IMG/VR virus record: IMGVR_UViG_3300033145_000302
Span: 1 to 38,039 of that record
DNA length: 38,039 nucleotides
DNA from: a virus
Strand: one strand, 5' to 3'
Below are positions 1 through 38,039 of the stretch, piece after piece. The notes beneath the pieces are model-generated. The model made no database searches. It was not told the DNA's origin and saw nothing but the letters and a program-made list of their open reading frames with translations. The number at the start of each line of letters is the position of its first letter. Position 1 is the first letter of the stretch. The translations under genes were made by a program, and so were the position numbers.

Positions 1-114
1 AGTTCCATTATCCCAATTTTTATCAAACTTTTCAAGAACCTCATCAATTGCTTTCGGTAAGATCTCCTCGAACACCTCCTCATCTGTATATTCTCCTACT
101 CCTATTGTTAACCA
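1..114. repeat. Terminal overlap, copy 1 (circular closure)
   Basis: Bases 1-114 are identical to 37926-38039. The overlap lies inside a tail gene whose frame is continuous across the join, so the window is a linearised circle of 37,925 bp. The repeat could be an assembly overlap of a circularly permuted genome or a short real terminal repeat; the sequence alone does not separate these. Confidence 0.95.
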
Positions 115-318
115 AAGCTTGAACCGATACATTTTAAAATTCTCCTGAACAGTCATAAAGTCATTCTCGAAAGCAACCGGGTAAAAAACAACAGCCGGAT
201 ATTTACTAGGATTTCCAGCAAAAGGATGTCCAATTACCTCTTTAACAGAAGTAACCTCTGCTAAAGTTGATTTTATCTTTGCTATTAAAAGTGTAATTAT
301 TGGTTGACTTAATGACAT
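1..318 (-). CDS. Tail completion / tail terminator protein, N-terminal part (gene continues across the junction)
   Basis: This is the first 106 codons of a 146-residue protein. Its remaining 40 residues and stop are encoded at 37803-37925 once the circle is closed; 318 + 123 bases is exactly 147 codons, which confirms the closure. The start is ATG at 318, just below the neck protein gene. The protein starts MSLSQPIITLLIAKI and ends in TELTIKVATNN. Its position between the HK97-gp10-like neck gene and the major tail protein gene is that of tail completion or terminator proteins, which cap the tail tube and join it to the head. The function rests on synteny and size; no catalytic motif is expected. 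Confidence 0.75.
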   Translation of the reverse strand, partial: MSLSQPIITLLIAKIKSTLAEVTSVKEVIGHPFAGNPSKYPAVVFYPVAFENDFMTVQENFKMYRFKLWLTIGVGEYTDEEVFEEILPKAIDEVLEKFDKNWDNGT

Positions 319-319
319 A

Positions 320-721
320 CTAACTCGCTAAATTTTTTATAATATTACCTGTCATCTCATTGATAAGATGATTTACTTTTTCCTCTGCCTGTTGAATTGC
401 ATAATCTAACCAGGGCCTTGCTCTTAATCTTGAAGTTCCCTCATGAACATAATTTGCATAATTAGGAAATCTTCTAGTTGGTTCTGGAGTAATCATCATG
501 CTGAAATCTGTGATCCTCTGAACGTGCGTATCTCTTAAGTTTCCGGTATTAACTGGCGCTCCTCCTCCATGCCCTCCCAACTGCCACGGACTTCTCATAA
601 TAATTCTCATATATTCAGCCTTAGCTCTTACCATTAATTTACCAGACTCTTTTCTAACTACTTCTGGATTTTTACTAAAAGCCTTAAAAAGTTCTTTCAT
701 TCCCTTAACTTCAATCTTCAT
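320..721 (-). CDS. HK97 gp10-like neck / tail-component protein
   Basis: A 133-residue protein of the HK97-gp10 type, which takes part in the head-tail joint. The N-terminal KIEVKGMKELFKAF helix-turn and the segment APVNTGNLRDTHVQR followed by YANYVHEGTSRLRARPWLDYAI (written here only as a landmark) are typical: the family carries a 'G-x-L-R' motif and a 'Y-x-x-x-x-E-x-G-T' motif before a 'R-P-(F/W)-L' helix. An upstream in-frame TTG at 730 is possible, but the ATG at 721 gives the shorter overlap (11 bases) with the preceding head-closure gene and is preferred. It is translated as part of the connector series in the capsid operon. Confidence 0.8.
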   Translation of the reverse strand: MKIEVKGMKELFKAFSKNPEVVRKESGKLMVRAKAEYMRIIMRSPWQLGGHGGGAPVNTGNLRDTHVQRITDFSMMITPEPTRRFPNYANYVHEGTSRLRARPWLDYAIQQAEEKVNHLINEMTGNIIKNLAS

Positions 722-1031
722 TCTTTTCAATAATTAATTCTAAATGTTTATTTCCTCCAACGTTATTTTCTTGAACTGCTCGAACTGAATATTCAACTGA
801 ATCTATCGTTAAAGTATCTCCAGCCTCAACGTCAGCCCCAACCGCACACCATAAAGAAAATGATTTAGTTAGATCCATACCAAGACTTTCTGCTAGCTCT
901 GCTCTTGCTTGTTGTAAATGCCCGGTAATAGTTCCAACTTCTTCAAATTCAGAATACTTATTACCATCGTCATCAGTCTTTTTTGTTTGCCTTCCTACCG
1001 TTACTGTTTCTGTATAAAATCTATCAATCAT
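711..1031 (-). CDS. Head closure / head-tail joining protein
   Basis: A 106-residue protein located between the connector and the neck protein. It starts MIDRFYTETVTVGR and is predicted to be mostly beta-strand, with a late segment DTLTIDSVEYSVRAVQ that matches the pattern of SPP1 gp16-like head-tail joining proteins (a short beta-barrel with a 'D-x-v-x-v-d-g-x-x-Y-x-V' strand pair). In such phages this protein seals the portal channel after packaging and gives the docking surface for the tail. It overlaps the preceding gene by 4 bases (ATGA type) and the following one by 11 bases, a pattern of translational coupling. The assignment rests on synteny plus this motif. Confidence 0.75.
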   Translation of the reverse strand: MIDRFYTETVTVGRQTKKTDDDGNKYSEFEEVGTITGHLQQARAELAESLGMDLTKSFSLWCAVGADVEAGDTLTIDSVEYSVRAVQENNVGGNKHLELIIEKNED

Positions 1032-1621
1032 ATTATATATCTTTTTCTGCTAGCAATAATATCTTTGGCTTGCTCAAAAGCTTTCAAGTTATCTTCTCCA
1101 TAGACAACTGAATAATTACCTATCTTCTCACTCTTTACATTTCCATCAGATCGGTTAAAAGAATACATCCCGGCCGCCAAAACTGTGGCCGCAAAAGCAA
1201 TATCATCTGGCACCTCTTCAGAGTAACCCCATTTCGCAGTTACTTTATGATTAGGCACTCCATCAATCCCAATTGCGAATACTCCATTCTTATAAAAAAT
1301 AACTTTAATAGGAATACCCTCTGAAGCATAATTTCTAGGTAAAGAGATACGATCATCTGCATCAATCGTTACTAAAGTGTCCCCGTAAGCATCTGACGCC
1401 CTTTCTACCTTAGTTACCTCGATACATTCATCAATTATTAAGGCGTTCCTTTCAGTCCCCTCAAAGAACCTCTCTGAAGCTTCATCGTCAGCAATAAAAT
1501 TCCTTCCTGTTAACATATCAATAACTTTTTTGGCCGCACTTATAAAATCATCAGCGTCCCCAGCTGTTATTGTGGCATCAAGGAACTTCTCAATTTTTTC
1601 TTCGTCTGTATAACTGCTCAT
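1028..1621 (-). CDS. Head-tail connector (gp6-like adaptor)
   Basis: A 197-residue protein with the all-helical plus beta pattern of HK97 gp6 / SPP1 gp15 connectors. Residues 1-40 form helices (SYTDEEKIEKFL, DDFISAAKKVIDMLTGRNF). A beta-rich middle follows, with KVTAKWGYSEEVPDDIAFAA at about residues 127-146, the 'a-x-W-G-y-x-x-x-P-x-d-i-x-x-A' signature of this family. The C-terminal tail (KIGNYSVVYG) is also usual. It should form the ring under the portal that accepts the head-closure protein. The start overlaps the stop of the 45-residue gene upstream (ATGA). Confidence 0.85.
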   Translation of the reverse strand: MSSYTDEEKIEKFLDATITAGDADDFISAAKKVIDMLTGRNFIADDEASERFFEGTERNALIIDECIEVTKVERASDAYGDTLVTIDADDRISLPRNYASEGIPIKVIFYKNGVFAIGIDGVPNHKVTAKWGYSEEVPDDIAFAATVLAAGMYSFNRSDGNVKSEKIGNYSVVYGEDNLKAFEQAKDIIASRKRYII

Positions 1622-1755
1622 TTTTTAATTATTTTATTACCTGGCATTTTAGTATTTCCAAAGACTCTAACTAATTCTAAATTCTCATCGTTTAACTTCT
1701 TATCAGAATGAATCTTTTTGCCAGTTATTTTATTTTTGTAAATAAATTTTTTCAT
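1618..1755 (-). CDS. Small conserved-position protein after the capsid gene
   Basis: A 45-residue basic ORF from ATG at 1755 to TGA at 1618, beginning MKKFIYKNKITGKKIHSDKK and ending KMPGNKIIKK. Its stop overlaps the connector start by the ATGA arrangement, which supports translation. Many HK97-type phages carry a 40-70 residue protein at this exact place between capsid and connector, of unknown role. The N-terminal pattern (short beta-strand, N-K-x-T-G-K-K) resembles those. No enzymatic role is suggested. Confidence 0.7.
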   Translation of the reverse strand: MKKFIYKNKITGKKIHSDKKLNDENLELVRVFGNTKMPGNKIIKK

Positions 1756-1774
1756 AATAATTAAGTTCTTATTT

Positions 1775-1794
1775 CTGCCCCTGGAAAGGAGCAG
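1775..1794 (-). other. RNA hairpin downstream of the capsid gene
   Basis: In the minus transcript CTGCTCC pairs with GGGGCAG around a 6-base loop (7 bp including one G-U). It lies 15 bases after the capsid stop and has no T-tract, so it is more likely a 3' stabiliser or processing structure than a terminator. Confidence 0.5.
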
Positions 1795-1808
1795 AGTAAA
1801 AACTCAAC

Positions 1809-3200
1809 CTATGTGGCGTTGGTTTTTAAGACGGTCATAGCACTAGGAATAATCCTAATATAACCAACTCTTTCAGTCCATCTAACAGCCTCTCTGTCAG
1901 TTGTGATTAAGTTGATTGTACCTGTGCCTGCTACATCAGCAACAGTTCCAGCGTCAAATCTTTTAACAGCGATGGCACCTTTGCTACCAAAGATACAACC
2001 TCGTCTAAGATCTCCATAAATAACGAAAGCAGTATCAGCCGCCGTATCACTAGTTGTAGGCATAACCTCAACTAATACAACCGGTTTATTCCATAACAAT
2101 TGCGGTTGATTTTCTCCAGGTGCTTGATACAAGAAATTACCAGCACTATCACTTGCACTTACGGCATCAGCTCTTAACTTCCTAATAAGATTAAAGATAC
2201 TTCTGTGCATGTAATACTTAGCGTTATTTTGAGCTCCCGATGGAGTAGAGTCTTGCATATCTAACAACTTTTCTGGTGTTAAATTAGCAAAAGCTGTATC
2301 CCCACTAGCCAAAGTAACAACGTTCACATCACTAGCTTCAAGAATACCAGTAAAGCTACCATAAGTTGAAGTTCCATCTCCGTTGAAGAAAGCCTCATCT
2401 TCAGCTTCAGCAAAACCTTCAGCCACTCTACCAGCAATAAATCTGAATAAATCAACTTCCTCATCAGATAACAATTCACTAGTAATTGTTACGATAGCCC
2501 CAAGTTTTTCTAATTCAAGAGTGCCTTGCCCTAAAACTACTTGAGTTGAACCAATACCATCGCCTTCATCAACCCAGAAAGTGCTAACATCGGTGGTTAA
2601 TGAATTTGCCTTATATGAATTCTTAGATAAAACCAAAGAACTCATCTCACGTCTGGCCACACCATATTCAGTTGTTAAATGCCTAATTTCAGCAGATAAC
2701 TCTGAATCAACAGCGTAACCTCCATAAGGCGTTCCGGTGGCATCAGTTGTCATCTCTTTAGAATCAGCGAAACCCCCCAATTCTTGAAGAGCAGGAATAT
2801 TGTTGCCATAGATCGCCATAATAGTTTTCTTAAACTTATCATTCAATAATTGCCTTCCCTTAGCGACTTCGGAATTATAAATACCAGATTTATTTTCCTT
2901 AGACTCTTTCTGTGTTTCCATAAACTTCTGCATTTCAGTCTTTAATTCAGTCATCATTTCTGATACTGATCCTTTAGCGATACTTTTGATAAGAGCTTTC
3001 AATCCATCCTTAGTTTCTTTTTCAAGAACCTTCTCTGGAGCTTTTTCAGCCAAAGCTGTTACAGACTCCATTTCGCTTTTAACGACTTCTTTATTGTCTG
3101 CTTCGAAAGCATCATAAAGTTTTTGAACTTCTGCTTTTTCAGCAACAGAAGCAAAGCCTTGTTTAGTAAGCTTTTTAACCATTTTTATAAATTCAAGCAT
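1809..3200 (-). CDS. Major capsid protein (HK97 fold) with N-terminal delta-type domain
   Basis: A 463-residue HK97-family capsid protein. Residues 1 to about 125 are lysine/glutamate-rich and helical, like the delta or scaffolding domain that the prohead protease usually removes. The fold then runs from TPYGGYAVDSELSAEIRHL (N-arm start, near residue 157), through the E-loop region rich in acidic residues (TFWVDEGDGIGS, near 208), the spine helix region (ELLSDEEVDLFRFIAGRVAEG), to the P-domain end (ERVGYIRIIPSAMTVLK). It forms the icosahedral shell. The neighbours are the protease upstream and the connector series downstream, and the gene is bracketed by RNA hairpins at both ends. Met7 is an alternative start. 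Confidence 0.92.
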   Translation of the reverse strand: MLEFIKMVKKLTKQGFASVAEKAEVQKLYDAFEADNKEVVKSEMESVTALAEKAPEKVLEKETKDGLKALIKSIAKGSVSEMMTELKTEMQKFMETQKESKENKSGIYNSEVAKGRQLLNDKFKKTIMAIYGNNIPALQELGGFADSKEMTTDATGTPYGGYAVDSELSAEIRHLTTEYGVARREMSSLVLSKNSYKANSLTTDVSTFWVDEGDGIGSTQVVLGQGTLELEKLGAIVTITSELLSDEEVDLFRFIAGRVAEGFAEAEDEAFFNGDGTSTYGSFTGILEASDVNVVTLASGDTAFANLTPEKLLDMQDSTPSGAQNNAKYYMHRSIFNLIRKLRADAVSASDSAGNFLYQAPGENQPQLLWNKPVVLVEVMPTTSDTAADTAFVIYGDLRRGCIFGSKGAIAVKRFDAGTVADVAGTGTINLITTDREAVRWTERVGYIRIIPSAMTVLKTNAT

Positions 3201-3243
3201 GTTAATAATTTAAGTTAATTTGAATAATATTTTTCCTCTAGTG

Positions 3244-3261
3244 TCCCGACATTTAGCGGGA
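3244..3261 (-). other. RNA hairpin upstream of the capsid gene
   Basis: In the minus transcript TCCCG pairs with CGGGA around CTAAATGT. It lies between the protease stop and the capsid start, about 44 bases before the ATG, with no T-tract. Together with the hairpin after the gene it could protect or define a capsid mRNA segment; this is inference. Confidence 0.45.
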
Positions 3262-3290
3262 GTTTCAACCTTTTAAGACTAATGTATATA

Positions 3291-4181
3291 TCACTCCTTT
3301 TTGGCATTTAATAATTGCCTCACTGATTTATTAATAAGACTTTTTTCTTGCTTACTAATCTTTTCTTTTTTAGTTAATCCAGAGAAATCTTTTACAGCTT
3401 CATTAATTTTTTTCAAAAGCTTTACTCTCTCGATATTAATTTCTGAAACAACGTCTTTAATCATCTTGACTTCATCAACCTCCTCCTCTTCCCACTCCTC
3501 ATCCTCATCGTCATCTTCGCCGTCCTCTTCTTCGTCATCATCGGTTTCCTCATCATCGTCGTCGTCATCAATATCTTCGTCATCTTCCTCATCGTCAATA
3601 TCTTCATCATCCTCATTATCCAAGTCTTTCTTTTCTTTTTTCTCTAAAGCCTCTTTCTTTTTTTCTTTGAACAAAGCCTCTGCATTTGCAGGAACTCCGA
3701 CAATACTAACCTCCAAAAGTTCTGATCTAACTGGATTTCCCATTCCATCAAACTCTTTAGGAATAAATCCGATTGAGGTTGCATTTATAAATCCTCCCTC
3801 TGCTAATTTAGCGGCTAAAGCTCCTAAAGGATTAGCGACTGCAAAGACAATCGTTCCCTGAAGTTTACCCTCTTCTACTCTGATATTGTCCACTCTTCCA
3901 ATAATTTTTTCTATGGATCCATATCTATGAGAATCAAGCAATACCGGATTTTTCTTAAAGTTCTCAAGCTCGAAGTTTTGATGAACAATATCTCCATCCC
4001 TATCTATGTTCCCGGTTGAAAAGATAGACTCAAACTCTGTTTCACTTTTCTTCACAAACTTAACTTCTAAATCTGTAATCAAAGCAATATGATCATCTTT
4101 AACCTTAGCCCAAAGTTCTTTTAATGTTTTTACACCAAGAGCCTTGAATGAATCGTTTGTTATTTTATAAAATTTAATCAT
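3291..4181 (-). CDS. Prohead maturation protease (U35/HK97 type) with acidic tract
   Basis: A 296-residue serine protease that should trim the capsid delta domain during head maturation. The protease core spans about residues 40-165: EFESIFSTGNIDRDGDIV (first strands), DSHRYGSIEKIIGRV with the catalytic His, and GGFINATSIGFIPKEF with the catalytic Ser. Residues about 185-240 are almost all Asp and Glu. The final 55 residues are basic and helical, which could act as a scaffold-like tail. The acidic tract is encoded by a run of GAT/GAA-type codons that looks like a simple-sequence expansion. The gene follows its own promoter and a terminator hairpin that ends 11 bases before the ATG. Confidence 0.88.
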   Translation of the reverse strand: MIKFYKITNDSFKALGVKTLKELWAKVKDDHIALITDLEVKFVKKSETEFESIFSTGNIDRDGDIVHQNFELENFKKNPVLLDSHRYGSIEKIIGRVDNIRVEEGKLQGTIVFAVANPLGALAAKLAEGGFINATSIGFIPKEFDGMGNPVRSELLEVSIVGVPANAEALFKEKKKEALEKKEKKDLDNEDDEDIDDEEDDEDIDDDDDDEETDDDEEEDGEDDDEDEEWEEEEVDEVKMIKDVVSEINIERVKLLKKINEAVKDFSGLTKKEKISKQEKSLINKSVRQLLNAKKE

Positions 4182-4218
4182 GTTTTTTAATAAAAAGACG
4201 CCTTTCTAAAGCGTCCAT
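4174..4218 (-). CDS. Possible 14-codon leader ORF in the protease leader
   Basis: An ATG at 4216-4218 sits directly at the foot of the terminator hairpin and opens a 14-residue frame (MDALERRLFIKKHD) that runs through the hairpin and ends by overlapping the protease start. A ribosome on it would unfold the hairpin. The equivalent RTG is conserved in the leaders near 6.28 and 34.78 kb, though each encodes a different short peptide. There is no Shine-Dalgarno sequence, so translation is uncertain. Confidence 0.3.
   Translation of the reverse strand: MDALERRLFIKKHD
4192..4215 (-). terminator. Intrinsic terminator in the protease leader
   Basis: Minus strand GACGCTTT-AGA-AAGGCGTC forms an 8 bp stem with one G-U pair and a 3-base loop, followed by TTTTTATT. 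It stops just before the protease ATG (4181) and downstream of a promoter at 4244-4271, so it interrupts that promoter's own transcript. Confidence 0.8.
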
Positions 4219-4243
4219 GAACATTCATTCTACGAACACACTT

Positions 4244-4271
4244 ATTATAGCACACTAATTTTTTTAGACAA
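4244..4271 (-). promoter_or_regulatory. Late-type extended -10 promoter for the protease/capsid operon
   Basis: Minus strand TTGTCT - 16 bases - TATAAT, with TGTGC directly before the -10 (extended -10). The core TTAGTGTGCTATAATA is nearly shared with promoters at 6310 and 34805. A conserved leader box (4216-4235, TCGTAG to CATG) follows, then the terminator. Confidence 0.7.
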
Positions 4272-4291
4272 CAATAACCGACATTATTGTT
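4270..4291 (-). repeat. Inverted repeat directly after the portal stop
   Basis: AACAATAA and TTATTGTT flank TGTCGG: a perfect 8 bp A/T inverted repeat starting right after the portal stop and overlapping the -35 of the protease promoter. It could be a weak terminator for the portal transcript or a protein binding site. Confidence 0.5.
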
Positions 4292-6244
4292 TTACATACT
4301 ACACCTACAATTAATAACCTCTTCAGCTGATCCTCGAGGATCTCCTGGAAACTTTAATCCATTACTAAAGTAATCATTGATACCAACCTCTTCTCCATCA
4401 ATGTTATGACTATCTCTTACATTAGCATCTCCAACGTTTACCCAAATCTTAATTGGCAAACCAGACTGCTTATAACCTTCATAATTTCCTTTTTGAAAAG
4501 CTCCATGAGTTTCAGTCCTGGCAATAGTCTTAGCTCTGCTAGTTTCATAAATAGCATACTTATCTTTAATACCTTTAATCAACGCATCTCTTGGATTATC
4601 AGAATCGAAAGCAGTTTGAAATACGGCCTCTAACTGAACGAACGTAGTATCAATAACTGATTTAGAAAATTCCTCAATCCTTTCTTCTATCCAGGAACGA
4701 ATATTAACATCGATAATAAAATCATCAAATTCAGCTTTCTTAAAAGTCTTTGAAAAACTCATTGCATCGGTCCCGGCATTAATTAAAACTATTTCCAATA
4801 AAGGTTTGATAATAGTTTTTGCAACAAGCATTTCCTCGCCCTTATTAAATATTTCTGAAAGCTGTGGATTGCCTGTGCCTGCTTCAATCTTTTCAATTAG
4901 TCTATTTCCTTGTTTCTTAAAATATCTAGCCATAGCGCCTTCAACTCTTTTCTCTTCCTGGCTTAATTGCTTATCTTTCATTGCTCCATACTTAGATCTA
5001 AAGCCTTTATCTTGAAGTGGATGAGTCATTCTGTCTGCACTTTTAATAGTTTTAATCGGTTCGCTTTCATTACTACTAAATAAAGGTACTTGATTTATTG
5101 GTCCATAAATTACATCTCCGCCAGCGACTGGCTCAAAGCCCAATTTTTCTCTCTTCTCATTAACAGTTAAAGCATTAACCGTATTTCCTGTTTCAACGTC
5201 CTTTCTAATCTCTTCTTTATTTTCTGGAACAGGATCAACGAAATCAAGCTCTCCATTTCCTTCCGGTAACAAAGAATGATTTAAAAGACTAGATAAATTC
5301 GCTACCAAAGGCTTAATCGTATGCTTCATAAAGGTCATTTCACTATACTCGGAGTTACTATACTTTACATCGTCAACGCTCCCCAGGATTGATTTAGGAA
5401 CCCCAGTCATTATCACAATATCATTCAAGGTCATCTTCTTTGTTTCCAAGTAATTTAATTCTGTTGGAGTAAGTCCCATATTCTCATAGTCCATATCCCC
5501 AGCCAAAAATAAAGGCTGTCCAGACTTTCTGGCCTGCCCATACTTTTCTTGATACTGTGTTTTAATATCGTCAAGCTGTTCTGCGGTAATACGTTCACTC
5601 TTAACTTTAAACACACCTTCAATCTTTCCTCCATTCTTTAGAATACTGTTTTGATATTCATCAATCTGAACTCCCGTATCGATAATTCTAGCCCCAGCCT
5701 TCATAAGACTTTCTCCTTTCAACTGATTAAGCGGATCAGGATAAAAAGAATAAATAATCTCTTCTGGCTTATAAATATCAAAGCCTCCGTTTGGTTTGTG
5801 AAATTTATAACCAACAATAGCCCCACCTTTAATTTGAACTTCAACTAAGTCTGGCCTTAATAAATGCAAGGCTCTAGGAACACCACCAATACCCGGTTCT
5901 TTCCAAATAAAAGCACTTCCAGTTATATCTTTATAACGTTGATAAAGTTCCCAGAATTCAGAACCACTAAAGAAGTTATTGGGCTGATTAAGTAAATCAA
6001 GCCATTCATTATTTTCGTCAATAACATTATCTCCCTTTTTAATTACCCATTCAGTTTGAGCTACCTTTTCAGCTCTCTTCTTGATGGCCCTATTAGCATA
6101 CAAAGAGATCTCATTTTGTTTTAAGAACTCCCTTGAGCCCCAGTTTAAATCATCTTTTAAACTCCTTGATTGAAATAGACCGGAGTAACTTTTCTTATTA
6201 AAGAACCCTATTATCTTGTTAAAAATGTTTTTTGATTTTTTCAT
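4292..6244 (-). CDS. Portal protein fused to a MuF-type domain
   Basis: A 650-residue fusion. The first ~400 residues are a phage portal of the HK97/SPP1 type: WVIKKGDNVIDENNEWLDLL, then RALHLLRPDLVEVQ, EIIYSFYPDPLN and MTGVPKSILG are its usual stations. The last ~100 residues carry a Mu gpF-like head-morphogenesis domain: TIARTETHGAFQKGNYEGY, then RDSHNIDGEEVG, FPGDPRGSAEEVINCRC. Portals form the dodecameric DNA channel; MuF proteins are minor capsid proteins packaged inside the head. These are separate genes in most phages. The ATG at 6244 lies 3 bases beyond the T-tract of a terminator, under its own promoter at 6310-6338. Confidence 0.92.
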   Translation of the reverse strand: MKKSKNIFNKIIGFFNKKSYSGLFQSRSLKDDLNWGSREFLKQNEISLYANRAIKKRAEKVAQTEWVIKKGDNVIDENNEWLDLLNQPNNFFSGSEFWELYQRYKDITGSAFIWKEPGIGGVPRALHLLRPDLVEVQIKGGAIVGYKFHKPNGGFDIYKPEEIIYSFYPDPLNQLKGESLMKAGARIIDTGVQIDEYQNSILKNGGKIEGVFKVKSERITAEQLDDIKTQYQEKYGQARKSGQPLFLAGDMDYENMGLTPTELNYLETKKMTLNDIVIMTGVPKSILGSVDDVKYSNSEYSEMTFMKHTIKPLVANLSSLLNHSLLPEGNGELDFVDPVPENKEEIRKDVETGNTVNALTVNEKREKLGFEPVAGGDVIYGPINQVPLFSSNESEPIKTIKSADRMTHPLQDKGFRSKYGAMKDKQLSQEEKRVEGAMARYFKKQGNRLIEKIEAGTGNPQLSEIFNKGEEMLVAKTIIKPLLEIVLINAGTDAMSFSKTFKKAEFDDFIIDVNIRSWIEERIEEFSKSVIDTTFVQLEAVFQTAFDSDNPRDALIKGIKDKYAIYETSRAKTIARTETHGAFQKGNYEGYKQSGLPIKIWVNVGDANVRDSHNIDGEEVGINDYFSNGLKFPGDPRGSAEEVINCRCSM

Positions 6245-6246
6245 AT

Positions 6247-6279
6247 AAAAATGAGTAACTTTTTAATTCAGTTACTCAT
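6247..6279 (-). terminator. Intrinsic terminator in the portal leader
   Basis: Perfect 10 bp inverted repeat ATGAGTAACT / AGTTACTCAT around a 9-base loop, followed by TTTT on the minus strand and then, after two bases, the portal ATG. It lies downstream of the promoter at 6310-6338. The 5' arm itself contains ATG-AGT-AAC-TGA, a 3-codon frame. Confidence 0.75.
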
Positions 6280-6309
6280 GGATATTTAACCTACGAGTTT
6301 CTAATATTT

Positions 6310-6338
6310 ATTTTAGCACTAACTTTCCTTGTTGTCAT
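6310..6338 (-). promoter_or_regulatory. Late-type extended -10 promoter for the portal gene
   Basis: Minus strand ATGACA - 17 bases - TAAAAT with TGC before the -10, inside the 3' end of the 59-residue gene upstream. The core TTAGTGCTAAAATA resembles the promoters at 4244 and 34805. The leader box TCGTAGG...CCATG (6277-6296) follows. Confidence 0.7.
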
Positions 6339-6498
6339 CATAGCTGATATTTACTGACTTCTCAATCTGTTTAGTTTGAATATTAGTAACCTTGTTTTTA
6401 TAAACCTTTAAACTAACAATTAAAGAACCAAAGCATATTCTTCCTGCCTCCTCTCTGATTAACTCGATAATTGTTTTTTCTTGTTTTGTTAATTCCAT
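6319..6498 (-). CDS. Small protein between large terminase and portal
   Basis: A 59-residue protein starting at ATG 6498 (MELTKQEKTIIELIREEAGR); an in-frame TTG nine bases earlier is less likely. It begins right after the terminase stop. It reads as one amphipathic helix, then beta-strands (GSLIVSLKVYKNKVTNIQ), then a polar tail, a pattern seen in small phage proteins of unknown role at this site. The portal promoter lies inside its coding end. Confidence 0.65.
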   Translation of the reverse strand: MELTKQEKTIIELIREEAGRICFGSLIVSLKVYKNKVTNIQTKQIEKSVNISYDDNKES

Positions 6499-6499
6499 C

Positions 6500-7681
6500 T
6501 TAGGCAAATCCTACATAAGTTTTTTTAGAATGACTGAACGAACCGTACCTGGCCGCGTCCATAGCATGATCGTTAACCTTGACCGGCTCATCAGTTATCT
6601 TACCATCTTTCATTTTCCAAGAATAGGACTTAATCTCTTTTAACAATTCAACTGATCTGCTTGTTACAAATATTTTTCTTGATTTACAATAATCAATTCC
6701 GTCCTTTACCTTGTTATCAGTAAGAGCTTTTTCCTTGCTCTTCATCGGAATATGAAACCCAGCCTTTTTAAGTAAATAGATTTTCTCTGGTTCTGACGGA
6801 TCAGGATATATCGGAATATTCTTATCAATCTTTTCTTCAATCATTTTCGCAATTAAATCTTCCGTTGTCAATCTACTCTGATAAATCTTCTGGTCCCAAT
6901 AAAGATTGTCGTCATAAAGAACTATCTCGATTAAAGAAGTGGCATTGTTAAATCCAAAGTCTAAACCATAGAAACGATCTACATTCTTCTCTAATGGCAA
7001 CTCATCAATCAACTTCCAGTTATTATAAATCTTAGCTTGACTCATACCTCTCAAACCAAGCCCGTAAATCTTCCAATAGTTCTCATCAATATCTTTATAT
7101 CTTTCAATCTCGCTAACCAAAGAAGGATTTAGAAACGGATTATCAAGATATGTTGACCTAATCAATAAGCAATCTTTTCTAGGAACAACCATATCATAGA
7201 TCCAATGAAACTCATCAGACGGATTATAATCAAGGAAAACTTTTTGCTCTGTCCTCATAGAGAATTGCCTATAAGTTTCCAAGTCAAATTCATTACTCTC
7301 ATTGATCCATAAAATATCTCTTCTCTGACTTCTTAATTTTTGAGGAGAATCGGCGGCTACAAACTCAACCATATTCTTACCAAACTTATAAGTCTTATCA
7401 GTCTTATTGTGAAAACTCTCTTTGTAATACCCCCAGTTATCCAATATATGAAAAAAGTCTTTCATAGCCGTTCTCTTTAAAGTTGGCAAAGACTTTCTCG
7501 ATATCGTTATTCTTAAGCCCTCATTTGGATTTCTTAACAATAAACGACACATCAATTGAGCAATACTATAAGTTTTAGATGAGCCAGTTCCTCCCTCATT
7601 TACGATAATCCTATGCTTATCGCCTTCATAAGCTTTAAGGTTCTGGAGAAATATGTTTGTTACTGTTTCCTGTATCCTCAT
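6500..7681 (-). CDS. terL: Terminase large subunit
   Basis: A 393-residue packaging motor. The ATPase half has a Walker A-like loop EGGTGSSKT (residues 29-37) and a Walker B region RRDILWINESNEFD (about 120-134). The RNase H-like nuclease half starts with RFYGLDFGFNNATS (metal-binding Asp), continues with PDPSEPEKI, and ends with KVNDHAMDAARYG, the conserved last Asp site. It would cut concatemeric DNA and pump it through the portal. It overlaps the small subunit gene by 47 bases in another frame. Length and order match Terminase_3/6-type subunits. Confidence 0.93.
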   Translation of the reverse strand: MRIQETVTNIFLQNLKAYEGDKHRIIVNEGGTGSSKTYSIAQLMCRLLLRNPNEGLRITISRKSLPTLKRTAMKDFFHILDNWGYYKESFHNKTDKTYKFGKNMVEFVAADSPQKLRSQRRDILWINESNEFDLETYRQFSMRTEQKVFLDYNPSDEFHWIYDMVVPRKDCLLIRSTYLDNPFLNPSLVSEIERYKDIDENYWKIYGLGLRGMSQAKIYNNWKLIDELPLEKNVDRFYGLDFGFNNATSLIEIVLYDDNLYWDQKIYQSRLTTEDLIAKMIEEKIDKNIPIYPDPSEPEKIYLLKKAGFHIPMKSKEKALTDNKVKDGIDYCKSRKIFVTSRSVELLKEIKSYSWKMKDGKITDEPVKVNDHAMDAARYGSFSHSKKTYVGFA

Positions 7682-8264
7682 TTTTCTTTTTTAATTTTTC
7701 TAAATCTTCCTTATTAGTTACCACGTTAAAATCAATTCCTTTAAGATCTAAACCTCCCATTAAATCAAGAACACCTTTGACCTTTCCATATCTCCTATCC
7801 GTTAAATACTGAAAATATCTAAAGTCTCCACTCATAGCCTCAAGCACTGCTCTCATTACCATTTTAATTTCAACAGAGTTAGCATCCATACCTTTCGCCT
7901 TAGCTATCATAACAAAAGCCTCTTTCAATATAGTGTTAAAATCTTTTGAACCTTTTGGCCTTCCTGGTCCAGGCGGAGGATTAGTTCCTTCAACAAATTT
8001 ACCTTCCGCATCTCTCTTAATACCTGTTTCCTCCGTGTTTGTTACAGGTTTTTTAATTTCTTCCTTAGTTTCTTCTTTCTTTACTTCTTCCTTAATATCT
8101 TTACTTATTGTAGTAACAGGAATTTCTTTAGGCGTTCCTACCGATACCTTGACCTCCTCCACTCCCCTCTCTTCTTGCTTTACTACTACACTTACCTCTT
8201 CCTTCTTCTCTTCCTTTATTTCCTTTATTTCTTCTAAATTTTTTTTTATTGTTTTTTCCCACAT
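7635..8264 (-). CDS. terS: Terminase small subunit (DUF5681-like)
   Basis: A 209-residue protein. The first ~85 residues are a low-complexity Lys/Glu/Val region (EEIKEIKEEKKEEV and repeats). Then comes DAEGKFVEGTNPPPGPGRPK (a landmark of DUF5681, 'G-x-F-x-x-G-x-x-x-N-P-G-R-P-K-G-S') and a helical domain (TILKEAFVMIAKAKGM, MVMRAVLEAMSGD, YGKVKGVLDL) with the size of a small terminase DNA-recognition core. It sits directly upstream of terL. The charged N-terminal extension is unusual for the family, and a run of A/G-rich codons encodes it. Confidence 0.8.
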   Translation of the reverse strand: MWEKTIKKNLEEIKEIKEEKKEEVSVVVKQEERGVEEVKVSVGTPKEIPVTTISKDIKEEVKKEETKEEIKKPVTNTEETGIKRDAEGKFVEGTNPPPGPGRPKGSKDFNTILKEAFVMIAKAKGMDANSVEIKMVMRAVLEAMSGDFRYFQYLTDRRYGKVKGVLDLMGGLDLKGIDFNVVTNKEDLEKLKKKNEDTGNSNKHISPEP

Positions 8265-8270
8265 AGTTTT

Positions 8271-9155
8271 TTAAAACCATAAACCTTTTAAATAATCATT
8301 GAACAAGTAATCACTAACATTACAATTTACAGCATTTCCTAAAGCATAATATCTAGCTGAATCACTCTCTCCTTTCGTCCAACCATCTGGAAAGCCCTGC
8401 AACCTCTCACACTCTAATGTCGTTAAGTACCTTACCCAATCCTCATACGCTACTACCTTCTCCCCACATCCAAACTGTGTCGTTAACGTTCCTACTCTAT
8501 CATACCCTCCTACCAGTTCGAAGTTAAACTTTCTTTTCTGTTCTACTTTTTTAAAATTGAAATCTGATCTAGGCAAAATTTTATACTCTCCATCATTCTC
8601 TCTGATATCTCTAAACCTTTTACTATCATCAATAATAACTGGCCGCTTAAATTTAAAATCCTTTTTACTCCCCAAGAAGAACACCCTCTCCCTATTCTGC
8701 GCAGATCCATAATATAACGAATTCAATAACACCGCTCTTACATTGTAACCTAAATAACTTAATAACTTAAGAACATTCTCAAAAGTCTTTCCGTCATTAT
8801 GATTTAATATACCTTTTACATTTTCTAAAACAAAAAAATCCGGACTCTTTACTTTTAGAATATCACAGATATAAAATATCATCTTCCCCCTCTTGTCCTC
8901 GAACCCCTGCCTTAACCCAGCTAAACTAAATGATTGACAAGGAAAGCCACCTAATAACATATCAAAGTCTGGTAATCCCTTTATATCTATTTTAGTAATA
9001 TCTCCAAAGTTTTTAACATCCCCGTAGTTCTTTTTATAGATATTTACTGAACTTTGTTTTATTTCAGAGATGCCAACGCATTCACTCTTGCCCCTTAGGC
9101 CATACTCTAATCCTCCTATCCCTGCAAATAAACTTATATGTTTAAGCTTTTCCAT
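8271..9155 (-). CDS. DNA (cytosine-5)-methyltransferase
   Basis: A 294-residue C5-methyltransferase with the family motifs in order: I FAGIGG (10-15, SAM binding), IV PCQSFS (72-77, catalytic Cys73), VI ENVKG (111-115), VIII QNRERVFF (about 152-159), IX and X near the end (CERLQGFPDGW and YALGNAVN). The target-recognition region between VIII and IX is short, typical of single-specificity phage enzymes. No cognate restriction gene is seen, so it probably protects phage DNA against host restriction. It overlaps the ParB-like gene by 14 bases, so the two are co-translated. Confidence 0.93.
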   Translation of the reverse strand: MEKLKHISLFAGIGGLEYGLRGKSECVGISEIKQSSVNIYKKNYGDVKNFGDITKIDIKGLPDFDMLLGGFPCQSFSLAGLRQGFEDKRGKMIFYICDILKVKSPDFFVLENVKGILNHNDGKTFENVLKLLSYLGYNVRAVLLNSLYYGSAQNRERVFFLGSKKDFKFKRPVIIDDSKRFRDIRENDGEYKILPRSDFNFKKVEQKRKFNFELVGGYDRVGTLTTQFGCGEKVVAYEDWVRYLTTLECERLQGFPDGWTKGESDSARYYALGNAVNCNVSDYLFNDYLKGLWF

Positions 9156-9726
9156 TCTTATTAATTAATTCCAATAATTTATCTTTATCCAATTTGTTTC
9201 CATCCCCTTTAAAGAAATCTCTAATAATTTTATATTCTTTAATATCTTTGAAATAAAAAGATGCCCTCTCTTTTAATATCGGTGTTTCCGGTGCTTCAAC
9301 CGTTATAACCTCTAATCTCAACGGATCAAGCATTGTATTCTCTATGTCATCTAAAGAAAATATCATTTTTAATTCATCCTCTCCCCATCCAGCCTCACTT
9401 AATAAATCCTTGCTAAACTCCTTAAGTAAATCATTATTCCAACCTCCTAGCTCAACACTCTTATTCGATAATATTAAATACTTTTTCTTTTGTTCTTCCG
9501 TTAAACCAGTAATCTTAATTGCATCGATCTCTTTATATCCTAATTTCCTTAATGCCTTCACTCTTCCATGCCCGGCTAAAATCTTATTATTCTCATCGAT
9601 TACAATATCATCGATAAATCCTAATTCTTTGATACTCTTCTCAATTAATTCGTCATTATGTTTTTTAGGATTTTTATCGAAAGGCTTTAACTGATCAATA
9701 TTAACTTTTAAATGTAATTTTTCCAT
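9142..9726 (-). CDS. ParB/Srx-fold nuclease-like protein
   Basis: A 194-residue protein. Residues 8-95 form a ParB N-terminal domain: QLKPFDKNPKKHND, IKELGFIDDIVID, ILAGHGRVKALRKLGY with the GHGR box II. The phrase KITGLTEEQKKKYLILSNK is typical of phage ParB proteins joined to, or next to, DNA methyltransferases. The C-terminal third is unassigned. It precedes the cytosine methyltransferase and overlaps it. It may act with the methyltransferase or in packaging; it is not evidence of plasmid-type partition because no ParA is present. Confidence 0.85.
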   Translation of the reverse strand: MEKLHLKVNIDQLKPFDKNPKKHNDELIEKSIKELGFIDDIVIDENNKILAGHGRVKALRKLGYKEIDAIKITGLTEEQKKKYLILSNKSVELGGWNNDLLKEFSKDLLSEAGWGEDELKMIFSLDDIENTMLDPLRLEVITVEAPETPILKERASFYFKDIKEYKIIRDFFKGDGNKLDKDKLLELINKNGKA

Positions 9727-9728
9727 TC

Positions 9729-10208
9729 TTATTTTTTATCTTCTGGCTTATCTTCTTTGAACATTGAATCATAAGCCTTGCTAAACAAACTATCTACCCA
9801 TCTCCAAAACTTATTTAATGGTTGATGATACTCAATCATTGCTTCAGAAATTCTAAAGATATCAGATAACTTAACGCCCCGGTAATTAAGCCCTAATTCT
9901 CTTTTAACAAAAACATCAATACTTATCGCAATCGCTTTTTGTTTCTTTTGAGCAGCAAAAACTTCTGGATATTTTTCTTTCAATGCTTTTCCAGCATTAC
10001 AATTTTCTCCAAGATTATAAACCTCTGTCCAGAGATCCTTTTCTTTTATCTGGACTCTCTTCTCTGCCCCCTCTCTAAGGACCGGCAAATAACCGTTCTC
10101 GGTAGTTTTTGCCTTTTTCATAAAATTACTAACCTCGTCATCTGCTTTTTGCACCTCGTCATAAAGCTTGTATAAAACCTCTAATTTGTTTTGTGTTACT
10201 TTTTTCAT
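9729..10208 (-). CDS. Uncharacterised helical protein upstream of the ParB-like gene
   Basis: A 159-residue protein without a recognisable domain. It is mostly helical: an N-terminal coiled-coil-like stretch (KLEVLYKLYDEVQKADDEV), a middle (LWTEVYNLGENCNAGKALKE), and an amphipathic C-terminal helix (LNKFWRWVDSLFSKAYDSMF) with a charged tail. It starts 2 bases before the end of the spacer to the ParB gene and belongs to the same transcript that ends with the terminase genes. Confidence 0.7.
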   Translation of the reverse strand: MKKVTQNKLEVLYKLYDEVQKADDEVSNFMKKAKTTENGYLPVLREGAEKRVQIKEKDLWTEVYNLGENCNAGKALKEKYPEVFAAQKKQKAIAISIDVFVKRELGLNYRGVKLSDIFRISEAMIEYHQPLNKFWRWVDSLFSKAYDSMFKEDKPEDKK

Positions 10209-10320
10209 GTTTATTAAATAATTTTTTTAATAATTTATTTCTCTTCCCTCGAACTTTAATACCAAATATTGTTTTAGGTGGATCCCTATAAAAAATATAA
10301 ATTGCCTTATTTTCTTTCAT
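10159..10320 (-). CDS. Possible small basic protein after the glycosyltransferase
   Basis: A 53-residue frame from ATG 10320 whose start overlaps the glycosyltransferase stop (ATGA), beginning MKENKAIYIFYRDPPKTIFG and then strongly basic (VRGKRNKLLKKLFNK). The overlapped start suggests coupling and it fills an otherwise empty 108-base gap. Against it, the end overlaps the next gene by 50 bases. Confidence 0.4.
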   Translation of the reverse strand: MKENKAIYIFYRDPPKTIFGIKVRGKRNKLLKKLFNKHEKSNTKQIRGFIQAL

Positions 10321-12056
10321 GATTTTCTAATTCTCTCTTTTATTCCAGAAGGTAAACGACTATAAACCTCTGGCTCCAGAATAATAATATCTCCAGACCT
10401 ATATTTTCTACCTAATATCTTAACTACCCTCTTTGCAAAATATTTCTTATTACCAAGCTTATCAATCCTTGTTACCCCCCCATTCATTTCTTTGCAATAC
10501 GTAATTCCAAGCGATTTAAAGAAATAATTTTTATCGGACTTCCTAGCCCTATACTGTTGATATTCTTTAGACACATCATACCTCTGTTTTTTATGATCAA
10601 CAATTGGATCAGGACTAAAGGCCACATTCTTACCAGCTTTCTTAATTGAAATAAACCAATGAGAATGCTCATAAGCTACCTTGATATTTTCGTCCCACGG
10701 AACATCTCTAATGCTTTCTGTTCTGGCCACAAAGAAGTTAAATGTTAAATCAACCTTCTTATATCTTAAGCCACTCTCCTTATCAACGTCTTTAACTATA
10801 TTCTCATGAACAATTTTATATTCAATATGATCAGGATGAAGATTTATAAAGCCTTGATAATTTCTTACATTTTTATTTTCCATTATCCTACCTCCAACTA
10901 AATCAAACTCCGGATGATTATCTAAAAACCTAACCATCCTATCAACCATTGCTCTATCGTCATACAAGAAATCATCATCTCCAATAAGAACATAATCTGT
11001 ACTTACCTTATCCATTAATCTATTTCTACAAACTGGCACGCCAGAATCAAACCTTAATTCTACATATTCTCCCCCAGCATCAAAAACAGCGTTCTCAACA
11101 CCCTTATCACGACGTCCGTTTTCTCCAACTAAAATCTTGCCAATATCTGGATAAGTTTCTTTAAGAGATCTAATGCAATCAACGGTATATTTCGGCCTTA
11201 AAAACGAAACAATAATTGCTGTTAACCTATCCATTCCTTTCAGCTTAACTATTTTTTTAACAGGAGATTTCCTAGACTCTTCTTTTTCAAGCTCAATTAC
11301 CGAACCATTAAAACCTGTTACATGCGTTATTCCTAATGATCTAAGAAAATAATTTTTATCAAATCTCCTATTTCTATGTTCGGAATATTTATTACAAACG
11401 TCATAATTTTGAAATTTATGCTTGACTATCGCTTCAGGAATAAAAGCTACATTTTTCCCTGCCCTGTAAGCACTTATAAACCAATGAGAATGTTCGTAAG
11501 CAACTTTTATGTTCTTATCCCACGGCAAATCAATAATATCTTTTACTCTTGCTACAAAGAAATTAAAAATCATATCAACCTTTTTATATCTTAATCCAGT
11601 GACTTTATCTGTTTCCACAACCTTATCTTCTTTAACCAGATTATAAACAATACGATCTCCTTGAACGTCAAAATATCCTTGATAGTTTTTTACTAGATTG
11701 CCTTGTAGTATTCTTCCACCGGCAATATCAAATTCTTTATGATGCTTTAAAAACTCAACCAGCTTATCAACTTTAGCTCCTTTATCGTATAAAAAATCAT
11801 CATCTCCCACCAATACATATTTTGTTTTAACTTCTTCTAAAAGCATATTTCTGCCTGGCCCTACTCCACAATCAAAAGACAATTGAATATACTTGCCGCC
11901 AACATCAGAAACAGCCTTAGCAACATCAGCATTTCTTTCTCCATTTTCTCCTACTAAAATCTTAATTTTAGGATATTGTTTTCTTAAAGACTTAACGCAA
12001 TCAATCGTATATTTTGGTCTAAAAAATGAAATTATTATAGCCGTTAAATTTTTCAT
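10317..12056 (-). CDS. Tandem-duplicated GT-A glycosyltransferase
   Basis: A 579-residue protein made of two homologous GT2-like domains: residues 1 to about 255 and 275 to about 530, then a 50-residue basic tail. Each repeat has LTAII(I/V)SF(F/L)RPKYT near its start, LVGENG, the metal-binding GDDDFLYD (residues 84-91 and again in the second half), GLRYKKVD, FNFFVAR, and KVAYEHSHWFIS, so both copies look catalytically intact. The second begins with Met275 (base 11234), as if two genes were fused by loss of a stop. It should transfer sugars from nucleotide sugars. It is coupled by an ATGA overlap to the LicD-type gene and lies in a glycan-modification cassette. Confidence 0.85.
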   Translation of the reverse strand: MKNLTAIIISFFRPKYTIDCVKSLRKQYPKIKILVGENGERNADVAKAVSDVGGKYIQLSFDCGVGPGRNMLLEEVKTKYVLVGDDDFLYDKGAKVDKLVEFLKHHKEFDIAGGRILQGNLVKNYQGYFDVQGDRIVYNLVKEDKVVETDKVTGLRYKKVDMIFNFFVARVKDIIDLPWDKNIKVAYEHSHWFISAYRAGKNVAFIPEAIVKHKFQNYDVCNKYSEHRNRRFDKNYFLRSLGITHVTGFNGSVIELEKEESRKSPVKKIVKLKGMDRLTAIIVSFLRPKYTVDCIRSLKETYPDIGKILVGENGRRDKGVENAVFDAGGEYVELRFDSGVPVCRNRLMDKVSTDYVLIGDDDFLYDDRAMVDRMVRFLDNHPEFDLVGGRIMENKNVRNYQGFINLHPDHIEYKIVHENIVKDVDKESGLRYKKVDLTFNFFVARTESIRDVPWDENIKVAYEHSHWFISIKKAGKNVAFSPDPIVDHKKQRYDVSKEYQQYRARKSDKNYFFKSLGITYCKEMNGGVTRIDKLGNKKYFAKRVVKILGRKYRSGDIIILEPEVYSRLPSGIKERIRKS

Positions 12057-12616
12057 TTACTTGCCTCTTCTTTAGTTATTTCAGAACGCTCCCAATTTAT
12101 ACAACGAGGATCAGTAGCCCAATTCCACTTCTGAATTGGAGTTTTCCAATCTCCATACATTGCTGTTAAATATTCTTCTACTGGATTAGGAACAAATACC
12201 CTCATCCCTAAAAAGTCTATCTCTTTTAAATTATCAAATAATCTTTTTTCAAATTCAAGAAATATTCGTTTTTTATTTTTCCAATAAGTATTCCACACAA
12301 TATTATCTTTCTCGTAATGAAAGAAAAAATCAGTCTTAATTCCCCATTTTCTCCAAGCAAACTCATAACCATTTTCAATCTTTCCAAAGTCGCAAATAAA
12401 ACTAAAGCCATTTCTAAATAATTCTCTAGCCAAATACCATACTTCTGAAGGATCTTTAATCATTACCCCAATATCTGTGTCTGTATCGTAACTTATAAAG
12501 TCCTTCTCTCTAATAGCCCCTAAACAAGTTCCGGCATCAAGCCACCACTTAATACCTAATCTGTTTAATATTTCTGTTATTACCTTAATGTTTTCTCTAG
12601 CTTTAACTTTATCCAT
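12053..12616 (-). CDS. LicD/fukutin-type phosphotransferase
   Basis: A 187-residue protein of the LicD family (nucleotidyltransferase fold). Residues 22-50 show the family signature: IKWWLDAGTCLGAIREKDF followed by SYDTDTDIG, giving the G-T-x-L-G-x-x-R and D-x-D-x-D metal site. LicD proteins transfer a phospho-alcohol such as phosphocholine from its CDP derivative onto a surface glycan. A cytidylyltransferase gene two genes upstream could make such a CDP donor. The C-terminus carries a Trp-rich stretch (YGDWKTPIQKWNWATD) typical of the group. The substrate cannot be read from the sequence. Confidence 0.85.
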   Translation of the reverse strand: MDKVKARENIKVITEILNRLGIKWWLDAGTCLGAIREKDFISYDTDTDIGVMIKDPSEVWYLARELFRNGFSFICDFGKIENGYEFAWRKWGIKTDFFFHYEKDNIVWNTYWKNKKRIFLEFEKRLFDNLKEIDFLGMRVFVPNPVEEYLTAMYGDWKTPIQKWNWATDPRCINWERSEITKEEASK

Positions 12617-12636
12617 TTTTTATTTTATTATTTATT

Positions 12637-12882
12637 TTATTTTTCATCATCATCAAGCCACACTTTTTTATTTCTAACAAAAGTATAATATATTTCTATA
12701 TTATCTCCAAGTTTCTTATGTTTGAACTCTCCCTCGCTTTTCTTACTTGCTATAATGGCCATAAATATATCGTCTAATATCTCTGCATCTAATTTTTTTA
12801 TACACCAAATAGAAAAACTACCATGCCAAGACTCGGCATCATAGTTCCAATTATTATCAATTTTCTTCTCTTTAAAAACCAT
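12637..12882 (-). CDS. Small uncharacterised protein of the glycan cassette
   Basis: An 81-residue acidic protein (NWNYDAESWHGSFSIWCIKK, then DAEILDDIFMAIIASKKSEG, and an acidic end WLDDDEK). No family is recognised. It lies between the epimerase and LicD genes with short gaps of 13 and 20 bases, so it is very likely co-expressed with them. Confidence 0.65.
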   Translation of the reverse strand: MVFKEKKIDNNWNYDAESWHGSFSIWCIKKLDAEILDDIFMAIIASKKSEGEFKHKKLGDNIEIYYTFVRNKKVWLDDDEK

Positions 12883-12895
12883 ATTATTTTATTAA

Positions 12896-13594
12896 TTAAT
12901 TTTTAAATTTTATGTAATCTAAAACATTTATTTTCGGTTCCCAATCAGGAGTAGAATTTTTGATAACAGAATCAACAATATCTCCAGACTTAAATTCTTG
13001 CATAAATACCTTCTTACCAGTCGCCGCCGCTAATTCATTAATTGAAACTGGCTTGCTACCACCTAAATAATATTTTCCATTGTCCCAATCCTTAGCCTTG
13101 ATTAAACCATCAACGATATCTTCTAAATGCACAAAGGTCCTAGTCTGTTCTCCCCCATAAACAACGATAGGATCATCAATAATAAATTTCTCAACAACTC
13201 CATTTTTGTTATCTCCAAAGATATTAGGCAAAACACAAATTACTAAATTCTCTGCCATCATTTCTAAATAATCTTCCGCTGTCCTTTTAGAAAGACCATA
13301 AGGACATGACGCTTCAATTGAGGCCGCCGAACCAGTATAAATAATTTTCTTATTTTTATACCTCTTAGCAATTTTAATAGCCGTTAAAATGTTCTGCCTA
13401 GCATCATAAATAGGATCTTCCCAAGATTTAGGAACACTAGCTTGAGCGGCTAAATGATAAATTACATCAGCATCAGGTAGTTCGCAACTTAAAATATCTT
13501 TACTACTTTTAATATCTAAACCAACCGGATTAAATTGCTTTAACTTTTCAAATAACCTAGATCCTATGTAACCCTCATGTCCAGTAACAATCAT
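12896..13594 (-). CDS. NAD-dependent epimerase/dehydratase (extended SDR)
   Basis: A 232-residue Rossmann enzyme. The cofactor loop is GHEGYIG (residues 5-11), with Asp27 after the second strand, a DADVIYHLAAQASVP stretch, and the catalytic Tyr-x-x-x-Lys at 99-103 (YGLSK). It acts on nucleotide sugars, for example as a 4-epimerase or reductase, and so probably supplies donors for the neighbouring glycosyltransferase. It is shorter than usual (about 310 residues): the substrate-binding part is reduced. One base separates it from the cytidylyltransferase stop, so the two are translationally coupled. Confidence 0.88.
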   Translation of the reverse strand: MIVTGHEGYIGSRLFEKLKQFNPVGLDIKSSKDILSCELPDADVIYHLAAQASVPKSWEDPIYDARQNILTAIKIAKRYKNKKIIYTGSAASIEASCPYGLSKRTAEDYLEMMAENLVICVLPNIFGDNKNGVVEKFIIDDPIVVYGGEQTRTFVHLEDIVDGLIKAKDWDNGKYYLGGSKPVSINELAAATGKKVFMQEFKSGDIVDSVIKNSTPDWEPKINVLDYIKFKN

Positions 13595-14371
13595 TTAGTT
13601 TTTTTCTATTTTAATTTTAATTTTAATCGCGGTTGAACTTTGTCCTTTAAAATAAGGACTTTGAATAATCTCTCCACCGTAAGACTTAACATAATCATTT
13701 GCAGGTTGCTCTTTATGATCTTCACTTTCCATTAAAACATCCGGCTTTAATAATTCAACATTTGTTAATGGGGAATATTCTCTTTGAGGAACAACCTCAT
13801 CAACACACTTTAAGGCACTTATTATTTTCATTCTCTCTCCAAAACTTATAATTGGTTTTGACTTTTTCTCCATTGTTGCCCCATCAGTCAAAACTCCTAC
13901 AATTAAATGATCTCCTTGTTTCTTTGCCCTCTCTAAGTGTTTTAAGTGTCCAATGTGAAGAATATCAGCTACCACATAAGCATAAACTACCTTTTTTTTA
14001 TTCCACAATTTTTCGTTGATCCAATAAATAGGAATTTTAGTGAAAATATAAGTTAGAGTAATACTAGTCATAGTCTTGATATTTCCTGTTATAAGGTAAG
14101 TTATCAATCCTAAAATTAAATTTCCCAGAATAATCTCATAAGTAAAAGATTTAAGATAAGGTCTAAACTTTTCACTTACCTTAATTTTCTGCCAGGCTCT
14201 CTCATGCAGATAAAAAATAACAAGGAATATTCCATGATGAATTACCGTTGTTAATGTCGTTTGAGCTAAACTTCTTGTAAAAAACCAGGTTATAAGTGCT
14301 AACCAAAAAACCCCAAAAAGACGCCACATAATACTCTTGAGCATAGATCTCCTTTTATTATCGTACTTCAT
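13595..14371 (-). CDS. Two DUF2061 membrane domains fused to a cytidylyltransferase
   Basis: A 258-residue fusion. Residues 8-63 (RSMLKSIMWRLFGVFWLALI ... LHERAW) and 70-124 (RPYLKSFTYEIILG ... WINEKLW) are two DUF2061-type units, giving about four membrane helices. Residues 127-258 are a cytidylyltransferase of the glycerol-3-phosphate / RfaE-C type: HIGH at 139-142, GVLTDG at 159-164, ISFGERMKIISALKCVDEVV and GQSSTAIK near the end. It would make a CDP- (or ADP-) activated polyol or alcohol phosphate at the membrane, a plausible donor for the LicD-type enzyme. The fusion is unusual. The start overlaps the 33-residue basic ORF by 14 bases. Confidence 0.88.
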   Translation of the reverse strand: MKYDNKRRSMLKSIMWRLFGVFWLALITWFFTRSLAQTTLTTVIHHGIFLVIFYLHERAWQKIKVSEKFRPYLKSFTYEIILGNLILGLITYLITGNIKTMTSITLTYIFTKIPIYWINEKLWNKKKVVYAYVVADILHIGHLKHLERAKKQGDHLIVGVLTDGATMEKKSKPIISFGERMKIISALKCVDEVVPQREYSPLTNVELLKPDVLMESEDHKEQPANDYVKSYGGEIIQSPYFKGQSSTAIKIKIKIEKN

Positions 14372-14459
14372 ATTTTTTATTAATATTTTTTTTATTTATT
14401 TTTCTTAATTTTCTAATATCTCTCCGTCTTAATTTTTTCGACTTTTTCTTTTGACTCAT
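14358..14459 (-). CDS. 33-residue very basic peptide opening the glycan operon
   Basis: A short frame from ATG 14459 (MSQKKKSKKLRRRDIRKLRK and then more Lys/Asn) that starts 8 bases after a good -10 box and overlaps the next gene by 14 bases. About half its residues are Lys or Arg. It may be a real peptide or just a translated leader that delivers ribosomes to the cytidylyltransferase start. Confidence 0.5.
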   Translation of the reverse strand: MSQKKKSKKLRRRDIRKLRKINKKNINKKYEVR

Positions 14460-14467
14460 AGAATACT

Positions 14468-14495
14468 ATTATAACACTTATTCATAAATTAACAA
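14468..14495 (-). promoter_or_regulatory. Promoter of the glycan/methylation operon
   Basis: Minus strand TTGTTA - 16 bases - TATAAT, with TGT giving an extended -10. It begins directly after the stop of the PD-(D/E)XK-like gene. The first ATG is 8 bases past the -10, so the transcript would be leaderless or nearly so. Confidence 0.65.
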
Positions 14496-14496
14496 A

Positions 14497-14841
14497 TTAT
14501 AATTCTATCACTTTATTTACCCAACCTTTTTTATTTTTACCATTTTTAAATTTTCCAATTACTAGCTTTCTCCAACCATGAACCTCTATCTTCCAGCCTG
14601 CGCCCTTCACTAGTTTATAATACTCACTATTCAATATCTTCCGAACTCTAAATTGTGCATTACTCATATTGGCTGTGGTTTGAATAGCCAAAGTTTCTTT
14701 TCCTTTAATGGCCAGAATATCTATAAAGCCGAACAGATCTATTCTTCTTTTCATAAAAGAATTAAAATGCTCGACTATTTGACAAACGTAACCTTTTTCT
14801 CGAAGTTCTCTTAATGATCGTGATGTTGGAGATAATGGCAT
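14497..14841 (-). CDS. PD-(D/E)XK nuclease-like protein
   Basis: A 114-residue protein with the strand-turn-strand of a small resolvase or VRR-type nuclease: RRIDLFGFIDILAIKGKETL then AIQTTANMSNAQFRVRKI. The Asp of FID is the likely metal ligand and the usual (D/E)-x-K appears as A-I-Q-T-T, the Q-containing form known from many phage homologues. The C-terminal WRKLVIGKFKNGKNKKGW is basic. It is the last gene of the recombination module, directly after the HNH gene, and may process recombination or replication junctions. Activity is uncertain because of the Q variant. Confidence 0.65.
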   Translation of the reverse strand: MPLSPTSRSLRELREKGYVCQIVEHFNSFMKRRIDLFGFIDILAIKGKETLAIQTTANMSNAQFRVRKILNSEYYKLVKGAGWKIEVHGWRKLVIGKFKNGKNKKGWVNKVIEL

Positions 14842-14842
14842 A

Positions 14843-15199
14843 CTACGAATTTTTTAATTTATTATATTGTTCTTTAAACCACTCTAACGTTTTCCAACCA
14901 CTTCCCATATCTATTTTTGCTTTTTCTTTTAGATCTTCGAACCACTCATCCCCTTTTACGTCTATTATCATTGCCTCTATCTCAAACCTCAATCCTCCAT
15001 GATGCAGTTTTGAATGACAATTAATACATAAAGTTACTGCGTTTGGTGGATAATATCTTAAATGCTCAACATCGCCCTTAAAATAGAAGTGGTGGGCCTT
15101 ACCTACGTTATAACTTCCACACACTTCACAACGATCTCCTGTATATTTTAGAAAAAACAGAGCATCTGCCTTTCCTCTTATTCTTCCTTTTGGTGTCAT
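14843..15199 (-). CDS. HNH-type / NinG-like zinc protein
   Basis: A 118-residue protein with a zinc site made by CEVCGS (residues 24-29) and CINCHS, and an HNH arrangement: AHHFYFKGD, then LRYYPPNAVTLC, then HSKLHHGG. This is the layout of HNH endonucleases and of the lambda NinG-type recombination proteins. The position near RecT supports a recombination role. The C-terminus is helical (WFEDLKEKAKIDM, LEWFKEQYNKLK). The start overlaps the stop of the upstream 59-residue gene (TAATG). Confidence 0.75.
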   Translation of the reverse strand: MTPKGRIRGKADALFFLKYTGDRCEVCGSYNVGKAHHFYFKGDVEHLRYYPPNAVTLCINCHSKLHHGGLRFEIEAMIIDVKGDEWFEDLKEKAKIDMGSGWKTLEWFKEQYNKLKNS

Positions 15200-15378
15200 T
15201 AAGACACCTTAACCATAAATCCTCTATCGTAATAACCCCGATCTATATATCCATCCCTTACTATCACAACCTCAACCTGGCAACCTTTCGCCTCATCACA
15301 AACAACCAATCCTCTAAACGACTTGTTCTCAATCGTATTATGCACTACCACGAAATCTCCTTGTTTTAATAATTCCAT
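15199..15378 (-). CDS. Small beta-rich protein downstream of the structured RNA region
   Basis: A 59-residue protein from ATG 15378 to TAA 15199, beginning MELLKQGDFVVVHNTIENKS and ending YDRGFMVKVS. The alternating hydrophobic pattern (DFVVVHN, RGLVVCD, QVEVVIV) suggests a small SH3-like or barrel fold. No family is recognised. Its stop is fused to the HNH start (TAATG), supporting translation. Confidence 0.7.
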   Translation of the reverse strand: MELLKQGDFVVVHNTIENKSFRGLVVCDEAKGCQVEVVIVRDGYIDRGYYDRGFMVKVS

Positions 15379-15404
15379 AATTTTAAATTAACTTTTAATA
15401 ATTA

Positions 15405-15660
15405 ACTTGAGCCCCCGGTAGGAATTGCACCTACTACTAGAGATATATCTCCGAGCTCTTTTGAACAGGGGCATTAAGCAGATTTTCCATACATAATTTG
15501 TTCTGCTATCAACGATACTGAAATTGGCAATACCGTCTAGGTGGTAAGGTTTAATCCCGGACTTTGGAGGTAATCAACCTCACTAGAGTTCTAACCCTTT
15601 ACATCTAATCATTTAAACCACAAGCCATCATGGTAGCTTTCTGCCGGAAACAATTAGAAA
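15405..15660 (-). ncRNA. Candidate structured non-coding RNA with tRNA-like 3' end
   Basis: This gene-free stretch (15379-15676) has no frame longer than about 10 codons. In the minus transcript these helices form in 5'-3' order: AGCTA/TGGCT (15634-15638 with 15623-15627); GGTTTAA/TTAAACC (15613-15619 with 15548-15554), enclosing AGGGT/ACTCT (15594-15598 with 15585-15589) and GAGG/CCTC (15578-15581 with 15567-15570); CGGTATTG/CAGTATCG (15528-15535 with 15513-15520); AGCAGA/TCTGCT (15502-15507 with 15477-15482); and a tRNA-like acceptor plus T-arm at 15411-15472. Four of the helices contain G-U pairs that would be A-C mismatches in the opposite strand, so the signal is an RNA read leftward. 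The family is not recognised; limits are approximate. Confidence 0.6.
15411..15472 (-). other. tRNA-like acceptor/T-arm element, not a canonical tRNA
   Basis: GCCCCTG pairs with CGGGGGC (7 bp, one G-U) and abuts a 5 bp T-arm GTAGG-TGCAATT-CCTAC with no base between, exactly the tRNA minihelix geometry. The 31 bases between arm and acceptor cannot make a normal D-arm and 7-base anticodon loop, the T-loop has G for the second T, and no CCA follows. It is best read as the 3' domain of the structured RNA or a degenerate tRNA. Confidence 0.55.
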
Positions 15661-15676
15661 ACCATCATCTCATTTA

Positions 15677-16246
15677 CTATACTACGTCCCTTGTTTCCAC
15701 AACTTTCACACCAGGAATTTCCACACCAGCTAAGGCCTCCTTTCTTATACGAACCATATTAAGAGAATAATATTCTCTAGGTATTTTTGCCTCATCCGTA
15801 ATTTCAATACCCTTAGTTGTCCTCATGTGCATCGTTCCAGTTTCTCCATCCTTCTTAACATCCTTTAAGGCTTGGATTTTTATTTCCGCCTCTTCGGTTT
15901 TAATATCTCCGCTCTTCTCTTTTTCTCTTATAGCTTTTTCCTTTTCTGCTTTCTTTTCTTCTTGCGCTATAACATAGATCTTAATCTTCTCTTTCATAAC
16001 CTTAACAGCTTCGGCATAATTAGTTTCAGCTGGCTTAAACATTTTCCTGGTATTTTTTAACGCCAAATTCATTGGATCAGTAAGGCTTTTTTTCTGCTCT
16101 TCAATAAATTTCCCTTTTGCTTTAAGTGTGTCTTTAAGATCTATTCCGATAGATAAAGTATCTGGATTAGTAATTTTTAAATCTAAAGAACTCTGTAATA
16201 AAACGTTAACCTCTTTCTCTAATAATACTATTTTTTTATTTTCCAT
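15677..16246 (-). CDS. Conserved coiled-coil phage protein of the RecT neighbourhood
   Basis: A 189-residue protein with a long central helix. The part KKSLTDPMNLALKNTRKMFK and the end REYYSLNMVRIRKEALAGVE followed by IPGVKVVETRDVV are familiar from unnamed phage proteins next to recT or other recombination genes ('...l..P.n.alk.i...f.p.e.....V........iP.ey...d...i......g..ipGv.....'). Biochemical function is unknown. It is the first gene before the structured RNA region and probably shares its transcript. Confidence 0.7.
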   Translation of the reverse strand: MENKKIVLLEKEVNVLLQSSLDLKITNPDTLSIGIDLKDTLKAKGKFIEEQKKSLTDPMNLALKNTRKMFKPAETNYAEAVKVMKEKIKIYVIAQEEKKAEKEKAIREKEKSGDIKTEEAEIKIQALKDVKKDGETGTMHMRTTKGIEITDEAKIPREYYSLNMVRIRKEALAGVEIPGVKVVETRDVV

Positions 16247-16266
16247 AATTTTATAATTAATTGTTT

Positions 16267-16647
16267 TTAATAAATATAAGAGTTAATACAGCTTGAAACT
16301 GCATCGAACATCTCATCTGTAATATCTCCAGTTAATTCCATTTCAAAACTCATATCAATAACTTCTTTATTCGTGAAATTTCTATCAAGATAATTAAATG
16401 TGCAAAGACAATAATCGTATTGAGTGAAGTCCTCCTCTAAGCAACCACTCAAAAAGCTATTCTTAAAAGACTCTGGTAAATAATCTTCTTCGACTTGAAT
16501 AATTATTTCAGGTTCTTTTTCAATCTCTTGATTAACCTCACTTAGTCTGTTGCCTAAATTCACGATTGATACAACGAATAAACCTATTATCGCTAACATA
16601 ACTAACACACCTCCTAAAACTTTTAAATCCTCACTTTTATAATTCAT
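16267..16647 (-). CDS. Single-pass membrane protein with Cys-bearing outer domain
   Basis: A 126-residue protein with one hydrophobic helix at about residues 11-31 (LGGVLVMLAIIGLFVVSIVN), then a polar region with four Cys (SGCLEEDFTQYDYCLCTFNY, and one near the end). The topology suggests a short cytoplasmic N-terminus and an extracytoplasmic domain held by disulfides. Function unknown; superinfection exclusion is one possibility for such early membrane proteins. Confidence 0.65.
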   Translation of the reverse strand: MNYKSEDLKVLGGVLVMLAIIGLFVVSIVNLGNRLSEVNQEIEKEPEIIIQVEEDYLPESFKNSFLSGCLEEDFTQYDYCLCTFNYLDRNFTNKEVIDMSFEMELTGDITDEMFDAVSSCINSYIY

Positions 16648-16663
16648 CGATTTATTTTTTTAT

Positions 16664-16867
16664 TTATTTTATTTCTTTTAAATTATAGTGTTCGGCTTGT
16701 GTTTTCTCATAACCCAACGTCCATTGTTCTTCAGAGTATTGAAATGCCCACTTTTTGCCGAACCTTTCAAACATTTTTTCTCTTGCCTCTGAACGACCTT
16801 TTGCATCAATAACATGATAGCAGTTCTTATGAACGTGATTAAAACCAAAAGTGAAATAATACTTCAT
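16664..16867 (-). CDS. Small uncharacterised protein
   Basis: A 67-residue protein: a beta start (KYYFTFGFNHVHKNCYHVID), a helix (GRSEAREKMFERFGKKWAF) and an aromatic end (QYSEEQWTLGYEKTQAEHYN). This beta-helix-beta pattern recurs in short phage proteins of unknown function. It sits in a tight run of small genes downstream of the nuclease-FtsK gene. Confidence 0.65.
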   Translation of the reverse strand: MKYYFTFGFNHVHKNCYHVIDAKGRSEAREKMFERFGKKWAFQYSEEQWTLGYEKTQAEHYNLKEIK

Positions 16868-16874
16868 GCTTATT

Positions 16875-17099
16875 TTATTCGATTAGTTTTTTAATTACTT
16901 GTAATTCTTTTATTGCTTTATCTGTCATCTCAACCCACTTCTCAAGCTCTTGTCTTTTCCACTCATTAGCATAAGCATTTAATCTATCGTCATCACTCAA
17001 AACGCTTTCAAAAAATCTTGCCCGGAACTTCTCAAAATTATCTTTAATACACCCTGGTTCCTTGATACACCTTGACTCTAAAAATTCTATAAATGTCAT
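16875..17099 (-). CDS. Small helical uncharacterised protein
   Basis: A 74-residue, mainly helical protein starting MTFIEFLESRCIKEPGCIKD and ending WVEMTDKAIKELQVIKKLIE. Two Cys lie near the start. No family is recognised. Gaps to its neighbours are 7 and 10 bases, so it is co-transcribed with them. Confidence 0.6.
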   Translation of the reverse strand: MTFIEFLESRCIKEPGCIKDNFEKFRARFFESVLSDDDRLNAYANEWKRQELEKWVEMTDKAIKELQVIKKLIE

Positions 17100-17109
17100 A
17101 CTTTTATTA

Positions 17110-17313
17110 TTAATGAGTAATGTTCCATGTTAACACCAGGAGCAACCTCTTCTTTTTTTCTTCTTCTGAAAAGGTATGCCAGATATCCCATTTAAGAACT
17201 CCCCAATCATCCTTATAATTTCCTTTCAAGATCTTAGCTTTCATTATTTCATTTCTTTCTTTTAGAGGTAAAGCCCAAAACTTTTTAAATTCTTCTGTTA
17301 TTTTACAACTCAT
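17110..17313 (-). CDS. Small uncharacterised protein
   Basis: A 67-residue protein with ITEEFKKFWALPLKERNEIM at its start and WHTFSEEEKKKRLLLVLTW near the end. No family recognised. It lies 11 bases below the nuclease-FtsK stop in the same operon. Confidence 0.6.
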   Translation of the reverse strand: MSCKITEEFKKFWALPLKERNEIMKAKILKGNYKDDWGVLKWDIWHTFSEEEKKKRLLLVLTWNITH

Positions 17314-17324
17314 ATTTTTTATAA

Positions 17325-19337
17325 TTATAAGTAATAACCTTGAAATCTTTTAAGCCCGTTAAACTTTGGACTAGATATTAATCCGTCCCCCTTACTTAAA
17401 AGCTTCTCTGCTCCTGCCTCATCTAAAATAATACGACTATTAATTTCAGAAGAAGTTGCAAACGCTACCTTTGTTGGAAAATTGGCTTTGATTAAACCAG
17501 TTACAACTTTAGAATCTGGCCTCTGTGTGGCAATAATTAAATGAATTCCGGCCGCACGTCCTTTTTGAGCCAGTCTTGTTATCATCTTCTCAACACCTAA
17601 AGCGTCTGATGACATTATTAGATCTGCAAACTCATCAATAACGCAAACGATCTGTTTCATTCCAACCTCTTTATAACTCTTAGCTTTTTTACCTCTTAAA
17701 ATTTTATACCTGTTTTTAGTTTCAGCTATTAAAGATTTTAAAAGATTGGCCGCCTCGAAAGGCTCATAAACAATCTCATCTGCCTGGTCCGCAAATTGTG
17801 ATAGCTCAACCATTTTAGGATCTATGAGTTTTAAAGAAACTCTGCCTTGATCAATAATTGCTTTTATTATTGAATTTAGGAAAACAGATTTTCCACTTCC
17901 AGTTGCACCGGCAACCAACATGTGAGGCATATCATCAAGAGTTAATCTTATTATTTCTCCATTCTGATCAGCTCCGATAGGCAAGCCCTCTCTCTTTTTT
18001 CCAATTATAGAATCTGATAATTTTACAAAGGTCCTCTTCTTTTTAGGTAATTCTATTCCTACAAAAGTTGTGTCTGGAATAGGAGCTACAATTCTTATTC
18101 CCGACGTTCCGATAGCTTGTTCGATATCGGCCGTATAGCTTTTTAAGGACCTCATCTTAACCCCTATCGATGGCGTAAATCTGTATTGAGTAAAAGAGTT
18201 ACCTTTAATACAACTATCGTAACGAAGCACAATACCGTACTCCATTAATTTAGTGATTATTTTTTCGTGGTTTTCCATCTTTGAATAATTTATACTTTTA
18301 TATTCTACTAATGATTTTTCAACAGCATTTCTTAAAGATTTCATATTGCGAAAAGACGCAAGATTTTTCTTTAAGACTTCTGTTATGTTATCGACCTTTA
18401 ACTTTTTTTGTATCTTAGCCAATTCTTCTGGCTCATCTAAGCGCTGAATATAAGAAATGATACCTACCTCATTATCCATAAAGGTATCAACGTTAGGAAT
18501 AAAAACCTGCTCTCCCATTAATGCTTTGATAGTATCTCCATAAAATCTAAGAAAGAAATCAAAGAATAATTCATTTTCTGAATAGATAATATCGTACGCC
18601 CTGGTCTGAACTCCATCTCTGCTTTTAGTATGTTTGGTTTCAACGAAACGCATTTTGTAAGGTTCTTCTCCATATTCAGCATAAACAAGAAAATAATATA
18701 CGATCGCTTGCAACATTTTTCGGCCATCAATTTTATCAGGATTAGAAAAGGATCTACAACACTTATCATCCTCAATAACTAATCTCTTTTCTTTATCTCG
18801 ATATAATCTATCTATGTACCCTTTCAATTTTATTGGCAAAGATATTCTTTTTCCTCGCCATTCAACATCGATATGCTTTTCAATCTTTATTTCTGACGAA
18901 ACAAACTTTCCAGTAATCTTCAATTCTTTAACCCTGCTATTATAAGAAAAGGCAAATTTCTCTAACATCTTTTGTCTGTTCTCAATCGATGTATTCCATC
19001 TGATAAATCCTTCCGGGTACTGTTCTATAAATTCTATTCCAGCCTCTAAACCATTCTTTACTGCATCCTTTTTATTAGACGTAAAGAATACATCGATTGC
19101 GTGATGAAAGGCATTACCTAGAACCATTGCTGAACTGTGAGCCGTATCGATAACATCGTGGTTAATATACTTAATACGGAACAGTATAGGATTTGACGAA
19201 AGCTTTGCCATTGAAGAATAAGAGAGATGGTCCAAAGGAAAATCTTGATTAGACTCCTGCTCCCGGTGTGTTATTTTCGGTAGTTGTTTCCTCGTTAGCT
19301 TCGCCCTTATCTTCTTTACCTTTGCCTTTTTCGTCAT
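17325..19337 (-). CDS. RecB/Cas4-type nuclease fused to an FtsK-type DNA translocase
   Basis: A 670-residue fusion. Residues ~35-280 are a PD-(D/E)XK domain of the RecB/Cas4 class: LSYSSMAKL start, GNAFHHAID with His78/79, KGYIDRL (Asp176), LVIEDDK (Glu189, Asp190, Lys192) and QAIVYY (Gln210...Tyr214), so all catalytic positions are present. Residues ~355-445 resemble the FtsK alpha/beta region (APIPDTTFVGIELP). Residues 446-670 are the motor: Walker A GATGSGKS (477-484), IDPK (505-508), Walker B VCVIDEFADL, ATQRP (603-607). No gamma domain follows. It should cut and move along dsDNA. The start overlaps recT by 89 bases; the overlap is unusual, and a later non-ATG start is possible. Confidence 0.88.
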   Translation of the reverse strand: MTKKAKVKKIRAKLTRKQLPKITHREQESNQDFPLDHLSYSSMAKLSSNPILFRIKYINHDVIDTAHSSAMVLGNAFHHAIDVFFTSNKKDAVKNGLEAGIEFIEQYPEGFIRWNTSIENRQKMLEKFAFSYNSRVKELKITGKFVSSEIKIEKHIDVEWRGKRISLPIKLKGYIDRLYRDKEKRLVIEDDKCCRSFSNPDKIDGRKMLQAIVYYFLVYAEYGEEPYKMRFVETKHTKSRDGVQTRAYDIIYSENELFFDFFLRFYGDTIKALMGEQVFIPNVDTFMDNEVGIISYIQRLDEPEELAKIQKKLKVDNITEVLKKNLASFRNMKSLRNAVEKSLVEYKSINYSKMENHEKIITKLMEYGIVLRYDSCIKGNSFTQYRFTPSIGVKMRSLKSYTADIEQAIGTSGIRIVAPIPDTTFVGIELPKKKRTFVKLSDSIIGKKREGLPIGADQNGEIIRLTLDDMPHMLVAGATGSGKSVFLNSIIKAIIDQGRVSLKLIDPKMVELSQFADQADEIVYEPFEAANLLKSLIAETKNRYKILRGKKAKSYKEVGMKQIVCVIDEFADLIMSSDALGVEKMITRLAQKGRAAGIHLIIATQRPDSKVVTGLIKANFPTKVAFATSSEINSRIILDEAGAEKLLSKGDGLISSPKFNGLKRFQGYYL

Positions 19338-20148
19338 GATTTTTCTTTATTGGTTTTTTTTGCTCGACCTCTGAATCTTTTTTAACCATTAAATCTCCCA
19401 TCTTTAACCCGGTTGATCCTTTCTTAATCTTGTCGCTCAAAACACTATCCTCATTATCATAAGAAATAGCCATATTGATAGTTTCATTCTTAGGCGCTAA
19501 TTTGGCGGCTTGTTTTAAAACGGTCTTTCTCCACATCCAAGACTCGGGATCATTCTTCACATTCCAGGGAGAATAACTACTACCAAAAGATTTTGAAAAC
19601 CTTTTACCGAAAGCTAAAATTTCTTCAGCTCTCATAAACTTTTCAATCGTTCCACCTGTTTGAAGTGTAATAATGGCGTAAGCTCCTATTTGCTTTCCTC
19701 TTTCTTTTCTTGTCATTAACGGATTAACTATATGACGCATTGATCCATTAATAATATCAAACTTATCTTCTAGTCTTACCACTTCAGAAACAACTGACTT
19801 CGCTCCGGCTTTATATAATAGAGTTATAATTCCCTGATATCCTAATTGAAACTGTGCAACAGTTCCATTCTTACTTTTATATGGTAATACATAAGCCTCT
19901 CCAGAAATAGCTGATGGCATAAACCCAAGCTGGGCCATTATCATAAAACTATTAATTAATGAAAGAGGTGTGCAAGCTTGTAGCTCTGGAGTTCTTTGTA
20001 TATTACTAATAACTCCCGAAAGAAACCTTAAAGCCTTTTTTGGATCTCCAAAATAATTTTCTATTTGACGTTTATAGTCATTAAAAAGTGTTAATTTTAC
20101 TTGATCCACCACTGTTAACTCTTTTGTTTGTTGTTCTTCTTTAGACAT
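19249..20148 (-). CDS. recT: RecT-family single-strand annealing protein
   Basis: A 299-residue RecT. The core (about 20-220) has the usual run NYFGDPKKALRFLSGVISNI, then ACTPLSLINSFMIMAQLGFM, GEAYVLPYKSKNG, FQLGYQGIITLLYKAG, and WMWRKTVLKQAAKLAPK. The last ~50 residues are a disordered Lys/Glu tail that overlaps the start of the nuclease-FtsK gene in another frame. RecT binds ssDNA and pairs complementary strands; it normally needs a partner exonuclease, and the downstream fusion nuclease is the obvious candidate because no RecE or lambda-type exonuclease is seen. Confidence 0.93.
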   Translation of the reverse strand: MSKEEQQTKELTVVDQVKLTLFNDYKRQIENYFGDPKKALRFLSGVISNIQRTPELQACTPLSLINSFMIMAQLGFMPSAISGEAYVLPYKSKNGTVAQFQLGYQGIITLLYKAGAKSVVSEVVRLEDKFDIINGSMRHIVNPLMTRKERGKQIGAYAIITLQTGGTIEKFMRAEEILAFGKRFSKSFGSSYSPWNVKNDPESWMWRKTVLKQAAKLAPKNETINMAISYDNEDSVLSDKIKKGSTGLKMGDLMVKKDSEVEQKKPIKKNHDEKGKGKEDKGEANEETTTENNTPGAGV

Positions 20149-20158
20149 AATTTTAGGT

Positions 20159-20314
20159 TTAATTTTCTAATCTACTTTTAGCCTCTTCGTCTTGAAGCTC
20201 TTTGTGTAATTCTAATAATAGAATTTGAAGATCTTGATTTGAGATCATTCTTCTTTGAAAAAGTTTTATTGCGATTTTCTTTTCTTCGCAATGATCATTG
20301 ATTTCGTAAATCAT
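20159..20314 (-). CDS. Small helical protein upstream of recT
   Basis: A 51-residue protein from ATG 20314 to TAA 20159 (MIYEINDHCEEKKIAIKLFQ ... LLELHKELQDEEAKSRLEN). It is acidic and almost entirely helical, which suggests a short coiled coil. It ends 11 bases before recT and starts 9 bases after the membrane protein gene. Confidence 0.65.
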   Translation of the reverse strand: MIYEINDHCEEKKIAIKLFQRRMISNQDLQILLLELHKELQDEEAKSRLEN

Positions 20315-20322
20315 ATTTTTTA

Positions 20323-20553
20323 TTAATCATTGTATTGATAATAGACATCCCTAAAACAAATTTGTGTTGCCTCGCTCTCATAATCATCGCCACACAATTT
20401 ACGATAATTATTTATAATTTGCTCATCTCTCTTATTAATTTTATTAAGATAAGAGAAACTTGCAAAAGCAAAAACACACAAGAAAAGTATTGCCCAGATT
20501 TCAGAATAATCTTTTCTCTGGCTAGCCCTTATATTTCTTCTGTATTTATTCAT
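20323..20553 (-). CDS. Small single-pass membrane protein, first gene of the recT operon
   Basis: A 76-residue protein with basic N-terminus (MNKYRRNIRASQRKDYSE), one hydrophobic helix at about 19-36 (IWAILFLCVFAFASFSYL) and a polar outer tail with two Cys (KLCGDDYESEATQICFRD). Positive-inside charge implies the tail is outside the membrane. Function unknown. It is transcribed from the TTGACA-17-TAAAAT promoter at 20593-20621 with a leader of about 35 bases. Confidence 0.65.
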   Translation of the reverse strand: MNKYRRNIRASQRKDYSEIWAILFLCVFAFASFSYLNKINKRDEQIINNYRKLCGDDYESEATQICFRDVYYQYND

Positions 20554-20592
20554 GATTTATTTGTGATTGATTAATATTATCGACTTTATTCT

Positions 20593-20621
20593 ATTTTATT
20601 CTTTCTTTGTTTTTTTGTCAA
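20593..20621 (-). promoter_or_regulatory. Sigma-70 promoter of the recT/nuclease operon
   Basis: Minus strand TTGACA - 17 bases - TAAAAT. The -10 overlaps the stop of the HTH gene. GACAA half-sites at 20615-20619 and 20626-20630 lie 11 bp apart across the -35. Confidence 0.75.
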
Positions 20622-20769
20622 GTTTTTGTCCGTCTTTAATATATTCAGCTATGGTTGTTTTAGATCTAGGAATATGCTTTGCTATTTCTCTGCAAGTCAA
20701 TCCCTCTTTAGATAGCCTTATTGCGGTTCTTTTAAAAGAGTCTCTGATATATTGTTTTGTTTTCTTCAT
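20596..20769 (-). CDS. 57-residue helix-turn-helix protein, probable early regulator
   Basis: A short gene from ATG 20769 to TAA 20596: MKKTKQYIRDSFKRTAIRLS at the start, then SKEGLTCREIAKHIPRSKTT and IAEYIKDGQK. The segment GLTCREIAKHIPRSKTTIAEYI is a resolvase/Hin-type HTH (helix, turn, recognition helix; 22 residues, named here only by its positions 23-44). It has its own consensus promoter, and the ATG lies 8 bases after the -10. Matching double GACAA sites overlap its own promoter, the recT-operon promoter (inside its coding end) and the replication-operon promoter, so autoregulation and control of both early operons are plausible. Confidence 0.75.
   Translation of the reverse strand: MKKTKQYIRDSFKRTAIRLSKEGLTCREIAKHIPRSKTTIAEYIKDGQKLDKKTKKE
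20615..20630 (-). promoter_or_regulatory. Operator candidate O3 (double GACAA)
   Basis: GGACAAAAACTTGACAA on the minus strand: two GACAA half-sites 11 bp apart, the downstream one overlapping the -35 of the recT-operon promoter. Confidence 0.55.
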
Positions 20770-20777
20770 ATTATATT

Positions 20778-20806
20778 ATTATATTTTATTGTCCTATTTT
20801 TGTCAA
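20778..20806 (-). promoter_or_regulatory. Consensus promoter of the HTH gene
   Basis: Minus strand TTGACA - 17 bases - TATAAT, a perfect sigma-70 match, placed just below the HerA-like gene stop. The HTH gene ATG is 8 bases past the -10, so the mRNA is predicted to be leaderless or nearly so. Confidence 0.8.
20789..20804 (-). promoter_or_regulatory. Operator candidate O2 (double GACAA)
   Basis: TGACAAAAATAGGACAA on the minus strand: GACAA half-sites 11 bp apart, starting at the -35 and running into the spacer of the HTH gene promoter. Confidence 0.55.
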
Positions 20807-20809
20807 TGT

Positions 20810-22468
20810 TTAATCAATGAATAAATTATCAGAAGCTTTGATTAAACCATTCGTTTCTATTAAACTATTACTTCTAAGCATACTAAGATACGTTCCGAAC
20901 GTTCCGCTAACATGGCTTAATCCTGCTAGCTCTCCAAGTTCTTCTTTGGAAATCTCTCTAGGATATTCATCAACAAGAACATTAAACATTCTTCTTGCCC
21001 CACCTTTTAAAACTCCACGCCACATAGCAATAACCTCTTCGCTAGTTTGAGGAGGATTTGGAGTTTCCCCAACTTCATCAAGAGCAATTTGAGAAGCCAT
21101 TAATAATCCATTTGCTTCTTCAATAAAATTTCTACTTCTTAGCAAAGATAAATAAGTTCCATAAGTTCCACTTCTTGGAGATAGTTTTGAAAAAGTGGCC
21201 AACTGCGTTTTACTCATCTGCATTGGATATCTGGAAACTAAAACTTTTAACATTCTTAAAGCTCCTCCAGTTAAAGGTTTTTCTTCTTCATCAAATTCTG
21301 TGGATCTAATTGGCGCTTGTCGAATTACTCTCTCTCGCTTTACAATTAATTTTTGCCTAACCGGAACTTGCTTTACAATTGAATCCTTTGGAAAATCTAT
21401 TGGAGCAACAGAACTAATATTATGAATTTGTTTAATTTTATTATGATACTTTTCAATCGATTGTTTAAATTTTATACGCTCTACATTAAACGTCCTACTT
21501 TGTTTTTGCATCGCAAGATTAACCGCTCTATCAATATCATCTTTAGAATTAACCTTTGGACATTTATGTCTCCTCAAATCAAAAATCTCTTTTCTAAGAT
21601 CTCCTACTGTTTGAGCCTCTTTTTTTGCCTCTTCCGGTAAATCAGAAAGTTTTTTAATTATTTCTTTTACTTTAATTGTCGGAGGAGCAATCTTTATTTT
21701 CAATCGAGAACCAGCTCTAGGATGTGTTGTTTGAACATCGCCAACTTTTACTTTAATTATTTCTGTTGAAATACTTGGACCAAAAGCATAAAACTCTCCT
21801 GCTTCAAGAGATCTTAAAGAAAGTAATTGCCCCTTATTAGTAAAACCAAGTTCTTCGCCTGCTCGCTTACGATCAATATCAAGACCTGTTCTTCCTATTA
21901 ATTTATTATTACATTCGGCGGCCGCATCCTTATGAAGCTTAGAAAGTCTTTGAGTTGCCAGGACAATGGCATATCCTCTTTTACGGCCACGAGTAGCCAT
22001 ATCAATAACTGACTCTGCTGACTCTGCCTGGCCTTTCTCTGGACAAAAGATGTGAGCCTCATCTAAAACAACAAGACAAGGATGCCATAATTCTTTTGGA
22101 GCATTAACCATTGAATCAAGAAAAAGTTTTACAAAACGTTTTCTTTGTTGATGGCGCAATTCATACAAATCAATAATCACAGAAACATTAAGCTCTAAAA
22201 CTTTCCTGGCCAAAAGAGCGGCACTTCGAGGATCTGCTGGTGTGTCGCCATCTTTACCCGCTAAAATATAATCATATTTTTCTCTCAATGTTGAGAACTC
22301 TCCCTCGAGGTCAATAATAATTTGTTGCACCTTTCCATGAGATTGCTCAAGGATCCTACGAAGCAACCAGGATTTACCACCTCCACTATTTGCTTGCACT
22401 AATAATCTAGTCTCTAAAAGACTTGTTAAATTAATAGATGTTTTATTATTCAGTTTTATATTTTTCAT
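20810..22468 (-). CDS. HerA/DUF87-type ATPase with duplicated winged-helix tail
   Basis: A 552-residue ATPase of the HerA-FtsK superfamily. Walker A is ANSGGGKS (26-33), Walker B LVVLDEAH (132-139), followed by DMATRGRKRGYAIVLATQR (sensor region, about 156-174) and GRTGLDIDRKRAGEELGF. The middle (about 270-380) is charged and helical. The end holds two homologous winged-helix-like units: about 402-470 (GGALRMLKVLVSRYP, SPRSGTYGTYLSLLRS) and 485-552 (GGARRMFNVLVDEYP, SHVSGTFGTYLSMLRS). It should be a ring-shaped DNA translocase. No NurA-type nuclease lies next to it. It is the last gene of the replication operon, directly before the HTH gene. Confidence 0.85.
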   Translation of the reverse strand: MKNIKLNNKTSINLTSLLETRLLVQANSGGGKSWLLRRILEQSHGKVQQIIIDLEGEFSTLREKYDYILAGKDGDTPADPRSAALLARKVLELNVSVIIDLYELRHQQRKRFVKLFLDSMVNAPKELWHPCLVVLDEAHIFCPEKGQAESAESVIDMATRGRKRGYAIVLATQRLSKLHKDAAAECNNKLIGRTGLDIDRKRAGEELGFTNKGQLLSLRSLEAGEFYAFGPSISTEIIKVKVGDVQTTHPRAGSRLKIKIAPPTIKVKEIIKKLSDLPEEAKKEAQTVGDLRKEIFDLRRHKCPKVNSKDDIDRAVNLAMQKQSRTFNVERIKFKQSIEKYHNKIKQIHNISSVAPIDFPKDSIVKQVPVRQKLIVKRERVIRQAPIRSTEFDEEEKPLTGGALRMLKVLVSRYPMQMSKTQLATFSKLSPRSGTYGTYLSLLRSRNFIEEANGLLMASQIALDEVGETPNPPQTSEEVIAMWRGVLKGGARRMFNVLVDEYPREISKEELGELAGLSHVSGTFGTYLSMLRSNSLIETNGLIKASDNLFID

Positions 22469-22485
22469 TTTGTTTTAATATAATT

Positions 22486-22857
22486 TTAATTTCCATGCAT
22501 TGCCTCATTTTCCATCTCCACCCCTTTCTTCCAGCAAGCCTCACAATAATAACCCCAATTTACTGGCCTGCTTAAATTCTTTTGATTAGATCTTCCTCTT
22601 TCGGTTTGTCTTGTTGCCAACCTATTACAACAAGTGCATTTTGGTTTGAAGCAACCTAAAATATCTTCCCTGTAAAACTCCAACCATTTTTTAGTTTCTT
22701 CATTCTTTTTATAATCAACCAATAACTTCTCTATTTTCTTTAATAGACTATTTTTAAATTTTGGATAACCTCTAATCCAAAACAAATCATCTATTTTATC
22801 CATAAGTCTTAACTCGATTTTAAACTCCCTTAAAATATATTCTTTATCAATCTTCAT
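22486..22857 (-). CDS. Zinc-ribbon-like uncharacterised protein
   Basis: A 123-residue protein: a helical N-terminal half (RLMDKIDDLFWIRGYPKFKN, LLKKIEKLLVDYKKNEE) and a C-terminal putative zinc site CFKPKCTCCNRLATRQ ... YYCEACWKKG, with C-x-x-C pairs about 30 residues apart. Such ribbons bind nucleic acid or proteins. It lies between the sulfotransferase-like and HerA-like genes; the role is unknown. Confidence 0.65.
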   Translation of the reverse strand: MKIDKEYILREFKIELRLMDKIDDLFWIRGYPKFKNSLLKKIEKLLVDYKKNEETKKWLEFYREDILGCFKPKCTCCNRLATRQTERGRSNQKNLSRPVNWGYYCEACWKKGVEMENEAMHGN

Positions 22858-22859
22858 AT

Positions 22860-23759
22860 TTATTTTATTAAATTATTTATTTTTACTTTACTTGTTATAT
22901 AATTTCTAACATCTCCAGGAATATCTTTAGAGATACCAATATTTAATATCGACTTCTCTGGAAAGAATGTTTTAAATATTGGATTTGATAAACCTAAAAA
23001 ATTACCAAGATCATCCCTAATCTTTTTCTTTTTTATAAAATCCTCAAAAGAAACTAGACGAATATTATTAATACGGCTTAGATCGTGCTTTTTAATAAAC
23101 TCAATACCTTTCAAAAATAATTCAATTCTCCAATTTATATTATCAACAAAGATTTTTGCATTTTCCATATTAGCAACCACCTTCTCGAATTTAGTTTTTC
23201 CATTTAAATAATAGGTCGATTTATGATTTATCTGGTCAACAAACTGATCACAAGGATCTCTATAAACTATAATCGCCTTGTTTCTATCAAACAACAAAGT
23301 AGAATCTACCAAACAAGCATCAGGATCATTATTAAGGACCCTTGTTTTTTCTGATACTTTCAACGAACAAAACTTATCAATAAATTCTCTTGCCAATAAT
23401 ATAAACTTTTTAATATCAACATCTTTAATATCTTCTAAAAATTCATTAATCAATTTGCCAGATTTATCAGTATCAATTCCCTTAAACATTTCCTTATTTC
23501 GTGATATATTTCCAACGCGCCAAAACAAACTCTCATCAAAACCTCCGCTAAATCTACGCACAATTTTCTCTCTCTGCTCTTCTGTCGGCTCCTGGTTCTT
23601 CTTTTTTAAATTATATAATGTAGTAATTCCATTCCTAAAAATTACACTCTCATCATTTGACATATATCCAAGCCCTTCAAACTGTCTAATATAATCAAAA
23701 ACTGCACTCGAACCAGAATATAACAATCCCATTACTGATATATATTTATTTTCAGTCAT
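22860..23759 (-). CDS. Sulfotransferase-like protein
   Basis: A 299-residue protein with the two nucleotide-binding elements of PAPS-dependent sulfotransferases: the 5'-phosphosulfate loop ISVMGLLYSGSSAVFDYI near residues 7-24, and the 3'-phosphate motif AIIVYRDPCDQFVDQ at about 162-176 (Arg167 and a following polar residue), then LVSFEDF as the third station. Such enzymes move sulfate from PAPS to a sugar, protein or lipid hydroxyl. The acceptor is unknown, and no PAPS-making gene is nearby. It lies within the early replication operon, away from the glycan cassette. A P-loop kinase of the same superfamily is the alternative. Confidence 0.75.
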   Translation of the reverse strand: MTENKYISVMGLLYSGSSAVFDYIRQFEGLGYMSNDESVIFRNGITTLYNLKKKNQEPTEEQREKIVRRFSGGFDESLFWRVGNISRNKEMFKGIDTDKSGKLINEFLEDIKDVDIKKFILLAREFIDKFCSLKVSEKTRVLNNDPDACLVDSTLLFDRNKAIIVYRDPCDQFVDQINHKSTYYLNGKTKFEKVVANMENAKIFVDNINWRIELFLKGIEFIKKHDLSRINNIRLVSFEDFIKKKKIRDDLGNFLGLSNPIFKTFFPEKSILNIGISKDIPGDVRNYITSKVKINNLIK

Positions 23760-24036
23760 TTTCTAAAAATCTTTTAATTGCTGTTTCTATTAACCAACCA
23801 TCAAAACCATTATCATCAGCCCAGCTTGCAGTCTTGTCTAATTTTTCTTTTGCCTTCTCGATATCTCCATCATACAAAGCAAGTAATTTTTTAGCTGATC
23901 CAGCGTGCCGGCCATAATTAGTCATATCTTTATTCTCTATGTAAAATTCTTTTTCTCTATCGTTCCAGCCTTTTAAAACAAAGAAGTGATTTACTACCTG
24001 GCTTGTTGGTGGTTTATCTTTTTCTTCTTTCTTCAT
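23752..24036 (-). CDS. Conserved replication-neighbourhood protein
   Basis: A 94-residue protein: KPPTSQVVNHFFVLKGWNDR at the start, then YGRHAGSAKKLLALYDGDIE and AKEKLDKTASWADDNGFDGW. The 'G-R-x-x-x-x-A-K-x-L-L-x-x-x-x-G-D' stretch is common to small proteins found beside phage initiator genes, or to the C-terminal parts of those initiators. It overlaps its neighbours by 4 and 8 bases. A DNA-replication accessory role is likely but unproven. Confidence 0.65.
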   Translation of the reverse strand: MKKEEKDKPPTSQVVNHFFVLKGWNDREKEFYIENKDMTNYGRHAGSAKKLLALYDGDIEKAKEKLDKTASWADDNGFDGWLIETAIKRFLEND

Positions 24037-24317
24037 CTCTTTTTATTTATAACCTTACCTCGTGGCATTTCAAAATTACTAATTAAAAGCTCTTTGCCTT
24101 TTTTGGTATCTTTATGACAGCTATAATTCATTGAGAATTTTTTAAAATAAATTTCATGTAGAAAATAATTAGTTATTCTTCCAGTATCAAGATTTTTTCT
24201 TCTGAAAAGGAAATCTCCGTTTTTGTAGTTTTTAAGAATATGCTCCTTTGTTGTATAAACATTAAACTTCTTAGCCACTCTAACGGCCTGCGCAGAATTT
24301 ATTCCTCTATCTATCAT
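24033..24317 (-). CDS. Small basic uncharacterised protein
   Basis: A 94-residue protein (NSAQAVRVAKKFNVYTTKEH, NYKNGDFLFRRKNLDTGRIT, LISNFEMPRGKVINKKR). It is basic, with a helix at the start and beta-strands after. No family is recognised. It overlaps the next gene by 4 bases and the previous one by 11. Confidence 0.6.
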   Translation of the reverse strand: MIDRGINSAQAVRVAKKFNVYTTKEHILKNYKNGDFLFRRKNLDTGRITNYFLHEIYFKKFSMNYSCHKDTKKGKELLISNFEMPRGKVINKKR

Positions 24318-24624
24318 TTTTTATTCTTAATCTTATATCTCTTAATGAAAATTCTTGTGCCATTTTATGCATTAATGGATTTTTAACTTTTAGAATAATC
24401 CCGGTATGATGCATCATTAAAATTCCAGTAATAAGAGTGTGTTCGTCTTGTGTAAGTTTAATATTTATTTTTTCTTTAGGCTTAGAGAAATTATAACAAT
24501 GACTACATAAAGGTTCGCCCTTTTTTCTTTGATGTTTCCTCCCATTGGTTTGATTGTAATAACAATCTCCAACCTTTTTATTTAATTTTGCCGAACACAT
24601 ATCTTCTTTCTTTATTTTCTCCAT
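24307..24624 (-). CDS. Putative zinc-binding small protein
   Basis: A 105-residue protein with Cys at about 9, 17, 35 and 38 (MCSAKLNKKVGDCYY; GEPLCSHCYNFSKPKEK), a likely zinc knuckle, then a helical C-terminal half (KLTQDEHTLITGILMMHHTG ... AQEFSLRDIRLRIKNDR). Family unknown. It is in the early replication operon. Confidence 0.6.
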   Translation of the reverse strand: MEKIKKEDMCSAKLNKKVGDCYYNQTNGRKHQRKKGEPLCSHCYNFSKPKEKINIKLTQDEHTLITGILMMHHTGIILKVKNPLMHKMAQEFSLRDIRLRIKNDR

Positions 24625-24630
24625 ATTGTT

Positions 24631-24906
24631 TTAATTTATGATTAATTTTTCTGGACAATACCGACTACTAAGAATTAAAGGATCCTCGCTACGATAAATT
24701 TCCTCATGAGAAACTTCTTTAATAACATTATTCTGTTTAAGATAACTTTCAACCAAGTAACACTTACCACTACAACAACGATAGACCTTCTGTAAATCTT
24801 CGCTGTTTGTCGTTCTAATTGGTTCCACGTCCAACCCTGATTGCAAAGACGTATATTCAACCATTAAAAGTAAAACTATTATTAAGATCGTGTATTTAAT
24901 CCTCAT
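24631..24906 (-). CDS. Secreted or membrane-anchored Cys-rich small protein
   Basis: A 91-residue protein with an N-terminal hydrophobic helix typical of a signal or anchor (RIKYTILIIVLLLMVEYTSL). The mature part has YRCCSGKCYLVESYL and a final Cys, so disulfides outside the membrane are likely. It overlaps the RepO-like gene by 4 bases (ATGA). An early gene with an exported product may act on the host envelope; this is inference. Confidence 0.6.
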   Translation of the reverse strand: MRIKYTILIIVLLLMVEYTSLQSGLDVEPIRTTNSEDLQKVYRCCSGKCYLVESYLKQNNVIKEVSHEEIYRSEDPLILSSRYCPEKLIIN

Positions 24907-25526
24907 CTTATAAATGTTAATTCTTTAGAAAGTTTTTTTCTTCCTTCTCTAATATCTTTTAAAGAAAATACTTTTTTTTGTTTTTCTTCTTTTTTTAAAT
25001 TTTTAATAATAGAATCTTTATTTCCTTTCTTTCCTTTATATTGTAGGTTAAATATCTTAACCTGTTTTGGTTTACTTTCTTTACCAATTCTGGTTAACTT
25101 TCTTAACTGGTTAACTTTCTTAACTACCACGTTTTCAACATACTTATCCCCAAGCAATTCACCGTTTATTTCATAGTGATTACCCCGGTTATCTTTAGTA
25201 ATAACCACAAGCCCAGAACCTCTTAAATTTTTTAATGCTTCAACTGCGCTGGGCCTCGAAACTCCAGCTCCACAATCTAACTTCTTTCCATCCTTAGTAG
25301 TAATTCCATTAACAAATTGAGATAGACTAATACGATCTCTTTTTTTATGAAAGCCATAAGTTCTTCTGCAAATATAAAGTAAGCACTTTGTTTCTGCAGG
25401 AGGTAGTCCAGGAATAATAAAATCCATAATAATATTAGGTATTTGTGTTGAGTTCGGAACAAAAGGAGTTTTTTTATTTTCCATTTTCTTGGTTGTTTTT
25501 ATTTTCTTCTTTTTTGTTGTACTCAT
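24903..25526 (-). CDS. Replication initiator, phage RepO-type
   Basis: A 207-residue protein with a lambda O-type N-terminal winged-helix domain at about residues 24-105: TQIPNIIMDFIIPGLPPAE, KCLLYICRRTYGFHKKRDRI, SLSQFVNGIT, then SRPSAVEALKNLRGSGLVVI. Lambda O-type proteins bind the origin and recruit helicase. The Lys-rich C-terminus is unrelated to known partners, and no helicase-loader gene (lambda P/DnaC type) is recognised, so host replication factors are presumably used. Met15 (base 25484) would cut the overlap with the upstream gene from 53 to 11 bases and is a real alternative start. Confidence 0.82.
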   Translation of the reverse strand: MSTTKKKKIKTTKKMENKKTPFVPNSTQIPNIIMDFIIPGLPPAETKCLLYICRRTYGFHKKRDRISLSQFVNGITTKDGKKLDCGAGVSRPSAVEALKNLRGSGLVVITKDNRGNHYEINGELLGDKYVENVVVKKVNQLRKLTRIGKESKPKQVKIFNLQYKGKKGNKDSIIKNLKKEEKQKKVFSLKDIREGRKKLSKELTFIR

Positions 25527-25713
25527 TTAAAACAAAATAATATATTCCAAATTCATTTCTCAATAAATCGGTATCAACAATACCTTCCTTCTCATGCTTT
25601 CTAAGAAATTTAATAAAAGGCTTAACATCGAATCTTACTGATCCTCTAACGAATGACGGAGTTAATTGATTAGGCTTATAAAACTTTATTCCTTTTGGAT
25701 AAATATTTTTCAT
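25474..25713 (-). CDS. First gene of the replication operon (small unknown protein)
   Basis: A 79-residue protein from ATG 25713 (MKNIYPKGIKFYKPNQLTPS). A longer frame back to GTG 25779 exists but would start inside a terminator and upstream of the promoter, so the ATG is chosen. The middle FVRGSVRFDVKPFIKFLRKH is basic and could be a small DNA-binding or wing-helix piece; the end is Asn/Lys/Glu-rich. The ATG lies 7 bases after a TACAAT -10, giving a probable leaderless mRNA. Confidence 0.65.
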   Translation of the reverse strand: MKNIYPKGIKFYKPNQLTPSFVRGSVRFDVKPFIKFLRKHEKEGIVDTDLLRNEFGIYYFVLNEYNKKEENKNNQENGK

Positions 25714-25720
25714 TATCTTA

Positions 25721-25749
25721 ATTGTATTTCCTTGTCCGTTTCTTGTCAA
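25721..25749 (-). promoter_or_regulatory. Sigma-70 promoter of the replication operon
   Basis: Minus strand TTGACA - 17 bases - TACAAT. It begins about 19 bases after the terminator at 25768-25796, so the operon starts cleanly here. The first ATG is 7 bases beyond the -10. Confidence 0.8.
25732..25747 (-). promoter_or_regulatory. Operator candidate O1 (double GACAA)
   Basis: TGACAAGAAACGGACAA on the minus strand: GACAA half-sites 11 bp apart running from the -35 into the spacer, the same pattern as at 20789-20804. Confidence 0.55.
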
Positions 25750-25767
25750 GTCTTTTTTCTGAATTAG

Positions 25768-25796
25768 AAAAAAATGCACTTAGTTTTTAAGTGCAT
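25768..25796 (-). terminator. Strong intrinsic terminator of a short leader-like RNA
   Basis: ATGCACTTA pairs with TAAGTGCAT (9 bp, 5-base loop), followed by a run of T on the minus strand. It lies about 40 bases after an extended -10 promoter, so the predicted product is an RNA of about 65-70 bases. Confidence 0.85.
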
Positions 25797-25841
25797 AGAT
25801 ATTGGACCACCTCCTAGCTTCAATGAGCTACCTGTATTATA
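25774..25841 (-). ncRNA. Predicted short RNA with perfect Shine-Dalgarno and terminator
   Basis: Between the -10 TATAAT (25836-25841, TGT before it) and the terminator, the transcript carries a small AGCT...AGCT hairpin, the sequence TAGGAGGTGG (25807-25816), then AATATCT and ATG at the foot of the terminator. The ATG opens a 10-codon frame MHLKTKCIFF through the hairpin. No other gene leader in the window has so good an SD. It could be an attenuator leader or a stand-alone regulatory RNA. Confidence 0.5.
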
Positions 25842-25844
25842 ACA
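25836..25844 (-). promoter_or_regulatory. Extended -10 promoter of the short RNA
   Basis: TGTTATAAT on the minus strand. The -35 region overlaps the lysis-operon terminator and shows no TTGACA match, so recognition would rest on the extended -10. Confidence 0.5.
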
Positions 25845-25849
25845 TAAAA

Positions 25850-25882
25850 CAAAAAAACAGATAAGAATAACTGATCTGTTTT
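25850..25882 (-). terminator. Terminator of the tail/lysis operon
   Basis: AAAACAGAT pairs with ATCTGTTTT around an 11-base loop, with further T on the minus strand. It follows the holin candidate's stop by about 50 bases and ends the late tail-lysis transcript. Confidence 0.75.
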
Positions 25883-25932
25883 CCTGAACATCACAAGCGA
25901 CACTAATTTTTTAGATCACTAATAATGTTATT

Positions 25933-26238
25933 TTAACTTTCTTTCTTTATCTTACTAATTATGTTTCCAAGACCTGTTTTTACAGATTGGCCAACAGAAT
26001 AAAACGCACAAGGAATCCCTCCGGCCACAATACCAACGCAGATCATAGTAAAGATATCAGAAGTTCCAACAGCTAAATAAGAAAGCAAGAACCCAATAGC
26101 AAAACTAAAAGGAGCTATTGCTTTACTTGGTAAGATCTCTTTTAGCCATTTTACAATTACGTCAGTCGGTATAGAAAGAAAAACTGCAAACGTGATAATA
26201 TTTTCAAAAATAATACTTATTGAATTTACGTCTATCAT
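25933..26238 (-). CDS. Holin candidate
   Basis: A 101-residue membrane protein with two to three hydrophobic segments: ISIIFENIITFAVFLSIPTD (about 8-27), IAPFSFAIGFLLSYLAVG (about 41-58) and IFTMICVGIVAGGIPCAFYS (about 62-81), then a charged C-terminus (SKIKKES). Size, topology and position directly after the endolysin gene are those of a holin, which forms the membrane lesion that frees endolysin. Homology to a named holin family is not claimed. Confidence 0.65.
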   Translation of the reverse strand: MIDVNSISIIFENIITFAVFLSIPTDVIVKWLKEILPSKAIAPFSFAIGFLLSYLAVGTSDIFTMICVGIVAGGIPCAFYSVGQSVKTGLGNIISKIKKES

Positions 26239-26266
26239 CTTTTTATATTAAATTAATAATTGACCT

Positions 26267-26896
26267 TTATGACGACTTAATAAAATTAATTATCTTTCGT
26301 TTAAATTCTTCTTTATCAAAAACTTCTTTCTCTTTCTCTTTATATTCTACTCCATATATTGAGCAAATACCTTTAGCAATTCCTTTGGCTACCCTGGCCA
26401 TATTATTTAAAATAAAATCCATATCATTAGTGTTGTCCAAGTAACCGCACTCAATTAATAAAGCCCAAATATTTGTATTCCTAATCCAGCCCAATCCTCC
26501 CCATTGAGAAAGAGTGTCTGATCGAACTTTGTTATTTTTAATTCCTGTTTCCTTACAGTAAGCAGTTAATAATTTTTCAGCAATCTTTTTAGAAGAATCA
26601 TAACCATCATAATAATAAACCTCTGCACCCTCCGCACCACAACAATTACAATGAATGTCTAATGCTAGACCGTCATCTATGTTAGAGGTCGCTTGATTAA
26701 CGCTTAAATAGCTCTGTGTAAGATTTTTATCGTCAGAGATGACTATAACATCAAAGCCCTGTTCTTTAAGCTCTGGGACAACGAAATCTCTTATAGCCAT
26801 ATTAATTTGAGACTCGTGTTCAAATCTACTTTTTGGAGCTTTAGCGCCAGGATCCATCTCTGAATGACCAGCATTTAAAAATATAACTTTTTTCAT
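26267..26896 (-). CDS. Endolysin: N-acetylmuramoyl-L-alanine amidase (Amidase_3)
   Basis: A 209-residue amidase that cuts the bond between muramic acid and L-alanine in peptidoglycan. Zinc ligands appear as H11 (LNAGHSE), a Glu in FEHES (26 or 28) and H82 (LDIHCN); the catalytic Glu149 is in LLIECGYLDN. The catalytic domain covers residues 1 to about 175, and the last 30 residues are Lys/Glu-rich with no recognised wall-binding repeat. No signal peptide is present, so it depends on a holin. It is flanked by small membrane-protein genes. Confidence 0.93.
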   Translation of the reverse strand: MKKVIFLNAGHSEMDPGAKAPKSRFEHESQINMAIRDFVVPELKEQGFDVIVISDDKNLTQSYLSVNQATSNIDDGLALDIHCNCCGAEGAEVYYYDGYDSSKKIAEKLLTAYCKETGIKNNKVRSDTLSQWGGLGWIRNTNIWALLIECGYLDNTNDMDFILNNMARVAKGIAKGICSIYGVEYKEKEKEVFDKEEFKRKIINFIKSS

Positions 26897-27127
26897 TTAT
26901 TTTTTTAAATATTCTACAAGCCCCTCGATCGCTACTGCTAAATTTTTATTAGACTTTTCATTAGCATGAAGAGCTTTAGTATTATGATTAATATGATTGC
27001 CTAAAATTTTTATAAAATTCTTTTCTTGAATAGTAATAAAACCAATAAACCTATCAGAGATCTTAACGACAGCCCACATTGCCACTCCGCCTATTCCTAT
27101 TTGAGTTATGCTATTCACATCTAGCAT
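26897..27127 (-). CDS. Small membrane-anchored protein of the lysis module
   Basis: A 76-residue protein with one N-terminal hydrophobic helix (ITQIGIGGVAMWAVVKISDR, about 7-26) and a helical, His/Asn-containing tail (ILGNHINHNTKALHANEKSN), ending AVAIEGLVEYLKK. Similar one-helix proteins lie beside endolysins in many phages and are called holin-like or BhlA-like. It abuts the endolysin start with no gap. Holin or accessory lysis function is likely but unproven. Confidence 0.6.
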   Translation of the reverse strand: MLDVNSITQIGIGGVAMWAVVKISDRFIGFITIQEKNFIKILGNHINHNTKALHANEKSNKNLAVAIEGLVEYLKK

Positions 27128-27426
27128 TTCTCAATATAGTCAACAAATTGAATAATCTCTTTGTGCATGAATCCCCATTGCATCGTTTTAATACAGTCCT
27201 TCAATATAATAAGATCAGCATCTTCTAAATTAATCTTACCATCTTTTTGAGCCTCCAAAGCTTCAATAATCCTGGTCCTCTTCCTGACATCATCTGTTGA
27301 GAAACCATTTTTAGGGAGATGATTAACGCAAGCTTTTATAAAATCTGAATAATCAAGAAACTCTCTTGTATCCATTCCTTTTTTTGTATTTTTAACAGAA
27401 GTCTTTTTAATTTCTATTTCTTTCAT
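27121..27426 (-). CDS. Uncharacterised protein between tail and lysis genes
   Basis: A 101-residue soluble protein: DTREFLDYSDFIKACVNHLP, GFSTDDVRKRTRIIEALEAQ and LKDCIKTMQWGFMHKEIIQF. It is helical, without a recognised family. Its end overlaps the next gene by 7 bases. Confidence 0.65.
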   Translation of the reverse strand: MKEIEIKKTSVKNTKKGMDTREFLDYSDFIKACVNHLPKNGFSTDDVRKRTRIIEALEAQKDGKINLEDADLIILKDCIKTMQWGFMHKEIIQFVDYIEKC

Positions 27427-27461
27427 ATTTATTTTTTAACTACTAATATTTTATTATACAA

Positions 27462-30086
27462 CTAAACAGCTGTCTTGTCTAAAGTATATGTTGTTCCTCC
27501 AATTCTTAAATTTAAATCTGAACCATCGAACCAAAAATCTCCTCCACTTGGAGATACTGGTCCAGCACCACCTCCAGCAAATCTTATATGAGAATAATTA
27601 TTAACTGAAGCATATAAATATAAACAAGTTTTTAAAGCTCCAGAAGCACTATCAGCAACGATTTCAACAAACCCTACATTGTTTGGATTGTTTCCTGTTT
27701 CGTCCGTAAAGAAGAATCCTGTTTTATCCAGATCTTGATGAACAGCCTCAAACAACGGAACTCCAATTGCATTATGACCTCTAAGGTATAAAGCATTTCC
27801 AGCTCCACTATCAGCTGTTATTGACACCATTCTATTGTCAGAAAGAGAATCATCCCTATCAACAGACAACATTGTTCCTGTGTCTGCCCCAGAACTATCA
27901 TATAAAGTCATTAATGTTTGAGCATTTGCCTCTGGATATACTAACCTCATTGCATTTGTCCCGGAATAAGCATTTATTAACATCCTATAAATATAAGTCG
28001 TACCAATCTTCACAACTAAATCTCCATCAGAATTATAAAAATTAAATTCATTTGTGGTACTACTTAATTGACATCTTTGCCCTGAAGCGGCTGTTTCAAA
28101 TCCTCCAACTATTGAAAGCTTAGAACCATCCCAAGTCATCTTTTCTCCAGAAGCATTACCAATAGAAAATTTATAAGCATCGGTTGAATATCCTAAAAAG
28201 AAACCAGTCCCAGTATCAAAAGCAGTTTGACCTCCTTTAATATGGCCAGTATTTGCAATAGTAATTTCTTGAGCAAATAAATTATTTACATCTATCTCAT
28301 TTGCAGTAATTGCATTGGCCGCAATCTGATCAGCTATAATAGATCTATCTGTAATATGAACAGATCCGTCTAATTGCATTTTACCTCCAAAGCCAATAGG
28401 AAAAATATCTGCGTTCTTAGTCGCAACTCCTGATTTAGAAGCATAAGCCAAAGGTATCTTTCCAACTCCCATTCCATCGGCAAAGTTAGTAGAGCTTTGT
28501 AAAACTGTTTCAGAAACAGAAATATCTAAATAGATAATATGGTCCGACGTTAAAGTTACTCCTCCAGCACTAATACTATACGTTCTACCATCAGCCAATC
28601 TAATCGTCCCGACGCTCCAAGTTATATCTTCGTCATTAGTGGCACTGAAAACAATATCATTTGAAAATCCTTGATCACTTACCGGTGTTGTTTCTAATGG
28701 CTCTTGAACTGTCGCCTCTACAAAATCATCTAAACCATACTGTCTTTGAGTTGAACATCTAACCTTGTAATGAAACTGATGAGGATGATCTGATTGAAAA
28801 ACAACTTGCTCAATATTATAGTCCTGATTAAGACTTCTTTCTGTTGAAGTAATATTTATTTCTTGGCCAGAATAAAGACCAGGAACTTTAGTGATAAATT
28901 CAGCTTTTTCTGCAGGATCTTTAAATTGGGCCAGGATAGAATTAGCCAACTGTGTCGCCTCTGCCACACTCTCGATATTACTATCTCTTATTACATACTC
29001 CCTCACTCCATAAGCAGATTGAGAGGTCGCATCTTGAACAGTTACTAAAGCAATATTCTTTCCTTGCACGCTGACCTTGTTTCTAATTTGGGTATAATCA
29101 GTTTCAACTTTTAAGGATCTATAATCATATTTATTATTAGAATCTGTTAAATCGAAAGGAGAACTAATAGCTCCATCAGTATAAAGATAAATTTTCTTAT
29201 CATAATTCACAAGCCAATTCTTCCCGGATAAATTAGCCAGCTTATCTAAACATTCAGAAACAGAAATATTATCAAAATCTATTCTTACAATATTCGTAGT
29301 ATCGCTTACGTTTGTTATATCGTAACCACTTAAATAAGTTGTGTTGATATCAGCTACGATCTGGTTAACAGTTTGGTTCTGATATGTTTCAGCGACAATA
29401 ATATTTCCAAGCTCTTCAGTCCAATCCTTAAATTCTAAAAGATATCTCTCTGCGAATCCTTCCATTGAACGAGAAATATTAATCAGAATACCACCAAATA
29501 TTTTTTGCTCTGTATCATAAATTGCAATTTCATCTCCAGCTGTTGGCTCATAAGTCTTTACGCTAGATTGAATAAACTCAAACCTAGCAAAGTCTGCATT
29601 ATTATAAAGATTATTTTCAACGCTTAAACTATTTAATAGGATCTCATCTCTCCTTTCTACATCATTAATTTTTATTGAAATTGTCCTAATTGCATATCGA
29701 AGAGATTTTTCAATAGCCGTAACCGGTAAGCTTAAATTATAAGTTAAACTTTTATTAATTAAGATTGTCGTTTCAATCGTATATTTTAAGGATTTTTCAA
29801 TTACCGCAGGAGCGCTAACAATAGTATATTTTAAACTTTTCTCTATGGCTATTATTGTTTTTACTTCATACTTTAATTCTTTTTCTATTGTTTGAGTAGT
29901 TTGAATTGTGTATTTTAAACTCTTCTCAATAGCTGTCGGAATAGTATCGATAGTATATTTTAAACCTAAAGAAACCTCCTTTGTTGAGGCTATCGTATAT
30001 TTAAGAGATTTATCAATAGTGATTATTCTGCCATCAGAACTACCACCATACTCTATTGATCCAAATTCTCGAGTTCCAAAATTCAT
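27462..30086 (-). CDS. Tail-tip/baseplate protein with N-terminal LKYTI repeats
   Basis: An 874-residue virion protein. Residues 25-133 hold eight copies of an 8-residue unit, consensus EKSLKYTI, spaced 14-17 residues. Residues ~140-470 look like a tail hub (Tal/gp27-like): ERRDEILLNSLSVENNLYNN, EIAIYDTEQKIFGGILINIS, CLDKLANLSGKNWLVNYDKK, and PGLYSGQEINITSTERSLNQ. The rest is beta-rich fibre-like sequence with MQLDGSVHITDRSIIADQIA and a C-terminal SPSGGDFWFDGSDLNLRIGG, a common tail-fibre ending. It should form the tail tip and contribute to host contact. Confidence 0.8.
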   Translation of the reverse strand: MNFGTREFGSIEYGGSSDGRIITIDKSLKYTIASTKEVSLGLKYTIDTIPTAIEKSLKYTIQTTQTIEKELKYEVKTIIAIEKSLKYTIVSAPAVIEKSLKYTIETTILINKSLTYNLSLPVTAIEKSLRYAIRTISIKINDVERRDEILLNSLSVENNLYNNADFARFEFIQSSVKTYEPTAGDEIAIYDTEQKIFGGILINISRSMEGFAERYLLEFKDWTEELGNIIVAETYQNQTVNQIVADINTTYLSGYDITNVSDTTNIVRIDFDNISVSECLDKLANLSGKNWLVNYDKKIYLYTDGAISSPFDLTDSNNKYDYRSLKVETDYTQIRNKVSVQGKNIALVTVQDATSQSAYGVREYVIRDSNIESVAEATQLANSILAQFKDPAEKAEFITKVPGLYSGQEINITSTERSLNQDYNIEQVVFQSDHPHQFHYKVRCSTQRQYGLDDFVEATVQEPLETTPVSDQGFSNDIVFSATNDEDITWSVGTIRLADGRTYSISAGGVTLTSDHIIYLDISVSETVLQSSTNFADGMGVGKIPLAYASKSGVATKNADIFPIGFGGKMQLDGSVHITDRSIIADQIAANAITANEIDVNNLFAQEITIANTGHIKGGQTAFDTGTGFFLGYSTDAYKFSIGNASGEKMTWDGSKLSIVGGFETAASGQRCQLSSTTNEFNFYNSDGDLVVKIGTTYIYRMLINAYSGTNAMRLVYPEANAQTLMTLYDSSGADTGTMLSVDRDDSLSDNRMVSITADSGAGNALYLRGHNAIGVPLFEAVHQDLDKTGFFFTDETGNNPNNVGFVEIVADSASGALKTCLYLYASVNNYSHIRFAGGGAGPVSPSGGDFWFDGSDLNLRIGGTTYTLDKTAV

Positions 30087-30126
30087 ATTGTATTATTTTA
30101 GAAGCATTGTATTGCTCTAACTTTTT

Positions 30127-31791
30127 TTAAAAATTACATCCAAGTAATATGCTATTATCGACTAATGGCGACTCTTCTTCTGCACTCCAAGCTACCAAAG
30201 CATCTGTGAAATTATATTTATTTGCTTTAAGATAAGCGTCTGAACGGTCTATGTTAGAAACACGAAGCTCACTTATTAAACCCTTAAACTTATTAGTATT
30301 ATCATATCTTTGTCCAATAAAAAACTCTTCACTTGTTCCAGCACTCAATACTTTTGTGTCTGCACCATCAACAGCAACTTCAGTATTATCTAATAAAAGT
30401 CTGAATCCACCACTACCAAACTGTAATACTCCATAATTCCAATTTACAGCAGAAATAGTCCCTCCTTCTATATCATTACCACCATCATTTTGTGACTCCT
30501 TATAAGAACGAAGATAAGATTTTGTTGTAAGTCCACCACTTCTAAAGTAGAATCTATCTTCAATAGAAATGTTTTCTTTACCACAAATAGCATAGTCTCC
30601 GTCAACAGCGTCAGGCTTAAATATCGCCTCAATAGTAGAATCTGTTGTAAAATCTAAGGCTGTTCCTGCGGCTATATAATCATCACTACCATCAAAATCT
30701 TGAGCAAATCCTGGTTGCCCTGCTATTTGACTAGGCTCTCCAGCTCCTTTTTTAGATCCATCATTATTATTACTTGTAGAATCGTAAATTGCAGAATTAG
30801 AAACTCCGTTAGCCATGTGATAAACAGCCTTAAAGTTAGCATCCCAAACGCTTTCTGCCGGAGTAGAATTAGCCTCTCCTATATAAGTATTATTGTTAGC
30901 TTGAGTTTTATCATAATATAAATAAACATCAGTCGTTCCTGACGCTGAAAGAACTAAATCACTTTTAGAAACCCAGATAATAGCTGTTTCATTAACATTA
31001 TCCCACTTTTCTATTTCTCCATAAATTTGAGTAACTCCATCTGTTTTAGTAAGAGCTATCTTTGTGGCATTAGGATTATAAACACCTGCAACTTCAAGAT
31101 TATCCCAATAAGAATTTATTGAGGTGCTAGTGAAACTACGAAATCCAATATTATTTATTCCTGTTGTCCAGTCATTATAAGTATCGTCCCAAGTAGTCCA
31201 AGATCCATCATCCATCCTCATTCTTACTTGTGGATTTCCAACATCTTCTCGCCACTCTATTTCAAATTTATGAAAAGTATTAGCGGAAATATTATAACCA
31301 GTATCTACCCAAACATCATCAGTTAAAAGATAAACATCTCCACTATAAATCTGAATACCAGAAACAACAGTGTTCCCTTCATAAATACGAATAGGAAAAG
31401 TATAATCTGTTGCTCCACCAGCCTCTCTTCTATGACGAACAATTATTGATCCAGAATTAGCTTGTGGTATATCTTTTAAAATAGTATCTTCGCTAGCTGA
31501 CGGAGAATGATGTATTGCTTTTGCTCCCTCTTGAACGATCGTTTCCTGAACATCGAAATTAGCATTTCCACGCCAGAAACCTTGACCATTTAAATCTCCA
31601 TTAGCATAAGAATTAAAATCATCAAAAGTAGCTCCATTTAATTCATCGAAAATACTAGAAACATCTGTATTCCCAGTTCCTACCGAATCCCCTAATGTTA
31701 AAAGTAAAGGAAAATGAGTTAGATTAGAATCTATGTTTGCATTAGATACAGTTACCTTTCTTCTTTTAGCCCACGTTCCTAACCAAGACAT
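30127..31791 (-). CDS. DUF2341 + LamG-like virion protein, receptor-binding candidate
   Basis: A 554-residue protein. The N-terminus WAKRRKVTVSNANIDSNLTH, FPLLLTLGD and the later TDVYLYYDKTQANNNT are the two ends of a DUF2341 unit, here split by an inserted ~150-residue beta domain (about 50-235). A LamG/concanavalin-like lectin domain follows from about 325 to 535: YHMANGVSNSAIYDSTSNNN, QDFDGSDDYIAAG, FIGQRYDNTNKFKGLISELR. Such domains bind glycans. Located among tail-fibre genes, it is a good receptor-binding protein candidate. Some archaeal and uncultured bacterial surface proteins share the DUF2341-LamG pairing. Confidence 0.8.
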   Translation of the reverse strand: MSWLGTWAKRRKVTVSNANIDSNLTHFPLLLTLGDSVGTGNTDVSSIFDELNGATFDDFNSYANGDLNGQGFWRGNANFDVQETIVQEGAKAIHHSPSASEDTILKDIPQANSGSIIVRHRREAGGATDYTFPIRIYEGNTVVSGIQIYSGDVYLLTDDVWVDTGYNISANTFHKFEIEWREDVGNPQVRMRMDDGSWTTWDDTYNDWTTGINNIGFRSFTSTSINSYWDNLEVAGVYNPNATKIALTKTDGVTQIYGEIEKWDNVNETAIIWVSKSDLVLSASGTTDVYLYYDKTQANNNTYIGEANSTPAESVWDANFKAVYHMANGVSNSAIYDSTSNNNDGSKKGAGEPSQIAGQPGFAQDFDGSDDYIAAGTALDFTTDSTIEAIFKPDAVDGDYAICGKENISIEDRFYFRSGGLTTKSYLRSYKESQNDGGNDIEGGTISAVNWNYGVLQFGSGGFRLLLDNTEVAVDGADTKVLSAGTSEEFFIGQRYDNTNKFKGLISELRVSNIDRSDAYLKANKYNFTDALVAWSAEEESPLVDNSILLGCNF

Positions 31792-31894
31792 CTAATTTTA
31801 AATAAATTAAAGTTAATAACACTAAAACAGCTACTCCAAATATCGTTGCCGGGATTATTTCTTTATGCCAATAATGGTCAAATTTTATATTCAT
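31766..31894 (-). CDS. 42-residue single-pass membrane protein
   Basis: A small gene from ATG 31894 to TAA 31766: MNIKFDHYWHKEIIPATIFG, then a hydrophobic helix GVAVLVLLTLIYLKL and a short basic end. It starts 2 bases below the fibre stop and overlaps the DUF2341 gene start by 26 bases, filling the only gap there. A membrane peptide in a tail operon might assist lysis or entry; no homology is recognised. Confidence 0.55.
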   Translation of the reverse strand: MNIKFDHYWHKEIIPATIFGVAVLVLLTLIYLKLDVLVRNVG

Positions 31895-31895
31895 A

Positions 31896-33647
31896 TTATG
31901 CTGGCACACTAAAATCTAATGAAGCTACTCCGTGATAATTCGTTCCATCCCAATAAAAACTTATAATATCAACTGCATTTGCTCCTGTTGAAAGTGTTGG
32001 GGCTGTTCCTCCTGGCCATTTAACTGTCGCTGGCCAAGTAGCAGTTCTGCTCCCAGTCCCATCTTGAACCAATACTAATAATAAATTACAAGGATTAGTT
32101 GGTGCTGTAAATGTGAAAACTTCATTAAAAGCTCCGAAAGTAAATTTAAATTTATTTCCTAACTTCCAATCAATCGTAGTCGTACCATCTCCAGTCGTTG
32201 ATTGTTGGGTAAATCCTATTGTATGAGCGCCTGCATCTAATTCTCCACCTAATTCTGGAGAGGCATCTTCAGAAACATTCTCTAATCCAGGATTATCTCC
32301 TGTATTAGTGCCAGATGTATTTCCTATAACAACCTTTTCAGCATCAGTAACATAGTTATCATCAGCTCCTAATGCTGGAGCAAAACCTGTATGCCCTGAA
32401 CTAGCATAATCAAGATTAGATAGATTTGCATGATTTGACACAGCTGTTCCTGTAAAGAAAGTATCTGTTACCATTTGGATAGCTGTAAAAGAACCTCCTG
32501 CTTGTGGAGCAACTATCTTTCCTACCAAGACACCAAAGTCTGTTAAGTGAGCTGGTTTTGTTGGTTCTAATTCTGTTTCAGCATCAGCTAAAGAATAAGA
32601 GCCTCTGCCATAAAGAACATAAACATGTCCATCATCAACGTGCCTATATACCCAATGTGTTCCATATTTAGCATTTCCAACATTTCCTAATGTTCCATCT
32701 CCATCATCATATTTGGCATAATCTATTGTGTTTCTAGTAGCTCCCTCTGTCCAACCTCCTATTCCATCTTGATATACTGGCGTAAATTGAGTAACAGCCG
32801 AATCAAAGGCAGCTTGAGTAATTTTGTTAATTCCTCCATAAACTATTCCCTCTGTCATTGTAAAATTGTTTGTTCCAGAGTAGGCGATAGAATTTCCTCC
32901 ATCCATTTCTAAAAACCTTAAAGTTTTAGCTCTAACGTGTAATTTTTCAACACCATCCTGAAGTCTATAACCAGCAGAAACATAGTGAACATTATCACTT
33001 CCATCTTTCATTACCTTACCAAGAGAAATACTTGTTTTGACTGTTGGATAAGGATTAGAAGCTACTAAAGTAATTGTTGGAGAACCTCCATTATAATTTA
33101 AAGAAATAGTATAAGTAGTATCGGCTGATGCAATTGCTTGATTATCTTGTTCGGCTAAAGAAACTTCCTCTAAATCACCAGTTGGGCTATCAGTTGTCCT
33201 TAACATTGCTGTTAGGGCGGCAACCTTAAACGTTCCTGCATTTGTTCCCTCTGTAATTTCTCCACCTGTAATAATCATTGGAGAATCTGCATATTTAACC
33301 CTATCCTTTAATTCCGAAATCTCGTCATAAGTCTTTTTTGTAAGAGCTAAAATCATTAAATAAGTAGAACCTCCTGTATTTTTAGTTGAGGCCCCTGTGC
33401 CTTCTTGATTTCTACTTACCGTTAAAGTGTCTGTTGATCTAGCCGTAACACGGATAATCTCAACATTAGGATCATCTGTTGGATTAGGATAATTAGTTGA
33501 ATCCCACCAAACCAGATTAAATTCTCCATCAACAGACGGATTAGGTAATTTAGCTCCTTCTCCAGAAGCCAAAACAATAGAAGTGGCCGAACCATCATAT
33601 CCGATACTTACTTCTACTCTAGCGAAATTTAAAATTGGATCTAACAT
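31896..33647 (-). CDS. Tail fibre-like structural protein
   Basis: A 583-residue beta-rich protein. The N-terminus (ARVEVSIGYDGSATSIVLAS, LPNPSVDGEFNLVWWDSTNY, NVEIIRVTARSTDTLTVSRN, QEGTGASTK) is a well-known attachment head of phage fibres, where the E-x-x-x-v-T-x-x-x-x-D-T-L-T-V-x-R-x-Q-E-G-T pattern is common. The C-terminus (TWPATVKWPGGTAPTLSTGA, NAVDIISFYWDGTNYHGVAS) is a frequent fibre tip. It should mediate adsorption, probably as a trimer. It overlaps the gene upstream by 7 bases. Confidence 0.8.
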   Translation of the reverse strand: MLDPILNFARVEVSIGYDGSATSIVLASGEGAKLPNPSVDGEFNLVWWDSTNYPNPTDDPNVEIIRVTARSTDTLTVSRNQEGTGASTKNTGGSTYLMILALTKKTYDEISELKDRVKYADSPMIITGGEITEGTNAGTFKVAALTAMLRTTDSPTGDLEEVSLAEQDNQAIASADTTYTISLNYNGGSPTITLVASNPYPTVKTSISLGKVMKDGSDNVHYVSAGYRLQDGVEKLHVRAKTLRFLEMDGGNSIAYSGTNNFTMTEGIVYGGINKITQAAFDSAVTQFTPVYQDGIGGWTEGATRNTIDYAKYDDGDGTLGNVGNAKYGTHWVYRHVDDGHVYVLYGRGSYSLADAETELEPTKPAHLTDFGVLVGKIVAPQAGGSFTAIQMVTDTFFTGTAVSNHANLSNLDYASSGHTGFAPALGADDNYVTDAEKVVIGNTSGTNTGDNPGLENVSEDASPELGGELDAGAHTIGFTQQSTTGDGTTTIDWKLGNKFKFTFGAFNEVFTFTAPTNPCNLLLVLVQDGTGSRTATWPATVKWPGGTAPTLSTGANAVDIISFYWDGTNYHGVASLDFSVPA

Positions 33648-34018
33648 TGTAAATTTTGATTGTTTTTAATAACTATTTCGTCATTAGGTAATATGAAAAA
33701 ATAATTTGTATTGCTCGAACCTCTATGCTTATAACCAAAAACATAAACTCTCGATGTAAGCTTTGCCTTATCATTAACTATTTCTCCAAAGTTTAAATAA
33801 TAATGAAAAACTTGCATCTCTTTAGGATTGACATCAATAATCATTTTCTTTCCACCTGTTACCATTCCAAAACGAACCACCTTGCTTAAGTCTAATTCTC
33901 TAATACTATGAAAAGTTTTATCTCTATCGTCGAACTGATAAATAGTTTCTCCCGGATATTCTGCAACCCATTGCCACCTTTCAGCCTTAACCATTGAACC
34001 ATCAGAAGCTTTATACAT
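33641..34018 (-). CDS. Uncharacterised tail-operon protein
   Basis: A 125-residue beta-rich protein (SDGSMVKAERWQWVAEYPGE, YQFDDRDKTFHSIRELDLSK, YVFGYKHRGSSNTNYFFILP). No family named. It lies between a zinc-finger-like gene and a fibre gene, overlapping both by 7-8 bases, so it is co-translated with tail proteins and may be a fibre accessory factor. Confidence 0.65.
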   Translation of the reverse strand: MYKASDGSMVKAERWQWVAEYPGETIYQFDDRDKTFHSIRELDLSKVVRFGMVTGGKKMIIDVNPKEMQVFHYYLNFGEIVNDKAKLTSRVYVFGYKHRGSSNTNYFFILPNDEIVIKNNQNLQC

Positions 34019-34229
34019 GTTTAGTATTATTAATCATTTTATTGATTTCTTTTTCTCTTGTTTTTGTTAAAGATTTTCCTCTCTTCAAGGCCGCCTTAGA
34101 TTGCTGAAGAAATCTTCTACCAAAATGTTGAGGATCTCTCGGAGTAAATCCAGTTGTACATTTATGGTCCAGATATCCTTTATTAGTTTTCCAACTCTTT
34201 TTACAGATTGAGCAAATAACTTTATCCAT
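34011..34229 (-). CDS. Small zinc-finger-like protein in the tail operon
   Basis: A 72-residue protein. ATG 34229 is preferred over a TTG at 34241. It opens with a C2HC-like motif: VICSICKKSWKTNKGYLDHK followed by C, then a very basic helical tail (RRFLQQSKAALKRGKSLTKT). A nucleic-acid-binding finger within the tail genes is odd; it may regulate or may act on host DNA or RNA. Confidence 0.6.
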   Translation of the reverse strand: MDKVICSICKKSWKTNKGYLDHKCTTGFTPRDPQHFGRRFLQQSKAALKRGKSLTKTREKEINKMINNTKHV

Positions 34230-34233
34230 ATTA

Positions 34234-34737
34234 TTATGCAATTTCTCGATAAGAAAATTTTAATGTCGAAGTCGAACCTGTCGTATCTCCTGCATCTGAT
34301 TGAATTTGATGCACAAGATAGTCTGACTCTCCAACTGCTGTTAAAACACCGCTTAGAGAACCTCCTATACCCAAATTAGCACTTGCAGGACTCGAACTTG
34401 GCATTGTTTCTGTTGCCACAGTTGAATCAGTATCTACCGGCTGAACATAACTTTCAGCTCCTCCATAGGCGGCTATTCTAGCATTTGTTACATGAACAGC
34501 TGAACCTCCCAAAGCACCATCCCTCCATACTTTTAAAGTATCGATTTGAGATGAACCTCCCATATTAGTAACTTCCAATTTTTGATATTTCTCATAAGAA
34601 TTATCTCCTGGACTAATTGGATATGTTACAGGATCTAAATTAGCAGAATCATTAGAACCCATATTAGCATTAGTAATATTGGCTGACTCTACTTCTCCCG
34701 CTCCATTAAATTCGTTTATTTGAACACTAGCTGGCAT
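34234..34737 (-). CDS. Putative minor tail/structural protein
   Basis: A 167-residue Ser/Thr/Gly-rich beta protein (SVQINEFNGAGEVESANITN, YEKYQKLEVTNMGGSSQIDT, TTGSTSTLKFSYREIA). The composition is like that of virion surface proteins. It is the first gene of the tail-fibre/lysis operon, and its ATG lies 8 bases after the T-tract of a terminator hairpin. The product may be abundant because the unit has its own promoter. Confidence 0.65.
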   Translation of the reverse strand: MPASVQINEFNGAGEVESANITNANMGSNDSANLDPVTYPISPGDNSYEKYQKLEVTNMGGSSQIDTLKVWRDGALGGSAVHVTNARIAAYGGAESYVQPVDTDSTVATETMPSSSPASANLGIGGSLSGVLTAVGESDYLVHQIQSDAGDTTGSTSTLKFSYREIA

Positions 34738-34745
34738 ATTTATTT

Positions 34746-34774
34746 AAAAAAGGCATGTTCCTATTGAACACGCC
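34746..34774 (-). terminator. Intrinsic terminator in the tail-operon leader
   Basis: GGCGTGTTC pairs with GAACATGCC (9 bp, one G-U) around AATAG, then T6 on the minus strand. It stops 8 bases before the start of the 167-residue tail gene and is downstream of the promoter at 34805-34832. Confidence 0.85.
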
Positions 34775-34804
34775 ACGGTTAATTTTACCTGCGACCTTGA
34801 TTAT

Positions 34805-34832
34805 ATTTTAACATACTAAAATTTATTTACAA
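34805..34832 (-). promoter_or_regulatory. Late-type extended -10 promoter of the tail-fibre/lysis operon
   Basis: Minus strand TTGTAA - 16 bases - TAAAAT with TGT before the -10; core TTAGTATGTTAAAATA. The -35 overlaps the tape measure stop. The leader box TCGCAGG...CCGTG (34774-34794) follows, as in the portal and protease leaders. Confidence 0.7.
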
Positions 34833-36278
34833 TCTTTGATTAAATCTAAGATGCTGACTAATCTGTTCTGCAATCTTTCTTCCCGAATCTCTATCTAAAT
34901 AAGTTCCTCCATTTATATTAATAGTCATACCTCCTCCAATGTTAGCTCCAACTGGCAAAACAGTTTCTCCTCCATGAACAATCGCCGGAACTGGTTGGCC
35001 AACTGCCCCAGGAACAACTCCTCCAGTATCGAAATTAAGCATATCTTTTATGAAGCCTCCAGCCACACCTCCAATTGAACTAAAAACAGAACCAACAGCT
35101 CCTATTGTTCCATCTATCATTCTTATAATTTTCATATAAATATCTCCAACCCAATTTAATATTCCTCCAACTATATTTTTAATATCATTAAATTCATCAG
35201 CTATAAATCTTACAGTGGCAGTTGTTGACTCTCGAATCTTTTTTGATATTCCATCCCAATTATCTCCCAACCATTTAAATCCAACCACAACACCTCCAAC
35301 TATTGCTCCTCCAATCATAAACGGAGCTAACGCCAATGCCAAACTTCCAAAGGCAACTATGGCCGCTTTTACCGATAATATCAAAGCTCCAGATATAGCT
35401 CCTGCAACTATAATCAAAGCATGTTCGTTTTCACTAAAATATTTAATAAGATCCTTTACACCTTGAATCATCTTAGGTACATACTCCACAATCAAAGGAG
35501 TAATCGTTCTAATCAACTCATTAAACGCAGGCGCTAGTTCCTGCCCAATTGTAATTTGAGCATTTTTAAGAGATGTTTTTAATTTAGAAACAGCTCCACT
35601 AAGACCACCAGAAGAGGCGGCAACATCTCCATAAGTTCCATCTAACATTTCAAGAGTATGATTTAAGACAGCTGTTTTTTCTTCTGAAACAGTTAGCTCA
35701 TCGGTAGTCTTTCCTAACGATACCGCATAATCTTCTTTGGCTTTTGTTAGATCAACAGTAATACCTAAATTATCAAGAATCATTTTAGACTCTCTGCTCA
35801 TACCAGTAATTAAACTATCGAACATATAAGTTACGTCTTGCCCGGTTGCTCTGGCCGCTTTCTTTGAAAGTTCTGCCATTTGTGCAAACTGTCCTCCAAA
35901 ATCACTAAAAGCCTCGCCTCCAATTAAAGACAAAGCTCTAGTCCCACCTTGTAAAATAGTTAATTTATCTAAGGTCCCAGCTGAAGCATCAGCAACATTT
36001 TTTTCAAAGTCCTCAACGTTAACCCCCATATCTTTCGTCATAGAACCAAAAGCATCTTTCACACTATTATACTTACCGGCTGTTTCAGCCATTTTAAATC
36101 CAGCAACCGAAGCGGCTGTTACGGCGGCTGTCATTCCTAAGGCGAATTTATTAGATGCACTCTCGGCGTTCTTTAAATTTTTACTTAAAGCACCAAAAGA
36201 TTTTTCAGTTCCTTTTAAAGCTTTAGAGGCTAAATCCTCAAGTGTTAATTTTATTTGAACTAGTCTTGCTGTTGGCAT
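34827..36278 (-). CDS. Tail tape measure protein (short)
   Basis: A 483-residue tape measure. It has the typical N-terminal helical part (TLEDLASKALKGTEKSFGAL, FAQMAELSKKAARATGQDVT, MFDSLITGMSRESKMILDNL), a hydrophobic centre (LIIVAGAISGALILSVKAAI, FMIGGAIVGGVVVGFKWLG) that may cross the host membrane, and a C-terminal end (TININGGTYLDRDSGRKIAE). At the usual 0.15 nm per residue the tail would be about 70 nm long. It follows the tail chaperone genes. Confidence 0.9.
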   Translation of the reverse strand: MPTARLVQIKLTLEDLASKALKGTEKSFGALSKNLKNAESASNKFALGMTAAVTAASVAGFKMAETAGKYNSVKDAFGSMTKDMGVNVEDFEKNVADASAGTLDKLTILQGGTRALSLIGGEAFSDFGGQFAQMAELSKKAARATGQDVTYMFDSLITGMSRESKMILDNLGITVDLTKAKEDYAVSLGKTTDELTVSEEKTAVLNHTLEMLDGTYGDVAASSGGLSGAVSKLKTSLKNAQITIGQELAPAFNELIRTITPLIVEYVPKMIQGVKDLIKYFSENEHALIIVAGAISGALILSVKAAIVAFGSLALALAPFMIGGAIVGGVVVGFKWLGDNWDGISKKIRESTTATVRFIADEFNDIKNIVGGILNWVGDIYMKIIRMIDGTIGAVGSVFSSIGGVAGGFIKDMLNFDTGGVVPGAVGQPVPAIVHGGETVLPVGANIGGGMTININGGTYLDRDSGRKIAEQISQHLRFNQRL

Positions 36279-36483
36279 TTTTATTATCTATTTGTATTTT
36301 TTGTCTTAAAACTCTTAAGAACCAAGCTGGCTGACGAAGATAGTCCTGGTAAATCCATTTCATTTCCTGGCAAATAAGAACTACCAGCATGTCTTTAGTC
36401 AGCTTACCCTTTCGATAATAATAAGCACTATCTACTCGGGCAACGTAAAATCCACAATCTTTGAAACTTCTTTTATAACAAAA
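36238..36483 (-). CDS. Tail assembly chaperone, second frame (probable -1 frameshift product)
   Basis: This frame is open from 36483 to TGA 36238 and lies one base back (-1) from the upstream chaperone frame. It reads YYYRKGKLTKDMLVVLICQE, MKWIYQDYLRQPAWFLRVLR, the pattern of the second tail-chaperone frame found between the major tail and tape measure genes. It has no good start of its own, so it is probably made as a fusion by slippage before 36432. No canonical X-XXY-YYZ heptamer is evident in the overlap; GAT-TTT-ACG and TTG-CCC-GAG are the nearest candidates. It overlaps the tape measure start by 41 bases. Confidence 0.7.
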   Translation of the reverse strand, partial: FCYKRSFKDCGFYVARVDSAYYYRKGKLTKDMLVVLICQEMKWIYQDYLRQPAWFLRVLRQKIQIDNKNANSKTSSNKINT

Positions 36484-36761
36484 TCAAAGTCTGTTTTTCT
36501 TAAATCAAGAAGTCTATCATAGATCTTCTCCTTACTATCTCCCAACATTTCAACAACGATCTCAACGGCTTTCTTTTGTCTCTTAAGAGCAAAAGCTCCG
36601 CTGATAGGTTCTAATGTATATTTTTGTCCAACTGGTTTAAGCTTCATCTCATTCATCAAATCTTCTTCAAGAGATTGGCTTTCTCTCCCGGTAATCCACT
36701 TTTTAATTTTTACCTTAAGCTTGCTAATAGGCAACACAAGATCAATATATTCTCTTTCCAT
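36432..36761 (-). CDS. Tail assembly chaperone, first frame
   Basis: A 109-residue protein between the major tail and tape measure genes: EYIDLVLPISKLKVKIKKWI, TGRESQSLEEDLMNEMKLKP, then KAVEIVVEMLGDSKEKIYDR and LLDLRKTDFDFVIKEVSKI. It matches gpG-like chaperones, which coat the tape measure protein before tube polymerisation. The conserved arrangement suggests that part of the product is extended by -1 frameshift into the following frame. Confidence 0.78.
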   Translation of the reverse strand: MEREYIDLVLPISKLKVKIKKWITGRESQSLEEDLMNEMKLKPVGQKYTLEPISGAFALKRQKKAVEIVVEMLGDSKEKIYDRLLDLRKTDFDFVIKEVSKIVDFTLPE

Positions 36762-36785
36762 TTTATTGTTAAGTTAATTTATAAT

Positions 36786-37775
36786 TTATGAATAAGGTGC
36801 GTCGTAATTTTGAGTTAAGTTTTGAATCGTAACTTTAGATTGTTGAGAATCTGCATTATTAAAGAATGCTTTAAAATCAACACTTTCAGTTACTAAATCT
36901 GCATTATCTCCGCTCCTATCCCAATTCGTAACCTGGACCCTATTAAGCACGATCGTAATTGATGGTAGTAAAACTCCTCCAATAACGGCCGCTCCTTCAA
37001 TCGTGATTTGCATATACTTATAACTATCGCTATTCAATAAATCCTTAAAGGTGTCATCGTCGTAATTCTTTTCAAAACTTCCCTCGATGGCCATATTAGC
37101 ATTATAAATTCCTCCAGGAGCATAAGCCCCAAAGATATGATCTCTAATAGCTCCTGCGCTCCAAACAATTTTCATATTCTTAGCTTTCACTTCTGTTCCG
37201 GTGGCTAAGCCTACCTCTGTATCGGCTGTTACTACCGTAATATCTTTAGTGATAAAATCATATTCAGTATCGTAAGACGGAGTATTAGAATTGGCCGCCT
37301 CTTCCTTTGCAATAATTGAAGCAGTAAATCTTAGATAATCTCCAATATCTGCATTAAGTTCTAAGCTATCAACAACAGCTCCATTAAGAACTTTTTGAGA
37401 TACACCTCCCTCTTTTATAAAAATTGAAAGAGTGTCATTTTCTATGCTATTACCAATAGTAAAGATATGAGAATAAACATCATCTCCTTTATCAGAAGTT
37501 GAAACGGATCCATACAACTGATTAAACAGATATCCAATAGCATCAACATGCAAGATACCCTCAAGAGTTCCTTCGAGCCATTTTTGAATAACTCTCTGGC
37601 CAACAGAATCTTCTATTCGTCCTTGAGAATTATTATCAACCACCTTTTCTACTTTGGTAATAATGTTAGCACTAACATTTTTTAACCATTTTGAGGTGTC
37701 ATCCTCCGCCGTTCCTCTTGTTCCTTCAACAGAGAAACCTACCTCTATTTGTTTTCCTATAAACTCGTTACTCAT
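36786..37775 (-). CDS. Major tail tube protein
   Basis: A 329-residue beta-rich protein that forms the tail tube. It starts SNEFIGKQIEVGFSVEGTRG and has EDSVGQRVIQKWLEGTLEGI, then ending VTNWDRSGDNADLVTESVDF and KAFFNNADSQQSKVTIQNLT, typical of phage_tube/TTP-like proteins ('...G.l......f.a......'). The length is above average for lambda-type tube proteins, as in those with an added C-terminal or inserted domain. It stands directly between tail completion and chaperone genes. Confidence 0.85.
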   Translation of the reverse strand: MSNEFIGKQIEVGFSVEGTRGTAEDDTSKWLKNVSANIITKVEKVVDNNSQGRIEDSVGQRVIQKWLEGTLEGILHVDAIGYLFNQLYGSVSTSDKGDDVYSHIFTIGNSIENDTLSIFIKEGGVSQKVLNGAVVDSLELNADIGDYLRFTASIIAKEEAANSNTPSYDTEYDFITKDITVVTADTEVGLATGTEVKAKNMKIVWSAGAIRDHIFGAYAPGGIYNANMAIEGSFEKNYDDDTFKDLLNSDSYKYMQITIEGAAVIGGVLLPSITIVLNRVQVTNWDRSGDNADLVTESVDFKAFFNNADSQQSKVTIQNLTQNYDAPYS

Positions 37776-37802
37776 GTTTTTATTTTATTTTTATTAATAT
37801 GA

Positions 37803-38039
37803 CTAATTATTTGTTGCGACTTTAATTGTTAACTCTGTTTCTACCCAAGCCGTCGCTCCGCCCTCCTCCTCTCCTTTTCCAAAAATTCCAGTATTCATTA
37901 AAGCCCAAACTCTATGACCATCAATAGTTCCATTATCCCAATTTTTATCAAACTTTTCAAGAACCTCATCAATTGCTTTCGGTAAGATCTCCTCGAACAC
38001 CTCCTCATCTGTATATTCTCCTACTCCTATTGTTAACCA
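37803..38039 (-). CDS. Tail completion protein, C-terminal part (5' end lies past the junction)
   Basis: The same gene as at 1-318; this copy is open to the window's end. Up to 37925 it adds the last 40 residues and stop (WDNGTIDGHRVWALMNTGIF through VATNN), and 37926-38039 repeats codons already present at 1-114. A separate start at Met in MFEEILPKAIDEVLEKF (38000) is not the true one. Confidence 0.75.
   Translation of the reverse strand, partial: WLTIGVGEYTDEEVFEEILPKAIDEVLEKFDKNWDNGTIDGHRVWALMNTGIFGKGEEEGGATAWVETELTIKVATNN
37926..38039. repeat. Terminal overlap, copy 2
   Basis: Identical to bases 1-114; see the first copy. Genome length after removing it is 37,925 bp. Confidence 0.95.

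Follow-up and report, generated by a model that had tools for sequence, protein, structure and literature searches.

Overlapping hairpins ahead of phage virion operons suggest a two-state RNA switch and a candidate small-protein partner

Introduction

What does a phage gain by placing a promoter, a short box, a hairpin and a start codon in the same order ahead of three separate virion genes? The phage late-gene switches that are well known work at promoters or alter RNA polymerase. The window analyzed here, a stretch of 38,039 nucleotides of viral DNA, carries three such leaders. A sequence-only reading of it had taken the box, TCGYAG...RTG, as a conserved linear sequence followed by a hairpin and a T-tract. 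It had proposed an attenuation or antitermination switch for the three operons, worked by a protein, by the leader RNA itself or by ribosome entry at the RTG.

Results

Three leaders in the window

Direct reading bore out the order and the coordinates of the extended -10 promoter, TCGYAG..RTG box, hairpin and start codon at all three sites, which lie on the minus strand. At S1, the protease leader, the promoter TGCTATAATA (4252-4243) is followed by the box (4235-4216), which falls within a first hairpin, H1 (4214..4236; UUCGU-A-GAAU GAAU GUUC-AUGGA). A second, terminator-type hairpin, H2 (4196..4216), overlaps H1 by 3 nt and runs into a U-tract (4195-4190, T5). The first gene after S1 encodes a head maturation protease (3291..4181, ATG 4181; phrog_80, 9e-19). 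S2, the portal leader, begins directly past the stop codon of a small gene with the promoter TGCTAAAATA (6318-6309). It continues with the box (6296-6277), H1 (6275..6297; CUCGU-A-GG..CC-AUGAG) and a 10-bp terminator-type H2 (6251..6279), which overlaps H1 by 5 nt and is followed by a U-tract (T5). The gene for the portal protein, which has a Mu F-like domain, comes next (4292..6244, ATG 6244). Similarly, S3 consists of the promoter TGTTAAAATA (34813-34804), the box (34794-34774), H1 (34772..34795; GUCGC-A-GGU AAAAUUA ACC-GUGGC) and a terminator-type H2 (34752..34774) that overlaps H1 by 3 nt and ends in U6 (T6). The first gene after S3 lies downstream of the tape measure gene and encodes a 167-aa protein of no assigned function (34234..34737, ATG 34737); its 59% identical homologue in L101 is placed after the capsid gene. 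At each site H1 is supported by covariation and by a match to the covariance model described below.

A terminator scan picked up the H2 of S1 and S3 and missed that of S2 because its loop is 9 nt. The fold z-scores of the leaders are -2.1 (S1), -3.8 (S2) and -3.1 (S3). The two strands of the window together hold 12 copies of TCGYAG, and only those of S1-S3 have an extended -10 ahead of them and a hairpin with a start codon behind. The annotated genes of the window are on the minus strand, and a Shine-Dalgarno sequence is absent before most of them.

The window has other features of note. A further TGTTATAATA promoter is found with AGGAGGTGG at 25774-25844, where an ATG stands at the first base of a hairpin that is followed by T7; this unit has no TCGYAG box and closes the late operon, with an early promoter, TTGACA/TACAAT (25749-25721), immediately beyond it. 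One ORF (17325-19337) fuses a PD-(D/E)XK nuclease domain to an FtsK/SpoIIIE ATPase and adjoins a RecT gene. A cassette of glycosyltransferase, LicD-like, epimerase and cytidylyltransferase genes (10317-14371) lies between the early and late regions, and related genes are present in several relatives.

The box is a covarying hairpin

The capsid search gave six relatives at 83-54% identity, the capsid alignment search 74 further viral loci and three genome contigs, one of them from a Collierbacteria MAG, and the protease alignment search 57 more loci; most of the loci are fragments. One relative resides in a Collierbacteria MAG and one in a Cloacimonadota MAG. The single-protein search with the portal returned no relatives, and the terminase relatives were set aside as too distant, model matches in them being weak.

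Twelve distinct leaders make up what we call class I: the three of the window, one each in L002, L003, L105, L138 and L172, and two each in L149 and L185. They precede portal, protease or tail tube genes. The box in these leaders folds into H1, with the plan YCC-GYA-stem-pentaloop-stem-RU-GGN, laid out as N-Y-C-G-Y, a bulged A, 2-4 bp, the loop and ...C-R-U-G-N-N. Covariation links the Y of CGY to the R of RUG (CGU..AUG, CGC..GUG) and is also seen in the outer pairs (CU/AG, GU/GC, UC/GA, CC/GG); the L138 variant reads CCGCAGG..CCACGG. Over 7 leaders 98.2% of the pair cells are paired, and over all 12 the value is 96.9%, with the core pairs of L105 and of the L149 tube leader paired partly by construction because these two were retrieved with a descriptor in which the CGYA core, the Y-R pair and some of the inner stem were obligatory. 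That descriptor left the outer pairs free, and S1-S3, L002 and L003 were located by position. Slid controls are 32-48% paired. Double-sided changes number 20 over the 12 leaders vs 6.0 in shuffles (0/500 shuffles). The alignment with relatives asked for by the earlier reading finds the box conserved as a hairpin and not as a linear sequence, and YAG and RTG covary. The bulged A may recall the MS2 operator, and the loop may recall boxB/GNRNA loops.

The RTG is the 3′ arm of H1 and not a conserved start codon. A ribosome starting there could in principle break H2 so that transcription continues, and this leader peptide reading draws on the presence of RTG in 11 of the 12 class I leaders and on leader ORFs that overlap the gene start in S1 and L105. 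Pairing accounts for the Y/R covariation. Moreover, most of the leader ORFs have 3-14 codons, with MSN* in S2 and VANL* in the L149 tube leader stopping after 3-4, the ORFs keep no constant frame relative to the gene, the RTG has no Shine-Dalgarno sequence ahead of it, L138 has ACG, and the class II leaders described below have no RTG at that place. Ribosome entry at the RTG is hence considered very improbable.

Each of the 12 class I leaders has a TGnTAnnnT motif 6-23 nt ahead of H1 (1.3 expected from shuffles) and an H2 of 7-13 bp. A covariance model built from 7 leaders retrieved its own input and 4 held-out leaders, all ahead of late genes: before the protease in L149 (2059-2080) and in L185 (1351), before the tail tube in L185 (5655) and before the portal in L172 (900). 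A match at L172 2963 is a repeat of the L105 leader. With the -10 and H2 in 12/12 leaders and further model matches only before late genes, the architecture exceeds chance.

Other searches delimit the distribution of H1. Most relatives that have no H1 carry an extended -10 and a near-leaderless AUG at the equivalent place, or no leader. A promoter-plus-box pattern had no matches over viral contigs, and its looser version found L149 together with chance matches inside genes. The pattern CCGCAGGWANNNNWCCGTGGAC matched 14 contigs, in which only the four known leaders were leader-like and the rest were GC-rich and coding-looking. Weak H1 matches in L212, L222, L223 and L092 were taken as chance; on reading, L212 had no arrangement of H2 plus start codon. 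No H1 was found in 137 genomes of the class of the Collierbacteria MAG, a search run without a positive control. Rfam at the gathering score identified only tRNA in the window and ten relatives, and nothing credible in S3 at a relaxed threshold.

H1 and H2 exclude each other

The last 3-5 nt of the 3′ arm of H1 also belong to the 5′ arm of H2 in 12/12 class I leaders. Since the two hairpins use the same arm, they are mutually exclusive. The shared arm can pair with the 5′ arm of H1 (e.g. CUCGU) or with the 3′ arm of H2 (e.g. CUCAU), so its bases are constrained by two partners. H2 is the stronger hairpin in 12/12 (-9 to -21 kcal/mol vs -2.5 to -8 for H1), and in all 12 the lower H1 stem is open in the predicted energy minimum of the naked RNA.

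The T-tract of the earlier reading is present at S1-S3 and is not universal among relatives. A U-tract follows H2 in 9/12 class I leaders (weak in L105), which are of the terminator type. The L149 protease, L138 and L172 portal leaders have none, and their H2 lies 1-8 nt from the AUG, as in a translation-block type. Both types occur in one phage, L149, behind the same box: its protease leader has no U-tract and its tube leader has U6. These arrangements suggest one sensor with two outputs, either termination or a block of translation. Riboswitches likewise show both outputs.

Phage operons often end in terminators, and 5′ hairpins can stabilize mRNA. H2 might accordingly be an insulating terminator or an mRNA-stabilizing 5′ hairpin, and H1 might have no regulatory role. 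We regard this as improbable: H2 follows the operon's own promoter and directly adjoins the start codon, H1 covaries, is conserved and has an arm in common with H2, and relatives that lack the small gene are near-leaderless at the equivalent place.

Being at the transcript's 5′ end, just past the promoter, H1 also recalls HK022 put (PMC9378689), so that the H1 RNA itself could make RNA polymerase resistant to terminators without any ligand. Yet H1 overlaps the terminator stem, an overlap that put does not need, and a polymerase-modifying element makes no sense where H2 is T-less (L149 protease, L138, L172, L101). Such a put-like action is given very little credence.

Given the covariation, the mutual exclusion of H1 and H2 and the recurrence in relatives, a switch of the attenuation or antitermination type gating several virion operons is well supported from the sequence comparisons. 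The original proposal is thus supported in part.

Class II portal leaders

The portal genes of many other relatives are preceded by class II leaders, which have a P1 stem (often UCC/GGA), a small internal loop, a 3-bp P2 and a loop [AG]NNNA. The P2′ or P1′ arm runs on into a terminator or into a T-less hairpin beside the AUG. The class II descriptor matches 16/41 portal leaders vs 1.4 in shuffles; its matches in L004 and L082 look like chance. When class I and class II are aligned, the common plan is YCC|nnA|3 bp|pentaloop|3 bp|nn|GGN with 99% of cells paired, the 100% pairing of class II being by construction because these hairpins were picked partly by eye and by a pairing descriptor. Independent support for class II comes from its loop and its position, along with the contrast to shuffles. 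The two classes may be homologous.

Class II leaders can also be repeated within a phage. G142 (= L101) has a second leader before a tail-region gene (25541) whose 21-nt box is nearly the same as that of its portal leader; the tail-gene leader has a U-tract (U5) and the portal leader has none. A second leader candidate in G144, before 6433-6951, is uncertain.

Several relatives carry other elements at these places. L103, L140, L213 and L220 upstream of the protease, and L132 upstream of the portal, have another kind of structured leader, with GCGTGnAnnTCCGA..TCCAGAGG or CCAGAGGG in common; that of L220 has no Rfam match. A tRNA-Met (CAU) gene (L005:6636-6711) lies between the promoter and the portal attenuator of L005, and a tRNA-like sequence apparently occupies the equivalent place in L102. 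In L218 (7904-7922; also L258:9524-9542), a single copy of AATTTCTACTTTTGTAGAT separates a TGTTATAATA promoter from a portal leader that has a terminator. It looks like a Cas12a crRNA handle and is possibly a solitary crRNA-like unit (decoy or Racr-type).

A small protein encoded beside the portal leader

The small gene that ends where S2 begins (6319..6498, minus strand) encodes a 59-aa DUF2292-like protein. It is a candidate for the trans-acting factor that would stabilize H1, on the grounds of gene-leader association and of a subtype that tracks the RNA class. Across 19 contigs, a family of about 60 aa is encoded directly upstream of the portal in 8/9 leader-bearing contigs, in 0/5 leaderless ones and in 3/5 unclassed ones. 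The loop descriptor is found in 32/40 portal loci with the small gene vs 0/17 without it (Fisher 8e-9; shuffle rate 7%), and the 8 misses include the window and L172, which have class I leaders, and L138/L149. Moving L218, whose small ORF is a weak and uncertain homologue (E=0.04), to the gene-bearing group gives a Fisher value of 4e-8. On the portal tree the gene changes about 8 times; the leader followed in 5.7 of about 7 independent pairs and never went the opposite way, a borderline result by sign test (p about 0.03). In L132 a structured portal leader stands without the small gene.

The protein subtype also tracks the RNA class. The small proteins of class I phages are mutual nearest relatives (p=0.004) and their portals are not (p=0.24), the subtype being drawn from four sequences of which one is a 35-aa fragment. 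These proteins (L149:2-106, L172:724-879, L138:3619-3771 and window 6322-6498) have a TNIQxET[KR]RS-like C-terminal stretch in common, weaker in the window member, which is a possible specificity determinant.

Pfam DUF2292 (PF10055), which also occurs in Bacillus subtilis, is matched weakly by 8/41 homologues (best E 2.7e-4); the window protein had no match to Pfam at any threshold. The predicted fold is a helix plus a beta hairpin (alpha-beta-beta; pLDDT 83), and a PDB fold search with it gave no informative match and no recognized RNA-binding fold. No published function of DUF2292 was found in the literature searched.

The RNA evidence names no ligand, and the same H1/H2 switch could answer to another phage or host protein or, as a riboswitch, to a small molecule. 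The small gene adjoins the portal leader, and their association may reflect a shared cassette in which both travel. Only L138 and L149 break this pattern: they keep the gene without a portal leader and have their class I leaders at the protease or tail tube, and adjacency alone therefore fails to explain the link. Together with the match of subtype to RNA class, and with a 22-nt hairpin that is small for a metabolite aptamer and matches no Rfam family, this makes another ligand unlikely, though the most serious of the rival readings. Among the three options first raised, a protein is the best, with a candidate gene adjoining the S2 leader, and ribosome entry is not supported. The small protein beside the portal is probably what throws the switch.

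Discussion

Our analysis favors, with somewhat better than even confidence, leaders that switch between two RNA states and keep virion genes off unless a trans-acting factor, likeliest the DUF2292-like protein, stabilizes H1. RNA polymerase would begin the transcript at the extended -10, and H1 would be the first to form, as a short stem, a bulged A or small internal loop, a 3-bp stem and an A-rich pentaloop. Its 3′ arm would then be drawn into the stronger H2, leaving the late gene off. Where a U-tract follows, H2 would end transcription; where H2 abuts the AUG without a U-tract, it would block ribosome entry. A factor bound to H1 would retain the shared arm there and shorten H2, and the polymerase or ribosome could pass through to the portal, protease and tail genes. 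The likeliest such factor is the protein of about 60 aa encoded directly upstream of the portal. The ON/OFF polarity of the switch, its timing and the binding of the small protein are parts that we infer.

The family itself is a more speculative matter. DUF2292-like proteins could be a new family of RNA-binding switch proteins that, within this clade of phages, time late genes via a dedicated hairpin wired to a terminator or a start-codon block, with protein subtype and RNA class co-evolving; we hold this tentatively, at a little under even chances. The likeness to Pfam DUF2292 (PF10055) consists of weak but repeated matches from the small-protein family upstream of the portal. If true, DUF2292, a small-protein family lacking a known function, would gain a testable one, and a compact pair of a 22-nt RNA and a 60-aa protein would be available from phages with uncultured or unknown hosts.

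The likeness first drawn to lambda Q, 21 Q and HK022 put is not supported. Lambda Q engages paused polymerase through a DNA site. As with lambda Q and 21 Q, phage late genes here appear to be controlled at a terminator near the promoter, but each phage has several separate leaders. No Q homologue was present among the window proteins scanned against Pfam, and the PHROGs scan covered a subset of the proteins. Like HK022 put, H1 is an RNA hairpin directly downstream of a phage promoter. However, put needs no partner other than RNA polymerase and works on terminators far away (PMC9378689), whereas H1 competes with one adjacent hairpin that it overlaps and is not a separate put/qut element.

Closer parallels are found among the catabolic attenuators. 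ANTAR targets are paired hairpins with six-base loops. For the ANTAR proteins NasR, AmiR and EutV, the distal stem of the antiterminator overlaps the proximal stem of the terminator, and loop residues are conserved (PMC3369936). The H1 arm overlaps the H2 stem in a similar way, but the leaders here have a single hairpin, in most cases with a pentaloop, unlike the two hexaloop hairpins of ANTAR targets (A1, G4). An ANTAR domain is absent among the window proteins scanned, and none of them matches CAT_RBD/PRD in Pfam.

In the RAT/LicT logic, an antiterminator hairpin excludes an intrinsic terminator (PMC3369936). The leaders resemble the RAT of the BglG-SacY-LicT family (CAT domain) in setting an antiterminator against an intrinsic terminator, with a small RNA-binding domain proposed as the stabilizer (PMC3369936). 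They differ in that H1 has 22-24 nt, one bulged A or small internal loop and a pentaloop, and in that they govern phage virion genes and in some cases appear to block translation instead. What emerges appears to be an RNA switch that recurs ahead of virion operons, following the RAT and ANTAR catabolic attenuators in logic and built on another RNA with modular outputs, termination or a block of translation.
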